This document shows positions 1-53,814 of a stretch of 53,814 nt of DNA, piece after piece (the stretch's first letter is position 1; each line of letters begins with the position of its first letter). The stretch lies in NCBI GenBank assembly GCA_020850325.1, contig JADZEW010000025.1, positions 1-53,814 of the forward strand, in the 5' to 3' direction. This DNA comes from Methanoregulaceae archaeon (GTDB lineage Bacteria > Armatimonadota > Fimbriimonadia > Fimbriimonadales > Fimbriimonadaceae). Below the pieces are notes generated by a model. That model saw nothing but the letters and a program-made list of their open reading frames with translations. It was not told the DNA's origin and made no database searches. The translations under genes and the position numbers were made by a program.

Positions 1-115
1 AAGATAGCGTTCGACTCCCGCCGCGGACGACGCGTGCACACTCTCGCTATGGGCCTCGATTAGCCCAAGGGGAATCGTGCCTTCCCGCGTCGTTCCCGAC
101 TCGCAGTGTTTTACT

Positions 116-190
116 AGGGGAAGGATCATCTTCCTCACCTTGCAGGGGAGGATCTTCGCGCTCCGCGCGAAGAGGTGGGGTGAAGTGACC
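116..190 (-). repeat. Hairpin-rich REP-like repeat, inverted copy (family R1)
   Basis: On the minus strand this stretch reads CACCCCACCTCTTCGCGC, then GGAGCGCGAAG, then a CCTCCCCTGCAAGG segment. This is the same order as the right halves of the copies at 15472-15602 and 16030-16145. The GCGCG palindrome and the GGGGAGG blocks can form stems. It lies upstream of the deacetylase gene in the opposite orientation to the other two copies. I see no gene between 1 and 327. Confidence 0.6.
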
Positions 191-327
191 GCCGGAGTCT
201 GTCAGCTCAGGCTCCCCAAAAGCGAAAGCCGGCCTCGAGAAGGGGATCATGTCTCGAAGGCCGGCAGAGATCGGAGGTCAGTTCGCTCTCGGGTCCTTGC
301 TCACCCGATGTATGAAGTGCAACAAAG

Positions 328-1182
328 ATGGACGATTTTGAGTTCCCGCGGAGCCAACTCATTGCAGGAATCGGGTTCAATAGACGCTTCATGAGTTGGA
401 TTGCGTTGAGTTCTATGTTTGCGGCGGGGGTGTTCTCGGGCGCGACGGGCACGGCCGATGCACGCAAACCGGGACTCGCCGACCAGTCAATCCCCAACCG
501 GTACAGGGGCAAGAACGTGATCAACAAGCCCAAGGGATTCAGCGAGAAAGTCATCGCACTGACGTTCGACGACGGCCCCCACGCCCAGAACACACCGCAG
601 GTCCTCAGCCAGTTCGACCGCGTGGACGGCAAGACGACCTTCTTCGTGGTCGGAACGATGGCCAAGGCGAACAAGCGGCTGCTGAACGACATGGCCATGC
701 GCGGCCACGTGATCGGCAGTCACTCCTGGTCGCACAAGGCGGCGCCCACCGAAAAGGAAGCGGGACCCGAGATTTGGAAAACGGCGCGGGCAATCTACAA
801 CGCCACCGGGCAGTGGCCCTCCGTTTATCGACCTCCTTACGGCATCCTCGACAACCGCACGTCGAAGGTGGCGCGTCAGGATCGGTACGGAGTGATCCTG
901 TGGAACAAGAACGGTGCCGATGCCACTTCGAAGGCGACGGCGAAGTCGATTGCCGAACAGGTGATCGGCGGGGCCAAACCGGGCGACATCGTTCTGCTCC
1001 ACGATGGCCCGGGTAAGTCAAACACCACCATCAAGGCCTTGCCAACCATCCTCGACGAACTCAAGAAGAAGGGCTACACCTTCATCACCGTGCCCGACAT
1101 GCTGCGCAGGTGGGAATCCTACTTGAACCGGCAGGCAAAGGCGAAGAAGCAACCCCCGTCGCCCAAACCGGCGTCTAAGTAA
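328..1182 (+). CDS. Secreted polysaccharide deacetylase (NodB domain, CE4)
   Basis: Metal-dependent N- or O-deacetylase of the carbohydrate esterase 4 family. Likely substrates are peptidoglycan or another extracytoplasmic amino-sugar polymer; the substrate cannot be told from sequence. The NodB motifs are all present: TFDDGPH (about residues 79-85, with the catalytic base and metal Asp), HSWSH (132-136, metal histidines), RPPYG (168-172), and LLHDGP near 225. An N-terminal hydrophobic stretch follows NRRF, so the protein is exported. The ATG at 328 is used because it supplies the positively charged n-region; an in-frame ATG at 391 would give a signal peptide without basic residues. The M48 protease gene begins 2 bases after the stop, so both are probably co-transcribed. 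Confidence 0.9.
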   Translation: MDDFEFPRSQLIAGIGFNRRFMSWIALSSMFAAGVFSGATGTADARKPGLADQSIPNRYRGKNVINKPKGFSEKVIALTFDDGPHAQNTPQVLSQFDRVDGKTTFFVVGTMAKANKRLLNDMAMRGHVIGSHSWSHKAAPTEKEAGPEIWKTARAIYNATGQWPSVYRPPYGILDNRTSKVARQDRYGVILWNKNGADATSKATAKSIAEQVIGGAKPGDIVLLHDGPGKSNTTIKALPTILDELKKKGYTFITVPDMLRRWESYLNRQAKAKKQPPSPKPASK

Positions 1183-1184
1183 CT

Positions 1185-1982
1185 ATGAAGAGGGTCACAA
1201 CGGTTGCGCTCAGCCTTGCGTTAGCCGGCACAGTTGCCGCCGACGCGTTTAAGCCTAGCAAGGCCGATCAGGTGAAACTGGGCAAGCAGGCCGCACAGCA
1301 AGTCCGCCAGAAGTACAAGGTGCTTCCGGCTAGCGATGCCCGCGTGAAGCTGCTGCGCTCGGTCGGCGCCAAGATCCTCGCCACGGTCGATGATCGAAAG
1401 GAGCCGTGGGAGTACAGCTTCGACGTCATCGACAGCAAGGAAGTGAACGCCTTTGCCTTCCCGGGCGGGCCGGTGTTCTTCTTCACGGGATTGCTGAATC
1501 GGATGAAGACCGAGGATCAGTTGGCGGCAGTTGTGGCGCATGAGTTGGTCCACGTTCGTCGCGAGCACTGGGCCTACCAGTACGCCGACAGCCAAAAGCG
1601 ACAACTAGGCCTGACGCTGATTTTGATTCTGGCGAGGGCAAATCGCACCACCGCCGACTTGGCCGGGCTCGTCGATGGACTGGTCGATTTGAAGTACTCC
1701 CGCGGCCACGAGACTCAGTCGGACGACCAAGGCATGGACATGATGATCTCGGCAGGCTACAACCCGCGAGGGATGGTCGAGATCTTCCAGATTCTAAAGG
1801 ACGCCGCCAAGGGCGGCAAACCGCCGGAGATCCTCAGCAGCCACCCGGATGACAATAACCGGATCAAGCGGATGGAAGACCGGATTAAGAAGACGGGCAA
1901 GACCTTCCCGCCGCAGCGTCCGTTGCCTTGGGACACCAGTGCGTACTCGACGCTTCGCGCCGGGTTGCGTTGGAACTGGTAG
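1185..1982 (+). CDS. M48-family metalloprotease with signal peptide
   Basis: Zinc endopeptidase of the M48 (BepA/LoiP/HtpX-like) group, predicted to act in the periplasm. A typical signal peptide occupies residues 1-20 (MKRVTT followed by a hydrophobic run to VAAD). HELVH at 119-123 supplies two zinc ligands and the catalytic Glu. GHETQSD near 175-180 supplies the third ligand Glu (E176). At 265 residues it is a compact peptidase without TPR repeats. It starts right behind the polysaccharide deacetylase gene, so the two secreted hydrolases may serve cell-envelope turnover together; that link is inference. Bacterial members of this family often do quality control of outer-membrane proteins. 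Confidence 0.9.
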   Translation: MKRVTTVALSLALAGTVAADAFKPSKADQVKLGKQAAQQVRQKYKVLPASDARVKLLRSVGAKILATVDDRKEPWEYSFDVIDSKEVNAFAFPGGPVFFFTGLLNRMKTEDQLAAVVAHELVHVRREHWAYQYADSQKRQLGLTLILILARANRTTADLAGLVDGLVDLKYSRGHETQSDDQGMDMMISAGYNPRGMVEIFQILKDAAKGGKPPEILSSHPDDNNRIKRMEDRIKKTGKTFPPQRPLPWDTSAYSTLRAGLRWNW

Positions 1983-1996
1983 CGGCCTTAGCGCGG

Positions 1997-2024
1997 TACG
2001 ACGCCCCCGCGCGCCTCGTGGGCT
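1997..2024 (+). repeat. 28-bp dispersed repeat, copy 1
   Basis: Begins TACGACGCCCCCGCG and is an exact 28-base match to 2108-2135. A shorter, slightly diverged copy lies at 25962-25985. It sits in the convergent gap between the M48 gene and holA (1983-2147), which holds no gene. Confidence 0.8.
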
Positions 2025-2107
2025 TCCGGCGTATGAATGTAGGCGCAGGTTTCGAGGCCCGAGAAGTGCGAGGGACGAGGCCCTGCGCTTGAGAATAATG
2101 TGCTGTT

Positions 2108-2135
2108 TACGACGCCCCCGCGCGCCTCGTGGGCT
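2108..2135 (+). repeat. 28-bp dispersed repeat, copy 2
   Basis: Exact second copy of the 28-base unit at 1997-2024 in the same orientation, 111 bases downstream. It ends 12 bases before the 3' end of holA. Confidence 0.8.
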
Positions 2136-2147
2136 CCAACCTCGAGA

Positions 2148-3212
2148 CTAGTGCACGTGCGCTCGGGGCTTGACCGCGGCGACCAACTCCAGCACCATCA
2201 TCTCCAGGGCATCGCGCGTGGAGAACGACGGCTCCAGTCCCTTGATCCGGGACTCCGTCGTCACCAAGACCTCCAAACATTGGCCGATCTGGTCGAAGGA
2301 CAGCTTCTCCGCGGCGCGCATGGCCAGCTTCTGCGGATAGTCCTTCTGGGAGAGCAGGCTTTGGTGGCTGGGAAACTGGTCGGAAACGCTCTTGGGGATC
2401 GACGTGAGCGTGCCGCGGCCTTCGATCAGCGCCCGCGCCTGCCAGATGAGCCGCAGCTGCCGGGTGAGGTTTGGAAACACGTCGCGCATCGCCGAGCCCT
2501 CGAGCTTGGCACCGTTGCCGACCAGCACCCGGAGCTGGTCGAGGGCGGCCCCAGCCTTCCCTTGCATGATCGAGTCGATGAGGCCAAAAACGTTGTACTC
2601 TCGCGAAGCGACGACGAGCGCGCGAACATCTTGGTCCGTGATCTGAGGGGCCTCGCCGACGTAGATCACCACCTTTTCCAACTCGCCAAGCGCATGGCTG
2701 AGATTCATCGAGGTCATTTCCTTAAACGCTTCCACCGCTGCGGGGGTGAGCCGCTTGCCGGACTCTGCCGCGGCCTGCTGAAGATAGCCTTCAAACGCTT
2801 TTGGGTCGATGGTGAATTTGTAGACAACGCCCACCTTCTCCACTGCCTTCTGCCACGCGGCGACGCGTGGAACGAACTTGCGATCGTCGGTAGCCGAGTA
2901 CTCCTCGTCGGCGACGAGGATCAGGAGCGCGGTTTCGGGGAGATTTGCTGAGGCGAGTTCCTTCGCCTCGTCGCTCTTGAGCAGGTGCCGAACGATAGCG
3001 ATTCGCCGGGGGCTGAGAAAGGGAGACGTCCCGCATGAGGCCAGCCATTGCGAAGGGCTGGAACTGTCGCCCGAGAAGTTCTCGATGTCGAAGTCATCGC
3101 CCCCCGAGCCCGCGGCGACCAGCTCGTTCAGCGCGGAAAGGCGGAGGGAGTCCTCCTCGCCGCTCAGCATCACGATCTGATGGGACAACGCCCGCGAGAC
3201 ATCGAACTTCAC
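2148..3212 (-). CDS. holA: DNA polymerase III delta subunit
   Basis: Clamp-loader subunit that opens the beta clamp during loading onto DNA. The 354-residue length is normal for HolA. Seen in the sequence: an N-terminal domain with VMLSGEEDSLR (the degenerate P-loop region of delta), a middle region with FEGYLQQAAAESGKRL, the SHALGELEKVVIYVGE segment typical of HolA, the REYNVFGLIDSIMQGK motif, and a C-terminal helical collar domain. It is the last gene of a minus-strand run and begins 9 bases after the transglutaminase stop. It is therefore probably translated from the moxR-DUF58-transglutaminase transcript, an unusual partner for a replication gene. Confidence 0.93.
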   Translation of the reverse strand: MKFDVSRALSHQIVMLSGEEDSLRLSALNELVAAGSGGDDFDIENFSGDSSSPSQWLASCGTSPFLSPRRIAIVRHLLKSDEAKELASANLPETALLILVADEEYSATDDRKFVPRVAAWQKAVEKVGVVYKFTIDPKAFEGYLQQAAAESGKRLTPAAVEAFKEMTSMNLSHALGELEKVVIYVGEAPQITDQDVRALVVASREYNVFGLIDSIMQGKAGAALDQLRVLVGNGAKLEGSAMRDVFPNLTRQLRLIWQARALIEGRGTLTSIPKSVSDQFPSHQSLLSQKDYPQKLAMRAAEKLSFDQIGQCLEVLVTTESRIKGLEPSFSTRDALEMMVLELVAAVKPRAHVH

Positions 3213-3221
3213 GCCGGAAGC

Positions 3222-5303
3222 CTACCTTCGTTGCCGCAGTCGGCGGCGCAGTTCCTGCGTGCCGGACTGGAGAGCCGCCACGGATTCCGCCGGCACCTGC
3301 TCGGCCGAATACAGTGCCTCAACGTACCGATCGTTGAGGGCGCGGGCGTCGCTGACTTCCTCACCGAGATGCTCGGCAATGGTCTCGAGATACTCGGTCG
3401 CCGTCTGGCTGGGCCGCTTGGGCTTGCCCGATCGGTGTTCCATCGCCGACACGAAGATCCCGTACTGCTTCCCTACGGCAGACCGCAGCGGATCCTTAAC
3501 CGGGCGACGCTTGCGCACGATGTAGTTCACGGTCACCGGGGTCATGACGATGGCGAGACCGCCGAGAATGATCAACCCGATCCGAACCCATTCTTTCTCC
3601 AGCAGGCTCTCTTCGGCATTCGGCGTACCGACCCCCTGCGAGCCCTCGGTAGCATCGACCGCTACCCAACCCTGGCCTTCGAAGTACACCTCGGCCCAGG
3701 CATGCGCCTCGCTCTGGTGAAGCACCCAACGGTTCTGCTTGTCCTTAACGCCGAGTGCGGGGTAGTAGCCCGTCACGTAGCGGGCAGGCAAGCCGGCGAC
3801 GCGGCTCATAACGACAACCGATGTCGCAAACAGATCGCAATAGCCCTTGCGCCCTTCGAAGAGGGCCCAATCGACGGGATCGCGGCCTGCCGGCACACCG
3901 GCGGCGCTGAGATCGTAGGCGATCCGAGAGGACACCGTCCGCTTGATCGCCTGGACTTTGTCGTAATCGGTAGACGCGTTGGCGATCACCTCGAGAGTCA
4001 GCGCACGGACGCGGTCAGTCGCTTTGCTGCCGCCCTCGCGGGCGTACCGATCCATGTCTCCGCGAACCACGGCACCCGCCGGCGTTCCGAACGGAGGCAC
4101 ACGGACGACGCCGCTCACTCTTCTAATTCGGTTGCCTTGCTGCGTCAGCCGGATTCCACCGTCCTGCAACCGCATAAAGTTGTAGCTGTCATTGAGGAAC
4201 TCGATCTCGCCGGGAAGCGGCACAAACTCTTGAAAGCCCTCGATGAACTGGACCTCAAACCCAACCTTCTCATAAGGCTCGATCTGCAGCCTGGATCGGT
4301 TCATGAAGCTCGACAAGTCCTGAACGGCGGCGGACATGACCGCACGGCTCGCAAACTCATCGACTTGACGCCAGCCCCGACCGGTGTACTCATCGTAGGT
4401 GCGCTGGCGCAGGTAGCGAGGCCGGCGGTCGCTGGTCGCGAGGGTGAAGACCGGTTTCTTCTGCAAGTTGTTTCGCGGCCCTTGCCCGACGTTCACGTTG
4501 CCCGACGCACTTGCCGTGAAGGCATTGCTTGCCGGCGCCAGGGTCGGCGACGCTTGAGGCACATTGAGCTGGACTAAGCCCGCCACACCCTGCACCGAGC
4601 TTTGGAAGACCGGCGCGCCGAGGACGCTCAAGAGAATGATGACGGCGGCGGAGCCGAGTGCCCATTCGGGTCCAGCCATCCAGCGCCAAGGACCCTGCTT
4701 GAGTGACTCATAGAGCGACGATGCCACATCGGCCGCAGCGGCCAGAATGCTGGTGCCCCCGGCGGGGGCATAGCCTGACTCCTGCGCCTGGACCATCATC
4801 ACCCGACCATGGGCACGGGCAAAGAGGGTGGCGAAGCAAAGCAAGAACCCGAAGAAGGCAAACGGTGCCGCGTCGTACGTATCCCACGCGCCGACTAAGC
4901 CAAACAGCGCAATGCAGGGAACGGCCTGGAAAACGATCGTCGAGTCGCGCCACGTCAGAAAGCTGCCGATCGCGATCATCCAGGCCAAGGCGGCAGCAAT
5001 CACCAACTGGATGGGAAAGCCGCCCATGGGCAGCATCGCGTTCAGCGGCTGCACATAGATGACGGACAAGATGGCCACTATCGAGTACACCAAGCCGCTG
5101 ATCCAGGCGAACCGCTCATGCAAGACGCGAGTGATCAGAAAGCTGATGAAGGTGCCGACAAGGATGATCGCAATAAGGAACCATGCGACTTCTACCTGGC
5201 GCAAGCCCATACCGACGCTAAAGACAGCCAGGCACGAAGCGAGCGCGGAGAGGCTGAAATCGAGCCACCCTAACCGAAAGACATCTTTCTGGAAGTTTTT
5301 CAT
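3222..5303 (-). CDS. Membrane transglutaminase-like protein (TgpA/DUF3488 type)
   Basis: Membrane protein of 693 residues. The N-terminal ~170 residues form about five or six hydrophobic helices, with a further helix near 216-232. An extracytoplasmic region then leads to a transglutaminase-like papain-fold domain with the triad visible: C489 in GRKGYCDLFATS, H534 in SEAHAWAEVY, D550 in WVAVDATEGS. Another TM helix (about 575-595) precedes a cytoplasmic tail resembling DUF4129. This is the architecture of TgpA, essential in Pseudomonas aeruginosa. It is the third gene of moxR-DUF58-transglutaminase, the classic arrangement for this family, and starts 3 bases after the DUF58 stop. The true substrate is unknown. 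Confidence 0.9.
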   Translation of the reverse strand: MKNFQKDVFRLGWLDFSLSALASCLAVFSVGMGLRQVEVAWFLIAIILVGTFISFLITRVLHERFAWISGLVYSIVAILSVIYVQPLNAMLPMGGFPIQLVIAAALAWMIAIGSFLTWRDSTIVFQAVPCIALFGLVGAWDTYDAAPFAFFGFLLCFATLFARAHGRVMMVQAQESGYAPAGGTSILAAAADVASSLYESLKQGPWRWMAGPEWALGSAAVIILLSVLGAPVFQSSVQGVAGLVQLNVPQASPTLAPASNAFTASASGNVNVGQGPRNNLQKKPVFTLATSDRRPRYLRQRTYDEYTGRGWRQVDEFASRAVMSAAVQDLSSFMNRSRLQIEPYEKVGFEVQFIEGFQEFVPLPGEIEFLNDSYNFMRLQDGGIRLTQQGNRIRRVSGVVRVPPFGTPAGAVVRGDMDRYAREGGSKATDRVRALTLEVIANASTDYDKVQAIKRTVSSRIAYDLSAAGVPAGRDPVDWALFEGRKGYCDLFATSVVVMSRVAGLPARYVTGYYPALGVKDKQNRWVLHQSEAHAWAEVYFEGQGWVAVDATEGSQGVGTPNAEESLLEKEWVRIGLIILGGLAIVMTPVTVNYIVRKRRPVKDPLRSAVGKQYGIFVSAMEHRSGKPKRPSQTATEYLETIAEHLGEEVSDARALNDRYVEALYSAEQVPAESVAALQSGTQELRRRLRQRR

Positions 5304-5306
5304 GAG

Positions 5307-6632
5307 TTAGATGGCGGTGTACGGGACGCTGACGACGGTCGCGCCCATGGTCGAGACTTCGCCCAGGTACTCCTCGGAGAGGGCAGGCAGGCGAGCATGC
5401 TTCTTCGAAGGCACGTAGTCCTGGGGGTCGTAGCCCAAAACCAAGACTCGGAGGCCACGGCCCACCGCTTCCCGGACGACACCAGGCAACTGCGGATCGG
5501 CGGTCGAGATCAATACATAGACCATCGAGCCTTGAGGGAGTTTGGTCATGGCGCGGGCGAGCTCTTCAGCTACGCTCTCGTGTCCGTCCGGCTCGATGCC
5601 CGCCAAGGTCGCAAGGACTTCCTGCTGCCTCTCGTGAGGCGAAGCGCTGGGGCGATGACCCTCTTCAAGCGTCGGAAAGAGCACCTGGGCGCCATTTCGC
5701 AGCATCCGCTCGGTGAGATAGGCGGTGTTGCTGCACATGCGTTCAAGGGTGGTATTCCCGCCGATGCCGTGGTCGGTGCCGGCAGATCGCTGGATGACGA
5801 AGCCGACAGCGGCGTGGGAGCCCGTCTCGAACTCCTTCACCAGGAGTTGGCCGGCCCGGGCGCTCGAGCGCCAATGGATGTAGCGAATCGAATCGCCGGG
5901 AACATACTCGCGTACACCGCGGGGCTCGATACCGGCCCCACGGGCCTGGCCCATTTCGGTCTCTGCTGAACCCCAGCCCGAGGCCGACGGAAGGTCGAGT
6001 TCGAGGGGAATGGGGGTCGGCACCACCAACATCTCGGTCGGCGACATGTCGTAGTTCTTCGTCATCGTCACCAGGCCGAGAGCGTCGGTGCCGTGAACGG
6101 TGACCGAACTCCACTTGAACCGGCCCCGCCGCAAGGGTCGGAAGCGATATTGAGTTCGGATGGGCACGTCATACGCGGGGGCCACCGGCAGGCTTGCCGT
6201 ACGCTCGGCGACGGCCAGCCGAGAGGGCAAGTTATCGGTGACCGACACCAGCGGGCGTCGGATTCGGCGCTCGCTCCACACGACCATTTCAACCGTGACC
6301 AACTCGCCGACTTGCGCCTTCTCGGGGGCAACACGCTCGAACTGCAGTCCGCGCACCGCAAGCCATGCCTGGACTCGCGAAGCGGCGAGCGTGGCGATTA
6401 ACGCCGTGCTCATGTAGAACAAGCCGGGAGAGTTAAGCATGACCGCCACGGTCGCCAGAAAGAACGCGGAGGTCGAAACCGCCACACCGGCAACACTACG
6501 CAAACCCCGGCGTGGAGCACTGGGGTTCTCGCGGCGCATGCGCTGTTCTCTTGCCACCGAGCGGATGCCAATAAACAAGGCACCCACCACCAAGATGAGA
6601 AATGCGATTCCGTAGTAGGCGGCAATGCGCAT
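5307..6632 (-). CDS. DUF58 domain membrane protein
   Basis: Two N-terminal hydrophobic segments (about residues 5-23 and 49-85) anchor the protein. A beta-rich region follows, then the diagnostic DUF58 block at about 242-258 (YVPGDSIRYIHWRSSAR) and LLVKEFE. The C-terminal part has a von Willebrand A-like Rossmann fold. Members of this family sit between a MoxR ATPase and a membrane transglutaminase and are thought to work as the VWA-type partner of the MoxR chaperone. Here the order is moxR, DUF58, transglutaminase with gaps of 7 and 3 bases, so a single operon is near certain. The molecular role is unproven. Confidence 0.9.
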   Translation of the reverse strand: MRIAAYYGIAFLILVVGALFIGIRSVAREQRMRRENPSAPRRGLRSVAGVAVSTSAFFLATVAVMLNSPGLFYMSTALIATLAASRVQAWLAVRGLQFERVAPEKAQVGELVTVEMVVWSERRIRRPLVSVTDNLPSRLAVAERTASLPVAPAYDVPIRTQYRFRPLRRGRFKWSSVTVHGTDALGLVTMTKNYDMSPTEMLVVPTPIPLELDLPSASGWGSAETEMGQARGAGIEPRGVREYVPGDSIRYIHWRSSARAGQLLVKEFETGSHAAVGFVIQRSAGTDHGIGGNTTLERMCSNTAYLTERMLRNGAQVLFPTLEEGHRPSASPHERQQEVLATLAGIEPDGHESVAEELARAMTKLPQGSMVYVLISTADPQLPGVVREAVGRGLRVLVLGYDPQDYVPSKKHARLPALSEEYLGEVSTMGATVVSVPYTAI

Positions 6633-6639
6633 GGTCGGG

Positions 6640-7623
6640 CTAGCTCACCGGAATCGGAGCCGGAACGCCCTCGAGAATGCGCTCGATGACTTGCTCGGAC
6701 GACGAACCTCGCACCCGAACCTCGGCGCGCGCCAGCACGCGGTGAGCGAGGATCGCTGGCGCGACCGCCTTCACGTCGTCCGGTCGCACATAGTCGAGTC
6801 CCTGCATCGCGGCCATCGCCTGGGCCCCGCGCATCAAGTAGAGGGAGCCTCGTGGCGACGAGCCCATGATGAGCTGGTTGCTCTCTCGCGTGGCACGAAC
6901 CACATCGACGAGGTACTCGCGCACGGCCTCGTGAACAAAGATCTCGCGCACCGCGTGCTGCATTTCGACAAGCTGCGGGAGCGTGATGACGTTTTGGACG
7001 GTTTCCAGAGGGTGGGCGATGCGCTGATCCATCAAGACCTTCACCTCTTCGTCGCGTCCAGGATAGCCCATCGCAAGCCGCATGAAGAACCGGTCAAGCT
7101 GGGCTTCGGGCAGCGGATAGGTACCGGTCATTTCGACTGAGTTCTGAGTGGCGATGACGAAAAACGGGCTGGGGAGCGGCCGCGTTTCGCCGTCCGATGT
7201 AACCTGGCGCTCTTCCATGGCTTCGAGCAGCGAGGACTGGGTCTTGGGGGTCGCGCGGTTGATTTCGTCGACAAGGACCACGTTCCCAAAGATCGGACCC
7301 GCCCGGAACTCGAACCGCTGGGTCTGCTGATTAAAAATCGACGAACCCGTGATGTCGGCGGGAAGCAGGTCGGGCGTGAACTGGAGACGCCGGAACTCGC
7401 CGCCGATGGCTCGGGCAAGTGCCTTGGCGAGCGTTGTCTTGCCGACCCCGGGAATGTCCTCAATCAGCAAGTGCCCATTGCAAAGAAGGGCAATGACGGA
7501 CATTTCGACCGTATGCCGTTTGCCGACAATGGCCTTTTCAACTTCATCGACGAGTATGCCGGCTAAAGCGGCGATTTCAGATACCTGCAACGATTCGTTA
7601 CCCCCACATCTCTTGGAGCTCAT
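6640..7623 (-). CDS. MoxR family AAA+ ATPase
   Basis: AAA+ ATPase of 327 residues, cytoplasmic, thought to act as a chaperone or maturation factor for its operon partners. Walker A is GVGKTT (59-64) after GHLLIEDIP. Walker B is VVLVDEINRA (115-124). Sensor 1 is FFVIATQNSVE, and the C-terminal lid helical domain carries SSPRGSLYLMRGAQA. It is the first gene of the minus-strand run moxR-DUF58-transglutaminase-holA. The 108 bases upstream (7624-7731) hold no gene; two TCTGACCA direct repeats about 22 bases apart stand out there on the plus strand, of unknown meaning. Confidence 0.93.
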   Translation of the reverse strand: MSSKRCGGNESLQVSEIAALAGILVDEVEKAIVGKRHTVEMSVIALLCNGHLLIEDIPGVGKTTLAKALARAIGGEFRRLQFTPDLLPADITGSSIFNQQTQRFEFRAGPIFGNVVLVDEINRATPKTQSSLLEAMEERQVTSDGETRPLPSPFFVIATQNSVEMTGTYPLPEAQLDRFFMRLAMGYPGRDEEVKVLMDQRIAHPLETVQNVITLPQLVEMQHAVREIFVHEAVREYLVDVVRATRESNQLIMGSSPRGSLYLMRGAQAMAAMQGLDYVRPDDVKAVAPAILAHRVLARAEVRVRGSSSEQVIERILEGVPAPIPVS

Positions 7624-7731
7624 CGGGCTCCTTTTCGGTTACGTCTGACCACAGATCAGACTGCTCTGACCAGTCTCTACGTTCGCAATGGCGGCAACGT
7701 CCCACGAGTTCCCCCATTTGGGCGGTATGCC

Positions 7732-9213
7732 TCACTCCGGGTTTAGACCTGCCAAACGGCGCAGCGCTCGGAACACGATGACCATGGCTTCTGTGTCGCG
7801 GCAGCAGTAGTCGAGCAATGCGGTTCTCGTCGCCGCGACATCCTCGATTTCCCCCCGAATCATCCGGGCGAACACGAGTTGCGCGTGGTCCCCACCCTGA
7901 ATCTGCAGGTCCGAATAACCGAACCCGGGCGCGAGTGCCGGAAGCACCGTTTTGATGCTGAACCTACCGCGAAACTCGGGCAGGTACAGGTGATCGCGCA
8001 CAACGTCGAGCAGATCGAGACCCCGCTCAGCCATCAAGTCCACCATCGGCCCGGCGTGCGGAATCCCCGCCTGGGCCAGACCCCGGATCGTGTCCGGTTC
8101 GTACGAGGAGTAATAGCAAAGGGTCGCCGCGTCGGCGATGGCTTCTCGGAGCGTCCCGGCAAAACCAAACCTCGGATCGCTGCCTTCGTCGGCGAGAAAC
8201 TCCAGGTGCTTCGGCTCGGCGTCTGGGTGCGATAGAATGTGCGCCGACCACTGGAATGGGATGCGTTCGTAGGGTTGCGTTTCTCTAAAGACCGGCAGCC
8301 CAGGCTGAACCGCCTCGAAGTCGATGAAAGCGAGCGGGTAGGCGATCCCTTCGAGCACCTCGGCCAGTCGTTCTCCCACGTACGGTACGCCCTCACACTC
8401 GGCGCGGACGAACCGTCGCTGCAGCGGCGACAGATCGAACGAGTCTGGCAATGCATCAAACGTATGAACTCCCGCCTCGCGGAGTTCGGCTTCCTGTTGC
8501 TTCTTGATTCTCGGCAGGCGCGACACGTGCCAGATGTGCCGGCTCGCCTCGCAATGGGCAAGGTAGGGGCACTCATTGGGCGTGCGGCAGTGACGGCCCA
8601 CCTCGATATCGGGCGCAGTCGAACGCGCTTCGACCGCACGGGCGCGGGCAATGGCCTCCTTGACCTCGGGCAGGGCCTTCCGCACGCGTTTCCAAACTTG
8701 GCGAACGTCCTTCGTGCGCCCCTCGTTGGTCACCCATCCTTCATCGAACAGGTCCTTCAAGTCGTCGCCACAGCGAAACTCGCGGTTCAAAGTGAGCACC
8801 GCCGCATCGGTGACATCCAAACCGGATTGCTGTACCACGTGAACCTGAAACGCGATGTCGGGAATGTGCTTCTCCGGCTTCAGATCCAGACTCGACTTCA
8901 CTTCGATCACTCGATAGCGATTTCGCCTGCCCATTCGCTCCAGCACGTCGACCCGCGCGAAGAGCCCGCCGACGAGGAATGCCGCTTCGAAAATGACCGT
9001 AGCCCCGGCCGAGAGTGCCTGGCGGGTGAGTTCGACGGCCTCGAGCGAGTTCTTCCCTTCGATGAGCACGCCGTTCGGCCACCGTTTGCGGGCCAGCTCG
9101 GTCACGTGGGTTCCCTGCGCCATGCGCTCGAGCTCGGCGTCGGTCAGCTTGGTCGCTCGCTCAGGCTCGAACACCGACAGCCAATGCCGCTTCTCGCACT
9201 GGTACGCGCCCAT
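7732..9213 (-). CDS. DUF2779 protein: Cas4-like nuclease region fused to a DEDD-exonuclease-like domain
   Basis: 493 residues. The N-terminal half resembles Cas4/RecB-type PD-(D/E)XK nucleases: a VDVLERMG segment, then YRVIEVKSS as the catalytic E-x-K, and a cysteine-bearing stretch (CRTPNECPYLAHC) that may bind an Fe-S cluster together with the early YQCEKRHW cysteine. The C-terminal half is DUF2779, with LAFIDFEAV (DxE, as in DnaQ-like exonucleases) and a late DYCCRDTEAM. Family members usually begin with LTKSxF; here in-frame codons for WLTKSAF lie directly upstream of the ATG at 9213, so a non-ATG start upstream is likely. It follows the biotin carboxylase gene by 29 bases. A nucleic-acid or defence role is plausible but unproven. 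Confidence 0.82.
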   Translation of the reverse strand: MGAYQCEKRHWLSVFEPERATKLTDAELERMAQGTHVTELARKRWPNGVLIEGKNSLEAVELTRQALSAGATVIFEAAFLVGGLFARVDVLERMGRRNRYRVIEVKSSLDLKPEKHIPDIAFQVHVVQQSGLDVTDAAVLTLNREFRCGDDLKDLFDEGWVTNEGRTKDVRQVWKRVRKALPEVKEAIARARAVEARSTAPDIEVGRHCRTPNECPYLAHCEASRHIWHVSRLPRIKKQQEAELREAGVHTFDALPDSFDLSPLQRRFVRAECEGVPYVGERLAEVLEGIAYPLAFIDFEAVQPGLPVFRETQPYERIPFQWSAHILSHPDAEPKHLEFLADEGSDPRFGFAGTLREAIADAATLCYYSSYEPDTIRGLAQAGIPHAGPMVDLMAERGLDLLDVVRDHLYLPEFRGRFSIKTVLPALAPGFGYSDLQIQGGDHAQLVFARMIRGEIEDVAATRTALLDYCCRDTEAMVIVFRALRRLAGLNPE

Positions 9214-9242
9214 GAACGCGCTCTTGGTCAGCCAGCGTTCGC

Positions 9243-10754
9243 TCAGGACTTCGCCACCCGAAAGTCGTCCGCGACGTCCCAGGCGCCCATCGGGCGCGAA
9301 GCCCCCGCGACTCCGGTCGTCTCTACGTGAGCGGCGGAAATGATGAGGCCCAGTTCGGCCGGAATCGCCGCGTTAGGCTTCCACTCGGGAAGCTCGCGGC
9401 CCAGCCAGCCGGTGTCCATCTTTCCGGCTTGGAAGTCGGGATGATCGAGGATGTCCAGCAGGTACGCCACATTCGTCTTGACGCCGAGGACGTGGAAGTC
9501 GAGCAAGGCAGCCCGCAATCGGCGGATGGCATCGGCGCGAGTCGGCGCGTGGGCGATGACTTTGGCGATGAGCGAGTCGTAGTAGCGCGAGATCTCAGCC
9601 CCCGGTCCGTAGCCCGTATCCACCCGGACTCCCGGGGCCTTGGGCTCGGCCCAGGCGAGAATGCGGCCCACGGAAGGTAGGAAGTTGTTCGCCGGATCTT
9701 CGGCGACAATGCGCACCTCGATCGCGTGGCCATTGATGCCCGAGCGCGCGCCGGCAAGAACCCACTCCGGCACCTCAAGCGGTAGCCCGGAAGCGATCCG
9801 CAGCTGCTGGTGGACCAGATCCACGCCCGTCACCAACTCGGTTACCGGGTGCTCGACCTGCAGCCGAGCGTTGACTTCCAAGAAGTAGAACTCGCCGCTC
9901 GCCTCGTCGAACATGAACTCGGCGGTACCGGCTCCGGTATAGCCGGCGGCCCGCACGAGCGCTTCGACCGCAGCGCGCATCCGCGGCCAAACGTCGGCGT
10001 GCTCGCGGTTGGCAAACAGCGGCGAGGGCGCCTCTTCCACGAGCTTCTGGTGCCGCCGCTGAAGCGAGCATTCGCGCTCGAACAGGATCGCAACCTGGCC
10101 ATGGTGGTCGGCGAGGATCTGAGCCTCGATGTGCCTTGGTTGTTCGATCAGCTTCTCGACCATCATCGCGCCGTCGCCAAATCCCTTCAGGGCCTCATCG
10201 GCGGCGATCCGCAACTCGTCACGCAGTTGGTCGGCTTCACGGACGATCCGCATGCCACGACCGCCGCCGCCCGCGCTTGCCTTCAGCATCACGGGCAGCC
10301 CAATCCGCATTGCGGCCTCGACCAACTGATCCTCGGTCGCGTTCGGCTCGAAGAACCCCGGGGTGACCGGAACCCCCGCTGCTACCGCAACCTGCTTAGC
10401 ATCGATCTTGGCCCCCAGCCGCCGCATCGCCTCCGGAGACGGTCCCACAAACACGATGCCAGCATCGCGGCACGCCTCGGCGAACTCGGCCCGCTCGGAA
10501 AGGAACCCGTAGCCGGGATGGATGGCGTCGGCGCCGGTCGATTTCGCGGCTCCGATCACCTTGGCAATGTCGAGATAGCTCTTTGACGGCTCGCTCTCAC
10601 CCAGATCGACCGCTTCGTCGGCAAGCCGAACGTGCATCGCGTGAGCATCCGCCTCGCTGAAGACGGCAACCGTGCGGATGCCCATCTCTCGAGCGGCCCG
10701 GGTCACCCGCACCGCGATCTCGCCGCGATTCGCGATGAGCAGCTTCTGGATCAT
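9243..10754 (-). CDS. accC: Biotin carboxylase subunit of an acyl-CoA/acetyl-CoA carboxylase
   Basis: Carboxylates biotin on a carrier protein using ATP and bicarbonate. All domains are visible in 503 residues: N-terminal LLIANRGEIAVRV, HPGYGFLSE, the ATP-grasp glycine loop KASAGGGGRGM, the FERECSLQRRHQK motif, and catalytic EVNARLQVEHPVTE, followed by the C-terminal biotin carboxylase domain. The protein stops without a biotin-carrier (MKM) domain, so BCCP and carboxyltransferase must be encoded elsewhere. The GESEPSKSYL and GFLSE wording is like both AccC and propionyl/methylcrotonyl-CoA carboxylase alpha subunits, so the acyl substrate is uncertain. Its ATG overlaps the stop of the upstream M20 peptidase by 4 bases (ATGA), showing translational coupling. 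Confidence 0.9.
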   Translation of the reverse strand: MIQKLLIANRGEIAVRVTRAAREMGIRTVAVFSEADAHAMHVRLADEAVDLGESEPSKSYLDIAKVIGAAKSTGADAIHPGYGFLSERAEFAEACRDAGIVFVGPSPEAMRRLGAKIDAKQVAVAAGVPVTPGFFEPNATEDQLVEAAMRIGLPVMLKASAGGGGRGMRIVREADQLRDELRIAADEALKGFGDGAMMVEKLIEQPRHIEAQILADHHGQVAILFERECSLQRRHQKLVEEAPSPLFANREHADVWPRMRAAVEALVRAAGYTGAGTAEFMFDEASGEFYFLEVNARLQVEHPVTELVTGVDLVHQQLRIASGLPLEVPEWVLAGARSGINGHAIEVRIVAEDPANNFLPSVGRILAWAEPKAPGVRVDTGYGPGAEISRYYDSLIAKVIAHAPTRADAIRRLRAALLDFHVLGVKTNVAYLLDILDHPDFQAGKMDTGWLGRELPEWKPNAAIPAELGLIISAAHVETTGVAGASRPMGAWDVADDFRVAKS

Positions 10755-12163
10755 GCGAGCTTCTTGGCTTCCTCGATCAGCCGGAGGAACAAGTGGGCGT
10801 AAATGCGGCTCATCTTGAAGAGGTGCTCGATCTTCAGCCGCTCGTCGGTCTCGTGGGCGGGGCCATCGCCTTCCCAGCCGGTACCGATGCTCACCGTGTT
10901 GGGGATGGCGCGGGCATAGGTGCCACCGCCCATCACGCCCGGAGCCTTGCGCTCGCCGGTCTCGGCCTCGTACACGTCCACGATCGTTTTGACCAGCGGG
11001 TGATCGAGCGGGAAGTAGAGCGGCTCGCTGGCGTCGAAGCTTGCAACTTCGGCTTTAAGGTTCAAGGTCGCCACGTGAGCGCGGAGTCGGGTGGGCACTT
11101 CGTCGGCGGTCCAGGTCACCGGGCGGCGGACATTGAAAGTCAACTCGAAGCGCCCGTCGTGGGTTCGGACGATGCCGAGGTTGTTCGTCAGGTCGCCGCT
11201 CGCGTCATCACGGCCGTGAATGCCGAGCCCAACGCCGCTGGTCTGGGTGGTCTCGAGCACCGTCTCCCAGAAGCGGTCCGCACCCAGGGGGGCGAGCGCA
11301 GCGAGCGCGCGGAATGCTCGAGTTGCCGCCGAGTCGCCGAGGAACGGAGCGGCACCGTGGGCGGCCTTGCCCGAAGACTCGATGCTCAGTTCATCGCCGT
11401 CCCAGGCGAATGACACATTGCGGTCCCAATACTCTGAGGCCTTCATCGCGACCTCATTGCGGATCGCTTGGCCAACTCGTACTTTCGCGACCAAGTGGTC
11501 AATCACGATGTTCGGACGCTGGCCCCCACTCAGACCGGTGACGTAGAAGTCGGCGACGGGCTGGGCGGTAAGCGGAATCGCGACCACGAAGTTGCAGATT
11601 CCCTTCTCCGCATGATAGAGCGGCCAGCCCGAGTCGGGCGCAACGCCGAGGGTCGGCATCTCTTCGGTCTTGACGTACCGCTCCACGCACTTAAACCCGG
11701 ACTCCTCGTTACAGCCAAACACGATGCGCAACCGCACGTCGAGGTCGGGCACGCACTCCTTGATCGCACGGAAGGCATAGAACGAGGCCATCGTCGGCCC
11801 CTTGTCGTCCACCGCGCCGCGGGCGTACAGGTAAGCACCATCGATCTCCGCTCCGAACGGCTCGTGCTTCCAGCCCGGACCCACTGGAACGACGTCGAGG
11901 TGGCCGAGCGACATCACCATGGGTTTGCCGCTACCGACCTCGGCGTAGCCGCAGTAGCCCTCGATGTCCTTAGTCTCGAAGCCGTAGTCTTGGCTCATGC
12001 GCAATGCCAGGTCCAGCGCGTCGCGATTTGCCTTCCCAAAGGGGGCGTTCAGCTCGGGGTCGCTCTGGATCGAGGGGACGCGGAGCATCGCGACCGTGTC
12101 GCGGAGAAGGTCATCTTCATGGTCGCGGAGCCACGCCTGAACGCGCTGAACGGTGTCGGTCAT
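10751..12163 (-). CDS. M20-family dipeptidase (Sapep/PepV/CNDP-like)
   Basis: Zinc-dependent dipeptidase of 470 residues, cytoplasmic. The metal and catalytic residues sit in SLGHLDVVPVG (His, and the Asp that precedes the catalytic site), ARGAVDDKGP (bridging Asp), FGCNEESGF (catalytic base and ligand Glu), VAPDSGWP (ligand Asp) and the C-terminal GPAHETDE (last His). A dimerisation domain lies between. The gene starts an apparent minus-strand run with accC and the DUF2779 gene. A TAAACT box lies only 7 bases before the ATG and no Shine-Dalgarno is seen, so the message is probably leaderless. Confidence 0.92.
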   Translation of the reverse strand: MTDTVQRVQAWLRDHEDDLLRDTVAMLRVPSIQSDPELNAPFGKANRDALDLALRMSQDYGFETKDIEGYCGYAEVGSGKPMVMSLGHLDVVPVGPGWKHEPFGAEIDGAYLYARGAVDDKGPTMASFYAFRAIKECVPDLDVRLRIVFGCNEESGFKCVERYVKTEEMPTLGVAPDSGWPLYHAEKGICNFVVAIPLTAQPVADFYVTGLSGGQRPNIVIDHLVAKVRVGQAIRNEVAMKASEYWDRNVSFAWDGDELSIESSGKAAHGAAPFLGDSAATRAFRALAALAPLGADRFWETVLETTQTSGVGLGIHGRDDASGDLTNNLGIVRTHDGRFELTFNVRRPVTWTADEVPTRLRAHVATLNLKAEVASFDASEPLYFPLDHPLVKTIVDVYEAETGERKAPGVMGGGTYARAIPNTVSIGTGWEGDGPAHETDERLKIEHLFKMSRIYAHLFLRLIEEAKKLA

Positions 12164-12170
12164 GGCTCCG

Positions 12171-12176
12171 AGTTTA
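12171..12176 (-). promoter_or_regulatory. -10 box of the M20 dipeptidase gene (leaderless start)
   Basis: TAAACT on the minus strand ends 7 bases before the ATG at 12163. A transcript starting at the usual distance from a -10 box would begin at or next to the start codon. No good -35 is seen. Confidence 0.5.
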
Positions 12177-12219
12177 CTTGACTGGGTTGACCGACCCGCC
12201 GTCGCCGTCGCTGTTCATC

Positions 12220-13491
12220 GTGGAGAGATTCTTGCGCCAGGTCGAGCCGTTCTGGCGACCTCATCCCGGACAGCGCGAGTTCCTGCTCAGCCCCGCCAAG
12301 ACCAAGGTGCTCGCTTGCGGGCGTCGATGGGGAAAGACGGAAGTCTGCGCCGTCGAGATCGTCGCCGCTCTGCATGCCGACCATCCCACCCAACACCTCA
12401 TCCTGGCCCCCACCCAAGACCAGGCCGCACTGCTCTTCGATCGCGTCATCGGTTGGCTGGAGCGGCTCGAGATCGACCACGTCGTCCGCCGAACTCCGCA
12501 CCCGCGCGTCCACGTCGGGCCGCATACGATTCGAGCGCGGTCGGGGCACGTGGGGCGTTCGCTACGCGGACAGGAAGCTACCCACCTCGTCATCGACGAA
12601 GCCGCGTTTATCCCCGAGGCGCTCATCACCGAAGTCGCCCTACCCATGCTGGCGACCACCGACGGCCGTTGCACGATGATCAGCACCCCTCACGGAAGGA
12701 ACCACTTCTGGCGGTTCTTCCGATTCGGGCAAGAGGGTCAGCACGGGGTGTGGAGCCGCACCGCACCCTCCGCGCAGTCGCCTTATGTGTCGGCCTCGTT
12801 TCTTGCCTTCCAGCGCGAACTCATCTCCGACCGGGCGTACCGCGTGGAGTACGAGGCTGAGTTTCTGGATGGCGCCGGCTGCGTCTTTCGAAGCGAGTTG
12901 GTGGAGGCGTGCCTGGTGCCGCGTTGGGATGCCGAACCCCGCGGGGCCGTGCGGATCGGCGTGGACTGGGGCCGGTACCAAGACGCCACCGCCGTCGCGG
13001 TGGTGGTGGGCTCGCGCGAAAACCCGGCCCTGGTCGAGCTTCACGCGACCGGCGATGCACCGTGGTCAGAGCAGGTTCGCTGGGTGGCCGAGATCGTCGA
13101 TCGCTACCCGGGCAGCATCGTCACCTGCGACGCCACCGGCGTCGGTGATCCGCTGGTCGAGGCGCTTCGCGCCGCGACGCGACACGCGACCCTTCGACCG
13201 TTCGTGTTCACCGGCACCTCCAAACCCGGCCTCATCGACCAGCTGGTTTGGTTGATCGACAACGGGCGGCTGAAGATGACGCCGTTTCCCGACCTGTTGC
13301 GCGAGATGCAGCACTTCCAGATGACGCTTTCCGAGACCGGCCACCCGCGCCTTGCGGCCAGTGCGGGATTCCACGACGACCGCATCTGCGCGCTCGCCCT
13401 CGCCGTTTCCGAACTGCCCAGTTCCCTTTCGCCGGGGATCCGCACTGCCGGTTCACGACCCTTCTCGTTTGCCAAGGAGTACCCAAGATGA
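12220..13491 (+). CDS. Phage terminase large subunit (intact motifs)
   Basis: DNA-packaging ATPase/nuclease. ATPase domain: Walker A GRRWGKTE (about 34-41), Walker B VIDEAAF (124-130), coupling segment MISTPHGRNHFW. RNase H-like nuclease domain: IGVDWG (D249), VTCDATG (D304) and FHDDRI (D386/D387), so all acidic metal ligands remain. I use the GTG at 12220 because an upstream ATG in the same frame lies deep inside the opposite-strand dipeptidase gene and gives low-complexity residues; a TTG at 12177 is another option. At about 423 residues it is near full length for this class. The stop overlaps the portal ATG. No small terminase, capsid or tail gene is nearby, so this is either a prophage remnant or a retained function. 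Confidence 0.88.
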   Translation: MERFLRQVEPFWRPHPGQREFLLSPAKTKVLACGRRWGKTEVCAVEIVAALHADHPTQHLILAPTQDQAALLFDRVIGWLERLEIDHVVRRTPHPRVHVGPHTIRARSGHVGRSLRGQEATHLVIDEAAFIPEALITEVALPMLATTDGRCTMISTPHGRNHFWRFFRFGQEGQHGVWSRTAPSAQSPYVSASFLAFQRELISDRAYRVEYEAEFLDGAGCVFRSELVEACLVPRWDAEPRGAVRIGVDWGRYQDATAVAVVVGSRENPALVELHATGDAPWSEQVRWVAEIVDRYPGSIVTCDATGVGDPLVEALRAATRHATLRPFVFTGTSKPGLIDQLVWLIDNGRLKMTPFPDLLREMQHFQMTLSETGHPRLAASAGFHDDRICALALAVSELPSSLSPGIRTAGSRPFSFAKEYPR

Positions 13492-14555
13492 TCTTCAAAT
13501 TTCGCCGAAAGACGCCGCGCCGCGAGGTTGCGCCGACATTGACCCTGCCCGAACGCCAATCGCTCGCCCAACCTGGAGCCACCCACGGCTTGCCCGTGGC
13601 GACCTACGACCAGATGCAGACCGACTCGATGGTCCAGACCGCCCTGAACGTCAAGAAGCTCGGCGTGCTGGCGGCGCCTTGGCGAATCGTCGCCGGATCG
13701 GATGCGGAGTCGCTGCGTCGAGCCTCCTTCGTCGCGGAGTCGTTCGAGCGGATGGAGGGCTCCCCGCTGACCATCCTGTTCGGCGCCATGGACGCGTTCG
13801 CGAAGGGGTGGTCGCTGCAGGAGTTGGTGTACCGCTGGGGCGATGGGAAGCTGTGGCTTCACGCCGTGCGCCCTAAGGACCCGAACTACTACGGCATCGA
13901 GGTTGATGCGTTTGGGCGGATCCACGACTTGCGGTTACGGCTTCCGGGTGAAGCCGAGCGCACGCTGCCCCGCGAGAAGTTTGTGCTGTTTGCCCACCAA
14001 GGCGGCTACGGCAACCCGAAAGGCCGCAGCGACCTCGACGCCGCGCATCGGCATTGGCAGGCGAAGCAGTCGCTGCTCGCCGCGTGGCGGCTGCATCTGG
14101 AGCGGTTCGCGATGCCCACCGTGCTCGCCAAGATTGCTCGGGGACTGCCGGTCGAGGATCAGACGGCGCTGCTGAGTTCCTTGGATAACCTCCATCGGAT
14201 CACCGCGCTGCTCGTCCCCGAGGAGATCGACATCGACACGCTGGGCGGACAGAAAGAGCCGTCGACCGGGTTCATGGACGCGTTGGACTTCCACAATCGG
14301 GAGATCGCCCGCGCGATTCTCGGGCAGACGCTGACCACGGACGAGGGGCGGCGAGTGGGGTCGCTGGCGATGGGCAAAGTGCATCTGCAGGTGATGCTCC
14401 TGCAGCTCGACGCAATCCGCCGATCCCTTGCGGATCAGGTGATGACCGAACAGGTGATTCGGCCCTTGGTAGAACTCAACTTCGGCCCGGGACCGGTGCC
14501 TCGGTTCGAGTTCGAGTCGTCCGCCGCGCGATCGTTTGTAACGGGGGAGGTGTAA
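13488..14555 (+). CDS. Phage portal protein (DUF935, Mu gp29-like)
   Basis: 355-residue portal-like protein that would form the head-vertex channel through which terminase pumps DNA. DUF935 features seen: an early DPQV-like segment (MVQTALNVKKLGVLAAPW), MDAFAKGWSLQELVYRW, EKFVLFAH followed by GNPKGRSDL, AMPTVLAK, and the late LDFHNREIARAILGQTLTT. Length is somewhat short for Mu-like portals (about 500), mainly at the C-terminus. The ATG overlaps the terminase stop (ATGA) and has a strong AAGGAG eight bases upstream, so translation is coupled. A perfect 13-bp hairpin follows directly. The reading frame shows no decay, which argues against a dying prophage remnant. Confidence 0.82.
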   Translation: MIFKFRRKTPRREVAPTLTLPERQSLAQPGATHGLPVATYDQMQTDSMVQTALNVKKLGVLAAPWRIVAGSDAESLRRASFVAESFERMEGSPLTILFGAMDAFAKGWSLQELVYRWGDGKLWLHAVRPKDPNYYGIEVDAFGRIHDLRLRLPGEAERTLPREKFVLFAHQGGYGNPKGRSDLDAAHRHWQAKQSLLAAWRLHLERFAMPTVLAKIARGLPVEDQTALLSSLDNLHRITALLVPEEIDIDTLGGQKEPSTGFMDALDFHNREIARAILGQTLTTDEGRRVGSLAMGKVHLQVMLLQLDAIRRSLADQVMTEQVIRPLVELNFGPGPVPRFEFESSAARSFVTGEV

Positions 14556-14558
14556 AAG

Positions 14559-14587
14559 CCCCCTCCTTTCCCGTGGAAAGGAGGGGG
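14559..14587 (+). terminator. Perfect hairpin after the terminase-portal pair
   Basis: CCCCCTCCTTTCC at 14559-14571 pairs fully with GGAAAGGAGGGGG at 14575-14587 around a 3-base loop, 4 bases after the portal stop. There is no long T-run, so it may be a stabilising or REP-like hairpin rather than a classic intrinsic terminator. Confidence 0.55.
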
Positions 14588-14631
14588 TTGGGGGTGGAGA
14601 GATCACCGAGCCAACCGAGCCCCCGCGCAAG

Positions 14632-14666
14632 CAAAAGGGGTCGCCGCTCATGCGAGCGACGACCCC
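14632..14666 (-). terminator. Intrinsic terminator of the first PEP-CTERM gene
   Basis: GGGGTCG at 14637-14643 pairs with CGACCCC at 14660-14666, with further pairing inside. On the minus strand the stem is followed by TTTTGCTT, as expected for a terminator about 33 bases past the stop at 14699. Confidence 0.65.
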
Positions 14667-14698
14667 AGCCATGCCCTCGACAGAGGGTTCTGCTTGCC

Positions 14699-15352
14699 TT
14701 ACTTGCGTCGGCGACGAAGCATGGCGGCAACGCCGAGACCGAGGGCGGCCATGGTGGCCGGCTCAGGAACCGCGGTGCCTTCGAACTCAAAAGCGAGGTT
14801 GCCCATTTCCGATTGCCAACCCATGGTATCGAAGAAGCTGTAGGAGTAGGTGCCGTTACCCTGGCTGCTCGTGCTCCAAGCCCAAGCGTCATCCTGCGAG
14901 GCCACGTTGATCGAACCGATGTTCAAGTGGTAGTTGCCCGCGGCGAGGTTGAAGTTGGTGGCCAACTCGAACATGTACTCGGGACCACCGGCAATGCTGG
15001 CTCCAAGTTGAGTGATCGTGAACCCGGCCTTGGGAACGATGCCGCCCTCGACGGTCGTGCCGAGCGGGCTCATGATGTTGACTTCCCAATCCGAGAAGTT
15101 GCTTAGGTCGGGAAGGAAGGCGTTCTCCGAGAAGCCCCAGAATCGGATGGTGGTGACGTTCCAGCCAGGCGCGCCGACGGTGAAGTCATCCGCCACGGTC
15201 TGACCATAGAACTGACCACCATTGGTGCTTAACGCGTCCGAGTAGACACCGTCGGCACCGTTAGTGGTCTGGCTGAACAGAATGTCAGCGCTGGCGCTGG
15301 CGGCGACGCCCAGGCTGGCGGCGATAAGAAGACTGGTCTTAAATAAATTCAT
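14699..15352 (-). CDS. PEP-CTERM sorting domain protein, paralogue A
   Basis: Secreted 217-residue protein of unknown function. A signal peptide (residues 1-22, ending ASASA) and a C-terminal PEP-CTERM tag (VPEPATMAALGLGVAAMLRRRRK, 195-217) mark it for exosortase-type processing and surface or matrix delivery. The body is Gly/Asn/Ser-rich, with no catalytic motif that I recognise. It shares a long pattern with the protein at 16157-16870: ADNF/ADDFTVG..GWNV..IRFWGFS, P.LTNFS.FEVN, GGIVPKAGFTIT, FNLAAG.Y.LN, WAWS. The two are paralogues from a duplication that now brackets a DUF559 unit. A shared TCGTGTAGGATGT lies upstream of both. Confidence 0.85.
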   Translation of the reverse strand: MNLFKTSLLIAASLGVAASASADILFSQTTNGADGVYSDALSTNGGQFYGQTVADDFTVGAPGWNVTTIRFWGFSENAFLPDLSNFSDWEVNIMSPLGTTVEGGIVPKAGFTITQLGASIAGGPEYMFELATNFNLAAGNYHLNIGSINVASQDDAWAWSTSSQGNGTYSYSFFDTMGWQSEMGNLAFEFEGTAVPEPATMAALGLGVAAMLRRRRK

Positions 15353-15374
15353 TGCGGATAAAACCCTCCGCTCT

Positions 15375-15387
15375 ACATCCTACACGA
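15375..15387 (-). promoter_or_regulatory. Conserved upstream box of PEP-CTERM paralogue A
   Basis: TCGTGTAGGATGT on the minus strand, 22 bases before the start codon, is identical to 16890-16902 before paralogue B. TAGGAT could be a -10 hexamer. The flanking bases differ, so the box may be under selection. Confidence 0.5.
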
Positions 15388-15471
15388 ACTTCGGCCCGAT
15401 TCCCAGTTTGGCTAGCCGAAACTCGTACAATTGCGAGTAAGGATTCTTGGAAAGTGTGGAATGGGCGTGCC

Positions 15472-15602
15472 CTCAGGAGCATCGTTCCCACCTTCCCCTG
15501 CAGGGGAAGGTCTGTGAGCGACAGCCAACAGGGATGGGGTGGCAGTCAGTTCCACCCCACCTCTTCGCGCAAAAGCGCGAAGGTCCTCCCCTGCGAGGGG
15601 GG
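15472..15602 (+). repeat. Hairpin-rich R1 repeat, left copy flanking DUF559
   Basis: Order of parts: CTCAGGAGCATCG, hairpin CCTTCCCCTGCAGGGGAAGG, GTGAGCGACAG, GGGATGGGGTGG with its complement CCACCCCAC, hairpin CTTCGCGC-AAAA-GCGCGAAG, then CCTCCCCTGCGAGGGG. It is a direct repeat of 16030-16145, and the DUF559 gene lies exactly between them. A third copy at 116-190 is inverted. Confidence 0.8.
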
Positions 15603-15630
15603 AATAGCGAAGCCTTCCCTGGCAGGACAT

Positions 15631-16005
15631 CTACAAACCCAGTTCAGCCCTCCGACGTTCGATGGCCTCGTACAACTTCTCCATCGCATCGCCGAAGGGG
15701 TCGCGGACTTCCATGTTCCAGACCCTAACGACTCGAATTCCTTGACCTTCGATGAAGGTGTCCCGGCACCTGTCGTACTCCTTGCGATCATGATGAGATG
15801 TTCCGTCGACTTCGACGGCGAGGCGCAGTGCCGGACAGTAGAAGTCGAGGATGTACTCGCCCAACGGCTGCTGACGCCGGAACCTAAAGCCCAGCTGCGA
15901 GTTTCGAAGTTGCTTCCACAGCAGCTGCTCCGATTCCGTTGCGCTCTTTCGCAACTCTCGGGCGCGACGCTTCGAGTTTTCGCTATGGTTGCGAAGCGGC
16001 TTCAC
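15631..16005 (-). CDS. DUF559 small endonuclease-like protein
   Basis: 124 residues, a DUF559 protein related to very-short-patch-repair (Vsr) and PD-(D/E)XK endonucleases. Visible: a basic N-terminus with TESEQLLWKQLRN, FRFRRQQPLGEYILDFYCP (E50 and D54) and LAVEVDGTSHH (E65, D67, with paired His), the predicted metal site. It starts with GTG. The gene is bracketed by direct copies of a hairpin-rich repeat (15472-15602 and 16030-16145), so gene plus repeats look like one unit. Function is unproven. Such proteins are common as scattered single genes, and a role in copying or spreading the flanking repeats is my speculation. Confidence 0.82.
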   Translation of the reverse strand: MKPLRNHSENSKRRARELRKSATESEQLLWKQLRNSQLGFRFRRQQPLGEYILDFYCPALRLAVEVDGTSHHDRKEYDRCRDTFIEGQGIRVVRVWNMEVRDPFGDAMEKLYEAIERRRAELGL

Positions 16006-16029
16006 GAACCCATTTCACCCCAAGGTTGC

Positions 16030-16145
16030 GCTCAGGAGCATCGATCCCACCTTCCCCTAGCAGGGGAAGGACTGTGAGCGACAGCGAACAGGGATGGGGT
16101 GATCCTCGCGCAAGAGCGCGAAGGTCCTCCCCTGCGAGGGGAGGA
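16030..16145 (+). repeat. Hairpin-rich R1 repeat, right copy flanking DUF559
   Basis: Same order as 15472-15602, with CCTTCCCCTAGCAGGGGAAGG as the first hairpin. A short central part is missing (the CCACCCCACC arm). The CTCGCGC-AAGA-GCGCGAAG hairpin and CCTCCCCTGCGAGGGGAGG end are kept. The last bases lie about 12 bases from the stop of PEP-CTERM paralogue B. Confidence 0.8.
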
Positions 16146-16156
16146 ATCAATGCGGC

Positions 16157-16870
16157 TTACTTGCGGCGTCGACGGCGGATGTACGCGCCAGCGGCGCCGA
16201 GGCCGAGGGCCATGGTGAACGGTTCTGGGACGGCGTTGACCGTGTCACCCTCGATTTCGAATGCCATGTTCGTACCCTGGAATGAGTTCCAGCCGCTGGA
16301 CGTGAAATCTGAGTTGAATGCAAACTGATCGTCGCCTGTATCACTCGCGCTCCATGCCCACCAATCTCCAAGTCCTCCAGTTACGGTGTGCACAGCTCCA
16401 ACGTTTAGGAAGTATGCACCGGCGGCGAGGTTGAAGTTGACATTGAGTTCGAACTCATACTCATATCCGCCCAGCCCCCCGACGTTGCCAGTGGGCGTGA
16501 TCGTGAACGACGCTTTTGGAACCACACCACCCTGGATGACGGTGCCCACACCCGTGTTCGAGATGGTCAAGACATTGACTTCAAAAGCGCTGAAGTTAGT
16601 CAGATCGGGGTATCCAGGAGTGCCAGCAGCATCTGAGAAGCCCCAGAACCGAATCTTGGAGACGTTCCAACCTCCAGACCCCACGGTGAAGTTGTCGGCC
16701 TGTGTAACGCCAGAGGAGGTACCTCCTTGCGACAAAGCCTCCGAATAGGAGCCTATAACAGTTCCGCCAACCGCCGTGTCACTCGGCTGACTATACAGAA
16801 TCACTGCGTTGGCACTGCCAACCACCCCGACGCACGCCGCAACAATAGAAAGAACCCTCAAAGAACGCAT
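16157..16870 (-). CDS. PEP-CTERM sorting domain protein, paralogue B
   Basis: Secreted 237-residue protein. It has a signal peptide (MRSLRVLSIVAACVGVVGSANA) and a C-terminal tag VPEPFTMALGLGAAGAYIRRRRRK. The body aligns with paralogue A (14699-15352) through FTVGSGGWNVSKIRFWGFS, PDLTNFSAFEVNV, QGGVVPKASFTIT and FNLAAGAYFLNVG. The two are most likely products of a local tandem duplication. The ATG at 16870 is used because GAGG lies about 10 bases upstream on the minus strand; a GTG at 16891 would add seven residues. Function unknown. No exosortase gene is in the window. Confidence 0.85.
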   Translation of the reverse strand: MRSLRVLSIVAACVGVVGSANAVILYSQPSDTAVGGTVIGSYSEALSQGGTSSGVTQADNFTVGSGGWNVSKIRFWGFSDAAGTPGYPDLTNFSAFEVNVLTISNTGVGTVIQGGVVPKASFTITPTGNVGGLGGYEYEFELNVNFNLAAGAYFLNVGAVHTVTGGLGDWWAWSASDTGDDQFAFNSDFTSSGWNSFQGTNMAFEIEGDTVNAVPEPFTMALGLGAAGAYIRRRRRK

Positions 16871-16889
16871 AAGCTCAACCCTCAACCCC

Positions 16890-16902
16890 ACATCCTACAC
16901 GA
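16890..16902 (-). promoter_or_regulatory. Conserved upstream box of PEP-CTERM paralogue B
   Basis: Identical TCGTGTAGGATGT to the one before paralogue A, 19 bases before the ATG at 16870. Confidence 0.5.
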
Positions 16903-16987
16903 GAAACCCGGAATCGCACCGTACGGACGCCAGAAACCGGCACATTTGCCAGGCAAATGACCGGTCCTGATGTGGAATGGGGGAGGC

Positions 16988-17827
16988 CTAAAGTCGGCGG
17001 GCCGTAAACGTGTCGCCATCCTCGACGCGGCCTGACTCCCAGCCCTTTTGGAACCAGCGCATCCGCTGCTCGCTGGTGCCGTGGGTAAACGACTCCGGTA
17101 CCACGTACCCTTGCGCTTGCTTCTGCAGCCGGTCGTCGCCGATCGCCGCCGCGGCCTGGAGCGCTTCTTCCAGGTCACCCGGCTCGAGCACGCCCTTTGT
17201 CTGGTGCGCATGGTGCGCCCACACTCCGGCGTAGAAGTCCGCCTGCAACTCCAGTCGAACTGACAGCTGGTTGTACTCTTCCTCGCTGACCCGCCCCTTC
17301 ATCTGCTGAACCTTGCGCGAGATGCCGAGTTGGTTCTGCACGTGGTGGCCGATCTCGTGGGCGATGACGTAGGCCTGGGCAAAGTCACCGGGCGCGCCGA
17401 AACGGTCCTTCAGGTCGGAATAGAAAGCGAGGTCGATGTACACCTTGTTGTCGGCCGGGCAATAGAACGGGCCGACCGCGGCGTTTGCGTACCCGCACGC
17501 CGACTCGACTTCCCCACCGAACAGCACGAGAATCGGCTCCTGGTAGGTGCGACCCATCTTCTTGAAAAGGTCCTTCCACACGTCTTCGGTGTCGGCAAGA
17601 ACCACGCTGACGAACTCGCGCCCTTCGTCATCGATCCCCGGCCCCGCCGGGGCCGCGACGGAGGAACCTTGGCCCGCGCCGCTGAGGACGGCCATCGGGT
17701 CGCCGCCCAGCACCATCACGAGCAGGGCGATGACGATGACGCCAATGCCCCCGCCTACCACCTTGCCCCCGGTCGCTCCGCGTCGATCTTCGACGTTGCC
17801 GCTTTGCCGCCTGCCTTTCCATTCCAT
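16988..17827 (-). CDS. ypfJ: Neutral zinc metallopeptidase, YpfJ family
   Basis: 279 residues. The start MEWKGRRQSGNVEDRRG is the family signature. One transmembrane helix follows (about 24-41), so the peptidase domain is outside the cytoplasmic membrane. AHEIGHHVQ at 156-164 carries the zinc site. FYCPADNKVYIDLAFY, ELQADFYAGVWAHH and EQRMRWFQKGWESG are all typical of this family. Substrate unknown. A TACAAT box lies 6 bases before the ATG and there is no Shine-Dalgarno, so the transcript is probably leaderless. Confidence 0.92.
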   Translation of the reverse strand: MEWKGRRQSGNVEDRRGATGGKVVGGGIGVIVIALLVMVLGGDPMAVLSGAGQGSSVAAPAGPGIDDEGREFVSVVLADTEDVWKDLFKKMGRTYQEPILVLFGGEVESACGYANAAVGPFYCPADNKVYIDLAFYSDLKDRFGAPGDFAQAYVIAHEIGHHVQNQLGISRKVQQMKGRVSEEEYNQLSVRLELQADFYAGVWAHHAHQTKGVLEPGDLEEALQAAAAIGDDRLQKQAQGYVVPESFTHGTSEQRMRWFQKGWESGRVEDGDTFTARRL

Positions 17828-17833
17828 GGCTCT

Positions 17834-17839
17834 ATTGTA
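17834..17839 (-). promoter_or_regulatory. -10 box of ypfJ (leaderless start)
   Basis: TACAAT on the minus strand ends 6 bases before the ATG at 17827. Confidence 0.55.
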
Positions 17840-17850
17840 GAGGCAAGTCA

Positions 17851-17985
17851 GCGTGTTGGTTGTTGGCGTGTTGGTTGTTGGCGTGTTGGTTGTTGGTTGT
17901 TGGCAGTTAGCAGTTGGCAGTTAGCAGTTGGCAGTTGGGCAGTCGGCAGTTGGGCAGTCGGCAGTTGGCAGTTGGCAGTCGGGCG
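17851..17985 (+). repeat. Compound tandem repeat: 15-bp and 7-bp units
   Basis: Three exact copies of GCGTGTTGGTTGTTG (17851-17895) run into about twelve 7-8-base units of the type GGCAGTT/AGCAGTT/GGCAGTC (about 17896-17985). The array fills the divergent gap between ypfJ and kdsB. There are no spacers of the kind expected for CRISPR. Confidence 0.85.
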
Positions 17986-18045
17986 GCCCCCCGCGTCCGT
18001 CAATCATCACTCATCACTCACCCTCGTCACTCCTCCCTCTGGCGT

Positions 18046-18051
18046 CATACT
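18046..18051 (+). promoter_or_regulatory. -10-like box of kdsB
   Basis: CATACT ends 7 bases before the ATG at 18059. The region before the gene is pyrimidine-rich with no Shine-Dalgarno. Confidence 0.4.
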
Positions 18052-18058
18052 TCTCCCC

Positions 18059-18784
18059 ATGCGCTGCGTCATCGTGATTCCCGCCCGGATGGGGGCGAGT
18101 CGTTTTCCGGGGAAGCCCCTCGCCGACCTCTTGGGCAAGCCCATGGTGCAATGGGTGTGGGAAGCCGCCGCGAAGGCAGGGGTTGGGGACCGCGTCGTCG
18201 TCGCCACCCCCGATCAGGAGATCGTCGATGCCTGTGCAGGCTTCGGCGCGGAGGCCATTCTCACCTCCCACGACCACCCGACCGGTACGGACCGTATTGC
18301 CGAAGTCGCCGAGAAGGTCGTCGCCGACGTGTACGTCAACGTCCAGGGCGACGAGCCGCTCATCCGCGCGGAGAGCATCAAGGCCTGCGCCGAGCCGCTT
18401 CTCCAGAACCCCGCGATCACCATGGGGTCGGTCTACAGCGAGTGCCCGGAAGAGGAGTACGACGAACCAGCGACCGTCAAAGTCGTGACCGACGCGGAGG
18501 GATACGCGCTGTACTTCAGCCGGTACGCGATTCCATTCGCCCGCAGTCCGCGGCGCATCCCGGTGAAGAAGCATGTGGGGCTCTACGCCTACCGGCGAGA
18601 CGCGCTGCTCGCGTTCCGCACGTGGCCGATGAGCGATCTCGAAGCTGCTGAATCGCTCGAGCAGCTGCGCTTTATGCACCATGGCGTACGCATCTTTATG
18701 GCCCCTGGTGCGGGAACCGAGCTGGCGGTGGATACCCCCGAGCAGGCGGAGCAGGTCAGAAAGATCCTCGCCGCTCGGGGGTAG
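18059..18784 (+). CDS. kdsB: 3-deoxy-manno-octulosonate cytidylyltransferase (CMP-KDO synthetase)
   Basis: Activates KDO with CTP for the inner core of lipopolysaccharide, so it supports a diderm cell with LPS. 241 residues, normal length. Motifs: VIPARMGASRFPGKPL (nucleotide-binding loop), TSHDHPTGTDRIAE, VNVQGDEPLI, FSRYAIPF, HVGLYAYRRDAL and the final AVDTPEQ. A longer open frame exists upstream but crosses the tandem repeat and the opposite ypfJ gene. The ATG at 18059 matches the conserved protein start (MRCVIVIPARMGA). It converges with hpf, with 11 bases between the two stop codons. Confidence 0.95.
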   Translation: MRCVIVIPARMGASRFPGKPLADLLGKPMVQWVWEAAAKAGVGDRVVVATPDQEIVDACAGFGAEAILTSHDHPTGTDRIAEVAEKVVADVYVNVQGDEPLIRAESIKACAEPLLQNPAITMGSVYSECPEEEYDEPATVKVVTDAEGYALYFSRYAIPFARSPRRIPVKKHVGLYAYRRDALLAFRTWPMSDLEAAESLEQLRFMHHGVRIFMAPGAGTELAVDTPEQAEQVRKILAARG

Positions 18785-18795
18785 TTCCTCGGATT

Positions 18796-19332
18796 CTACG
18801 CTTCGGGTTCGAGGAGGCCGTAGCGTCCGTCGCGCCGCTTGTACAGTACGGCGACGGCGTTGGTGTCCTCGTTCTTGAACACGTAGAACGGATGATCGAC
18901 CATCTCCATCTGGAGGGCCGCCTCATCCGGTGACATCGGTTTGAGCAAGAACTGCTTGCGCTCTCGAATCTCGATGTGCGCCTCTTCTTCCTCGCTATGA
19001 TCTTCCTCAAGGGCGGGCGGCAACTTATGGTTGCCTCGCTTGCGGTGCGAACGAATCAACCGGCCTTTCAGCTTGCGAAGCCGAGTCTCCAGCTTGTCGC
19101 TGACCCGGTCGATCGCGGCGCGAAGGTCCAGATCGCTCTCTTCGCCTCGAACCGTTAGGCCGTCGGCAAAGACGGTGATCTCGATCCGATGGCCGCTCTT
19201 GTCTTCCCGGTGCACCATCTCCACCTTTTGGGCGGCGTTGAAGTACCGGTCGAGTCGCCCAAGCTTCTTGGCGGCGTACTCTCGGTCTTGTGCGTTGACA
19301 TTTCCTTCCGCATTTCGAACCAGAACATCCAT
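18796..19332 (-). CDS. hpf: Ribosome hibernation promoting factor, long form
   Basis: 178 residues. The N-terminal S30AE/YfiA fold (about 1-105) carries MDVLVRNAEG, YAAKKLGRLDRYF and the DLRAAIDRVSDKLETRLRKLKGR helix, and binds the decoding region of resting ribosomes. The charged linker has an EEDHSEEEEAH stretch. The C-terminal dimerisation domain (about 120-178: IEIRERKQFLLKPM, DHPFYVFKNEDT, VLYKRRDGRYGLLEP) pairs two 70S particles into 100S dimers. A strong AAGGAG lies 7 bases before the ATG. It is the last gene of the transglutaminase-PIN-ispDF-hpf run, 47 bases after ispDF. Confidence 0.94.
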   Translation of the reverse strand: MDVLVRNAEGNVNAQDREYAAKKLGRLDRYFNAAQKVEMVHREDKSGHRIEITVFADGLTVRGEESDLDLRAAIDRVSDKLETRLRKLKGRLIRSHRKRGNHKLPPALEEDHSEEEEAHIEIRERKQFLLKPMSPDEAALQMEMVDHPFYVFKNEDTNAVAVLYKRRDGRYGLLEPEA

Positions 19333-19379
19333 CGAATACTCCTTACCGGATCCGTCCGGTGCGTCGCCTTATGTCGAAT

Positions 19380-20498
19380 CTACGGCGATTGCCGTACGGT
19401 TGCCACGGCGAAAGCGGCGATACCTTCGCTGCGGCCTAAAGCGCCTAACTTCTCGTTGGTGGTCGCCTTCACGCTCACCCGATCGGCGGCGAGACCCACG
19501 CTGGCGGCGATCGCTTCGCGGATCTCCCGAGCCTTACTCATGATTTTCGGCTGTTCGGCGATCACCGTCGCATCCAAATGTAAGATTTCCCAGCCGGCTT
19601 CGCGGACGAGCCGCGCCGCATGATGCAGAAACACGGATGAGGGGGCTCCCCGCCACTGAGGGTCGGTGTTCGGAAAGTGCTGCCCGATATCTCCCAGACC
19701 AACCGCGCCGAGGATCGAATCGGTGACCGCATGAAGCAAGACGTCGGCATCGGAATGGCCGTCCAAACCCGGGCCATCAAACCGAACCCCACCCAGCATC
19801 ATCGGACGGTCGTCCGTCGCGAACGGGTGGATATCGTAGCCGAGCCCGGTACGGGTCTCGGGAGCGCCGAGGAATCCGGCGGCCCGCAAAAGATCTTCGG
19901 GAGTGGTCACCTTGAAGTTGGCCGCATCACCAGCCACCAAGTACGGTCGGACTCCAATCTGTTCCAGCAGGGCCATCTCGTCGGTGAACTCCTGACTTAC
20001 TTCATCATACGCCCTGAGCAGCAGATTTCGCTTCGTTCCTTGGGGAGTTTGCATGGCAACGAGGCGGTTGCGGTCGAGCGTGGCGACGTCCTCTCCCACC
20101 ACCTGCTTGATCGTATCCACCACGGGCACGCATGCGGCGACGGCGTCGGCCGTCTCCAGCCCGTCAATCACCCTCTTGATGACCTCAGCCGAGACGAAGG
20201 GACGCGCGGCGTCGTGGATGAGCAGCGTCTCTTGGGTCGCCGCTTCGACCCCACGACGGGCGCTCTCACCCCGGGTCGTTCCTCCCGCGACGACGAAGTC
20301 GGCATCGTCCGCAAGTTCACGGAACGCTTCCACATGGTCGGCGTGGGCGACGATGCCAATCTCGGTGATTTCCCGCATCGAGCGGAAGGTGTCGTAGGCG
20401 TAGCGCCACAGGGGACGGCCACGCAGGATGACTTGAGTCTTGTCCGCGCCGAATCGTTCTCCACGCCCGGCGGCAAGCAAGATAGCGGTGACGCCCAC
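19380..20498 (-). CDS. ispDF: Bifunctional IspD/IspF of the MEP isoprenoid pathway
   Basis: Fused enzyme of 372 residues. The N-terminal IspD part (about 1-212; AILLAAGRGERFGADK, HDAARPFVS, AMQTPQG, DEMALLEQIG) makes CDP-methylerythritol. The C-terminal IspF part (about 217-372; GLGYDIHPF, LGGVRFDGPGLDGHSDADVLLHA, GDIGQHFP, KATTNEKLGALGR) makes the cyclodiphosphate. The metal ligands D/H of GYDIH and GHSDADV are intact. IspE, the enzyme for the step between, is separate, as usual with such fusions. It starts with GTG, which overlaps the PIN-TRAM stop by one base (TAGTG), so translation is coupled. Confidence 0.95.
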   Translation of the reverse strand: MGVTAILLAAGRGERFGADKTQVILRGRPLWRYAYDTFRSMREITEIGIVAHADHVEAFRELADDADFVVAGGTTRGESARRGVEAATQETLLIHDAARPFVSAEVIKRVIDGLETADAVAACVPVVDTIKQVVGEDVATLDRNRLVAMQTPQGTKRNLLLRAYDEVSQEFTDEMALLEQIGVRPYLVAGDAANFKVTTPEDLLRAAGFLGAPETRTGLGYDIHPFATDDRPMMLGGVRFDGPGLDGHSDADVLLHAVTDSILGAVGLGDIGQHFPNTDPQWRGAPSSVFLHHAARLVREAGWEILHLDATVIAEQPKIMSKAREIREAIAASVGLAADRVSVKATTNEKLGALGRSEGIAAFAVATVRQSP

Positions 20499-21658
20499 TA
20501 GGGCCTCCGAGGCGTGGTGGGGCGACGCCGGATGAACGCGTCGTTGTCTCCGTCGGGATGGGCGAAGATCATCTTGCCCCGCTCGGTCTGGATAACTTGG
20601 GTGACAACCACCTGAATCGTCTCCCCGAGGTGGCTCCGGCCATTCTCCACGACGACCATCGTGCCGTCGTCGAGGTAACCGACTCCTTGGCCAGGCTGGT
20701 TCCCTTCGCGGATGACCGCCAACTCCATGGTTTCGGAGGGCAGCACGTTCGGGCGAAGCGCGAGCGCGAGATCGTTGATGTTCAGCACCTTGACTTCTTG
20801 CAAAGTGGCGACGCGGTTCAAGTTGACGTCGTTGGTGACGATGTCTGCGCCCATGGCGCGTGCCAACCGGACCAAGCGCGCATCGACTTCATCGCCAATA
20901 TCGGGGGCCAGGTGGTCATGAACTCGAACCTCAACCTGGTGGTCGTTCTTCATGAGCTGCAGCACGTCGAGGCCGCGGCGACCCCGCTGGCGGCGCATCG
21001 CGTCGGGGCTGTCGGCGATGTATTGCAGCTCATCCAGCACGAAACCCGGAATGTAGAGGGGACCCTCTAAGAAACCGGTGCGACCGAGGTCGACGATCCT
21101 TCCGTCAATGATGACGTTCGTGTCGAGCAACTTGATGCCGCGGCGGCGCGCCTTGACTTGGCCGCGCGTCCACGGCAAGATGTCCTCGATCGACTGCAAG
21201 ACGGCAATCGCCAGCGTCGAGAAACCCGCGATAAGCAGCAGCGTAGCAACGACCAAAGCGGCATATTGGCCGCTCATGAAGGTCAGCAGGACGAACATGA
21301 ACGGGACCGAAGCGATAAGGCCGACGAACACGCCGATGAAAACGGTGACTTTGCCGCCGGGGGGCATGTTGTCCCACCGCTGGACAAATCTCGTGATCGA
21401 CCGGTGGAACAAGTTGCCCAAGCCCGCTCCGGCGACAAAGCCGGCGACCGCCCCGGCAACTTGCGCAACCGCCACTCCGAACACCGGCGTGTCGCGGTCC
21501 TTGTTGATGAACGAGTTCAAGAACCTCAGCAGCGGCTCGACAAACTGGAAGAACAGCAGCCCAAACAACAGCGCGCCGAGCACCACGAAGAACGCCCGCC
21601 AAATGGGACGCTTGCGCTTCGGTAGCACCAACGGCAGTTCAGGTCCTTCTTCTTGCAT
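20498..21658 (-). CDS. Membrane PIN-TRAM domain nuclease-like protein (YacL family)
   Basis: 386 residues. The N-terminal region (about 20-165) holds four hydrophobic helices. The PIN domain follows: KLLDTNVIIDGRI (first Asp), LDELQYIAD, and ADIVTNDVNLNRVA (later Asp), i.e. the acidic metal site of a single-strand RNase fold. The C-terminal TRAM RNA-binding domain starts near NQPGQGVGYLDDGTMVVVENG. This is the layout of Bacillus YacL, which also sits by ispD. It overlaps the transglutaminase gene by 20 bases and ispDF by one. The cellular substrate is unknown. Confidence 0.92.
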   Translation of the reverse strand: MQEEGPELPLVLPKRKRPIWRAFFVVLGALLFGLLFFQFVEPLLRFLNSFINKDRDTPVFGVAVAQVAGAVAGFVAGAGLGNLFHRSITRFVQRWDNMPPGGKVTVFIGVFVGLIASVPFMFVLLTFMSGQYAALVVATLLLIAGFSTLAIAVLQSIEDILPWTRGQVKARRRGIKLLDTNVIIDGRIVDLGRTGFLEGPLYIPGFVLDELQYIADSPDAMRRQRGRRGLDVLQLMKNDHQVEVRVHDHLAPDIGDEVDARLVRLARAMGADIVTNDVNLNRVATLQEVKVLNINDLALALRPNVLPSETMELAVIREGNQPGQGVGYLDDGTMVVVENGRSHLGETIQVVVTQVIQTERGKMIFAHPDGDNDAFIRRRPTTPRRP

Positions 21659-23066
21659 CCAAGACCTCGATTCGGACTCGATCTAGGAACGTAAACGTAT
21701 ACGCTTCTTCAACCGTACCCTGCGCCAGTTTCAAATGGGTCCCGCCAACGTTTGGCTGAGGACGGGTTGAATCGACACCCACCCAGTTTGCACCATCCCA
21801 GGCCTCGACCCATGCGTGATAGTAGTAACGTCCCTCCATAAGGACGAGACCACTTACTAGTCTAGCGGGAACTTGGGCCGCACGCAACAGGGTACAGGTC
21901 AAAATTGCATAATCCCGGCAAACTCCTTCTTTAGAAGACCAAACTTCGGACGCGTCGCGGAGCACGCCGATGCCCGCGTTGGGTCGCATCGCGTTGAAAA
22001 CATAGCGGTGGACGCGGTTCGTGGCTTCATTCACCGTCTTCGCCGTGCCGACCACCTCAGCGGCCATTTTCTTAAACTGCGCCGACTCGGAGGGGATGTT
22101 CAGGTCAGGCTTCACCCACATCGGCTTTTGAGCCCGGGCGGCGGCGATCGTCGTCTTCGCGCTCATCGAGACCGGGTGGATCGTTACTTTCCACGAGCGG
22201 CCATCTTTGGCGACGGTTTGAAAGGCATCGCTGGGGAGGCGCCCCAGGTCGACATTGGAAAGTCTCAGCGTGAGGCGGGTGATCGCGTCAGGGTTCGTGA
22301 TCGGCCGGTCAGGCTTGATCGCATTCACTTCGGCTAGGTCCGGGCGGGGCGCCCCTGCACCGGCTTCAGCGAGAGCCTCAGCCTCGGAGATCGGCAACAT
22401 CTCCATTCCCATCGGACCATCCACCTTCAGCAGATCGCCCTTCGATGACAGATAGACCTTCATCGTGGCGCGAGGCTCCGACACCTCGATCACGTCCACA
22501 TCGGTCATCGTGCCTTTCACATCGATCTTGGCCCGGCCACCCGTGCGCACCTCGTTCTTCACGAGTCCCGCGGTCATCGGGTCGAGAACATAGTAGAAGC
22601 TCGTCGTTCCGGGTGAGACCGTCTCGCTCAGCAATGCACCCACGGCATCATCGACAACCCGAGCATCCTTGGGCAGGTCGATCGACTTGGTGGTCTTCGC
22701 CCCGTTGTTGTCGATCATCAGTTCGATCTTGTCGGCGATGAACGTAGCGTCAACCTTCTGCACCCGACCGGCGCTTTCGACCGAGAACTCCATCCGCGTC
22801 GGCTTGCCATCGGTCCCCTGCCACGTCGTGCTCTTGATTGTGGTCTTCATCGCCGCCCCGAGCAGCCCCGCGTCGAGAATCGTAGCGCCGTCCGTCCGCT
22901 TTGCCGACTTCCCCTCGAACTGGACCTCCGACGAGGAACTGACCGTGTAGCCGATCTTGCTCCCCTGCAGGAAGATTCCCAGATAGGTCTTCTCGTTGGC
23001 GAGCGCGCTTGCGGCTAGAACAAGGGTGAGCAACAGGTTCAACACAATAAAACAGAGTTTTCTCAT
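21639..23066 (-). CDS. Secreted transglutaminase-like protein
   Basis: 475 residues with a clear signal peptide (MRKLCFIVLNLLLTLVLAASALA). A long beta-rich N-terminal domain is followed by a papain-fold transglutaminase core: GVCRDYAILTCTLLR (catalytic Cys), YYYHAWVEAW (His) and GVDSTRPQ (Asp). Core and triad match the transglut_core family. Enzymatic activity could be proteolysis, deamidation or cross-linking of cell-surface peptides. I use the ATG at 23066; the open frame extends 20 codons further but that part lacks a start context. It heads the minus operon with PIN-TRAM, ispDF and hpf, and diverges from topA. Confidence 0.88.
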   Translation of the reverse strand: MRKLCFIVLNLLLTLVLAASALANEKTYLGIFLQGSKIGYTVSSSSEVQFEGKSAKRTDGATILDAGLLGAAMKTTIKSTTWQGTDGKPTRMEFSVESAGRVQKVDATFIADKIELMIDNNGAKTTKSIDLPKDARVVDDAVGALLSETVSPGTTSFYYVLDPMTAGLVKNEVRTGGRAKIDVKGTMTDVDVIEVSEPRATMKVYLSSKGDLLKVDGPMGMEMLPISEAEALAEAGAGAPRPDLAEVNAIKPDRPITNPDAITRLTLRLSNVDLGRLPSDAFQTVAKDGRSWKVTIHPVSMSAKTTIAAARAQKPMWVKPDLNIPSESAQFKKMAAEVVGTAKTVNEATNRVHRYVFNAMRPNAGIGVLRDASEVWSSKEGVCRDYAILTCTLLRAAQVPARLVSGLVLMEGRYYYHAWVEAWDGANWVGVDSTRPQPNVGGTHLKLAQGTVEEAYTFTFLDRVRIEVLDARRRT

Positions 23067-23138
23067 GGTCTTCTCAATAAAACGTCCCGGGAGGCTGACG
23101 AGTGCGCCTTTCGGTACGTCATTCAACAGCGCAGGGTC

Positions 23139-23144
23139 TATACT
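23139..23144 (+). promoter_or_regulatory. -10 box of topA
   Basis: TATACT ends 14 bases before the ATG at 23159, giving a 5' leader of only about 8 bases. No good -35 match at 17 bases. Confidence 0.45.
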
Positions 23145-23158
23145 CTGACGGATTTTGC

Positions 23159-25807
23159 ATGGGTAAGAAGCTCGTCATCGTTGAATCTCCCGCCAAAGCG
23201 CGGACCATCAAGGGGTTTTTGGGCCCCGATTATGAAGTGCTGGCCAGCATCGGCCACATTCGCGACCTCGCTGAGAACAAGAAGGAGCTTCCCGCCGAAC
23301 ATCAAAAGAAGTGGTGGGCCGATTACTCGGTCGACATGGAAAACGACTTCGAGCCGATCTACATCGTCCCCGACGAGAAACGCGCTCAAGTGACCAAGCT
23401 GCGCGCGGCGATGAAGGATGCCGATTCGCTCGTACTCGCAACGGACGAAGACCGGGAGGGCGAAAGCATCTCCTGGCACCTGCTCGAAGTGCTCAAGCCC
23501 AAGAAGGGCATGACCGTCCAGCGCATCGCGTTTCACGAGATCACCAAGGACGCGATCCGCAAAGCCCTAGATTCGCCGCGACAGATCGACCAAGACCTTG
23601 TGCGTGCCCAAGAAGCCCGCCGCGTCCTGGATCGGCTGTTCGGCTATGGCATCTCTCCCGTCATCTGGCGCATCAGCAAGGGAAAGCGGCTCAGCGTGGG
23701 CCGAGTTCAAACACCGGCGGTGAAGCTGGTGGTCGAGCGAGAAATCCAACGGCGCAACTTCCAGTCGTCCGAGTACTGGGATCTGAAGGCGACGCTGCTG
23801 GCCGCAAAGACGCCCTTCGAGGCCACGCTCCAGGCGGTCGAGGATCGGCGGTTGGTGTCGGGTAAGGACGACTTTGATCCGGCTACCGGTCAGCTCAAGA
23901 ACAAGGACAAGCTACATCTCGATGGCCCTGGCGCGAATCGGCTTCTCGAGGAAGTTAAGGACGCGCGGCCGTGGACGGTCACGGACGTCGAAAGCCACCC
24001 CGAGCAGCGTAAGCCGTATCCGCCATTCATGACCTCGACGCTCCAGCAGGAGGCCAACCGCAAGCTCGGCTTTGCCGCCGAGCGGACGATGCGCATCGCG
24101 CAGGACCTCTATGAGGGCATCACCGGTTCCGGGTTCGAAGGCGGCCTCATCACCTACATGCGAACCGACTCGTTGAACCTCAGCGAACTTGCGGTCCGCC
24201 AAAGTCGGGAGTGGATCGAGGGCGAGTACGGCAAGGAGTATTTGCCCGCGAAGCCGAATCGATACACCTCAAAGGTCAACAACGCTCAGGAGGCTCACGA
24301 AGCCATCCGACCGACCGACGTTACGCGGACGCCGGAGATGGTCCGCCGCGGCTTGGGAGACAAGTATTCCGACCACGTGAAGCTGTACGAGCTGATCTGG
24401 AAGCGCACCGTCGCCAGCCAGATGAAGCCCGCCGAGCTTGAGATCACGACGGTCCGCATCGACGTGCCTACGTCGGCGGGGCGGCTGACTTTTGGCGCTT
24501 CCGGCAAGGCGATCAAGTTCGCAGGGTTCCTCCGAGCCTATGTCGAGGGGTCTGACGACGCAGAGAGCGCCCTCGAGGACCAAGAGAAGCTGCTACCGGA
24601 GCTCAAAGTCGGGCAGGAACTCGATCCGAAGTCGGTCGACGCCGTGCAGCACATCACAAAGCCGCCCGCCCGGTACACCGACGCCTCGCTGGTGCGAGCC
24701 TTGGAAGAGCGCGGCATCGGTCGTCCGAGCACCTATGCGGCGATCCTCAAGACCATCGCCGACCGAGGTTACGTCCGCAAACAACGGCGCGAACTCGTGC
24801 CCACGATGCTCGCGTTCTATATCACCGAGTTCATGAACGACGAGTTCGAGCCGCTCGCCGATCTCGGTTTCACCGCCAAAATGGACGACGATCTCGACGA
24901 GATCGCCAACGGCAAGCGGGACTGGAAGCGCTATCTCAAGGAGTTCTACTACGGCGGCGACGGCGTCGTCGGGCTAAAGCCGCTCGTCGATCAGAAGGAG
25001 TCCGGCGTCATGGCGCCGACGATGCATGTTGGCACGCACCCTGAGACAGGAGAGTCGATCGACGCCCGCCTTGGCCCGAGGGGCTTCTACCTGGTGTGCG
25101 GTGAGTCCACAGCCTCCGTGCCCGAGGACATCGCCCCCGCTGATCTAAACGTCGCGAAGGCGCTGGAGCTGATGGCGCAAAAGGCTCGCGGACCGCAGAC
25201 CCTCGGCATCCATCCGAAGACGGGCCGCAACCTGATCCTGATCGTAAGCCCCAAGGGCACCTTTGTTAAAGCCGAGCAGACCGAAGAGGAAGTCGCCGCT
25301 AAGGCAAAGCCGGACTGGGTGTCGGTTCCGCCCAATACCGATCCCTTAACCCTGACGCAAGAGGACTGGGATCAACTGTGCGAACTTCCGCGCAACTTGG
25401 GCGAACTTGACGGCGAGCCGGTTGTCGCGGGCATTGGGCGCTACGGCCCCTACGTCGCCAAGGGCAAGGACTACCGAAACGTCGAGAACTGGCGGCAGCT
25501 GCTGAACATGAGTCTCAACGACGCGGCCGCGCTCGTGGCCCAGCCGAAGACGACCCGCGCGGGCAACTCTTCGAAGGGCGCGGTCATTCGCGAGTTTGGG
25601 GATTTGGAGGGAGCGGCCGGTCCGGTGAAGATTCTCGGTGGCTGGTACGGCCCGTACGTGACGGACGGCAAAACGAACGCGAGCCTGCCGAAGGGCACCG
25701 ACCCGGCAACGCTGGGGCCGGATGAGGCGCTGGCTTTGTTGGCGGCACGGCGCGATGCCCCGCCTACGGCTCGCAAGTCTCGCACGGTCAAGCGGAAGAA
25801 GAAGTAG
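23159..25807 (+). CDS. topA: DNA topoisomerase I (type IA)
   Basis: Relaxes negative supercoils by single-strand passage. 882 residues. The Toprim domain starts KKLVIVESPAKARTIKGFLG and holds ATDEDREGE (about 94-102). The active-site tyrosine is in GGLITYMRTDS (Y333). The SVGRVQTPAVKLVV and RPSTYAAILKTIADRGYV segments are typical. The C-terminal third has no zinc-finger cysteine clusters. Instead it carries repeated GRYGPYV / GWYGPYVTDGK / TLGIHPKTGR units, and a Lys/Arg-rich tail (RKSRTVKRKKK), like the zincless topoisomerases of several phyla. The internal ATG at 23159 is chosen because family members start MxKKLVIVESPAKA. Confidence 0.96.
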   Translation: MGKKLVIVESPAKARTIKGFLGPDYEVLASIGHIRDLAENKKELPAEHQKKWWADYSVDMENDFEPIYIVPDEKRAQVTKLRAAMKDADSLVLATDEDREGESISWHLLEVLKPKKGMTVQRIAFHEITKDAIRKALDSPRQIDQDLVRAQEARRVLDRLFGYGISPVIWRISKGKRLSVGRVQTPAVKLVVEREIQRRNFQSSEYWDLKATLLAAKTPFEATLQAVEDRRLVSGKDDFDPATGQLKNKDKLHLDGPGANRLLEEVKDARPWTVTDVESHPEQRKPYPPFMTSTLQQEANRKLGFAAERTMRIAQDLYEGITGSGFEGGLITYMRTDSLNLSELAVRQSREWIEGEYGKEYLPAKPNRYTSKVNNAQEAHEAIRPTDVTRTPEMVRRGLGDKYSDHVKLYELIWKRTVASQMKPAELEITTVRIDVPTSAGRLTFGASGKAIKFAGFLRAYVEGSDDAESALEDQEKLLPELKVGQELDPKSVDAVQHITKPPARYTDASLVRALEERGIGRPSTYAAILKTIADRGYVRKQRRELVPTMLAFYITEFMNDEFEPLADLGFTAKMDDDLDEIANGKRDWKRYLKEFYYGGDGVVGLKPLVDQKESGVMAPTMHVGTHPETGESIDARLGPRGFYLVCGESTASVPEDIAPADLNVAKALELMAQKARGPQTLGIHPKTGRNLILIVSPKGTFVKAEQTEEEVAAKAKPDWVSVPPNTDPLTLTQEDWDQLCELPRNLGELDGEPVVAGIGRYGPYVAKGKDYRNVENWRQLLNMSLNDAAALVAQPKTTRAGNSSKGAVIREFGDLEGAAGPVKILGGWYGPYVTDGKTNASLPKGTDPATLGPDEALALLAARRDAPPTARKSRTVKRKKK

Positions 25808-25816
25808 GGACGCGCG

Positions 25817-26076
25817 GGCGTGTTGGCCTGTTGGCGTGTTTGCCTGTTGGATCGGGTGGGCACGGGAGGGCGTTGCTCTGTCAATGCCTCACGCGTTGCT
25901 CGGATTGGCGCGATTGCCCTGAAGGAGATCTCCGAATATGCCGCGCGGCTCTTCTGCGCGGTACGACACCCCCGCGCCCCTCGTGATCCCTCAGTCTCTC
26001 AGCATCCCACTCTGCGAGTCTCCAACCAACACACCAAACGAGCTAACGCGCCAACACACCAACAAGCCAACAAACA
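25817..26076 (+). repeat. Intergenic repeat cluster after topA
   Basis: Gap 25808-26127 has no gene. It holds GCGTGTTGGCCTGTTGG units (25817-25850), a diverged 24-base copy of the 28-bp repeat (25962-25985), and CCAACACACCAACAAGCCAAC units (about 26025-26076) that are the complementary version of the first. The two outer blocks resemble the 15-bp family at 17851-17895. Confidence 0.7.
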
Positions 26077-26114
26077 AAAGGGGCCCGGGATCGTATGGAA
26101 TCCCGGACCCCTTC
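26077..26114 (-). terminator. Intrinsic terminator of the metalloprotease gene
   Basis: GGGGCCCGGGAT pairs with AATCCCGGACCCC around CGTATGG. On the minus strand the stem ends in CCCCTTTTG, 14 bases past the stop at 26128. Confidence 0.75.
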
Positions 26115-26127
26115 AGTTGGTCTGACC

Positions 26128-29025
26128 TTACGGCCAGATTGTCCAGTGGACGCGGTCGATGTAGAGGATCGTCGGTGACGCCGGACCAGCGGTGACGCGA
26201 TTGCAGGTGAGCCGCAAGCGCACCAGACCCGTACCGCTCACGTAGTTGCTCGCTCCTGTCGTGATCGAACCGGACCGAGTCACGTCGGTTCCCGAGAGGA
26301 TCGACGTCCCCAGCGACACCCAAGCCATCGTGGAGTTGTTGAAGATCTCGATTCGCTGCGACGTGGTCACACCGATAAGGCTGGACTCGACCAACCAGTC
26401 AATGCGACTGGCTGTGGTGGCCGCGGAGGTCCCCGCGATCTCCAACTGAACCTTCGGATCGTTGCGGCCAGCGAACCGGTCGTAGCCGATCTGATACTTC
26501 ACGTCGTCGCTGTTGGCAAGCCCCGCAACGCCACCACTTGAGTTGCCTCCGAAGATCACGGTGATCGCGTTCGGAGCAAGCTCGATCGGATTAACCGTGA
26601 CGTTGAGGCTGTTGCTTGTGCCGCCCGCCGGCGCAGCATTGAACACCGTAACCGGATAGCTGCCCACGAAGGCCGTGTCTCCGGCGGGGATGCTTGCCGT
26701 CAGCTGGGTGGCGCTTACGTACGTGGTGGCACGTGCGGCACTATTCCAGCGGACGACCGACGAGGGGACGAAGCCCGAACCGTTCACCGTGAGGGTAAAC
26801 GCGCCGCCCGCCGCAGTGCGGACGTTGGGCGTGATCGACGTGATCGTCGGCGCCGGGTTGTTGACCGTGAAGTTCAGCGCGTTCGAGATCGTTGCGCCGT
26901 TGGCCACGGTGATCGGGAACACACCCGCGGTCGCGATGTCGCTCGCCGGGATGGTCGCCGTCAACTGGCCGCTGTTCACGAACGCCGTCGTGCGGTTGCT
27001 GCCATTCCAGCGGACCACCGACGTGCCGTTCACGAAGTTCGTGCCGTTGACCGTCAGAGTGAAGCCAGCCCCGCCTGCCGTTGCGGAGGAGGGGTTGATC
27101 GAGGTGATCGTCGGCGCCGTCGTCTGGGTGATCGTGAAGTTCACGTTCGACATATCATAGAAGATGTTGCCGATGGGCTCCACGATGATCCGCGCCTGGG
27201 TCGAGTTGATGTTCGGCAACGTGACGGTCTCGCTGCCGTCGTTGGCCGTGCTGGCGACCAGCACGGTGGCCGTGCCATCGCCGTAGCTGTTGCCACCGTT
27301 TGTCGATAGCAGGATCCGCACGTTGGCCGCAACACTGCCGCCGCCCACGTTCCACGTTACGGTCTGGCTTGAGCCGCCGGGCCAAGACACCGCCGTGTTC
27401 GGCGAGGTGACCGTAAACGCGGTCCCCGCCGTCGTCAGGTTCATGGTGCCCGTGGCGTAACCGCCCGAGATCGGGAAGTTGTCGCGGACGGTGACGCGGA
27501 ACACGAAGCTGCGAGCAACCGAGGTGAGTGGTTCCCACGTGCTGAATGAGTTGGAAATCACGTTCGCCAGCGGCGGGAAGAACCGCGTGGGGCTCGACGA
27601 AGGGAGTCGCGACCGGTAAAGCGCGCCGGTGGTCGTCGACGAACCGAGGTTGTACTGCTCCCAGCAATAGGTGAGCGGATCGTTGTTCGGATCGCTGCCC
27701 GTCGCGGTGAGCTTGAACGGGGTGCCAACCGGAATCGTGTAGCTTGCGCCAGCATTGACCGTCGGCGTCAGGTTCGAGGTGTTCGTCTGCGTGCCGCCCG
27801 ATCCCGCGTTATTGCGCCATGGGTAGATCTCCTCGATGCTCTTGTAGTGGAAGTACGCATCAGAAAAGTTCTGGACGTTTTGCGCGCCGCAGATGCCCGC
27901 GTAGGCCATGATCGTCGAGCCGCTTCCCGGTTCGTAGGCCGCGCTCGCGACGCCATTGCCCGAGCAGGAACCAGCCGTACCCGCGAACGTGTGGTTCGCC
28001 CCGTATTGGTGGCCCATCTCGTGGGCAACATAGTCAATGTCGAAGAGATCGCCGATCGGGGACGGCGAACCGGTCACGCCACGGGCCTTCAACCCGTTCT
28101 TGCCCACACACTGCAGGGTGGCAACTCCACCACCGCCCGTTGAGAACACGTGGCCGATGTCGTAGTTGGCGTTACCCACTGTGGCGTCCAGGTTCGTCTG
28201 GTTCTGGCCGAGCATAGTGACTCCGTTGTTGTTCGTGAAAGGATCCGTACTGGCGTTCGTCCAACACTTGTTGGAGACGATGTTCATGCGGATCGCAAGA
28301 TCCTTTTCGTACACCGAGTTGACGCGGTTCACCGAGGTGACGACGCCATTCATGGCGTTGACTTCCGAGCCGTAGAACGCGGTGTACTCTCCGGTCGCGT
28401 TCATCGCGAGCCGGTACGTCTTGTAGTTATCGCCCGGGCCCATGATCTGGAACAGCAGGCTCGAGTCACCGCCCATACCGCTCAAAGGCGCCGACTGGGT
28501 CATACAGGCAAAGGCGCGCGGCATTTCGTTCTGGTAGCGGAAGTAGACGATGACTTCGCGCTTATTGCCGATTTTCGTCGGCGTGATCAAGTACGTACCC
28601 TGACTCGTATGGAACGTGCCATTGAAGCCGTTCGGGCCCAGATCGAGACGTCCGCGAGCATGAGGATCATCGAGACCCACCACGCGGTACGAGGAAATGC
28701 CGTACTTGCGCGCGTCCGCCTCGTTCAGGATCGGAGAGTTCATGACTCGGTAGCGCTGAGTATCGCCGCTGGGAGTCGGGAACGACAGGACGATCGCGTC
28801 CTGAACGCCCTGGAACGTCTCCATGGGTGCACGCTGAAGCTGCTGGCGCAGGTCCCTAAAGTCGTAACCAAAGCTCTGGGGTGTGTCCACCCACTTCAAG
28901 TGATCCGCCAACTTGCCTTGATCAGCCGAACCGAGCGACTGCCAGGGGTTTTGGGCGGTTGCCTGGACGGCCGCAAATGTAAATGCGAGTCCAAACAGCG
29001 TGCAACCAACATGCCTCAACATCAT
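26128..29025 (-). CDS. Secreted reprolysin-like (M12) metalloprotease with IPT/TIG domains
   Basis: 965 residues. Signal peptide (residues 1-24, ending ATAQ). A propeptide-like region leads to a metzincin core: [11 protein letters not shown] at 335-345 (three His, one Glu) and, downstream, the Met-turn [10 protein letters not shown]. After a PKD-like region with [13 protein letters not shown] (about 425-520) and a Sortilin-like [21 protein letters not shown] stretch, two IPT/TIG repeats follow (each PTITSI.P...[16 protein letters not shown]), then a C-terminal lectin-like beta domain. Strong AAGGAG before ATG ATG. Likely an extracellular enzyme degrading protein. A 19-base palindrome overlaps its promoter region. 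Confidence 0.88.
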
Positions 29026-29066
29026 AAAAAAAGTTCTCCTTGGGGAATCCCGAGCGGGGTTGCTTC

Positions 29067-29072
29067 ATTGTA
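29067..29072 (-). promoter_or_regulatory. -10 box of the metalloprotease gene
   Basis: TACAAT on the minus strand, 41 bases before the ATG. Unlike most genes here it leaves room for a leader with a Shine-Dalgarno (AAGGAG). No clear -35. Confidence 0.45.
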
Positions 29073-29076
29073 CGAC

Positions 29077-29095
29077 AGGTTTGGGACCCCAACCT
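29077..29095. promoter_or_regulatory. 19-base palindrome, candidate operator
   Basis: AGGTTTGGGACCCCAACCT: AGGTT.GGG pairs with CCC.AACCT. It lies 4 bases upstream of the -10 box of the metalloprotease, where a repressor or activator would bind, in the divergent gap to selA. Confidence 0.4.
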
Positions 29096-29178
29096 AAAAC
29101 CCTGGTGTTTACGCAAGGGGATCTTGACCCAAACCTAGTAACTTTGCGGGCCCTAGCGGCGGCGCAGGCGTTTCGACC

Positions 29179-30534
29179 ATGATGGAGTCCATGGATCCAG
29201 CCCGGCAAGCTGCGCTGCGTGATCTCCCGAGCATCGATCGACTCGCTGGCAACTCCCGATTGGCGGACTTCCCCGAGCCCATCCGGCTGGCCGCTGCTCG
29301 CCACGCGGTGACCGCCGTTCGTCGCGCTCTGATTGCCGGAAAGCCCGTGGCCGAGTCGATCGAGGATGTCGCCTTCAACTGGGCGCTCGCCGCGGGGCGA
29401 AACTCGGTGCGTCCGGTCATCAATGGGAGCGGGGTAATCCTCCACACCGGACTCGGTCGTGCGCGCCTCGCGGAGGCGGCGGTCTCCGCGATTCAGGAAG
29501 CGGCCGCCCACCACGCAACCGTCGAGTTCGACCTGCTTTCGGGAGCCCGGGGCGATCGGCAAGACCACCTGCGCGACCTCATCTGCGAGCTAACCGACGC
29601 GCCGGATGCCCTGGTCGTCAACAGCTGCGCGGCCGCGGTGCTGCTAGGGCTGGCGGCGCTGGCGGGGGGCAAGAAGGTGCTGCTCTCGCGAGGTCAGATG
29701 GTCGAGATCGGCGGCTCGTTCCGCATGCCCGACATCGTGCGCCAGTCGGGGGCGATCCTCACCGAGGTCGGCTGCACGAACAAGACGCATCTTCGCGATT
29801 ACGAGGAAGCAATCGACTCCCAGACGGCGCTCCTGCTCCGGTGCCACCCCAGCAACTACCGGATCACCGGCTTTACCAACGAGCCTTCCCTTCCTGAGCT
29901 GGCGAGCCTAGCGAAGGCCCACGGTATCCGACTGATGGATGACGTGGGCTCGGGGTGCCTGGTCGATACCGCGCGGTTCGGACTGCCCGCAGAGCCGCGT
30001 TTCGGCGACGCCCTTCGCGAGGGGGCCGACGTGACCATGGCGAGCGGCGACAAGATGCTCGGCGGTCCGCAAGCCGGGATCATCCTGGGCAAGCCCGAAG
30101 TAATTCGACTGCTCAAAGATCACCCGATCGCCCGCGCGGTAAGGATCGACAAGCTCACCGTCGCCGGCCTCGCCGCGACGCTGCGGCTGTACCGCGAGGG
30201 GCGCGAACTGGAGATTCCGACTCTCTGGGCCCTTGCCCGGACTCCCGACGAGGTTCAGCAAGACGCCGAGCAGCTCGCCGGTGCGTATCAGAGAGCCCGG
30301 GTCGAGCCTGGATTGACGGAGACCGGGGGCGGCTCGCTACCCGGCTACGGCGTGGCGACGTTCCGGTGCGGACTGCCGAGCGACTCGCCTGATCAGCTCG
30401 CGTATCAGCTTCGCCAAGGCGAACCCGCGATCGTGCCACGAATCGAGCGCGGCCTCGTGTGGCTCGATCCTCGCACGATGACCGCGTCGGAAGTCGAGGC
30501 AGCGGCCGCGCGTTTAAAGGAGCTTTCGCCGTGA
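29179..30534 (+). CDS. selA: L-seryl-tRNA(Sec) selenium transferase
   Basis: PLP enzyme that turns seryl-tRNA(Sec) into selenocysteinyl-tRNA(Sec) with selenophosphate. 451 residues, the usual size. N-terminal LRDLPSIDRL and the following helical domain are typical. Core motifs: PVINGSGVILHTGLGRA, RQDHLRDLICELT, VVNSCAAAVLLGL, EVGCTNKTHLRDYE, DDVGSGCL and the PLP lysine in ASGDKMLGGPQAG (K292). Its presence implies that this genome decodes UGA as Sec, although selB, selC and selD are not in the window. It is followed by an HD-GYP gene overlapping by 4 bases. Confidence 0.95.
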   Translation: MMESMDPARQAALRDLPSIDRLAGNSRLADFPEPIRLAAARHAVTAVRRALIAGKPVAESIEDVAFNWALAAGRNSVRPVINGSGVILHTGLGRARLAEAAVSAIQEAAAHHATVEFDLLSGARGDRQDHLRDLICELTDAPDALVVNSCAAAVLLGLAALAGGKKVLLSRGQMVEIGGSFRMPDIVRQSGAILTEVGCTNKTHLRDYEEAIDSQTALLLRCHPSNYRITGFTNEPSLPELASLAKAHGIRLMDDVGSGCLVDTARFGLPAEPRFGDALREGADVTMASGDKMLGGPQAGIILGKPEVIRLLKDHPIARAVRIDKLTVAGLAATLRLYREGRELEIPTLWALARTPDEVQQDAEQLAGAYQRARVEPGLTETGGGSLPGYGVATFRCGLPSDSPDQLAYQLRQGEPAIVPRIERGLVWLDPRTMTASEVEAAAARLKELSP

Positions 30535-31112
30535 CCCACCACGACCTCGATACCTGGCGAGATCGGCTTGAGCAGCACGCTCCTGGAGAGGCGGGGCACT
30601 CGGATCGCGTATCGGTATATGCGGTCGCCACCGCCGACCGGCTGATGAACGGTCCCGACTTCCCCGGCCGTGACTCGCTTGCTGACCTGCGGAGGGTGCG
30701 GATAACCGCCGCGCTTCACGACATTGGCAAGCTTCGGCTTCCCAGCGAGCTCTTCGCACCCGACCGTGCTTGGTCGGCAAGCGATGTTCGGCTTATCCGC
30801 GAGCATGTTCTCGTCCCCGACGAGCTCGCTGATCCGGAGTTGGACCACGAGGCAATCCGGCAGCACCACGAGCGACTCGATGGACTCGGCTATCCGGACG
30901 GCCTTCGCGGTCTCGACATCGTTCCTCTGGCCCGCGTGATCGCGGTATGCGAGGCGTTCGATGCGATGGTGTTCGAGGCGCGCTACCGAAAGCCGAAGTC
31001 GGAAGAAGCCGCGATCGAGGAACTGCGCCGCGGGGCGGGAACGCAGTTCTGCCCGAGCGTAATCGAGGCGTTCGTCGCCGTCCAGCCGCTGATCCAGCCG
31101 TTAGTTCTCTAA
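30531..31112 (+). CDS. HD-GYP domain phosphohydrolase-like protein
   Basis: 193 residues, probably a cyclic-di-GMP phosphodiesterase or related HD phosphohydrolase. Motifs: AALHDIGK (HD metal pair), HHERLDGLGYPDGLRG (HE...GYP), and ARVIAVCEAFDAM with the family DAM. No sensory domain, and a short N-terminus (MTHHDLDTWRDRLEQH if GTG is read as Met). The GTG at 30531 overlaps the selA stop (GTGA) and has AAAGGAG eight bases before it, so it is coupled to selA. A link to selenium use is not obvious. It overlaps the convergent amidase gene by 4 bases. Confidence 0.88.
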   Translation: MTHHDLDTWRDRLEQHAPGEAGHSDRVSVYAVATADRLMNGPDFPGRDSLADLRRVRITAALHDIGKLRLPSELFAPDRAWSASDVRLIREHVLVPDELADPELDHEAIRQHHERLDGLGYPDGLRGLDIVPLARVIAVCEAFDAMVFEARYRKPKSEEAAIEELRRGAGTQFCPSVIEAFVAVQPLIQPLVL

Positions 31113-31648
31113 GGCAGAGCGAACCGCTTCGCCCAATCCGGCTTCCATGCCGCTAGACCGCTCGCCAGCGCGAGTTTGGCGACATCGACGCCTCGGGGGT
31201 CGGACTTGCGATAGCCTCCATCCTGGCGGACGGTAATCGCGTAATGGGTCGTCAGCCATTTCAAGCTCGGCAAACCCCGCCGCAGCAGAACCAGCAGCTC
31301 CTCCGCAGCGGCAAGCTGCGCCTCGCTGATCGGCTGGATTCCGTCGTTCAAGTTGACCCAACTCATGCCGATGCTGTACCGGTTGACGTTCGGCCCCGAG
31401 GGCCCCAGACTCTCCCCGGCGTGGCCGATTTGCCGCGCGATCGGCGCTCCTTTCCACACCCGGCCATCGGGCTCGATCAGATAGTGGTAGCCAAGGCCGC
31501 GTTCGCGCAGCGTCTCGACGGCACCGGCTAAGGTAGCTCCTGCCGTGGCATGGAGGACGACGGTGGTGGGGCGGATAGGCCGAGCCTGGTGTTTGAACCA
31601 TCCTCGGCCGTCGAAGTCATGAATCGGGTCGATCTGCAAGCTGCTCAC
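31109..31648 (-). CDS. N-acetylmuramoyl-L-alanine amidase (Amidase_2/PGRP fold)
   Basis: 179 residues; would cleave the amide between muramic acid and the stem peptide. Zinc-binding residues visible: VVLHATAG (His), TTHYAI (His), and the late DPRG in place of the usual DPG. YHYLIEPDGRVWKGAP and RQIGHAGES are typical. No signal peptide is seen, so it may be exported by another path or act as an endolysin-like enzyme. It starts with GTG (31648) right at a TAAGAT box; a TTG nine bases further in, at 31639, is another possible start. Confidence 0.85.
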   Translation of the reverse strand: MSSLQIDPIHDFDGRGWFKHQARPIRPTTVVLHATAGATLAGAVETLRERGLGYHYLIEPDGRVWKGAPIARQIGHAGESLGPSGPNVNRYSIGMSWVNLNDGIQPISEAQLAAAEELLVLLRRGLPSLKWLTTHYAITVRQDGGYRKSDPRGVDVAKLALASGLAAWKPDWAKRFALP

Positions 31649-31682
31649 ATCTTACAGTCAGCGAGCCTGGAAGCCCGTCAAC

Positions 31683-33161
31683 CTAAGAAGCCGCTTGTCC
31701 GAACCAGTTGACGTCGAGGTCCTTGACCGCCTTCGTCTCATCGAGCCGACCGACCACCTGCGAGGTCGGGGCGTCGTGGAGCACGTCGGGATTCGTCTCG
31801 GCTTCGTGACAGATCGCGATCATCGCGTCGCAGAAGGCGTCGAGCGTCTCCTTCGACTCCGTCTCGGTGGGCTCGATCATCAAGCACTCGGGCACGATGA
31901 GCGGGAAGTAGTTGGTGGGCGGGTGGAAACCGTAGTCGATGAGCCGCTTCGAGATGTCCAGCGCACGGACGCCATACTCCCTCTTGTACTTCTCTGCCGT
32001 GAGAATGCACTCGTGCATGCACGGGCGGTCGTGCGCCGGAGGCAGAACGTCCTTCAGCCGAGCCCGCACGTAGTTCGCGTTCAGCACGCTGAATCGCGAG
32101 ATGTTCGCCATCCGCTCCTTGCCGTACGCCATCAAGTACGTGTAGGCCCGGACCTCCATGAGGAACTGGCCGTAGAAGCTGGACACGCGACCGATGCTCT
32201 GGGGACGGTCTTCATCGAGCTTAACTTGGCCATCGGTACCGCGCCGCACTACCGGCTTGGGCAGGAACGGCTCGAGGTGTCCCATCAGGCCGATCGCGCC
32301 GCATCCGGGGCCTCCGCCGCCGTGGGGGGTGCTGAACGTCTTGTGCAGGTTCAGGTGCATGCAGTCGAAGCCGTGATCGCCGGGACGGGTCGTGCCGACC
32401 ATGGCGTTCATGTTCGCGCCATCACAGAACACCAGTCCACCCACGTCATGGATCATCCGGCAAATCTTCTCGATGTTCGGCTCGAAAAGGCCAAGCGTCG
32501 ACGGGTTCGTCAGCATGATGCCGGCGACGGTGTTGTCGAGCAGCTCTTCAAGCGCGGTGAGGTCGGTGTTGCCGTCGGCGTCGGTCGGAACGTGCTTGAC
32601 GTCGTAGCCGCAGCGCGCAGCCGAAGCCGGGTTCGTGCCGTGGGCAGAGTCGGGCACCAGGATAAACCGCCGCTGATCGCCTTCACCGCGCGACTCGTGG
32701 TACGCCTTGATCAGCATCAAGCACGTCATCTCACCGTGCGCCCCGGCGACGGGCTGGAGGCAGATGTGGTCGAATCCGGTGATCGCTTCGAGGATCTCCT
32801 GGACTCGGCAAAGGATCTCGAGATTGCCGGCGACGGTCGCCGCTGGCTGCAGGGGGTGGCTGTACGCAAACCCAGTCAGCCCCGCCGTCTTCTCGTTGAT
32901 CTTCGGGTTGTACTTCATGGTGCACGAACCCAGCGGATAGAACCCAGTCTCGATACCGTAGTTGATCTGGCTCAGGTTCGTGAAGTGGCGGATCGCGTCG
33001 AGTTCGCCGATCTCCGGCAAGCGCAGCGACTTGCGGCGCGAACCGAGAACGGCCTCGAGATCGACCTCGGGGGTATCGCAATGAGGAATGTTTGCGCCGA
33101 TCCTCCCAGGTCGTGACTTTTCGAAGATGGATTGAGGAGCGGGAACCGTGCGCGATGGCAT
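31683..33161 (-). CDS. gcvPB: Glycine dehydrogenase (decarboxylating) subunit 2
   Basis: Half of the P-protein of the glycine cleavage system; works with a separate GcvPA. 492 residues, as for the two-subunit form. Motifs: ETGFYPLGSCTMKYNPKINE, CLQPVAGAHGEMT, PDSAHGTNPASAA, DGANMNAMVG, and the PLP lysine in LNLHKTFSTPHGGGGPG (K274). The gcvPA, gcvT and gcvH genes are not next to it. A TAAAAT box lies 9 bases before the ATG, without a Shine-Dalgarno, so a leaderless or near-leaderless mRNA is likely. It is divergent from mutM, and both promoters share a 68-base gap. No glycine riboswitch would fit. Confidence 0.95.
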   Translation of the reverse strand: MPSRTVPAPQSIFEKSRPGRIGANIPHCDTPEVDLEAVLGSRRKSLRLPEIGELDAIRHFTNLSQINYGIETGFYPLGSCTMKYNPKINEKTAGLTGFAYSHPLQPAATVAGNLEILCRVQEILEAITGFDHICLQPVAGAHGEMTCLMLIKAYHESRGEGDQRRFILVPDSAHGTNPASAARCGYDVKHVPTDADGNTDLTALEELLDNTVAGIMLTNPSTLGLFEPNIEKICRMIHDVGGLVFCDGANMNAMVGTTRPGDHGFDCMHLNLHKTFSTPHGGGGPGCGAIGLMGHLEPFLPKPVVRRGTDGQVKLDEDRPQSIGRVSSFYGQFLMEVRAYTYLMAYGKERMANISRFSVLNANYVRARLKDVLPPAHDRPCMHECILTAEKYKREYGVRALDISKRLIDYGFHPPTNYFPLIVPECLMIEPTETESKETLDAFCDAMIAICHEAETNPDVLHDAPTSQVVGRLDETKAVKDLDVNWFGQAAS

Positions 33162-33170
33162 TACAGTGCG

Positions 33171-33176
33171 ATTTTA
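33171..33176 (-). promoter_or_regulatory. -10 box of gcvPB (leaderless start)
   Basis: TAAAAT on the minus strand ends 9 bases before the ATG at 33161. Confidence 0.5.
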
Positions 33177-33217
33177 CCGTCTGATTGAACCCGAAGCGTG
33201 GGCGGGAAGCGGTCCGA

Positions 33218-33223
33218 TAGAAT
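33218..33223 (+). promoter_or_regulatory. -10 box of mutM (leaderless start)
   Basis: TAGAAT ends 6 bases before the ATG at 33230. Confidence 0.5.
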
Positions 33224-33229
33224 TCGTTT

Positions 33230-34072
33230 ATGCCCGAGCTGCCCGAAGTGGAATCCGTCCGTCGCCTAATGACCCGAGTGCTAGGGGGCCAGCGGATCGT
33301 CGAGGTCGAAGTCGCGCCGGACGAGATCGTGTTGGGCGGGGTCGATCCGGCGGCGTTCCGAGCGGCGATCGAGGGCCGTACGCTGCAGCGTGTCGGGCGG
33401 AAGGGCAAGTACTGGTGGCTCGACTTTGGCGAGCCGCCGATCGTTTTCGGCCATCTCGGAATGAGCGGCTGGATCCGCGAACTCGGCCAGCCGACGATCC
33501 GCCTGAAGGAGCATGGGAACGCTCCGCTGGACGACGAGTCGGGGCGGCCACGCTTCCTCAAGCTGATGATGACCGTCGAGTCGGGGCAACGGATCGCATT
33601 CACGGATGGCCGCCGTTTGGCGAGGTTGTGGCTCGGGGAGTCGCCGGAACTCGATGCTCGGGTGTCGAAACTAGGGCCGGACGCCCTCGATGCCCTGCCG
33701 GACGACGATGGCCTGTTCGGCATCCTTCACCGCCGGAAAGCCCCGCTCAAGGCGCTGCTTCTGGATCAGAAGCTCTTCGCCGGAGTGGGCAACTGGATCG
33801 CGGATGAGTGCCTCTACCAAGCCAGACTAGCGCCCAAGCGAACCGGCGACACGCTTACCCGGGAAGAAGTCGCGACGTTGAGAACTCGCCTGCTGGCGAT
33901 CCTCAAGAAGGCAGTGGACGTCAACGCGGACAAGGAGCAGTTCCCTCCCGAGTGGCTGTTTCATCACCGATGGGATGGGCACCGCGGGCCGGACGTCATC
34001 GACGGCGAACCGATCGTGCGGGAGACCGTCGGCGGTCGTACGACGGCTTGGGTACCGACTCGGCAACACTGA
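33230..34072 (+). CDS. mutM: Formamidopyrimidine-DNA glycosylase (Fpg), zincless-finger form
   Basis: Removes 8-oxoguanine and ring-opened purines. 280 residues. N-terminus MPELPEVESVRR: after removal of Met, Pro2 is the nucleophile and Glu3 catalytic. VGRKGKYWWLDF holds the Lys of beta-F; GHLGMSGWI and FAGVGNWIADECLYQARLAP (the H2TH core) are typical. Odd point: the C-terminal zinc finger lacks all four cysteines. The region reads GGRTTAWVPTRQ where the family has GRxTxxCPxCQ, yet the Arg (R270) that contacts DNA is kept. This resembles the zincless fingers of plant Fpg and NEIL1. Expressed from its own close -10 box. Confidence 0.93.
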   Translation: MPELPEVESVRRLMTRVLGGQRIVEVEVAPDEIVLGGVDPAAFRAAIEGRTLQRVGRKGKYWWLDFGEPPIVFGHLGMSGWIRELGQPTIRLKEHGNAPLDDESGRPRFLKLMMTVESGQRIAFTDGRRLARLWLGESPELDARVSKLGPDALDALPDDDGLFGILHRRKAPLKALLLDQKLFAGVGNWIADECLYQARLAPKRTGDTLTREEVATLRTRLLAILKKAVDVNADKEQFPPEWLFHHRWDGHRGPDVIDGEPIVRETVGGRTTAWVPTRQH

Positions 34073-34089
34073 CTCCGCCGACCGGTCCT

Positions 34090-34159
34090 GGTACGAACCA
34101 ACCTGGACCCTCCGTGGTGAATCCCCATCCTTCACGGAGGGCAGGGGTTGGGTCGTACC
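34090..34159 (+). repeat. Imperfect inverted repeat, 27-base arms
   Basis: 34090-34116 begins GGTACGAACCAACC and pairs with 34133-34159, which ends GGTTGGGTCGTACC. 22 of 27 positions match, with CCCTCCGTG/CACGGAGGG perfect. It lies between mutM and the dnaK terminator; similar in style to the REP-like units. Confidence 0.7.
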
Positions 34160-34174
34160 CCTGCCTAAGCGACG

Positions 34175-34213
34175 GAAAAAAGCTCCCGCGGGAGACCCAG
34201 CGGGAGCTCTTTA
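34175..34213. terminator. Bidirectional intrinsic terminator between mutM and dnaK
   Basis: AGCTCCCGC (34181-34189) pairs with GCGGGAGCT (34200-34208). An A-run precedes it (T-run on the minus strand for dnaK) and CTCTTTA follows it for mutM. Confidence 0.8.
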
Positions 34214-34229
34214 CGCCGAAACGAGAGCG

Positions 34230-36146
<1,917 letters not shown>

Positions 36147-36161
36147 TTTTGTCTCCGCTTG

Positions 36162-36199
36162 ATGATACCCAAATGATTTCACTTGAGTCTATTACACTC
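36162..36199 (-). promoter_or_regulatory. Upstream region of dnaK: -10 box and short palindrome
   Basis: TATCAT (minus strand, 36162-36167) lies 15 bases before the ATG. GAGTGTAATAGACTC (36185-36199) is a near palindrome that could be an operator. It is not the HrcA CIRCE element. A CTTGAAA at 36239-36245 with CCCCAT near 36211 recalls sigma-32 sites but the spacing (about 21) is too long. The gap 36147-36371 holds no gene. Confidence 0.35.
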
Positions 36200-36371
36200 A
36201 TGTTACGTCGAATGGGGGGTTTGCGTTGCGCGATTGAGTTTCAAGTCCATGGAGTGCCCGCGAAAGGCAGCGCCTTCCGTGGTAGATCAATAACCTCCCT
36301 GAGGCGGCGGTGGGTTCGTCCCGAAGTCAACAGTCCAGACCCTTGCCACGGCGCATCGCGAGGAAGATCGG

Positions 36372-38261
36372 CTACATCATCCGCAGCCACACCAGCATGT
36401 GGCTCGGGCCGCGGTTGCTCCAGGCATAGTACGGGATCAAGTGCGCCTGCGCGTCGCTGATCTCTTGCGTCCCAACCTCGGAGTACAGGCCATCAGCAAA
36501 CGAGTCCAGCACCGACGTGCCGGTCGTCGCGAGCCGGACGACTCCTCCGAGGTCCGACGACCACGATTCCTCGATCTCAGCCGAAGCATCGACCGTGAAC
36601 CGTTGTGGAACCGGCCCGTCGGGCGACTCAAGCGCATAGACCAGGGGTCCCCGGGTGAGCGCAACTCGACCCAAATCGTCCAGCACCGCCGGATGCGCCT
36701 CGATCCACTGCGGGGTCATATCGAACTCGACCTTCACCCGATCCCCGGCGGTCCAGGTGCGCTCGACCGAGGCATATCCGTTCTCGTACTCGGCGGCCTC
36801 ATTGGCCCCGACGACCTCGAACCCGCAATCCGCGCACCACTCGGGAATTCGCACCCGCAGTGCGAATGGGTCAGCGGTGGTGACCTCGAGCCACTCGATC
36901 GTCACTTGGCCCTCCCACGGATAGCGCGACTCGATCCGAACCCGGCCGTGGCGCGTTTGCGCCTCCAGGCCGATCGGCAGGTTCACGAGCAGCGCATCCT
37001 CCGTTTCGGCGAGCGCCAACGCCCCGACCTGGCCGATCAGCCGCGCGATGTTCGGCGGGCAGCACGCACACCCGTACCATTCCGGGCGCTGATGGTCGCC
37101 TCGGCTCTCCAGCGGGTTCGCGTAGAAGTAACGGTCTCCGCTCAGCGAGATTCCCGCCAGCGCGCCGTTGTAGAGTGCTCGCTCGACCGCCTCGACAAAG
37201 CTCGCGTCACCGGTCGCCAGGTTCAGCCGATGTCCCCACAGGGCAAGTCCAATCGCGGCACAGGTCTCGGCGTAGGCGGAGTGGTTCGGCAGATCGTAGT
37301 CGTGGGTGAATCCCTCGTTGTCGCCCGACGGGCCAATGCCGCCGGTGATGTACATGCGCCGCTCGGTGAGGTTGCGCCAGCCCCGAAGCAGGGCATTTTC
37401 GAGCGCTTCGTCGTTTTGGTCATGGGCGAGTTCCGTGGCCGCGATGTAGAGGTACATCGCCCGCACCGCATGGCCAACCACGGTCTCATGCTCGCGGATC
37501 GGGGCGTGGTCCTGCAGGTACTCCCCGCTGTAGGTGCCATTTTTCAGCAGGAGGGGCATGCCAGCCGGCGACAGATTGTAGGCCACCGGGTCGTTCAGCT
37601 CGGCCTCGTAGGGTGATGGGCGCGTACCGCGAATCTCGACCAGCCACCGCGCGAAGTCGGCGTACTTCGCTTGACCGGTGGCGCGAGCGAGCTTCAGCAA
37701 GGCCAGCTCGATCTCTTCATGGCCGCAGGTTCCCTTCCGCTTGTCGGGACCGAAGATGCTCATCACATGGTCGGCGAAGCGAATCGCGACCGTCATCAGC
37801 TCATCGTTGCCGGTCGCCATGCGGTGGGCAACGGCGGCTTCGATGAGATGTCCGCCGCAGTACATCTCGTGGAGCATCGACAGGCTGCGCCACTCCATGC
37901 CGGGATGCTGCAGCTGCACAAAGGTGTTCAGGTAGCCATCCTCGCGCTGGGCTTTCGCAATGATCTCGACGGCCTGATCCATCAGCCGTCGATTCTCAGC
38001 TGAGGGCCGCGCGATGAGCGAGAATGCGCAGGCTTCGAGCCACTTGTAAACGTCGCTGTCGTTGAAGCGATAGCCTTGGTAGCCGCCTTCCTCGCGGCGC
38101 CCCGCGCGCCTCAGATTCTCGAGCCGGCCTGTCGATTCGAGGAGGGCATATTGAGTTGGAATCGTCACCGTAGCGACCCGATCGAGCCAAGGTCCCCAGA
38201 ACGAATCAGTCACGCGGACGGCGGTGGCGGAGATGGGCTGAAGTCGCGAGGTGAATGGCAT
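36372..38261 (-). CDS. Glycoside hydrolase family 127 (beta-L-arabinofuranosidase-like)
   Basis: 629 residues, an (alpha/alpha)6 barrel with beta domains. Family signs: VRVTDSFWGPWLDR near the start, DSDVYKWLEACAF, QREDGYLNTFVQ, MYCGGHLIEAAVAH, GHEEIELALLKLARATG. Zinc-thiolate catalysis: E-T-C in AYAETCAAIGLALW and the Cys pair in GCACCPPNIARL, matching the nucleophile and zinc ligands of HypBA1. No signal peptide, so it works on short oligosaccharides in the cytoplasm; substrate may differ from L-arabinose. A TAAACT box lies 6 bases before the ATG. It is divergent from an oxidoreductase gene, perhaps a small sugar-use unit. Confidence 0.92.
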   Translation of the reverse strand: MPFTSRLQPISATAVRVTDSFWGPWLDRVATVTIPTQYALLESTGRLENLRRAGRREEGGYQGYRFNDSDVYKWLEACAFSLIARPSAENRRLMDQAVEIIAKAQREDGYLNTFVQLQHPGMEWRSLSMLHEMYCGGHLIEAAVAHRMATGNDELMTVAIRFADHVMSIFGPDKRKGTCGHEEIELALLKLARATGQAKYADFARWLVEIRGTRPSPYEAELNDPVAYNLSPAGMPLLLKNGTYSGEYLQDHAPIREHETVVGHAVRAMYLYIAATELAHDQNDEALENALLRGWRNLTERRMYITGGIGPSGDNEGFTHDYDLPNHSAYAETCAAIGLALWGHRLNLATGDASFVEAVERALYNGALAGISLSGDRYFYANPLESRGDHQRPEWYGCACCPPNIARLIGQVGALALAETEDALLVNLPIGLEAQTRHGRVRIESRYPWEGQVTIEWLEVTTADPFALRVRIPEWCADCGFEVVGANEAAEYENGYASVERTWTAGDRVKVEFDMTPQWIEAHPAVLDDLGRVALTRGPLVYALESPDGPVPQRFTVDASAEIEESWSSDLGGVVRLATTGTSVLDSFADGLYSEVGTQEISDAQAHLIPYYAWSNRGPSHMLVWLRMM

Positions 38262-38267
38262 GCGCAG

Positions 38268-38273
38268 AGTTTA
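38268..38273 (-). promoter_or_regulatory. -10 box of the GH127 gene (leaderless start)
   Basis: TAAACT on the minus strand ends 6 bases before the ATG at 38261. Confidence 0.55.
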
Positions 38274-38293
38274 CTGAGGGTAACGTTCTGGAC

Positions 38294-39268
38294 GTGGATA
38301 AGGTGAGAGTCGGCATTATCGGGTGCGGTGGATTTGGTCGGTGGCACATGGGCCATTACCCTTCGATTCCCGATGCGGTGGTGACCGCGCTGTGCGACGT
38401 CGATCCGCTCCAGCTGGCAGAATCCAAGCGAGTCCACGGCTGGCTTAAGGACGTCCCCGAGTTTCTCAGTCACGGAGCGATGATCGATGCGGGTGTCGTC
38501 GATGCCGTCCTCATCGTAACCCCGCACAACAACCATCTCGAGCAGATCGAGGACGCCTTTGCTGCGGGGCTTCACGTGCTGGTCGAGAAGCCGATGTGCC
38601 CGACGGTCGAAGATTGCCAGCGGGCGATCGCCGCCCGTGACCGCTCACACAAGGTGGGGCTCCTGTCGTATCAGAGGCATACGAACGCGGAGTATCGCTA
38701 CCTCCGCACGCTCATCCAGAGCGGAGCGATCGGCGAGGTGCGATTCGCCTCGGCGTATCTGTCGCAAGAGTGGAAGCGGTTCACGGCCAGTACGTGGCGC
38801 CAGATTCCCGAGCGCTCTTGCGGGGGCATGCTCCTGGATTCGGGAAGCCACATGCTGGATGCGTTGCTGTGGTGCTCGGGACTGCAGCCCACGGAAGTAA
38901 CGGGATACCTCGACAACCGCGGGACCCCGGTCGAGATCGACTCGACGGCTTCGATTCGGTTCTCCAATGGTGCGCTGGGCACGCTGACGGTCTGCGGCGA
39001 TGCGCCCGGATGGCGCGAGGAGATCACCTTTATCGGCGACCAGGGCAGCCTCTTGCTGCGCGAAGGCAAGATCACGCTGTTCGACGCCCACGGTGCGGAG
39101 CTGAAGGTGGAGCGAGTTTCCGGAGGCAGCACGCCCGACCGGAACTTCATCGAGACGATCCTCGGCCGCGACGAAGTGCAATCACCCTTCGAATGGGGCC
39201 TTGCGGTCACGCGGCTGACTCAGGCGGTGTACCGCAGCGCGGCCGATGGCAAGCCAGTCGGGGTGTGA
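38294..39268 (+). CDS. Gfo/Idh/MocA family NAD(P)-dependent oxidoreductase
   Basis: 324 residues. Rossmann domain: VRVGIIGCGGFGRWHMGHY (GxGxxG), CDVDPLQLAESK, ILVTPHNNH in the form VLIVTPHNNHLEQIEDAF, and GLHVLVEKPMCPTV with the conserved EKP lysine. The C-terminal alpha/beta domain (DSGSHMLDALLWCSG with the catalytic-type D...H) binds the sugar or inositol-like substrate. I start it at the GTG at 38294; an ATG at 38255 would overlap the opposite GH127 start. Next to a GH127 glycosidase it could oxidise the released sugar, but the substrate is unknown. Confidence 0.9.
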   Translation: MDKVRVGIIGCGGFGRWHMGHYPSIPDAVVTALCDVDPLQLAESKRVHGWLKDVPEFLSHGAMIDAGVVDAVLIVTPHNNHLEQIEDAFAAGLHVLVEKPMCPTVEDCQRAIAARDRSHKVGLLSYQRHTNAEYRYLRTLIQSGAIGEVRFASAYLSQEWKRFTASTWRQIPERSCGGMLLDSGSHMLDALLWCSGLQPTEVTGYLDNRGTPVEIDSTASIRFSNGALGTLTVCGDAPGWREEITFIGDQGSLLLREGKITLFDAHGAELKVERVSGGSTPDRNFIETILGRDEVQSPFEWGLAVTRLTQAVYRSAADGKPVGV

Positions 39269-39303
39269 AACTGGCTCGGGTTGGCTCGGGTTGGCACGGG
39301 GGC

Positions 39304-39366
39304 CAGGGTTTGTAGGGGAGCCGAGGGGACGATGCAACCCTCGGCCTCAGGGTGCAACAAACCCTG
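39304..39366. terminator. Two-tier stem between convergent genes
   Basis: CAGGGTTTGT (39304-39313) pairs perfectly with ACAAACCCTG (39357-39366), and inside it GCCGAGGG (39320-39327) pairs with CCCTCGGC (39338-39345). It lies between the oxidoreductase and the third PEP-CTERM gene. There is no T-run. Just before it, 39272-39300 has GGCTCGGGTT units (10-bp family). Confidence 0.6.
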
Positions 39367-39369
39367 ACG

Positions 39370-40056
39370 TTACTTCCGCCGTCGACGTAGCGCCGCCAAG
39401 CCAACCCCGATCGCAGCCAGCGAAGCCGGTTCCGGCACGGCTGTCGCCGAGTAGTTGTCGATGAACGCCGCGCCCGAAACCCCAAACCCAAACCGATCCC
39501 CCAAGACAAGCTCGTTTACACCACCTGCCACGAGCATCGCCGACGAGCCGCCATTCAGGTTGGAATCAACGGTCATCTTGACCTGGTCCCCATCGATGAA
39601 GGCGGTGAGTCGGGCCTGATGGGTAGGAGCATCCAACACCCCGAAAGTCGCGCCACTGAATCCGGTCGGCTGGTTGTTGCCGGTGTAGAAGCCGTAAGTG
39701 TCGAGCATGCCGTCACCGTTGTTATCTTGAATCTTCACGAAGAGGCCCTCGCCCACGCCTGTCCCCGTGGTGCCGATCGCGAACGCGGCGTAGCTGTAAG
39801 CCTGGGATGACTCGACGCGCACCATCATCTGGAACATCATGTTGCGCACGTCTCCGGTCGATTGGGCAAGCGCCAGTCCTGCCGAGAAAGGACGGCCCGC
39901 CGCCGCTCCGCCACTGACCCCGATGTCGCCCGCGAGGATATCCCAACTCCCGCTGAGATCAACTGAGTCGGGACGATTGAAGTCGTCGGCGAAGTCGATC
40001 GCGTAAGCAGAAGTTGTGATGGAGATGAGGCTTGCGAGAGAAAAAATCCGTTTCAT
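39370..40056 (-). CDS. PEP-CTERM sorting domain protein C
   Basis: 228-residue secreted protein. Signal peptide MKRIFSLASLISITTSAYA. The mature part begins IDFADDFNRPDSVDLSGSWD and has a jelly-roll-like beta pattern (FVKIQDNNGDGMLDTYGFYTG, ARLTAFIDGDQVKMTVDSN) as in concanavalin-like laminin G domains. The tail is VPEPASLAAIGVGLAALRRRRK. It is not close to the two paralogues at 14.7-16.9 kb in its body, only in its tag. The longer open frame upstream (to 40659) is antisense to hisB and is not used. Function unknown; likely a surface or matrix protein. Confidence 0.85.
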   Translation of the reverse strand: MKRIFSLASLISITTSAYAIDFADDFNRPDSVDLSGSWDILAGDIGVSGGAAAGRPFSAGLALAQSTGDVRNMMFQMMVRVESSQAYSYAAFAIGTTGTGVGEGLFVKIQDNNGDGMLDTYGFYTGNNQPTGFSGATFGVLDAPTHQARLTAFIDGDQVKMTVDSNLNGGSSAMLVAGGVNELVLGDRFGFGVSGAAFIDNYSATAVPEPASLAAIGVGLAALRRRRK

Positions 40057-40116
40057 AGGGGTTTGCCTTCGTGGCTTGGCAGGTTCACCCGCATTGACCG
40101 TGCCACAATGAACGTC

Positions 40117-40719
40117 ATGGGCAAGAACTCCACGTCGGTCAGGTATGCCGAAGTCGATCGCGAGACGGCGGAGACGTCCATTCATGCCGTTCTCGATCTT
40201 GATGGGGGCACCCGGCGCGATATCTCGACGCAGGTGGGCTTCCTCGATCATCTTCTGCAGCAGCTTGCCTTCCATGGCCAGTTCGACTTGGGCCTCTCGG
40301 TCGAGGGCGACCTGCACATCGATGACCATCACACCGTCGAGGATGTCGGTATCGTGCTGGGACGGGCTTTCCGCGAGGCGCTTCAAGCGGATCCGGTTGA
40401 GCGATACGCCAGCCTGCACTCCCCGATGGATGAGGCCCTTATCCTCGTAGCGGTGGACATCAGTGGGCGCGGCGTTTTGACCTTCGAATGCCCATTTGCC
40501 CGCGAGAACATCGGTGCGCTCAGCACCGAGAATATCCGCGAGTTCTTTCGCGCGTTCGCGGCTCATTCCGGGGTTACCCTCCACATCCATCGCATATGCG
40601 GCGAGAACGATCACCATGTCGCCGAGGCCATCTTCAAGGGCGTTGGCCGAGCACTTCATGCCGCCACTCGCCGAGCTGAGCGACGCGGTCCGGTGTCTAC
40701 GAAGGGCAAGCTGGATTGA
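40117..40719 (+). CDS. hisB: Imidazoleglycerol-phosphate dehydratase
   Basis: Sixth step of histidine synthesis. 200 residues, monofunctional (no phosphatase domain). Motifs: RETAETSIHAVLDLDG, GFLDHLLQQLAFHGQFDL, GDLHIDDHHTVEDVGIVLG (manganese histidines) and HRICGENDHHVAEAIFKGVGRAL. Two in-frame ATG codons, at 40108 and 40117, are possible; the second is favoured because CACAAT ends 7 bases before it, in line with other genes here. It overlaps hisH (TTGA). Confidence 0.94.
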   Translation: MGKNSTSVRYAEVDRETAETSIHAVLDLDGGTRRDISTQVGFLDHLLQQLAFHGQFDLGLSVEGDLHIDDHHTVEDVGIVLGRAFREALQADPVERYASLHSPMDEALILVAVDISGRGVLTFECPFARENIGALSTENIREFFRAFAAHSGVTLHIHRICGENDHHVAEAIFKGVGRALHAATRRAERRGPVSTKGKLD

Positions 40720-41315
40720 CCGTTATCCTCGATTACGGGATGGGCAACCTCCGTTCGGTGGAGCGGGCCGTTGCGCACCTTGGGTTCACCGCTGTGGTTC
40801 AGGACCACTTGGGCGGAGCAACCCGGCTCATCATTCCTGGGGTCGGCGCGTTTGGCGCCGCGATGGCTCAGCTGGAGCCTCGGGTTTCCGAGATTCGCGC
40901 GTTTGCCCGCGATGGGCATCCGCTGCTTGGCATCTGTTTGGGGCAGCAACTGCTCTTTGGGGCGAGCGACGAAGGAGCCCGGGAGACTCCCGGCCTCGGC
41001 TTGCTTGCCGGCCGCGTGCGGTACTTCCCTGCTGATCTGGGCGTGAAAGTGCCCCATGTGGGCTGGAACAGCCTCCAGTTTCGTGCGGATTCCAGGTTCG
41101 GGGCCGGCTTCCCGCAGGGTGGGCAGGTGTACTTCGTTCACTCGCTTTACACCGAGTGCGAGGATCAAGCCGACGTCGCCGCGACCTGCGAACACGGCAT
41201 CGAGTTTGCCGCTGCAGTCGAGCGAGGCAACGTCTGGGGAGCGCAGTTTCACCCCGAAAAGAGCGGTGATCTCGGGCTCGCTCTGCTCCGCAACTTTCTC
41301 GAGTTCAACCCATGA
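40716..41315 (+). CDS. hisH: Imidazole glycerol phosphate synthase glutaminase subunit
   Basis: Makes ammonia from glutamine for HisF. 199 residues, class I glutamine amidotransferase. Motifs: ILDYGMGNLRSV, IIPGVGAFG, the nucleophile in LLGICLGQQLLF, VPHVGWNSL, YFVHSLY and GAQFHPEKSG (His-Glu of the triad). It starts with TTG, which overlaps the hisB stop, so it is coupled to hisB; GAAGGG lies upstream. hisF is not in the window although hisA follows directly. Confidence 0.95.
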   Translation: MTVILDYGMGNLRSVERAVAHLGFTAVVQDHLGGATRLIIPGVGAFGAAMAQLEPRVSEIRAFARDGHPLLGICLGQQLLFGASDEGARETPGLGLLAGRVRYFPADLGVKVPHVGWNSLQFRADSRFGAGFPQGGQVYFVHSLYTECEDQADVAATCEHGIEFAAAVERGNVWGAQFHPEKSGDLGLALLRNFLEFNP

Positions 41316-42040
41316 TCATCTTCCCCGCGATCGACCTGCTTGGGGGGCGCTGCGTGCGCTTGCTCCACGGTGACTACCTTCAATCGACCACCTATGGGGA
41401 CGATCCCGGAGCCATGGCACGCAGCTTCGTCGATGCTGGCGCCTCATGGATTCACGCCGTCGATCTCGACGGCGCAAAGGTTGGCCAACCGGTGAACCTC
41501 GACGCGGTGCGTTCGATCGTTGCGGCTGGGATTCCGGTCCAAATGGGCGGGGGGCTCCGAACCGCCGACTCGATTCGCCAGATGCTCGATCTCGGCGTCG
41601 CTCGAGTGATCCTCGGCAGCGTGCTGGTGCATGATCCCGAGTTCGCATGTTCGGCTTTCGTCGAGTTCGGTGACCGCGTTGTGGCGGGGATCGATGCCCG
41701 CGATGGGCGCGTCGCCACCCAAGGCTGGCTCGAAACCAGCGATCTCACCGCGGGCGAGTTGGCCCGCCACATGGTGGCCGCCGGGGCCCAGCGATTTGTA
41801 TTCACCGACATCGGCCGGGACGGCACCCTGGCTGGGCCCAATCTCGAGGCGCTCTCGACGTTCATGGCGCAAGCGGACGTCCCGGTGATTGCCAGCGGAG
41901 GCGTGGGCAGCTTGGCCGATGTCGAGGCGCTCGCCCATCTGACGATCCCCCCGGAAGGCGTCATTGTCGGCAAGGCGATCTACGAGGGTCGGGTCGATGT
42001 TGGCGAACTTGCCCGTCGCTTCCAACAACCGCCGACGTAG
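41312..42040 (+). CDS. hisA: Phosphoribosylformimino-5-aminoimidazole carboxamide ribotide isomerase
   Basis: Fourth step of histidine synthesis, a (beta/alpha)8 barrel of 242 residues. Motifs: IIFPAIDLLGGRCVRL (catalytic Asp), HAVDLDGAKVG, QMGGGLRT, VAGIDARDGRV, FVFTDIGRDGTLAGPN (second catalytic Asp) and IASGGVGSLAD, VIVGKAIYEG. It overlaps hisH by 4 bases. The usual next gene, hisF, is missing; a clostripain-like gene follows 16 bases later. Confidence 0.95.
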   Translation: MIIFPAIDLLGGRCVRLLHGDYLQSTTYGDDPGAMARSFVDAGASWIHAVDLDGAKVGQPVNLDAVRSIVAAGIPVQMGGGLRTADSIRQMLDLGVARVILGSVLVHDPEFACSAFVEFGDRVVAGIDARDGRVATQGWLETSDLTAGELARHMVAAGAQRFVFTDIGRDGTLAGPNLEALSTFMAQADVPVIASGGVGSLADVEALAHLTIPPEGVIVGKAIYEGRVDVGELARRFQQPPT

Positions 42041-42056
42041 AACACGTCCTATCCGC

Positions 42057-43820
42057 ATGCACCGAGTGATGCGGTATGTGAGCCTGGGACTCCTCGCGCT
42101 GGTCATCTTGGCCTGCGGCGGCTCAGGCTCGGGTTCTGGCGTCCCGGGTTCCACCTTGGTCATCGAGACCGATTGGCGGTTACGCGGTTTGCCCGGCGGG
42201 GGGCTCTCGCAACGCGTCTCTTTGCTGGATGCTCGCGGGATCGTCGTGCGCAGCTTGGCGGTGGATTCTCGCTCAGCCGAAGTCGAATCCGTACGCATCG
42301 ACGGTATTCCCGCCGGCAGCTATCGATTCACTTCGACGCTTTTTAGCCTGGCGGGGCTCAGCGGCACCGCAGTTGGTGTGCTCGAGCTCCCGATTCAAGT
42401 CAGCGGCGAGACTCGGCTGCCGATCGCGGTCGGCGCGGCCGCCGCGTCGGTTCAGGTTCTGCCAACGACCGCCGAGATCACCGTTCCGCAAAGCACTCGT
42501 TTCTATGCGAATCAGCGGACGAGCAGCGGAGCGGCAACTTTCTCGCCTCTGGGGGCGTTCATTTGGACCACTTCGGGAACCGCCGGGAATGTGAATTCAG
42601 AGGGCGTGTTTCAGTCGTCGGCCGCGGGCTCCGCCACTGTTACCGTTCGTGCCCCCAATGCACAAACTGCTGACGCGGCCGTGACGGTACGTCCCGCGCA
42701 GACGCAAACCAGCCGGTGGACGGTGCTCGTCTACATGAGCGCGGCCAGCGACCTGTACCCCTTCAGCGACCTCAACGTGAACCAGATGGAGCGGGTTGCG
42801 GGCAACGACCAAGTCCGGTTCGTGGTTCAGTGGAAGCAGTCGCGAGCGCGCTATCCTTCGTCGAGTTTCGACGGCACGAGGCGGTATCTCGTGCGCCCCG
42901 ATGGCGGGAATGCGATCGCAAGCCAGGTTGTCCAGGACCTAGGCGGCACGGTCGACATGGGCAAGTGGCCGTCGCTGCGCGAGTTCGTGCAATGGGGCAA
43001 GACCTACTACCCGGCCGAACGCACGGTGCTCGTCATCTGGGGTCACGGGAACGGGTGGCGACGAAAGCCCGATCAACCGATGTCGCGCGCGGTCGCTTAC
43101 GATGACGAGAGGGGCAGCGCGATTCAGATTTGGGATCTCAAGAAGGCCCTTGCCGGAATCCCAGTAGACATCCTCGCTTGGGACGCCAGCCTGATGCAGA
43201 TGATGGAGGTCGCCTACGAGGTCCGCGACGTGTGCGATTTTGTCGTTGGCAGCGAGGAGAGCCCGCCCGCGGAGGGGTATCCCTACGACGCAGTGTTCGG
43301 ACGGTTCCGGGATGCTCCGACCGCACCGACGCGCGATCTTACGAAGGCGTTTGTGGATGCGATGCTTGCCGCCCCTGGCTACGCGAGCCGAAAGATCACC
43401 CAGAGCGTGCTTGAGACCTCGCAACTCAGCGCCCTGGAGCGCGCGGTGGACAGTCTCGCCGCCCAGCTGATCATGCACGGCGGAGCCCTGACGACCGTCA
43501 TTCCTCAGGTTCGCGCCACCGCGCAGGCCTACACCCCTCAGAGTGCGCCGCCGCGCTACTACCGCGACCTGTACGACGTATGCCTCAAGCTGGAAGCCGC
43601 AACGACCATCGCGGACGTCAAGGCGGCAGCGGCACAGGTTCGGGCTAGGCTCCTGGAGGCGATAGCTTGGGAAGGGCACAATGCCAACTCACCCGGCAGC
43701 CGAGGGGTCAGCATCGACTTCACGCCCGGCCAGCTCTTCCTGAACGCAGCCAGCGATTACCAGCAGCTTGAGTTCGGAAGGGTGAACCGATGGGACGATT
43801 GGATGGCGATGTCCCCCTAA
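42057..43820 (+). CDS. Clostripain-like (C11) lipoprotein with Cys-to-Ser active site
   Basis: 587 residues. Signal with a lipobox (LLALVILAC, Cys anchor) then a Gly/Ser spacer, so an outer- or inner-membrane lipoprotein. An N-terminal beta region with a Big_2-like Ig domain (about 135-215: PTTAEITVPQSTRF...TVTVRAPNAQTADAAVTV) precedes the C11 domain: WTVLVYMSAASDLYPFSDLNVNQM, VLVIWGHGNGWR (His), DILAWDASLMQMMEVAYEV and VGSEESPPAEGYPY. In C11 peptidases the last motif is D-A-C-x-M with the nucleophile Cys; here codon AGC gives Ser. It may be inactive or use Ser. It could be read through from hisA. Confidence 0.85.
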   Translation: MHRVMRYVSLGLLALVILACGGSGSGSGVPGSTLVIETDWRLRGLPGGGLSQRVSLLDARGIVVRSLAVDSRSAEVESVRIDGIPAGSYRFTSTLFSLAGLSGTAVGVLELPIQVSGETRLPIAVGAAAASVQVLPTTAEITVPQSTRFYANQRTSSGAATFSPLGAFIWTTSGTAGNVNSEGVFQSSAAGSATVTVRAPNAQTADAAVTVRPAQTQTSRWTVLVYMSAASDLYPFSDLNVNQMERVAGNDQVRFVVQWKQSRARYPSSSFDGTRRYLVRPDGGNAIASQVVQDLGGTVDMGKWPSLREFVQWGKTYYPAERTVLVIWGHGNGWRRKPDQPMSRAVAYDDERGSAIQIWDLKKALAGIPVDILAWDASLMQMMEVAYEVRDVCDFVVGSEESPPAEGYPYDAVFGRFRDAPTAPTRDLTKAFVDAMLAAPGYASRKITQSVLETSQLSALERAVDSLAAQLIMHGGALTTVIPQVRATAQAYTPQSAPPRYYRDLYDVCLKLEAATTIADVKAAAAQVRARLLEAIAWEGHNANSPGSRGVSIDFTPGQLFLNAASDYQQLEFGRVNRWDDWMAMSP

Positions 43821-43851
43821 TGGCTGACACTCCTGCAGCTTGCGAAGGCGA

Positions 43852-43857
43852 TACAAT
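43852..43857 (+). promoter_or_regulatory. -10 box of the copper-amine-oxidase-N gene (leaderless start)
   Basis: TACAAT ends 6 bases before the ATG at 43864, and no Shine-Dalgarno fits in the 6 bases. Confidence 0.55.
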
Positions 43858-43863
43858 AAGAGT

Positions 43864-45519
43864 ATGAAACGCCTACCCTTCCTCCTAACGCTCCTCATGG
43901 TCTCGGGATTGGCGAGTGCGCAAATCAGTGTTTACGTCAACGGCCAGTACGTTCAGTTCACCGGCACGGGGCCGCAACGAATTGCCGGTCGGATCATGGT
44001 GCCGTTGCGCGGAGTCATGGAGAAGATCGGAGCCGAGGTTAAGTGGGAGGGCGCGACCCGCACCGTTTCCGCCATCCGAGGCACGTCCACGCTTCAGATG
44101 AGGCTCGGTGAGAGAAATGCCGTCGTCAACGGCAACCTGGTCACGCTCGATGTTCCAGCCCAGCAAATCAACGGCGTCACGATGGTGCCGTTGCGATTCA
44201 TGGGCGAGGCACTCGGGGCCGAAGTCGAATGGAATGGCGCGACCCAGCGCATCGATATCAAGGTTGGCGAGGGTACCGGCTCCGGCTCCGGAACCGGAAC
44301 GGGAACCGGAACCGGAACCGGAAACGTCGCGATCAGCAACTTCGCTGTCGTCCGAGATGAGTGGGTTCGCCCGGGCGGTGTGATTCAAATCACGATGACC
44401 GGTACGTCAGGTGGCGTCGCGACGGCTTCGATCGGCGGCGTTCAAGATTCAATCACCCTTACCGAAAGCCAGTCCGGCACCTACCGAGGAACTTGGACTG
44501 CCCCGCAATCGGGATTGGTCCTTCAGGGAACCAGCATCATTGGCAGCCTGAGACTCGGGACCAGCGAGAAACTGATTCAAGCGGCGGTTTCGATCAACAT
44601 TGACACCGAGAGCCCGACGTTCCGGGCGATCAACCCCGAAGCCGGCGCTCGAGTGACGATCGCCCAGCCGGACATCTCGGGCATCTTTGAGGACGTCGGT
44701 TCGGGCATCGACCGCGCCAGCGTCGTGATCCTCGTGAATGGCCAGAACGTGACCGGCCGAGCCACGATCACCGACAACTTCTTCCTCTATCGCCCAACGG
44801 CAAACCTTGCCAGCGGCGCGTCAACCATCGAGATCCAAGTCAGGGATCGCGCGGGGAATGCTCGCGTGCATCGCTCGTCTTTCATTGTGGAGGCGGGTGG
44901 CGGGGCGGCCGTCAGGTCGTTCCAGCATACGGCGCGCTACTACGCTCAGGTCGGCAAACCGATCGGCTTCAAGATCGAAGCCGAGCCCGGCGCGAAGGTG
45001 ACGGTCTCTGCAGGCAGCGCCATCCAAAACCTCGCCCTGCGCGAGAGCCCGGCGGGCGTTTATCAGGGCAGCTACGTCGTGAAGGCGAACGACCGATTCG
45101 ACAACACGCTGGTCACGGCAAAGGTCGTCCTGAAGTCGGGCGCATCGTTCGACATCGAGGCTCCCAACCGCATTCCGAAGCTGCTTACCGCGACGGCCGC
45201 CTTCGGTCCGGCAACGATCACCTCGATTGCCAACGGCGCAACTGCTCCGAATCCGATGGTGCTCGCCGGTAAAGCGCTGGCCAACACCAAGGTTCAGATC
45301 AAGGTCAGCTATTCGACGAACGTGCTGGGTGCGCTCCGGGTCAATGGGACGATCACCGAGGCAACCGTGGATGTCAATGCCCAGGGCGTCTGGCGTAGCG
45401 GCTCGATCAATATGTCGCTACCGGTGCGTGGCTCGGGAACCGAGTACACCGTCACCGTGACCGCGATCAACGCCGACGGCACCAAGGCCAATCCGACCAC
45501 CATCAGACTCAAGGGTTGA
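43864..45519 (+). CDS. Secreted protein with copper amine oxidase N-terminal domains
   Basis: 551 residues. Signal peptide MKRLPFLLTLLMVSGLASA. Then a copper amine oxidase N-like beta unit (about 20-130) with the doubled pattern GRIMVPLRGVMEKIGAEVKW / GVTMVPLRFMGEALGAEVEW. These units do no amine oxidation by themselves; they are common in cell-wall proteins. A Gly-Ser/Gly-Thr linker (about 138-155) is encoded by near-perfect GGAACC repeats. The rest has three or more Ig-like beta modules (for example PTFRAINPEAGARVTIAQPDISGIFEDVGSGID) and ends in an Ig-like module. Probably an extracellular binding or scaffold protein. Its own close -10 suggests a separate transcript. It overlaps the next gene by one base. 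Confidence 0.85.
   Translation: MKRLPFLLTLLMVSGLASAQISVYVNGQYVQFTGTGPQRIAGRIMVPLRGVMEKIGAEVKWEGATRTVSAIRGTSTLQMRLGERNAVVNGNLVTLDVPAQQINGVTMVPLRFMGEALGAEVEWNGATQRIDIKVGEGTGSGSGTGTGTGTGTGNVAISNFAVVRDEWVRPGGVIQITMTGTSGGVATASIGGVQDSITLTESQSGTYRGTWTAPQSGLVLQGTSIIGSLRLGTSEKLIQAAVSINIDTESPTFRAINPEAGARVTIAQPDISGIFEDVGSGIDRASVVILVNGQNVTGRATITDNFFLYRPTANLASGASTIEIQVRDRAGNARVHRSSFIVEAGGGAAVRSFQHTARYYAQVGKPIGFKIEAEPGAKVTVSAGSAIQNLALRESPAGVYQGSYVVKANDRFDNTLVTAKVVLKSGASFDIEAPNRIPKLLTATAAFGPATITSIANGATAPNPMVLAGKALANTKVQIKVSYSTNVLGALRVNGTITEATVDVNAQGVWRSGSINMSLPVRGSGTEYTVTVTAINADGTKANPTTIRLKG
44277..44327 (+). repeat. GGAACC microsatellite inside a linker
   Basis: Tandem GGAACC/GGAACG hexamers code for the Gly-Thr linker of the copper-amine-oxidase-N protein; such arrays can change length by slippage without shifting the frame. 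Confidence 0.7.
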
Positions 45520-46598
45520 TGTCGTCGTTTCTCGCCGAAGCTGAGCGTTGGCTGTTAGAGGAGGTTCGTCCCCGGGCGAACCTCCTCGACATTGATCCGG
45601 ACGCCCTCGGGGAAGCACTCAACGAGCAAGCCGCAAAGGGCTGGATGGCGCTCAAGCGTCCATCTGAGTTCGGTGGGCCCGCGCTCTCCGAGTCAGAGTT
45701 TCGGCAGTTCCAGGAACTCGTGGCGCGGGCCTCGGGCGCGCTTGCCTTCCTCCAGACTCAGCACCAAAGCGCGGCCTCCTTGATCGCGAAGGGTTCGAAC
45801 GAAGCCCTCAAGCACGAGGTGCTTCCCAAGATGCACGGGGCCGACCGGTTGATGGGGATTGGATTCAGCCAACTGCGTCGGCCTGGCCCACCCATGCTTC
45901 GCGCTTCTGCCACCGCCGATGGATACCGCTTGAGCGGCCATGTGCCGTGGGTGACCGGCTGGAGCATCTTCCCCGAGTTCGTGATCGGTGCCGCCCTGCC
46001 CGACGGCGAATCGGTGTTTGGGATCGTGCCGCTTGTGGACAGTGAGTTGCACGGGGGTGAGATTCGGTTCTCGCCTCCGATGCAGCTTGCCGCGATGGAG
46101 TCGGCCCAGACGGTCACCGCCGAACTGGACAACTGGCTCCTACCCCCGACCCATGTCGTGGATGTCAGGCCGCCGGGCTGGATTCAGAACAACGATCAGA
46201 TCAACGTGACGTTGCAGGGTCACTTTGCCCTCGGCTGCGCTCAGGCGGGCATCGACGTCGTGTCTGAGAACTTCGAGAAGCGGGGGCATGAGTTCCTCGC
46301 GCGAACCCGCGATGCGCTCTCGGCTGAGTTGTTTACCTGTCGTGAGGCGCTGGCGGGGAGTTCGATGGAAATCGCCGACGCGGACCGGCTGCATCGACGG
46401 GCGTGGGCGATCGATCTCGCCGCCCGGTGCGCCCATGCCGCGGTGGTGAGTTCCGCTGGCGCGGCGAACTCGGCGGACCACCCAGCCCAGCGGATTTATC
46501 GCGAGGCGCTGGTGTTCAGTGTCTCCGCGCAGACGACGTCGATCATGGAAGCGACGCTGGACCGCTTGGTCGCGCGTTCTTATGCGCTCCCCTTTTGA
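45519..46598 (+). CDS. Acyl-CoA dehydrogenase-like protein
   Basis: About 359 residues of the acyl-CoA dehydrogenase fold. Seen: N-terminal helical domain with GWMALKRPSEFGGPALSESEFRQFQELVARASGALAFLQTQHQSA, the beta domain with LMGIGFSQLRRPGPPMLRASATADGYRLSGHVPWVTGW (FAD-binding style, though the usual ...TEP.aGSD... is changed to SQLRRPG) and a C-terminal helical domain with AAGANSADHPAQRIYREA. I cannot place a clear catalytic Glu, and it is shorter than typical (about 380). It may act on a non-standard substrate. The ATG at 45519 overlaps the previous stop (TGATG); a TTG at 45516 is an alternative. Its stop lies in a REP-like hairpin. Confidence 0.75.
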   Translation: MSSFLAEAERWLLEEVRPRANLLDIDPDALGEALNEQAAKGWMALKRPSEFGGPALSESEFRQFQELVARASGALAFLQTQHQSAASLIAKGSNEALKHEVLPKMHGADRLMGIGFSQLRRPGPPMLRASATADGYRLSGHVPWVTGWSIFPEFVIGAALPDGESVFGIVPLVDSELHGGEIRFSPPMQLAAMESAQTVTAELDNWLLPPTHVVDVRPPGWIQNNDQINVTLQGHFALGCAQAGIDVVSENFEKRGHEFLARTRDALSAELFTCREALAGSSMEIADADRLHRRAWAIDLAARCAHAAVVSSAGAANSADHPAQRIYREALVFSVSAQTTSIMEATLDRLVARSYALPF

Positions 46599-46632
46599 GG
46601 GGAGCTGACGAGCGGAGCGAGTCTGAGGGGTA
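46586..46632 (+). repeat. REP-like palindromic unit overlapping the gene end
   Basis: GCTCCCCT-TTTG-AGGGGAGC hairpin, then GACGAGCGGAGCGAGTC and TGAGGGGTA. The layout (G/C hairpin, then GAGCG palindrome, then GGGGT) parallels family R1. The acyl-CoA dehydrogenase stop codon is in the hairpin loop. The rest of the gap (46633-46847) holds no gene. Confidence 0.65.
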
Positions 46633-46814
46633 GCTGTAAGCTCGGCGGGCGGAAACTACCCCGTTGTGGACTGCCCAACTGAGTAGAAACTTCATCTGAC
46701 AAATCTGGAACGACTGTGGGGACGAGGCAACCCACAGCCTCTTGACGACGTGGGGCCGAGCCAGCGGCACGAATCATCCGCTGGCTACGTACAACGTCTG
46801 CGCACCGACAGTCG

Positions 46815-46842
46815 TAGCGACGGGATGATCCGTGCCCGTCGC
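46815..46842 (-). terminator. Hairpin past the M32 peptidase gene
   Basis: AGCGACGGG (46815-46823) pairs perfectly with CCCGTCGCT (46834-46842), 5 bases past the stop codon. There is no T-run. Confidence 0.55.
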
Positions 46843-46847
46843 TGTGC

Positions 46848-48332
46848 TTACAACTCGTAGATCGCGCGGTACTTCGCGCCGAGCCCCGCGAGGTAGTCCT
46901 CGGCGCCCATCGGCTTGCCCGTCACACGCATCACCAGCTCCTTCGGCGGAAACTTGCAGCCCTGACGGTACACCTTTTCTTGTAGCCACCCCAGGATCGG
47001 CGCGAACTCGCCGCGGGCGATCATGTCATCCACATCGCCGAGATCGGCGACCAGCTTGTTCCAGATCTGGTAGCTCAGCAAGTTGCCCATCGAGTAGGTC
47101 GGGAAGTAGCCGATGGCTCCCATCGACCAGTGCACGTCTTGCAGGCAGCCCTCGGAGTCACTCTTCGGTCGAATACCGAGGTAGGACTCATACTTGGCAT
47201 TCCAAGCCTCGGGCATGTCCTTCACCGCCAGCTTGCCGGTGAGCACGTCGCACTCGATCTCGAACCGGACCAGCACGTGTAGGTTGTAGGTCACCTCGTC
47301 CGCCTCGACCCGGATAAACGACGGCTCGACCTTGTTGATCATGCGGTACCAGTCATCGAGCGAGATGTCGGCGAGCGTCGGGAACTTCGCCTGGAGGTCG
47401 GGCAGGAATCGCTGCCAAAACGCCTTCGAGCGGCCGACGATGTTTTCCCACGTACGGCTCTGGCTCTCGTGGATGCCCAGCGAAACGCCGCCCGCGAGCG
47501 GGGTGCGATCCCACGCCATGGGGCTTCCCTGCTCGTACATGCCGTGGCCGGCTTCGTGGAGTGAGCCGAAAATCGCCGATCCGATGTACGGCTTGTATCG
47601 CGTGGTCAGCCGCACGTCTCCGATGGAGAAGGTCGTGCAGAACGGGTGCGGCGCGGCGTCCTGGCGGCCCCGCTCAAAGTCGAATCCGATCGCTTTGACG
47701 ATGTGCTCGGTGAACTCGCTCTGCAACGGGTTGGGCCACTCGCCGTGCAGGCGGGAGTCGTCGATGGGGCGGCCACGCTCCTTGATCGCCTTCACCAGCT
47801 CGACGTTCGGCCCCTTGAGGGCCTCAAACATGCGCACGCAGTCCGCAGCCTTGGCGCCTTCCTCGTATTGGTCGAGGAGTGCGTCGTAGATGTGGTCGGT
47901 GTAGCCGAGAAACTCCGCCTCTTGGCGGGCGATCTCGAACATGCGCTCCAGGGTCGGCGCAAACCCAGCGAAGTTGTTCTCGGCGCGGGCCTTCACCCAG
48001 TCTTCGTGGGCGATGGCGGCGAGGCGAGACTTCTCGGCCACGAACTCCGCGGGGAGCTTGGTCTTGAGGTCGTACTCTCGCTGCAGAACCCTGACCATGG
48101 CGAGGTCGTCTTCGGACTGAGCCTCGTTCTTGCTCTGGCTGACGAGTTTGCCAAAGGCATCGTCGGTGCTGAGTTCGTGGGCGATTCGGCTGAGGGCACC
48201 GACATGCTCCGCGCGAGCCTCGGCCGCGCCGCGGGGCATGTAGGTCTGCTGATCCCAATCCATGATCGCAATCGCGGACGAGAGGGCGTTGATGTCGGCG
48301 TAGCGGGCCTTCAAATCGTTCAGGGCGGACAT
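46848..48332 (-). CDS. M32 family carboxypeptidase (Taq type)
   Basis: 494 residues, all-helical metallo-carboxypeptidase; removes C-terminal residues with broad specificity. Motifs: MDWDQQTYMPRGAAEARAEH near the start, the zinc site FGSLHEAGHGMYEQG (HExxH) and GIHESQSRTWEN (the third ligand Glu is in this part), CTTFSIGDVRLTTRY, and DVHWSMGAIGYFPTYSMGNLLSYQIW. No signal peptide, so cytoplasmic. A TAAACT box lies 6 bases before the ATG. The mobile element begins on the other side of the tandem repeat and tRNA. Confidence 0.95.
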   Translation of the reverse strand: MSALNDLKARYADINALSSAIAIMDWDQQTYMPRGAAEARAEHVGALSRIAHELSTDDAFGKLVSQSKNEAQSEDDLAMVRVLQREYDLKTKLPAEFVAEKSRLAAIAHEDWVKARAENNFAGFAPTLERMFEIARQEAEFLGYTDHIYDALLDQYEEGAKAADCVRMFEALKGPNVELVKAIKERGRPIDDSRLHGEWPNPLQSEFTEHIVKAIGFDFERGRQDAAPHPFCTTFSIGDVRLTTRYKPYIGSAIFGSLHEAGHGMYEQGSPMAWDRTPLAGGVSLGIHESQSRTWENIVGRSKAFWQRFLPDLQAKFPTLADISLDDWYRMINKVEPSFIRVEADEVTYNLHVLVRFEIECDVLTGKLAVKDMPEAWNAKYESYLGIRPKSDSEGCLQDVHWSMGAIGYFPTYSMGNLLSYQIWNKLVADLGDVDDMIARGEFAPILGWLQEKVYRQGCKFPPKELVMRVTGKPMGAEDYLAGLGAKYRAIYEL

Positions 48333-48338
48333 GTCGCG

Positions 48339-48344
48339 AGTTTA
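48339..48344 (-). promoter_or_regulatory. -10 box of the M32 gene (leaderless start)
   Basis: TAAACT on the minus strand ends 6 bases before the ATG at 48332. Confidence 0.55.
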
Positions 48345-48367
48345 CCGGCGACTCTGATCGAGCAGGA

Positions 48368-48424
48368 GCTCGGGTTGGTTCGGGTTAGCTCGGGTTAGTT
48401 CGGGTTGGTTCGGATTGGTTCGGG
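48368..48424 (+). repeat. 10-bp tandem repeat
   Basis: About five to six units of the type TCGGGTTGGT/TCGGGTTAGC between the M32 gene and tRNA-Thr. Related units occur at 39272-39300, and inverted ones near 14608-14622 and 48440-48455. Confidence 0.8.
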
Positions 48425-48509
48425 AAGGAGCGAATCCGTGCCCTCCGAGCCAACCGTGCCCGCATCGCGTGACCTCACACGCGTGCGTATGTCATAATCT
48501 CCGCCGTCA

Positions 48510-48584
48510 GCCGACGTAGCTCAGTGGTAGAGCAGCTGTTTCGTAAACAGCAGGTCACCGGTTCGAATCCGGTCGTCGGCTCCA
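48510..48584 (+). tRNA. tRNA-Thr (anticodon CGT)
   Basis: Acceptor GCCGACG/CGTCGGC, D arm AGCTCAGTGGTAGAGC, anticodon stem GCTGT/ACAGC with loop TTCGTAA (anticodon CGT, reads ACG), T arm CACCGGTTCGAATCCGGT. CCA is encoded (48582-48584). The 3' end is the target of the integrase that ends 12 bases away. Confidence 0.95.
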
Positions 48585-48596
48585 GTTCATTTGAAC

Positions 48597-49619
48597 CTAA
48601 ATTTTCTTGTCCTTGTTCGCTGGCGATTTATACTTGACGTTTACACTTCTCTGCAATCGCTCACGTTCCACATGGATGTAGTGCATTTCCGTCGTGCGGG
48701 TGTCGGTGTGGCGCATCAGACGGCGTAGCGTGTCCTTATCGATGCGCTGAGCGAGCTCCGAGGCGAACAGGCCGCGCAGGTCGTAGACCGGGCAACGAGG
48801 CACTTCAGCGGCGTCACATGCCTCGTGCCAGGCCGAGGTAAGCGTTCGAGGATTCCAGGGCATCCCGTCAATGTTCGGGAACACATACACTGAGGTCCTT
48901 GGCAACTGGGCGAGGATCCCTTCGCAGATCTCCGGCATGGGGATAGGCTGGCGCCCCATCGCGGTCTTGGATTCGCTTAGCGTGATCCAGCCGTCTTCGA
49001 TCTCCGACCACATGAGGTTGAGCGCTTCGCCCTTTCTCAGACCCATATGGCGCATGAACCGCAAGATGGGCACAAACCTCGGGTTCGCCTGGGCGATGAC
49101 CTTATCGGCCTCTGCGGCGGTGATAATCTGCCTTGACTCGGGCGTGTAAGGAATCGGGTCGGCGAGCTCAAACGGGTTGCGTGTCGCCCATCCGCACTTA
49201 AGGGCATAGCGGTAGAACGCGCGGCCAACATCGCGGACCAACTTCGCCGTCCGAGCGTGCTCGATTGTGGATAGCTGCCGATCGACGATGATGGGCTCCA
49301 GCTTGTCGATTCGCTGCGTGCCAAACAGCTTCTTGATGTACGACTCCCCCACCCACTTGTAGGACCGCAGCGTCGACTCTCGAAGCTTGGACTGCTTCGA
49401 CTCGAACCAAATGTCGAATGCTTGGGCGATCTTCATGCCGGGCGCGGGCATCTTGCGAACCTCGCCCTCCTTGAAGGCGGCGACTCGGCTCCAGAAGTCA
49501 GGGGCAGATTCGCCCTTTCGTTGAACCAGGATGTGTTTCATGCCGCCGACCGTGACCTGGGTGCGCAGGCGCCCGTCGGCGAGTTTGGTGCCGGTGTGCT
49601 TGGGTCGAATGAAACTCAT
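48597..49619 (-). CDS. int: Tyrosine integrase at tRNA-Thr
   Basis: Phage-type site-specific recombinase of 340 residues. An N-terminal arm-binding region and a core-binding SAM-like domain (about KIAQAFDIWFESKQSKLRESTLRSYK) lead to the catalytic domain: Arg I in RHMGLRKGEALNL, box II VYDLRGLFASEL (the family's H-x-L-R is Y-x-L-R), LMRHTDTRTTEMHYIHV (His and nucleophile Tyr). The ATG at 49619 has AGGAAG before it; a frame start at 49655 is possible but has no Shine-Dalgarno. The gene reads towards the tRNA, the usual layout for elements integrated at a tRNA 3' end. The distal att copy is not seen in the window. Confidence 0.92.
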   Translation of the reverse strand: MSFIRPKHTGTKLADGRLRTQVTVGGMKHILVQRKGESAPDFWSRVAAFKEGEVRKMPAPGMKIAQAFDIWFESKQSKLRESTLRSYKWVGESYIKKLFGTQRIDKLEPIIVDRQLSTIEHARTAKLVRDVGRAFYRYALKCGWATRNPFELADPIPYTPESRQIITAAEADKVIAQANPRFVPILRFMRHMGLRKGEALNLMWSEIEDGWITLSESKTAMGRQPIPMPEICEGILAQLPRTSVYVFPNIDGMPWNPRTLTSAWHEACDAAEVPRCPVYDLRGLFASELAQRIDKDTLRRLMRHTDTRTTEMHYIHVERERLQRSVNVKYKSPANKDKKI

Positions 49620-49745
49620 TGATCTTCCTGGATCGACGGCGATCAGCGAGCTCAACGGCGACCCTTGGCGCGGTTGCGAAGTTCAACTCCGCTTGTTGGG
49701 ACGTGCCCGACATTTTCAGCCATGATTCCCCCTTTTTCGAATCGA

Positions 49746-49760
49746 TCAGAAAAATTCTGA
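49746..49760. promoter_or_regulatory. Palindrome between int and the AlpA-like gene
   Basis: TCAGAA-AAA-TTCTGA in the divergent gap 49620-49830, where a lysogeny-type regulator would act. A TTGACG further on (about 49783) could be a -35. Confidence 0.4.
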
Positions 49761-49830
49761 CACATCACCCACGCAACGCAACTTGACGTGTATGGTCCAA
49801 ACAGGACACCAAGAAGGTGCTGGGACAAAC

Positions 49831-50037
49831 ATGGAAAGAGCGTTCTACAAGATTCAAGAAGTCGCCGAGATCATTGGCTTGGGTAAGTCAATGACCTACA
49901 AGCTCGTCGCTGACGGGCACATCCCCTCGGTCCGCCTGGCGGGCACCAAGGCACGGCGCGTCTCGCGGGAGGCCCTGCTGCGCTGGATTGAGGAGCAGGC
50001 ATCTCAAGTCGCGAGCGAGGCGCAGGAGGTGAAGTGA
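49831..50037 (+). CDS. AlpA/excisionase-like DNA-binding protein
   Basis: 68 residues. A winged-helix of the MerR/excisionase type: FYKIQEVAEIIGLGKSMTYKLVADGHIPSVRLAGTKARRVSREALLRWIEE. Such proteins bind near att sites to favour excision, or switch on replication genes of satellites as AlpA does in P4-like elements. The ATG at 49831 is preferred over one at 49783, since the latter adds 16 residues without homology and GAAGG lies upstream of the former. It is divergent from int and leads towards the ATPase and primase genes. The gap 50038-50149 holds no gene. Confidence 0.85.
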   Translation: MERAFYKIQEVAEIIGLGKSMTYKLVADGHIPSVRLAGTKARRVSREALLRWIEEQASQVASEAQEVK

Positions 50038-50149
50038 AGCATTGATGCTTGCTTGCGCTCTACCAAGGGTCGTGGAGACCCACCTTACGCCACTGCTCCA
50101 AGTTTATGAAGCAGGCGTTGGCGTGCTATGGCTACATGGGGTGTAACTT

Positions 50150-51259
50150 GTGAACGAACTGGGAGTCCTCGAGTCGTGCACTGAGGATATCGCGGCCTTA
50201 AGACGGGAAGCCGAGATCGCCGACGAGACGCCATGGTTCCGGCTCTTGACGCCGGCGGAGCTCGACGAGTCACGTGATGTCCCGTACCTCATCGAAGATC
50301 TGATCGCTCCTGGCGACCTTGTCATCATTTGGGGCGATGCCAAGGCCGGGAAGACCTTCGTCACGCTAGACCTGCTTGCCTCGATGGCACTAGGCAAGCC
50401 ATTCATCGGCAAACCGACAAACCGTCCGGTGAAGGTGGTTTATGCTACGGCCGAGGGGAGACGAGGCATCAAGCATCGTATTCGGGGTCTCGCCAAGCAA
50501 CACGGCGTAAGCACACTCGAACTGAATGACAAACTCAGGATCTGCCTTGACCTCCCGAATCTCCACACTCGCGAGGGTGTCGATGCGTTCTTTGCCGAGT
50601 GCCGAGCATTCGGTGCGGATGTGGTTGTTCTCGACACATTTGCGCGAGCTTCTCTCGGCATGGACGAGAACGCCGCCAAAGATATGAACCCCGCGCTAGC
50701 AGCGCTCGACCCGTACTTGAAAGAGGGCATGACGGTGATCCTTCCTCACCATGCCAACAAAGCGGGTGACTTGCGCGGATCTACGGGCATGCACGGAGCC
50801 GGGGATCTCTTCCTGCAAGTTAAAAGAACGAACGACGGTCGCAGATCCCTAGTGTTTCATATGGCGAAAGACACTACCGAGTTTCCCGAAGCCTACTTCA
50901 AGATTGTTCCGGCACCCAGGGCTGAAAGCTTGAAGGAGGTTGCCGTTGAATGGCTTGAAAGAAACCCTGCAAAGGGGAGCAAACCTCAGCAGGTGCGAGT
51001 GAGGAACATTGCGATTATCGTCGAGTACATGCGTGAAAACTGCGCTGGCTCAGGCTCCAGAAGGAACCCACCGGCCTGCGCACTCATGGCGAAGGGAATC
51101 GCTCCCGCCGTTGGCCTCACCGTGGGCAAGGCGCTGGAAATCCTCAAGGAGCTTGCAGATGACAATACGGGTATCCGCCAAGGTACACGCCTTGCCGGAA
51201 ACGGCAAAGATGCCATGGTTTTCTGGTGGGATGAGACGTGGCGCGATGACCCGCGATAG
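50150..51259 (+). CDS. RecA-fold ATPase (AAA_25, RepA helicase-like)
   Basis: 369 residues. Hexameric RecA-type ATPase of plasmid and phage replication: IIWGDAKAGKTFVTLDLL (Walker A), YATAEGRRGIKHRIRGL, DVVVLDTFARASLG (Walker B), VILPHHANKAG and RGSTGMHGAGDLFLQV. The C-terminal part (about 265-369) has a winged-helix look. Comparable proteins (RSF1010 RepA-like) act as helicases for element replication. It starts with GTG at 50150. In the same cassette a CHC2-Toprim primase follows. No conjugation gene is in the window. Confidence 0.87.
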   Translation: MNELGVLESCTEDIAALRREAEIADETPWFRLLTPAELDESRDVPYLIEDLIAPGDLVIIWGDAKAGKTFVTLDLLASMALGKPFIGKPTNRPVKVVYATAEGRRGIKHRIRGLAKQHGVSTLELNDKLRICLDLPNLHTREGVDAFFAECRAFGADVVVLDTFARASLGMDENAAKDMNPALAALDPYLKEGMTVILPHHANKAGDLRGSTGMHGAGDLFLQVKRTNDGRRSLVFHMAKDTTEFPEAYFKIVPAPRAESLKEVAVEWLERNPAKGSKPQQVRVRNIAIIVEYMRENCAGSGSRRNPPACALMAKGIAPAVGLTVGKALEILKELADDNTGIRQGTRLAGNGKDAMVFWWDETWRDDPR

Positions 51260-51284
51260 CGCCCTCTGGTTGGCATCCAAGCTG

Positions 51285-51452
51285 ACCCTCGCTTTAAAGT
51301 GTCAGACAGACTCTGGGCGGGGTCAGCTAGGCACTGTTTCATTCAGGTTCAAATTGAATCTACAACATGACCATCAGCCAGACCCTGGCTTTGCCCCTCA
51401 ACCTGACCCTCCCTCCCCCCTTAAAAGGGGGAGGGTCTGGTGGGATAGATCG
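51285..51452 (+). other. Candidate replication-origin region of the element
   Basis: The gap between the ATPase and primase genes has repeated CTGACCCTC/CAGACCCTG units (51285-51293, 51380-51387, 51403-51411) and a strong hairpin (51405-51437, GACCCTCCC.. with ..GGGAGGGTC around an AA-rich loop), plus an AT-richer stretch (about 51340-51370). Iteron-like repeats next to helicase and primase genes suggest an origin, but this is not proven. The hairpin could also be a terminator. Confidence 0.35.
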
Positions 51453-52589
51453 ATGATTGATTTTCAAGCCATTCGAGAGTCCATCGACCTAACGGAGATA
51501 GCCGGCCGTTACACGACCCTGAACCGATACCTCCAGGGACCGTGTCCACTCTGTGGCGGCCGGGACCGCTTCTACATCCACAATGGTGGCCAACGGTGGG
51601 GTTGCCGCCGCTGCAACGAGAAGGGCGGTGATGTCATTGATCTCGTGGCACTTTGCCACAAAATGTCCAAGGGCGAGGCTGCCAGGTGGCTTACAGGCGA
51701 CCAACATGTCACGACCCCAGTTCCCGCCCGAACTGCCGCACCCAAAGGTCCGCCACGGAGTGCTCTCGATCAGGACGTCGCCGCCAAGGTCATCCAGCGC
51801 GGGATTGAGCTACTCCCAAGCTCGCCTGGTCTAACCTATGCCGTATCGAGAGGGTTGTCCTCCGAGACCCTCGACCGTTACCATATTGGGTTCGATCCCA
51901 GACGATTCGACCCTCGTGCTAAGGTCAGGCGGCCAGCACTAGTGATCCCTTGGCTGAACACAGACGGCACAATCAGTGGGGTCAAGTTCCGATTCACCGA
52001 CGCCAGCGGCGACCTGCGCTACACCGCGCTGAAAGGGTCATCCTCGATCCTATTTGGCGCAAACGTCCTACCTCCCGATCCTCGTGTCTGTGTCGTCGTT
52101 GAGGGTGAATTGAACGCCCTGTCCGTCGCTGAGGCCTTCGGGCGCGATTCGGCAATCCTCAGCATTGGGCCGAAGGGAAATCTCGCTGGTATCGCAGCCG
52201 CGAGCGATCTGATTCGCGGCCGATATGCCGGTGTTCCAGTCGTCCTGTGGCTCGACGAAGAAGAAGACGCCAGGCGAGCTCGCAGGACCTTCGGAGGCAC
52301 CACAGTCGCGCTCAAGTCTCCACGAGGCTTGGACGCTAATGCTATTCTCGTCGCATACGGGGGTGCCGGCCTTCGCGAGCTTGTGATGCCCAGTGAACAT
52401 GATCCCGTGCTGACCGAGATTGCAGCGCTTCGTGAACTCGCCGACCGAGTGAGGTCGAAAGCAGATTATCTCTCTTTCTCTAGCCGTCTCGAATCACTGT
52501 ATGATCAGGTGACCGACGAAAAGCGCCGGGCAATCCTGCGGCGCTTGCAGGCAGAGGCTGAGAAGCTTCTCGTTTCAATCAAGAGATGA
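51453..52589 (+). CDS. DNA primase with CHC2 zinc finger and Toprim domain
   Basis: 378 residues. CHC2 zinc finger: CPLCGGRDRF (C31, C34), WGCRRCNEKGGD (C51, C54). Catalytic part: VIPWLNTDGTISGVKFRF, then Toprim VCVVVEGELNALSVAEAF (Glu) and PVVLWLDEEEDARRARRTF (the Asp pair of Toprim, here D-E-E-E-D). The C-terminal helix region may bind helicase. The start at 51453 matches the family's IDFQAIRESIDLTEIAGRY; an earlier frame start reads back through the ATPase gene and is rejected. Together with the ATPase it forms a replication module. Confidence 0.9.
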   Translation: MIDFQAIRESIDLTEIAGRYTTLNRYLQGPCPLCGGRDRFYIHNGGQRWGCRRCNEKGGDVIDLVALCHKMSKGEAARWLTGDQHVTTPVPARTAAPKGPPRSALDQDVAAKVIQRGIELLPSSPGLTYAVSRGLSSETLDRYHIGFDPRRFDPRAKVRRPALVIPWLNTDGTISGVKFRFTDASGDLRYTALKGSSSILFGANVLPPDPRVCVVVEGELNALSVAEAFGRDSAILSIGPKGNLAGIAAASDLIRGRYAGVPVVLWLDEEEDARRARRTFGGTTVALKSPRGLDANAILVAYGGAGLRELVMPSEHDPVLTEIAALRELADRVRSKADYLSFSSRLESLYDQVTDEKRRAILRRLQAEAEKLLVSIKR

Positions 52590-52810
52590 TTGATACGTCG
52601 GCCAATGTCGGTCGGACTGTATGGCAACTCGCAACGGTCCTCCCGGGAGAGGCTTATGACGCTGTGTGTGACAGTCCAGAACCCCCACGTCCCTCTACCA
52701 ACGCGGCTAACGGATCGATCGAGGGTTGACTGTTCCGAGGGGATTAGTCGCAGAACGCGACTGTGAAATCGTTGACTCCGGCACCCGTCTCTCCAGAGTC
52801 GAAGATGCGG

Positions 52811-53014
52811 GCCGCGCGTCTCGGTATCAAGACTCGTCGAGCTTCCCACTCGCACCCGGAGGCCACGTGTGTTACAACCCGCCGCCTTGCAGACGTTCCG
52901 GACGCTAGAGATCGACCAAACCCTGCGGGGTTTACCGTTTGGGGGCTCGTCCGAAGCGAGGGATTCTACGATTTCCTGGTACGTGGCGCCGTCGACACGC
53001 ATGGACACGATGAG
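52811..53014 (-). pseudogene. Decayed tandem copy of the recombinase 3' end
   Basis: About 204 bases nearly repeating 53015-53228, which is the end of the serine recombinase gene. Three boundaries GCCGCGCGTCTYGGTATC are found at 52811, 53015 and 53229. On the minus strand it encodes GATYQEIVESLASD, then VWSISSVRNVCKAAGCNTRG, like the gene end but in another frame and behind its stop. The gap 52590-52810 has no gene. Confidence 0.75.
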
Positions 53015-53030
53015 GCCGCGCGTCTCGGTA

Positions 53031-53714
53031 TCAAGACTCCACTGGGCTCGGAGAGCTTCCCGCTCGCACCCGGATGCCGCGTGTGTTACAGCCCGCAGCC
53101 TTGCAGACGTTCCGGACGCTAGAGATCGACCAGACCTTGCGGGGTTGACCTTCGGGGAGAACGTCCGAAGCGAGGGTTTCTACGATTTCCTGGTAGGTGG
53201 CGCCGCTCGCCCGTAGCGCCACGATGCGGCCGCGCGTCTTGGTATCCCGGACAGGACGGCCGAGTTTCATCCCCTTGGCCTTGCGCGCCGCCAAGGCATC
53301 CTTGGTCCGCTGGGCGATCAGGTCGCGCTCGAGTTCGGCCACGAGGGCAAGAATGCCGATCGCAAACCGCCCCATTGGGGTCGACGTGTCGAGATCCGCG
53401 TCCAGGACGCGCAGCTGCCAACCTTCGGTCTGGGACTGCTTGGCGAGCTGTAGGAAGCCTAGCGCCGACCGGCTGATGCGGTCGAGCTTGGCCGCGACGA
53501 GGATATCCGCCTCGCCCGCCCGAAACATGGTGATCGCCTCTTCGAGCCCTGGCCGGCTCATGGTCTTGCCGCTGAGCCCCGCGTCTTCGATGATGCGAAC
53601 GATGGTCCACCCTCGCCGAATCGACTCGGAGAGGATAGCTGCGCGCTGGGCATCGAGCCCCGCGCCGGACTGTGCCTGCTCGTCCGTGTGGTCTGCCCCC
53701 ATTTTCCGGTCCAC
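53031..53714 (-). CDS. Serine recombinase (resolvase/invertase family), likely inactive
   Basis: 227 residues. Resolvase domain: DEQAQSGAGLDAQRAAI, GKTMSRPGLEEAITMF, DILVAAKLDRISRSALGFLQL (catalytic Asp/Arg), MGRFAIGILALVAELERDLIAQRTK, then KGMKLGRPV and a C-terminal helix-turn-helix (GATYQEIVETLASD, SISSVRNVCKAAG). Odd: the family N-terminus is Y-x-R-V-S-T-D-E-Q; here codons give A-D-H-T-D-E-Q, so the nucleophile Ser is His and the first beta strand is lost. It starts with GTG. The enzyme is probably dead. Two-copy tail: see 52811-53014. It belongs to the integrated element, of which the right end is outside the window. Confidence 0.75.
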   Translation of the reverse strand: MDRKMGADHTDEQAQSGAGLDAQRAAILSESIRRGWTIVRIIEDAGLSGKTMSRPGLEEAITMFRAGEADILVAAKLDRISRSALGFLQLAKQSQTEGWQLRVLDADLDTSTPMGRFAIGILALVAELERDLIAQRTKDALAARKAKGMKLGRPVRDTKTRGRIVALRASGATYQEIVETLASDVLPEGQPRKVWSISSVRNVCKAAGCNTRGIRVRAGSSPSPVES

Positions 53715-53814
53715 TCACAACATTAGACTCTTGTAGATGACGTGCCAAAGTCGGTGCGGAGGGAGGGCGAAGCCCGACCGGAGCGCAGACTTTGAGCGAC
53801 GGCGACCGCCGGAG

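Follow-up and report, generated by a model that had tools for sequence, protein, structure and literature searches.

Two kinds of dispersed palindromic repeat have been described that resemble the elements reported here. In the first, the REPtron, a RAYT gene encodes a small nuclease and has palindromic repeats of its own, REP/REPIN sequences, on its borders (PMC2817692, PMC3116915). CGTC REPs, compared by description, are also palindromic, carry a different tag and were reported without a dedicated transposase (PMC3733652). The second kind consists of the PIT/TM elements, defined by the TM_ECO/PIT pattern CCCTCNCCC N3-6 GGGNGAGGG N3 GGGNGAGGG, for which Holder et al. 2015 (PMC4666352) report 3610 copies across 262 proteobacterial genomes. 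Between strains of E. coli, TM sites prove unstable, and the same study found neither a mobility gene nearby nor a shared function of the flanking genes. The TM_ECO triplex formed in vitro and was not detected stably in vivo, and an earlier study cited in the same paper found no terminator activity of TM motifs (PMC4666352). PIT/TM repeats have been recorded for years in hundreds of genomes, with no known enzyme and no explanation for the large differences in number between close strains.

Among described enzymes, the closest is the DUF559/YcjD family (PF04480, NF007294; PDB 3hrl), which shares domain and fold with the protein described below; an association with repeats is absent from the papers found. 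Vsr and the EDxHD homing endonuclease I-Bth0305I (PDB 3r3p) share the catalytic-domain fold and the conserved E, D and H positions. In Caulobacter, the DUF559 protein VsrA has been linked to DNA damage, with a proposed role in mismatch repair (PMC12907096).

The window, which is the whole stretch of 53,814 nucleotides that was analysed, contains a standalone DUF559 nuclease gene at 15631..16005 on the minus strand, encoding 124 aa from a GTG start. The ORF matches Pfam DUF559 (PF04480) with an E-value of 1.4e-33 and 115.5 bits, above the curated cut-off of 20.6, and the TIGR00632 vsr profile with 22.8 bits, below its cut-off of 97.85. The AF2 model (mean pLDDT 90.9) is best matched in the PDB by 3hrl, followed by the catalytic domain of I-Bth0305I and by Vsr; the predicted fold thus supports the Vsr-like PD-(D/E)XK nuclease named in an earlier note on this DNA. 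E26, D54, E65 and H71 are invariant in 37 homologues and D67 is nearly so, consistent with a putative catalytic site formed by these five residues. Unlike Vsr and I-Bth0305I, the DUF559 gene of the window comes without an intron or intein, and its target would be a repeat.

The gene is located between two copies of a hairpin-rich repeat, R1, each about 120–130 bp long. The left copy (15472..15606), a complete inverted doublet, begins with CTCAGGAGCATCG. Its half A contains hairpin 1 (ACCTTCCCCTGCAGGGGAAGGT; 15490..15511, plus strand) and a G-rich tail (GGGATGGGGTGG; 15531..15542, plus strand), a candidate third strand that mirrors the purine arm at 8/9 positions. Half B (15552..15602, minus strand) follows with tail' CCACCCCACC, hairpin 2' TCTTCGCGC-AAAA-GCGCGAAGG and hairpin 1' CCTCCCCTGCGAGGGGGG. 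The right copy (16029..16147) has the same orientation and is missing about 20 bp, corresponding to tail' of half B. Its hairpin 1 of half A is at 16050..16070 (plus strand) and its hairpin 1' of half B at 16125..16145 (minus strand); its third strand, GGATGGGGT at 16092, mirrors the purine arm at 9/9 positions. A gap of 25–28 bp separates the gene from R1 on both sides. A 24-nt core of R1 occurs twice in the window (0.00 expected from shuffles), and alignment of the two flanks of the gene scores 83, compared to 14.4±2.0 for shuffles. Coordinates, core count and flank alignment confirm the two direct R1 copies, one on each side of the gene, that the earlier note had described. The genes flanking the site, both on the minus strand, are paralogues with 55% identity (14699..15352 on the left, 16157..16891 on the right); both had been called PEP-CTERM genes, of which the paralogy holds and the PEP-CTERM motif is reported for the left one.

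Other repeats are scattered in the window. A supposed solo R1 copy at 116-190 is indeed related to R1 and is a half-B element only, with a degenerate stem, near the contig end (138..193, minus strand). At 14559..14607 (plus strand), a solo element (CCCCCTCCTTTCC..GGAAAGGAGGGGG + TTGGGGGTGGAGAG) belongs not to R1 but to the family bordering the DUF559 paralogue of locus L002. Positions 46586-46605 and 51411-51435 show more hairpins, C-rich and followed by G-rich tails, that seem to be solo elements of other families. Tandem VGCWR/VGSWA units, a minisatellite-like stretch, appear in the translation of an ORF at about 17850-18000, upstream of a KdsB-like gene.

Aligned copies define R1 as an inverted doublet of two related half-elements, in the order hairpin 1 (CCTTCCCC/GGGGAAGG), hairpin 2, tail, a short spacer that differs copy by copy, and the related half reversed. 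In the predicted fold the two tails pair together, and hairpin 2 shows compensatory change, with three pair types. About 35 dispersed matches to R1 (E below 1e-5) are present in the window genome. Many lie near contig ends, suggesting that the assembly was broken by R1. At five loci (L013, L014, L016, L017 and L018), R1 near a contig end is joined to a common string, CTTCCTCTTACGCTATCTTGCAGGGG, which could be a hybrid element or else an artefact of assembly or adapters.

The window genome encodes four standalone DUF559 genes, as well as a DUF559 domain within a 1580-aa frame. All four standalone paralogues have hairpin repeats near both ends, belonging to four different families, while the domain in the 1580-aa frame has no flanking hairpin repeats. 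The earlier note had held that DUF559 genes lacking R1 would speak against its proposal. R1 is absent from the other genes, yet each carries its own family of like kind.

This association extends far beyond the window. In a first set of 31 testable standalone DUF559 loci, from the window genome and 60 relatives, a C-rich hairpin was found within 300 bp at 24 and a repeat common to both flanks at 22. The hairpin definition was fixed after inspecting the first 34 loci, and two further sets, of 80 and 35 loci, serve as independent tests. The 80 loci, 78 of them testable, represent many phyla (Armatimonadota, Planctomycetota, Chloroflexota, Cyanobacteria, Proteobacteria, Acidobacteria, Bacteroidota, Patescibacteria and others). 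A C-rich hairpin is present within 300 bp, on either side, at 92% of the 78; in the same loci the figure is 4% for random positions (n=6156) and 5.8% for short genes (n=535). A flank-to-flank repeat is found at 38.5% of DUF559 loci, versus 0.5% of random positions and 2.4% of short genes. The 35-locus set gave a hairpin at 34/35, and DUF559 domains inside long ORFs at 0/9. Since a permissive Smith-Waterman control produced many chance matches in GC-rich loci, stricter scoring and the hairpin test were used instead. YcjD relatives are rare on plasmids, occurring in 43 of 72,556 plasmid records, several of which are megabase-sized replicons.

The hairpins lie mostly upstream of the gene (83% of the 78 loci, versus 41% downstream), the nearest upstream one at a median of 49 nt before the start codon. 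This distribution, the lack of an obvious T-run, the conserved G-rich third strand, the high copy number and the terminator result cited in PMC4666352 make it scarcely credible that these intergenic stem-loops are ordinary transcription terminators, even though some are directly downstream of the DUF559 gene. Hairpin polarity (C-arm first in 90/91) was discarded as a sign of orientation, since reverse-complementing such a hairpin leaves its appearance unchanged; orientation is readable from the tail alone and shows a modest inward tendency. Flanking repeats are inverted in Bradyrhizobium and several Pseudomonas loci, and direct doublets in the window and elsewhere. Thus, there is no single strict element end.

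Two further observations concern these loci. At L050 and L052, from relatives, the C-terminus of the DUF559 ORF is made of translated repeat units (HPGLTATPPREGNGN...). Two Nostoc species (L078 and L141) carry near-identical DUF559 units with equal upstream repeats and different downstream sequences, a difference that suggests relocation or local rearrangement.

Across phyla, 191 DUF559-linked hairpins from 97 loci were compared with their adjacent strands. The match of the adjacent strand is highest to a mirror of the purine arm (mean 0.95), lower to a direct copy (0.89) and lowest to shuffles (0.77), and where the arms are asymmetric the mirror is favored over the direct copy by 44:6 (p=3e-8). 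Other C-rich hairpins in the same loci also obey this rule, as expected of solo copies. In Pseudomonas and E. coli, the repeats linked to DUF559 fit the TM_ECO pattern, and they share inverted pairing, intergenic location and instability between strains with PIT/TM. R1 carries a hairpin of ~20 nt in the second loop, so it departs from the exact TM_ECO pattern with its 3-nt loop. Judged by sequence, the DUF559-linked repeats are orphan PIT/TM-type intrastrand-triplex motifs, which differ from those described in having an identified gene partner, DUF559, and in reaching well beyond Proteobacteria. The earlier note had recognized the string of hairpins and missed their triplex nature.

The pairing of enzyme and repeat is specific. 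In the Pseudomonas genus to which P. citronellolis belongs, covered by 25 species, there are two DUF559 subfamilies, A and T, at roughly 50–60% identity. Without exception, the tail CCCTCACCCC accompanies A genes (6/6) and the tail CCCTCTCCCC accompanies T genes (10/10). In the T type, overlap of the repeat with the stop codon gives the protein the ending PSPQPSP. Counted genome-wide as exact 21-mers, T-type repeats number 21–228 with a T gene and 0–44 without (p=9e-5, phylogeny ignored), and A-type repeats are commoner where an A gene is present (p=0.019, phylogeny ignored). All genomes with a DUF559 gene have at least 23 repeats, whereas half of those without have at most 14. Some genomes (G087, G088 and G096) have many repeats and no DUF559, which indicates that the repeats outlast the gene or that another factor acts.

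One could suppose that triplex repeats are merely unstable intergenic hot spots for dispensable small genes, with DUF559 as one passenger. The instability of TM sites among E. coli strains (PMC4666352) would fit, as would an unrelated small-gene pair at one Bradyrhizobium site (below) and the deletion by recombination that direct R1 copies would permit. We regard this as improbable, given how seldom other short genes have the hairpin (5.8% versus 92%), the exact pairing of subfamily with repeat variant, the fixed repeat position at the stop codon, and the absence of repeats at DUF559 domains inside long ORFs.

In its cognate family for each paralogue, and in a repeat abundance that tracks the gene (phylogeny ignored), the DUF559 system resembles the REPtron. 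R1-type repeats likewise resemble REPs in forming inverted doublets with a variable spacer, dispersed in intergenic DNA. The enzyme, however, is a Vsr-like PD-(D/E)XK nuclease rather than a Y1/HuH transposase, and the R1 consensus is a triplex motif without the GTAG tetranucleotide at the hairpin foot. Both systems coexist in the window genome, which has eight Y1_Tnp genes. Most Pseudomonas genomes also have some, so RAYTs could be imagined to move the repeats in trans, as for GTAG REPs. Neither R1 nor a C-rich hairpin is present at any of the eight RAYT loci, six of which have their own inverted repeats. Y1 gene number and repeat number are uncorrelated in Pseudomonas (p 0.5–0.8), and three genomes with no detected Y1 gene (G084, G091 and G097) nevertheless carry 51–98 repeats. 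On these grounds RAYT was rejected as the driver, and its action in trans on such repeats is very improbable.

Sites with and without the gene were compared at three places. In G001, the one further genome examined from this genus, the two paralogues flanking the window site are conserved (55% and 51% identity), and the interval of ~257 bp between them contains exactly one R1-type element, in the orientation seen in the window and with conserved sequence to its left and right. The same site is therefore R1-DUF559-R1 in the window genome and a solo R1 in G001, a polymorphism for which ordinary recombination of one direct R1 copy with the other is an alternative explanation. More generally, such recombination between repeats could also account for gain and loss of the gene that lies between them. 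Between 6S RNA and zapA, six Bradyrhizobium species carry the unit in inverted orientation, hairpins outermost and tails inward; others have a solo hairpin, a palindromic scar or nothing. The tree is compatible with one origin and several losses, with gain versus loss not polarised. In the Bradyrhizobium genome G183 (L228), an unrelated small-gene pair, possibly a BrnT/BrnA-type toxin-antitoxin, replaces DUF559 at this site beside a broken triplex hairpin. Six Pseudomonas species have the gene in the fleR-fliE interval, and the others lack it there. Intervals without DUF559 (L185, L189, L191 and others) often contain what seem to be classic RAYT-type REPs (GTAGGAGCGAGCTTGCTCGCGA), so that one intergenic site hosts both kinds of repeat. 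Variation between filled and gene-less sites among relatives, on which the earlier note had made its idea depend, is thus found at all three places. The dN/dS ratio of DUF559 is 0.04–0.13 in Bradyrhizobium and 0.08–0.30 in Pseudomonas, indicating that the gene is under purifying selection.

We propose that standalone DUF559 nucleases and their cognate triplex repeats form a pan-bacterial two-part system that spreads by nuclease-driven copying, a reading to which we assign a probability of about 60%. The cognate repeat is a hairpin with a pyrimidine arm and a purine arm, accompanied by a G-rich third strand, and frequently occurs as an inverted doublet. The nuclease would recognize its own folded repeat, probably in single-stranded DNA at replication forks, and nick or cut it. 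During repair, the element or a gene enclosed by two elements could then be copied to further sites, whether or not these already carry a repeat, much as in homing or in a REPtron, and cutting without templated copying could remove the gene and leave a solo hairpin. Of the repeat family that the earlier note suggested, linked to DUF559 and resembling REP/RAYT, the association therefore stands (linkage, cognate specificity, copy number, filled and empty sites); cleavage and movement of the repeats by DUF559 are what we infer from sequence patterns, and the repeat-flanked gene is a candidate autonomous unit at most.

The strongest competing view is that of an enzyme of repair or autoregulation, one that acts on the repeats but does not mobilise them. 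DUF559 would resolve triplex hairpins genome-wide, its own repeats would be operators or mRNA elements, and the repeats would spread by other means. The fixed repeat positions (a median of 49 nt before the start codon; exactly at the stop codon in E. coli as well as in Pseudomonas), the Vsr-like fold, the strong purifying selection and the link of Caulobacter VsrA to DNA damage and, as proposed, to mismatch repair (PMC12907096) could all be read in this way. It leaves unexplained, however, why repeat number depends on the gene, why a separate dispersed family goes with each paralogue and why gene-less sites retain a solo repeat, and we consider it unlikely, although less so than the other alternatives. 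If the two-part system is real, REP-like replicators would have arisen at least twice, with unrelated nucleases, and DUF559 would be a first lead to an enzyme reading intrastrand triplex DNA.

The DUF559 protein of E. coli K-12 is YcjD. A shortened form of the motif, CCCTCTCCC-TGA-AAGAGCGAGGGGG, contains the stop codon of ycjD; a complete TM motif comes about 150 bp downstream, before fabI. In E. coli KE47, a full CCCTCACCCCAACCCTCTCCC is present at the ycjD stop codon, identical to Pseudomonas type A. The gene occurs in 3365 of 5426 E. coli genomes. Among 59 evenly sampled genomes, those with ycjD have 14–31 TM-like places (median 22, n=37) and those without have 2–19 (median 9, n=22; p=7e-10); since this correlation follows phylogroups, it is supporting rather than decisive. 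Outside E. coli, there are Enterobacter strains with more than 300 TMs, and Salmonella has no TM_ECO. We see an even chance that standalone DUF559 proteins are a second, RAYT-independent class of repeat-spreading enzymes with intrastrand-triplex DNA as substrate, ycjD being cognate to the PIT/TM repeats of E. coli. The link would connect these repeats to a named, uncharacterised K-12 gene and give a large protein family of unknown function a partner. The open-access literature yielded no paper tying ycjD or DUF559 to these repeats, and our claim of novelty is bounded by that scope. The sapF-fabI interval was rejected as a clean empty site, since strains lacking ycjD carry an efflux operon there (PMC12817139). 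The 3' end of ycjD (GGAGACGGTGCTGGAGAATATTC) occurs in two copies around the stop-codon repeat; compared to MG1655, E. coli strain 167 (L296) carries a 127-bp deletion between these copies, which truncates its ycjD.
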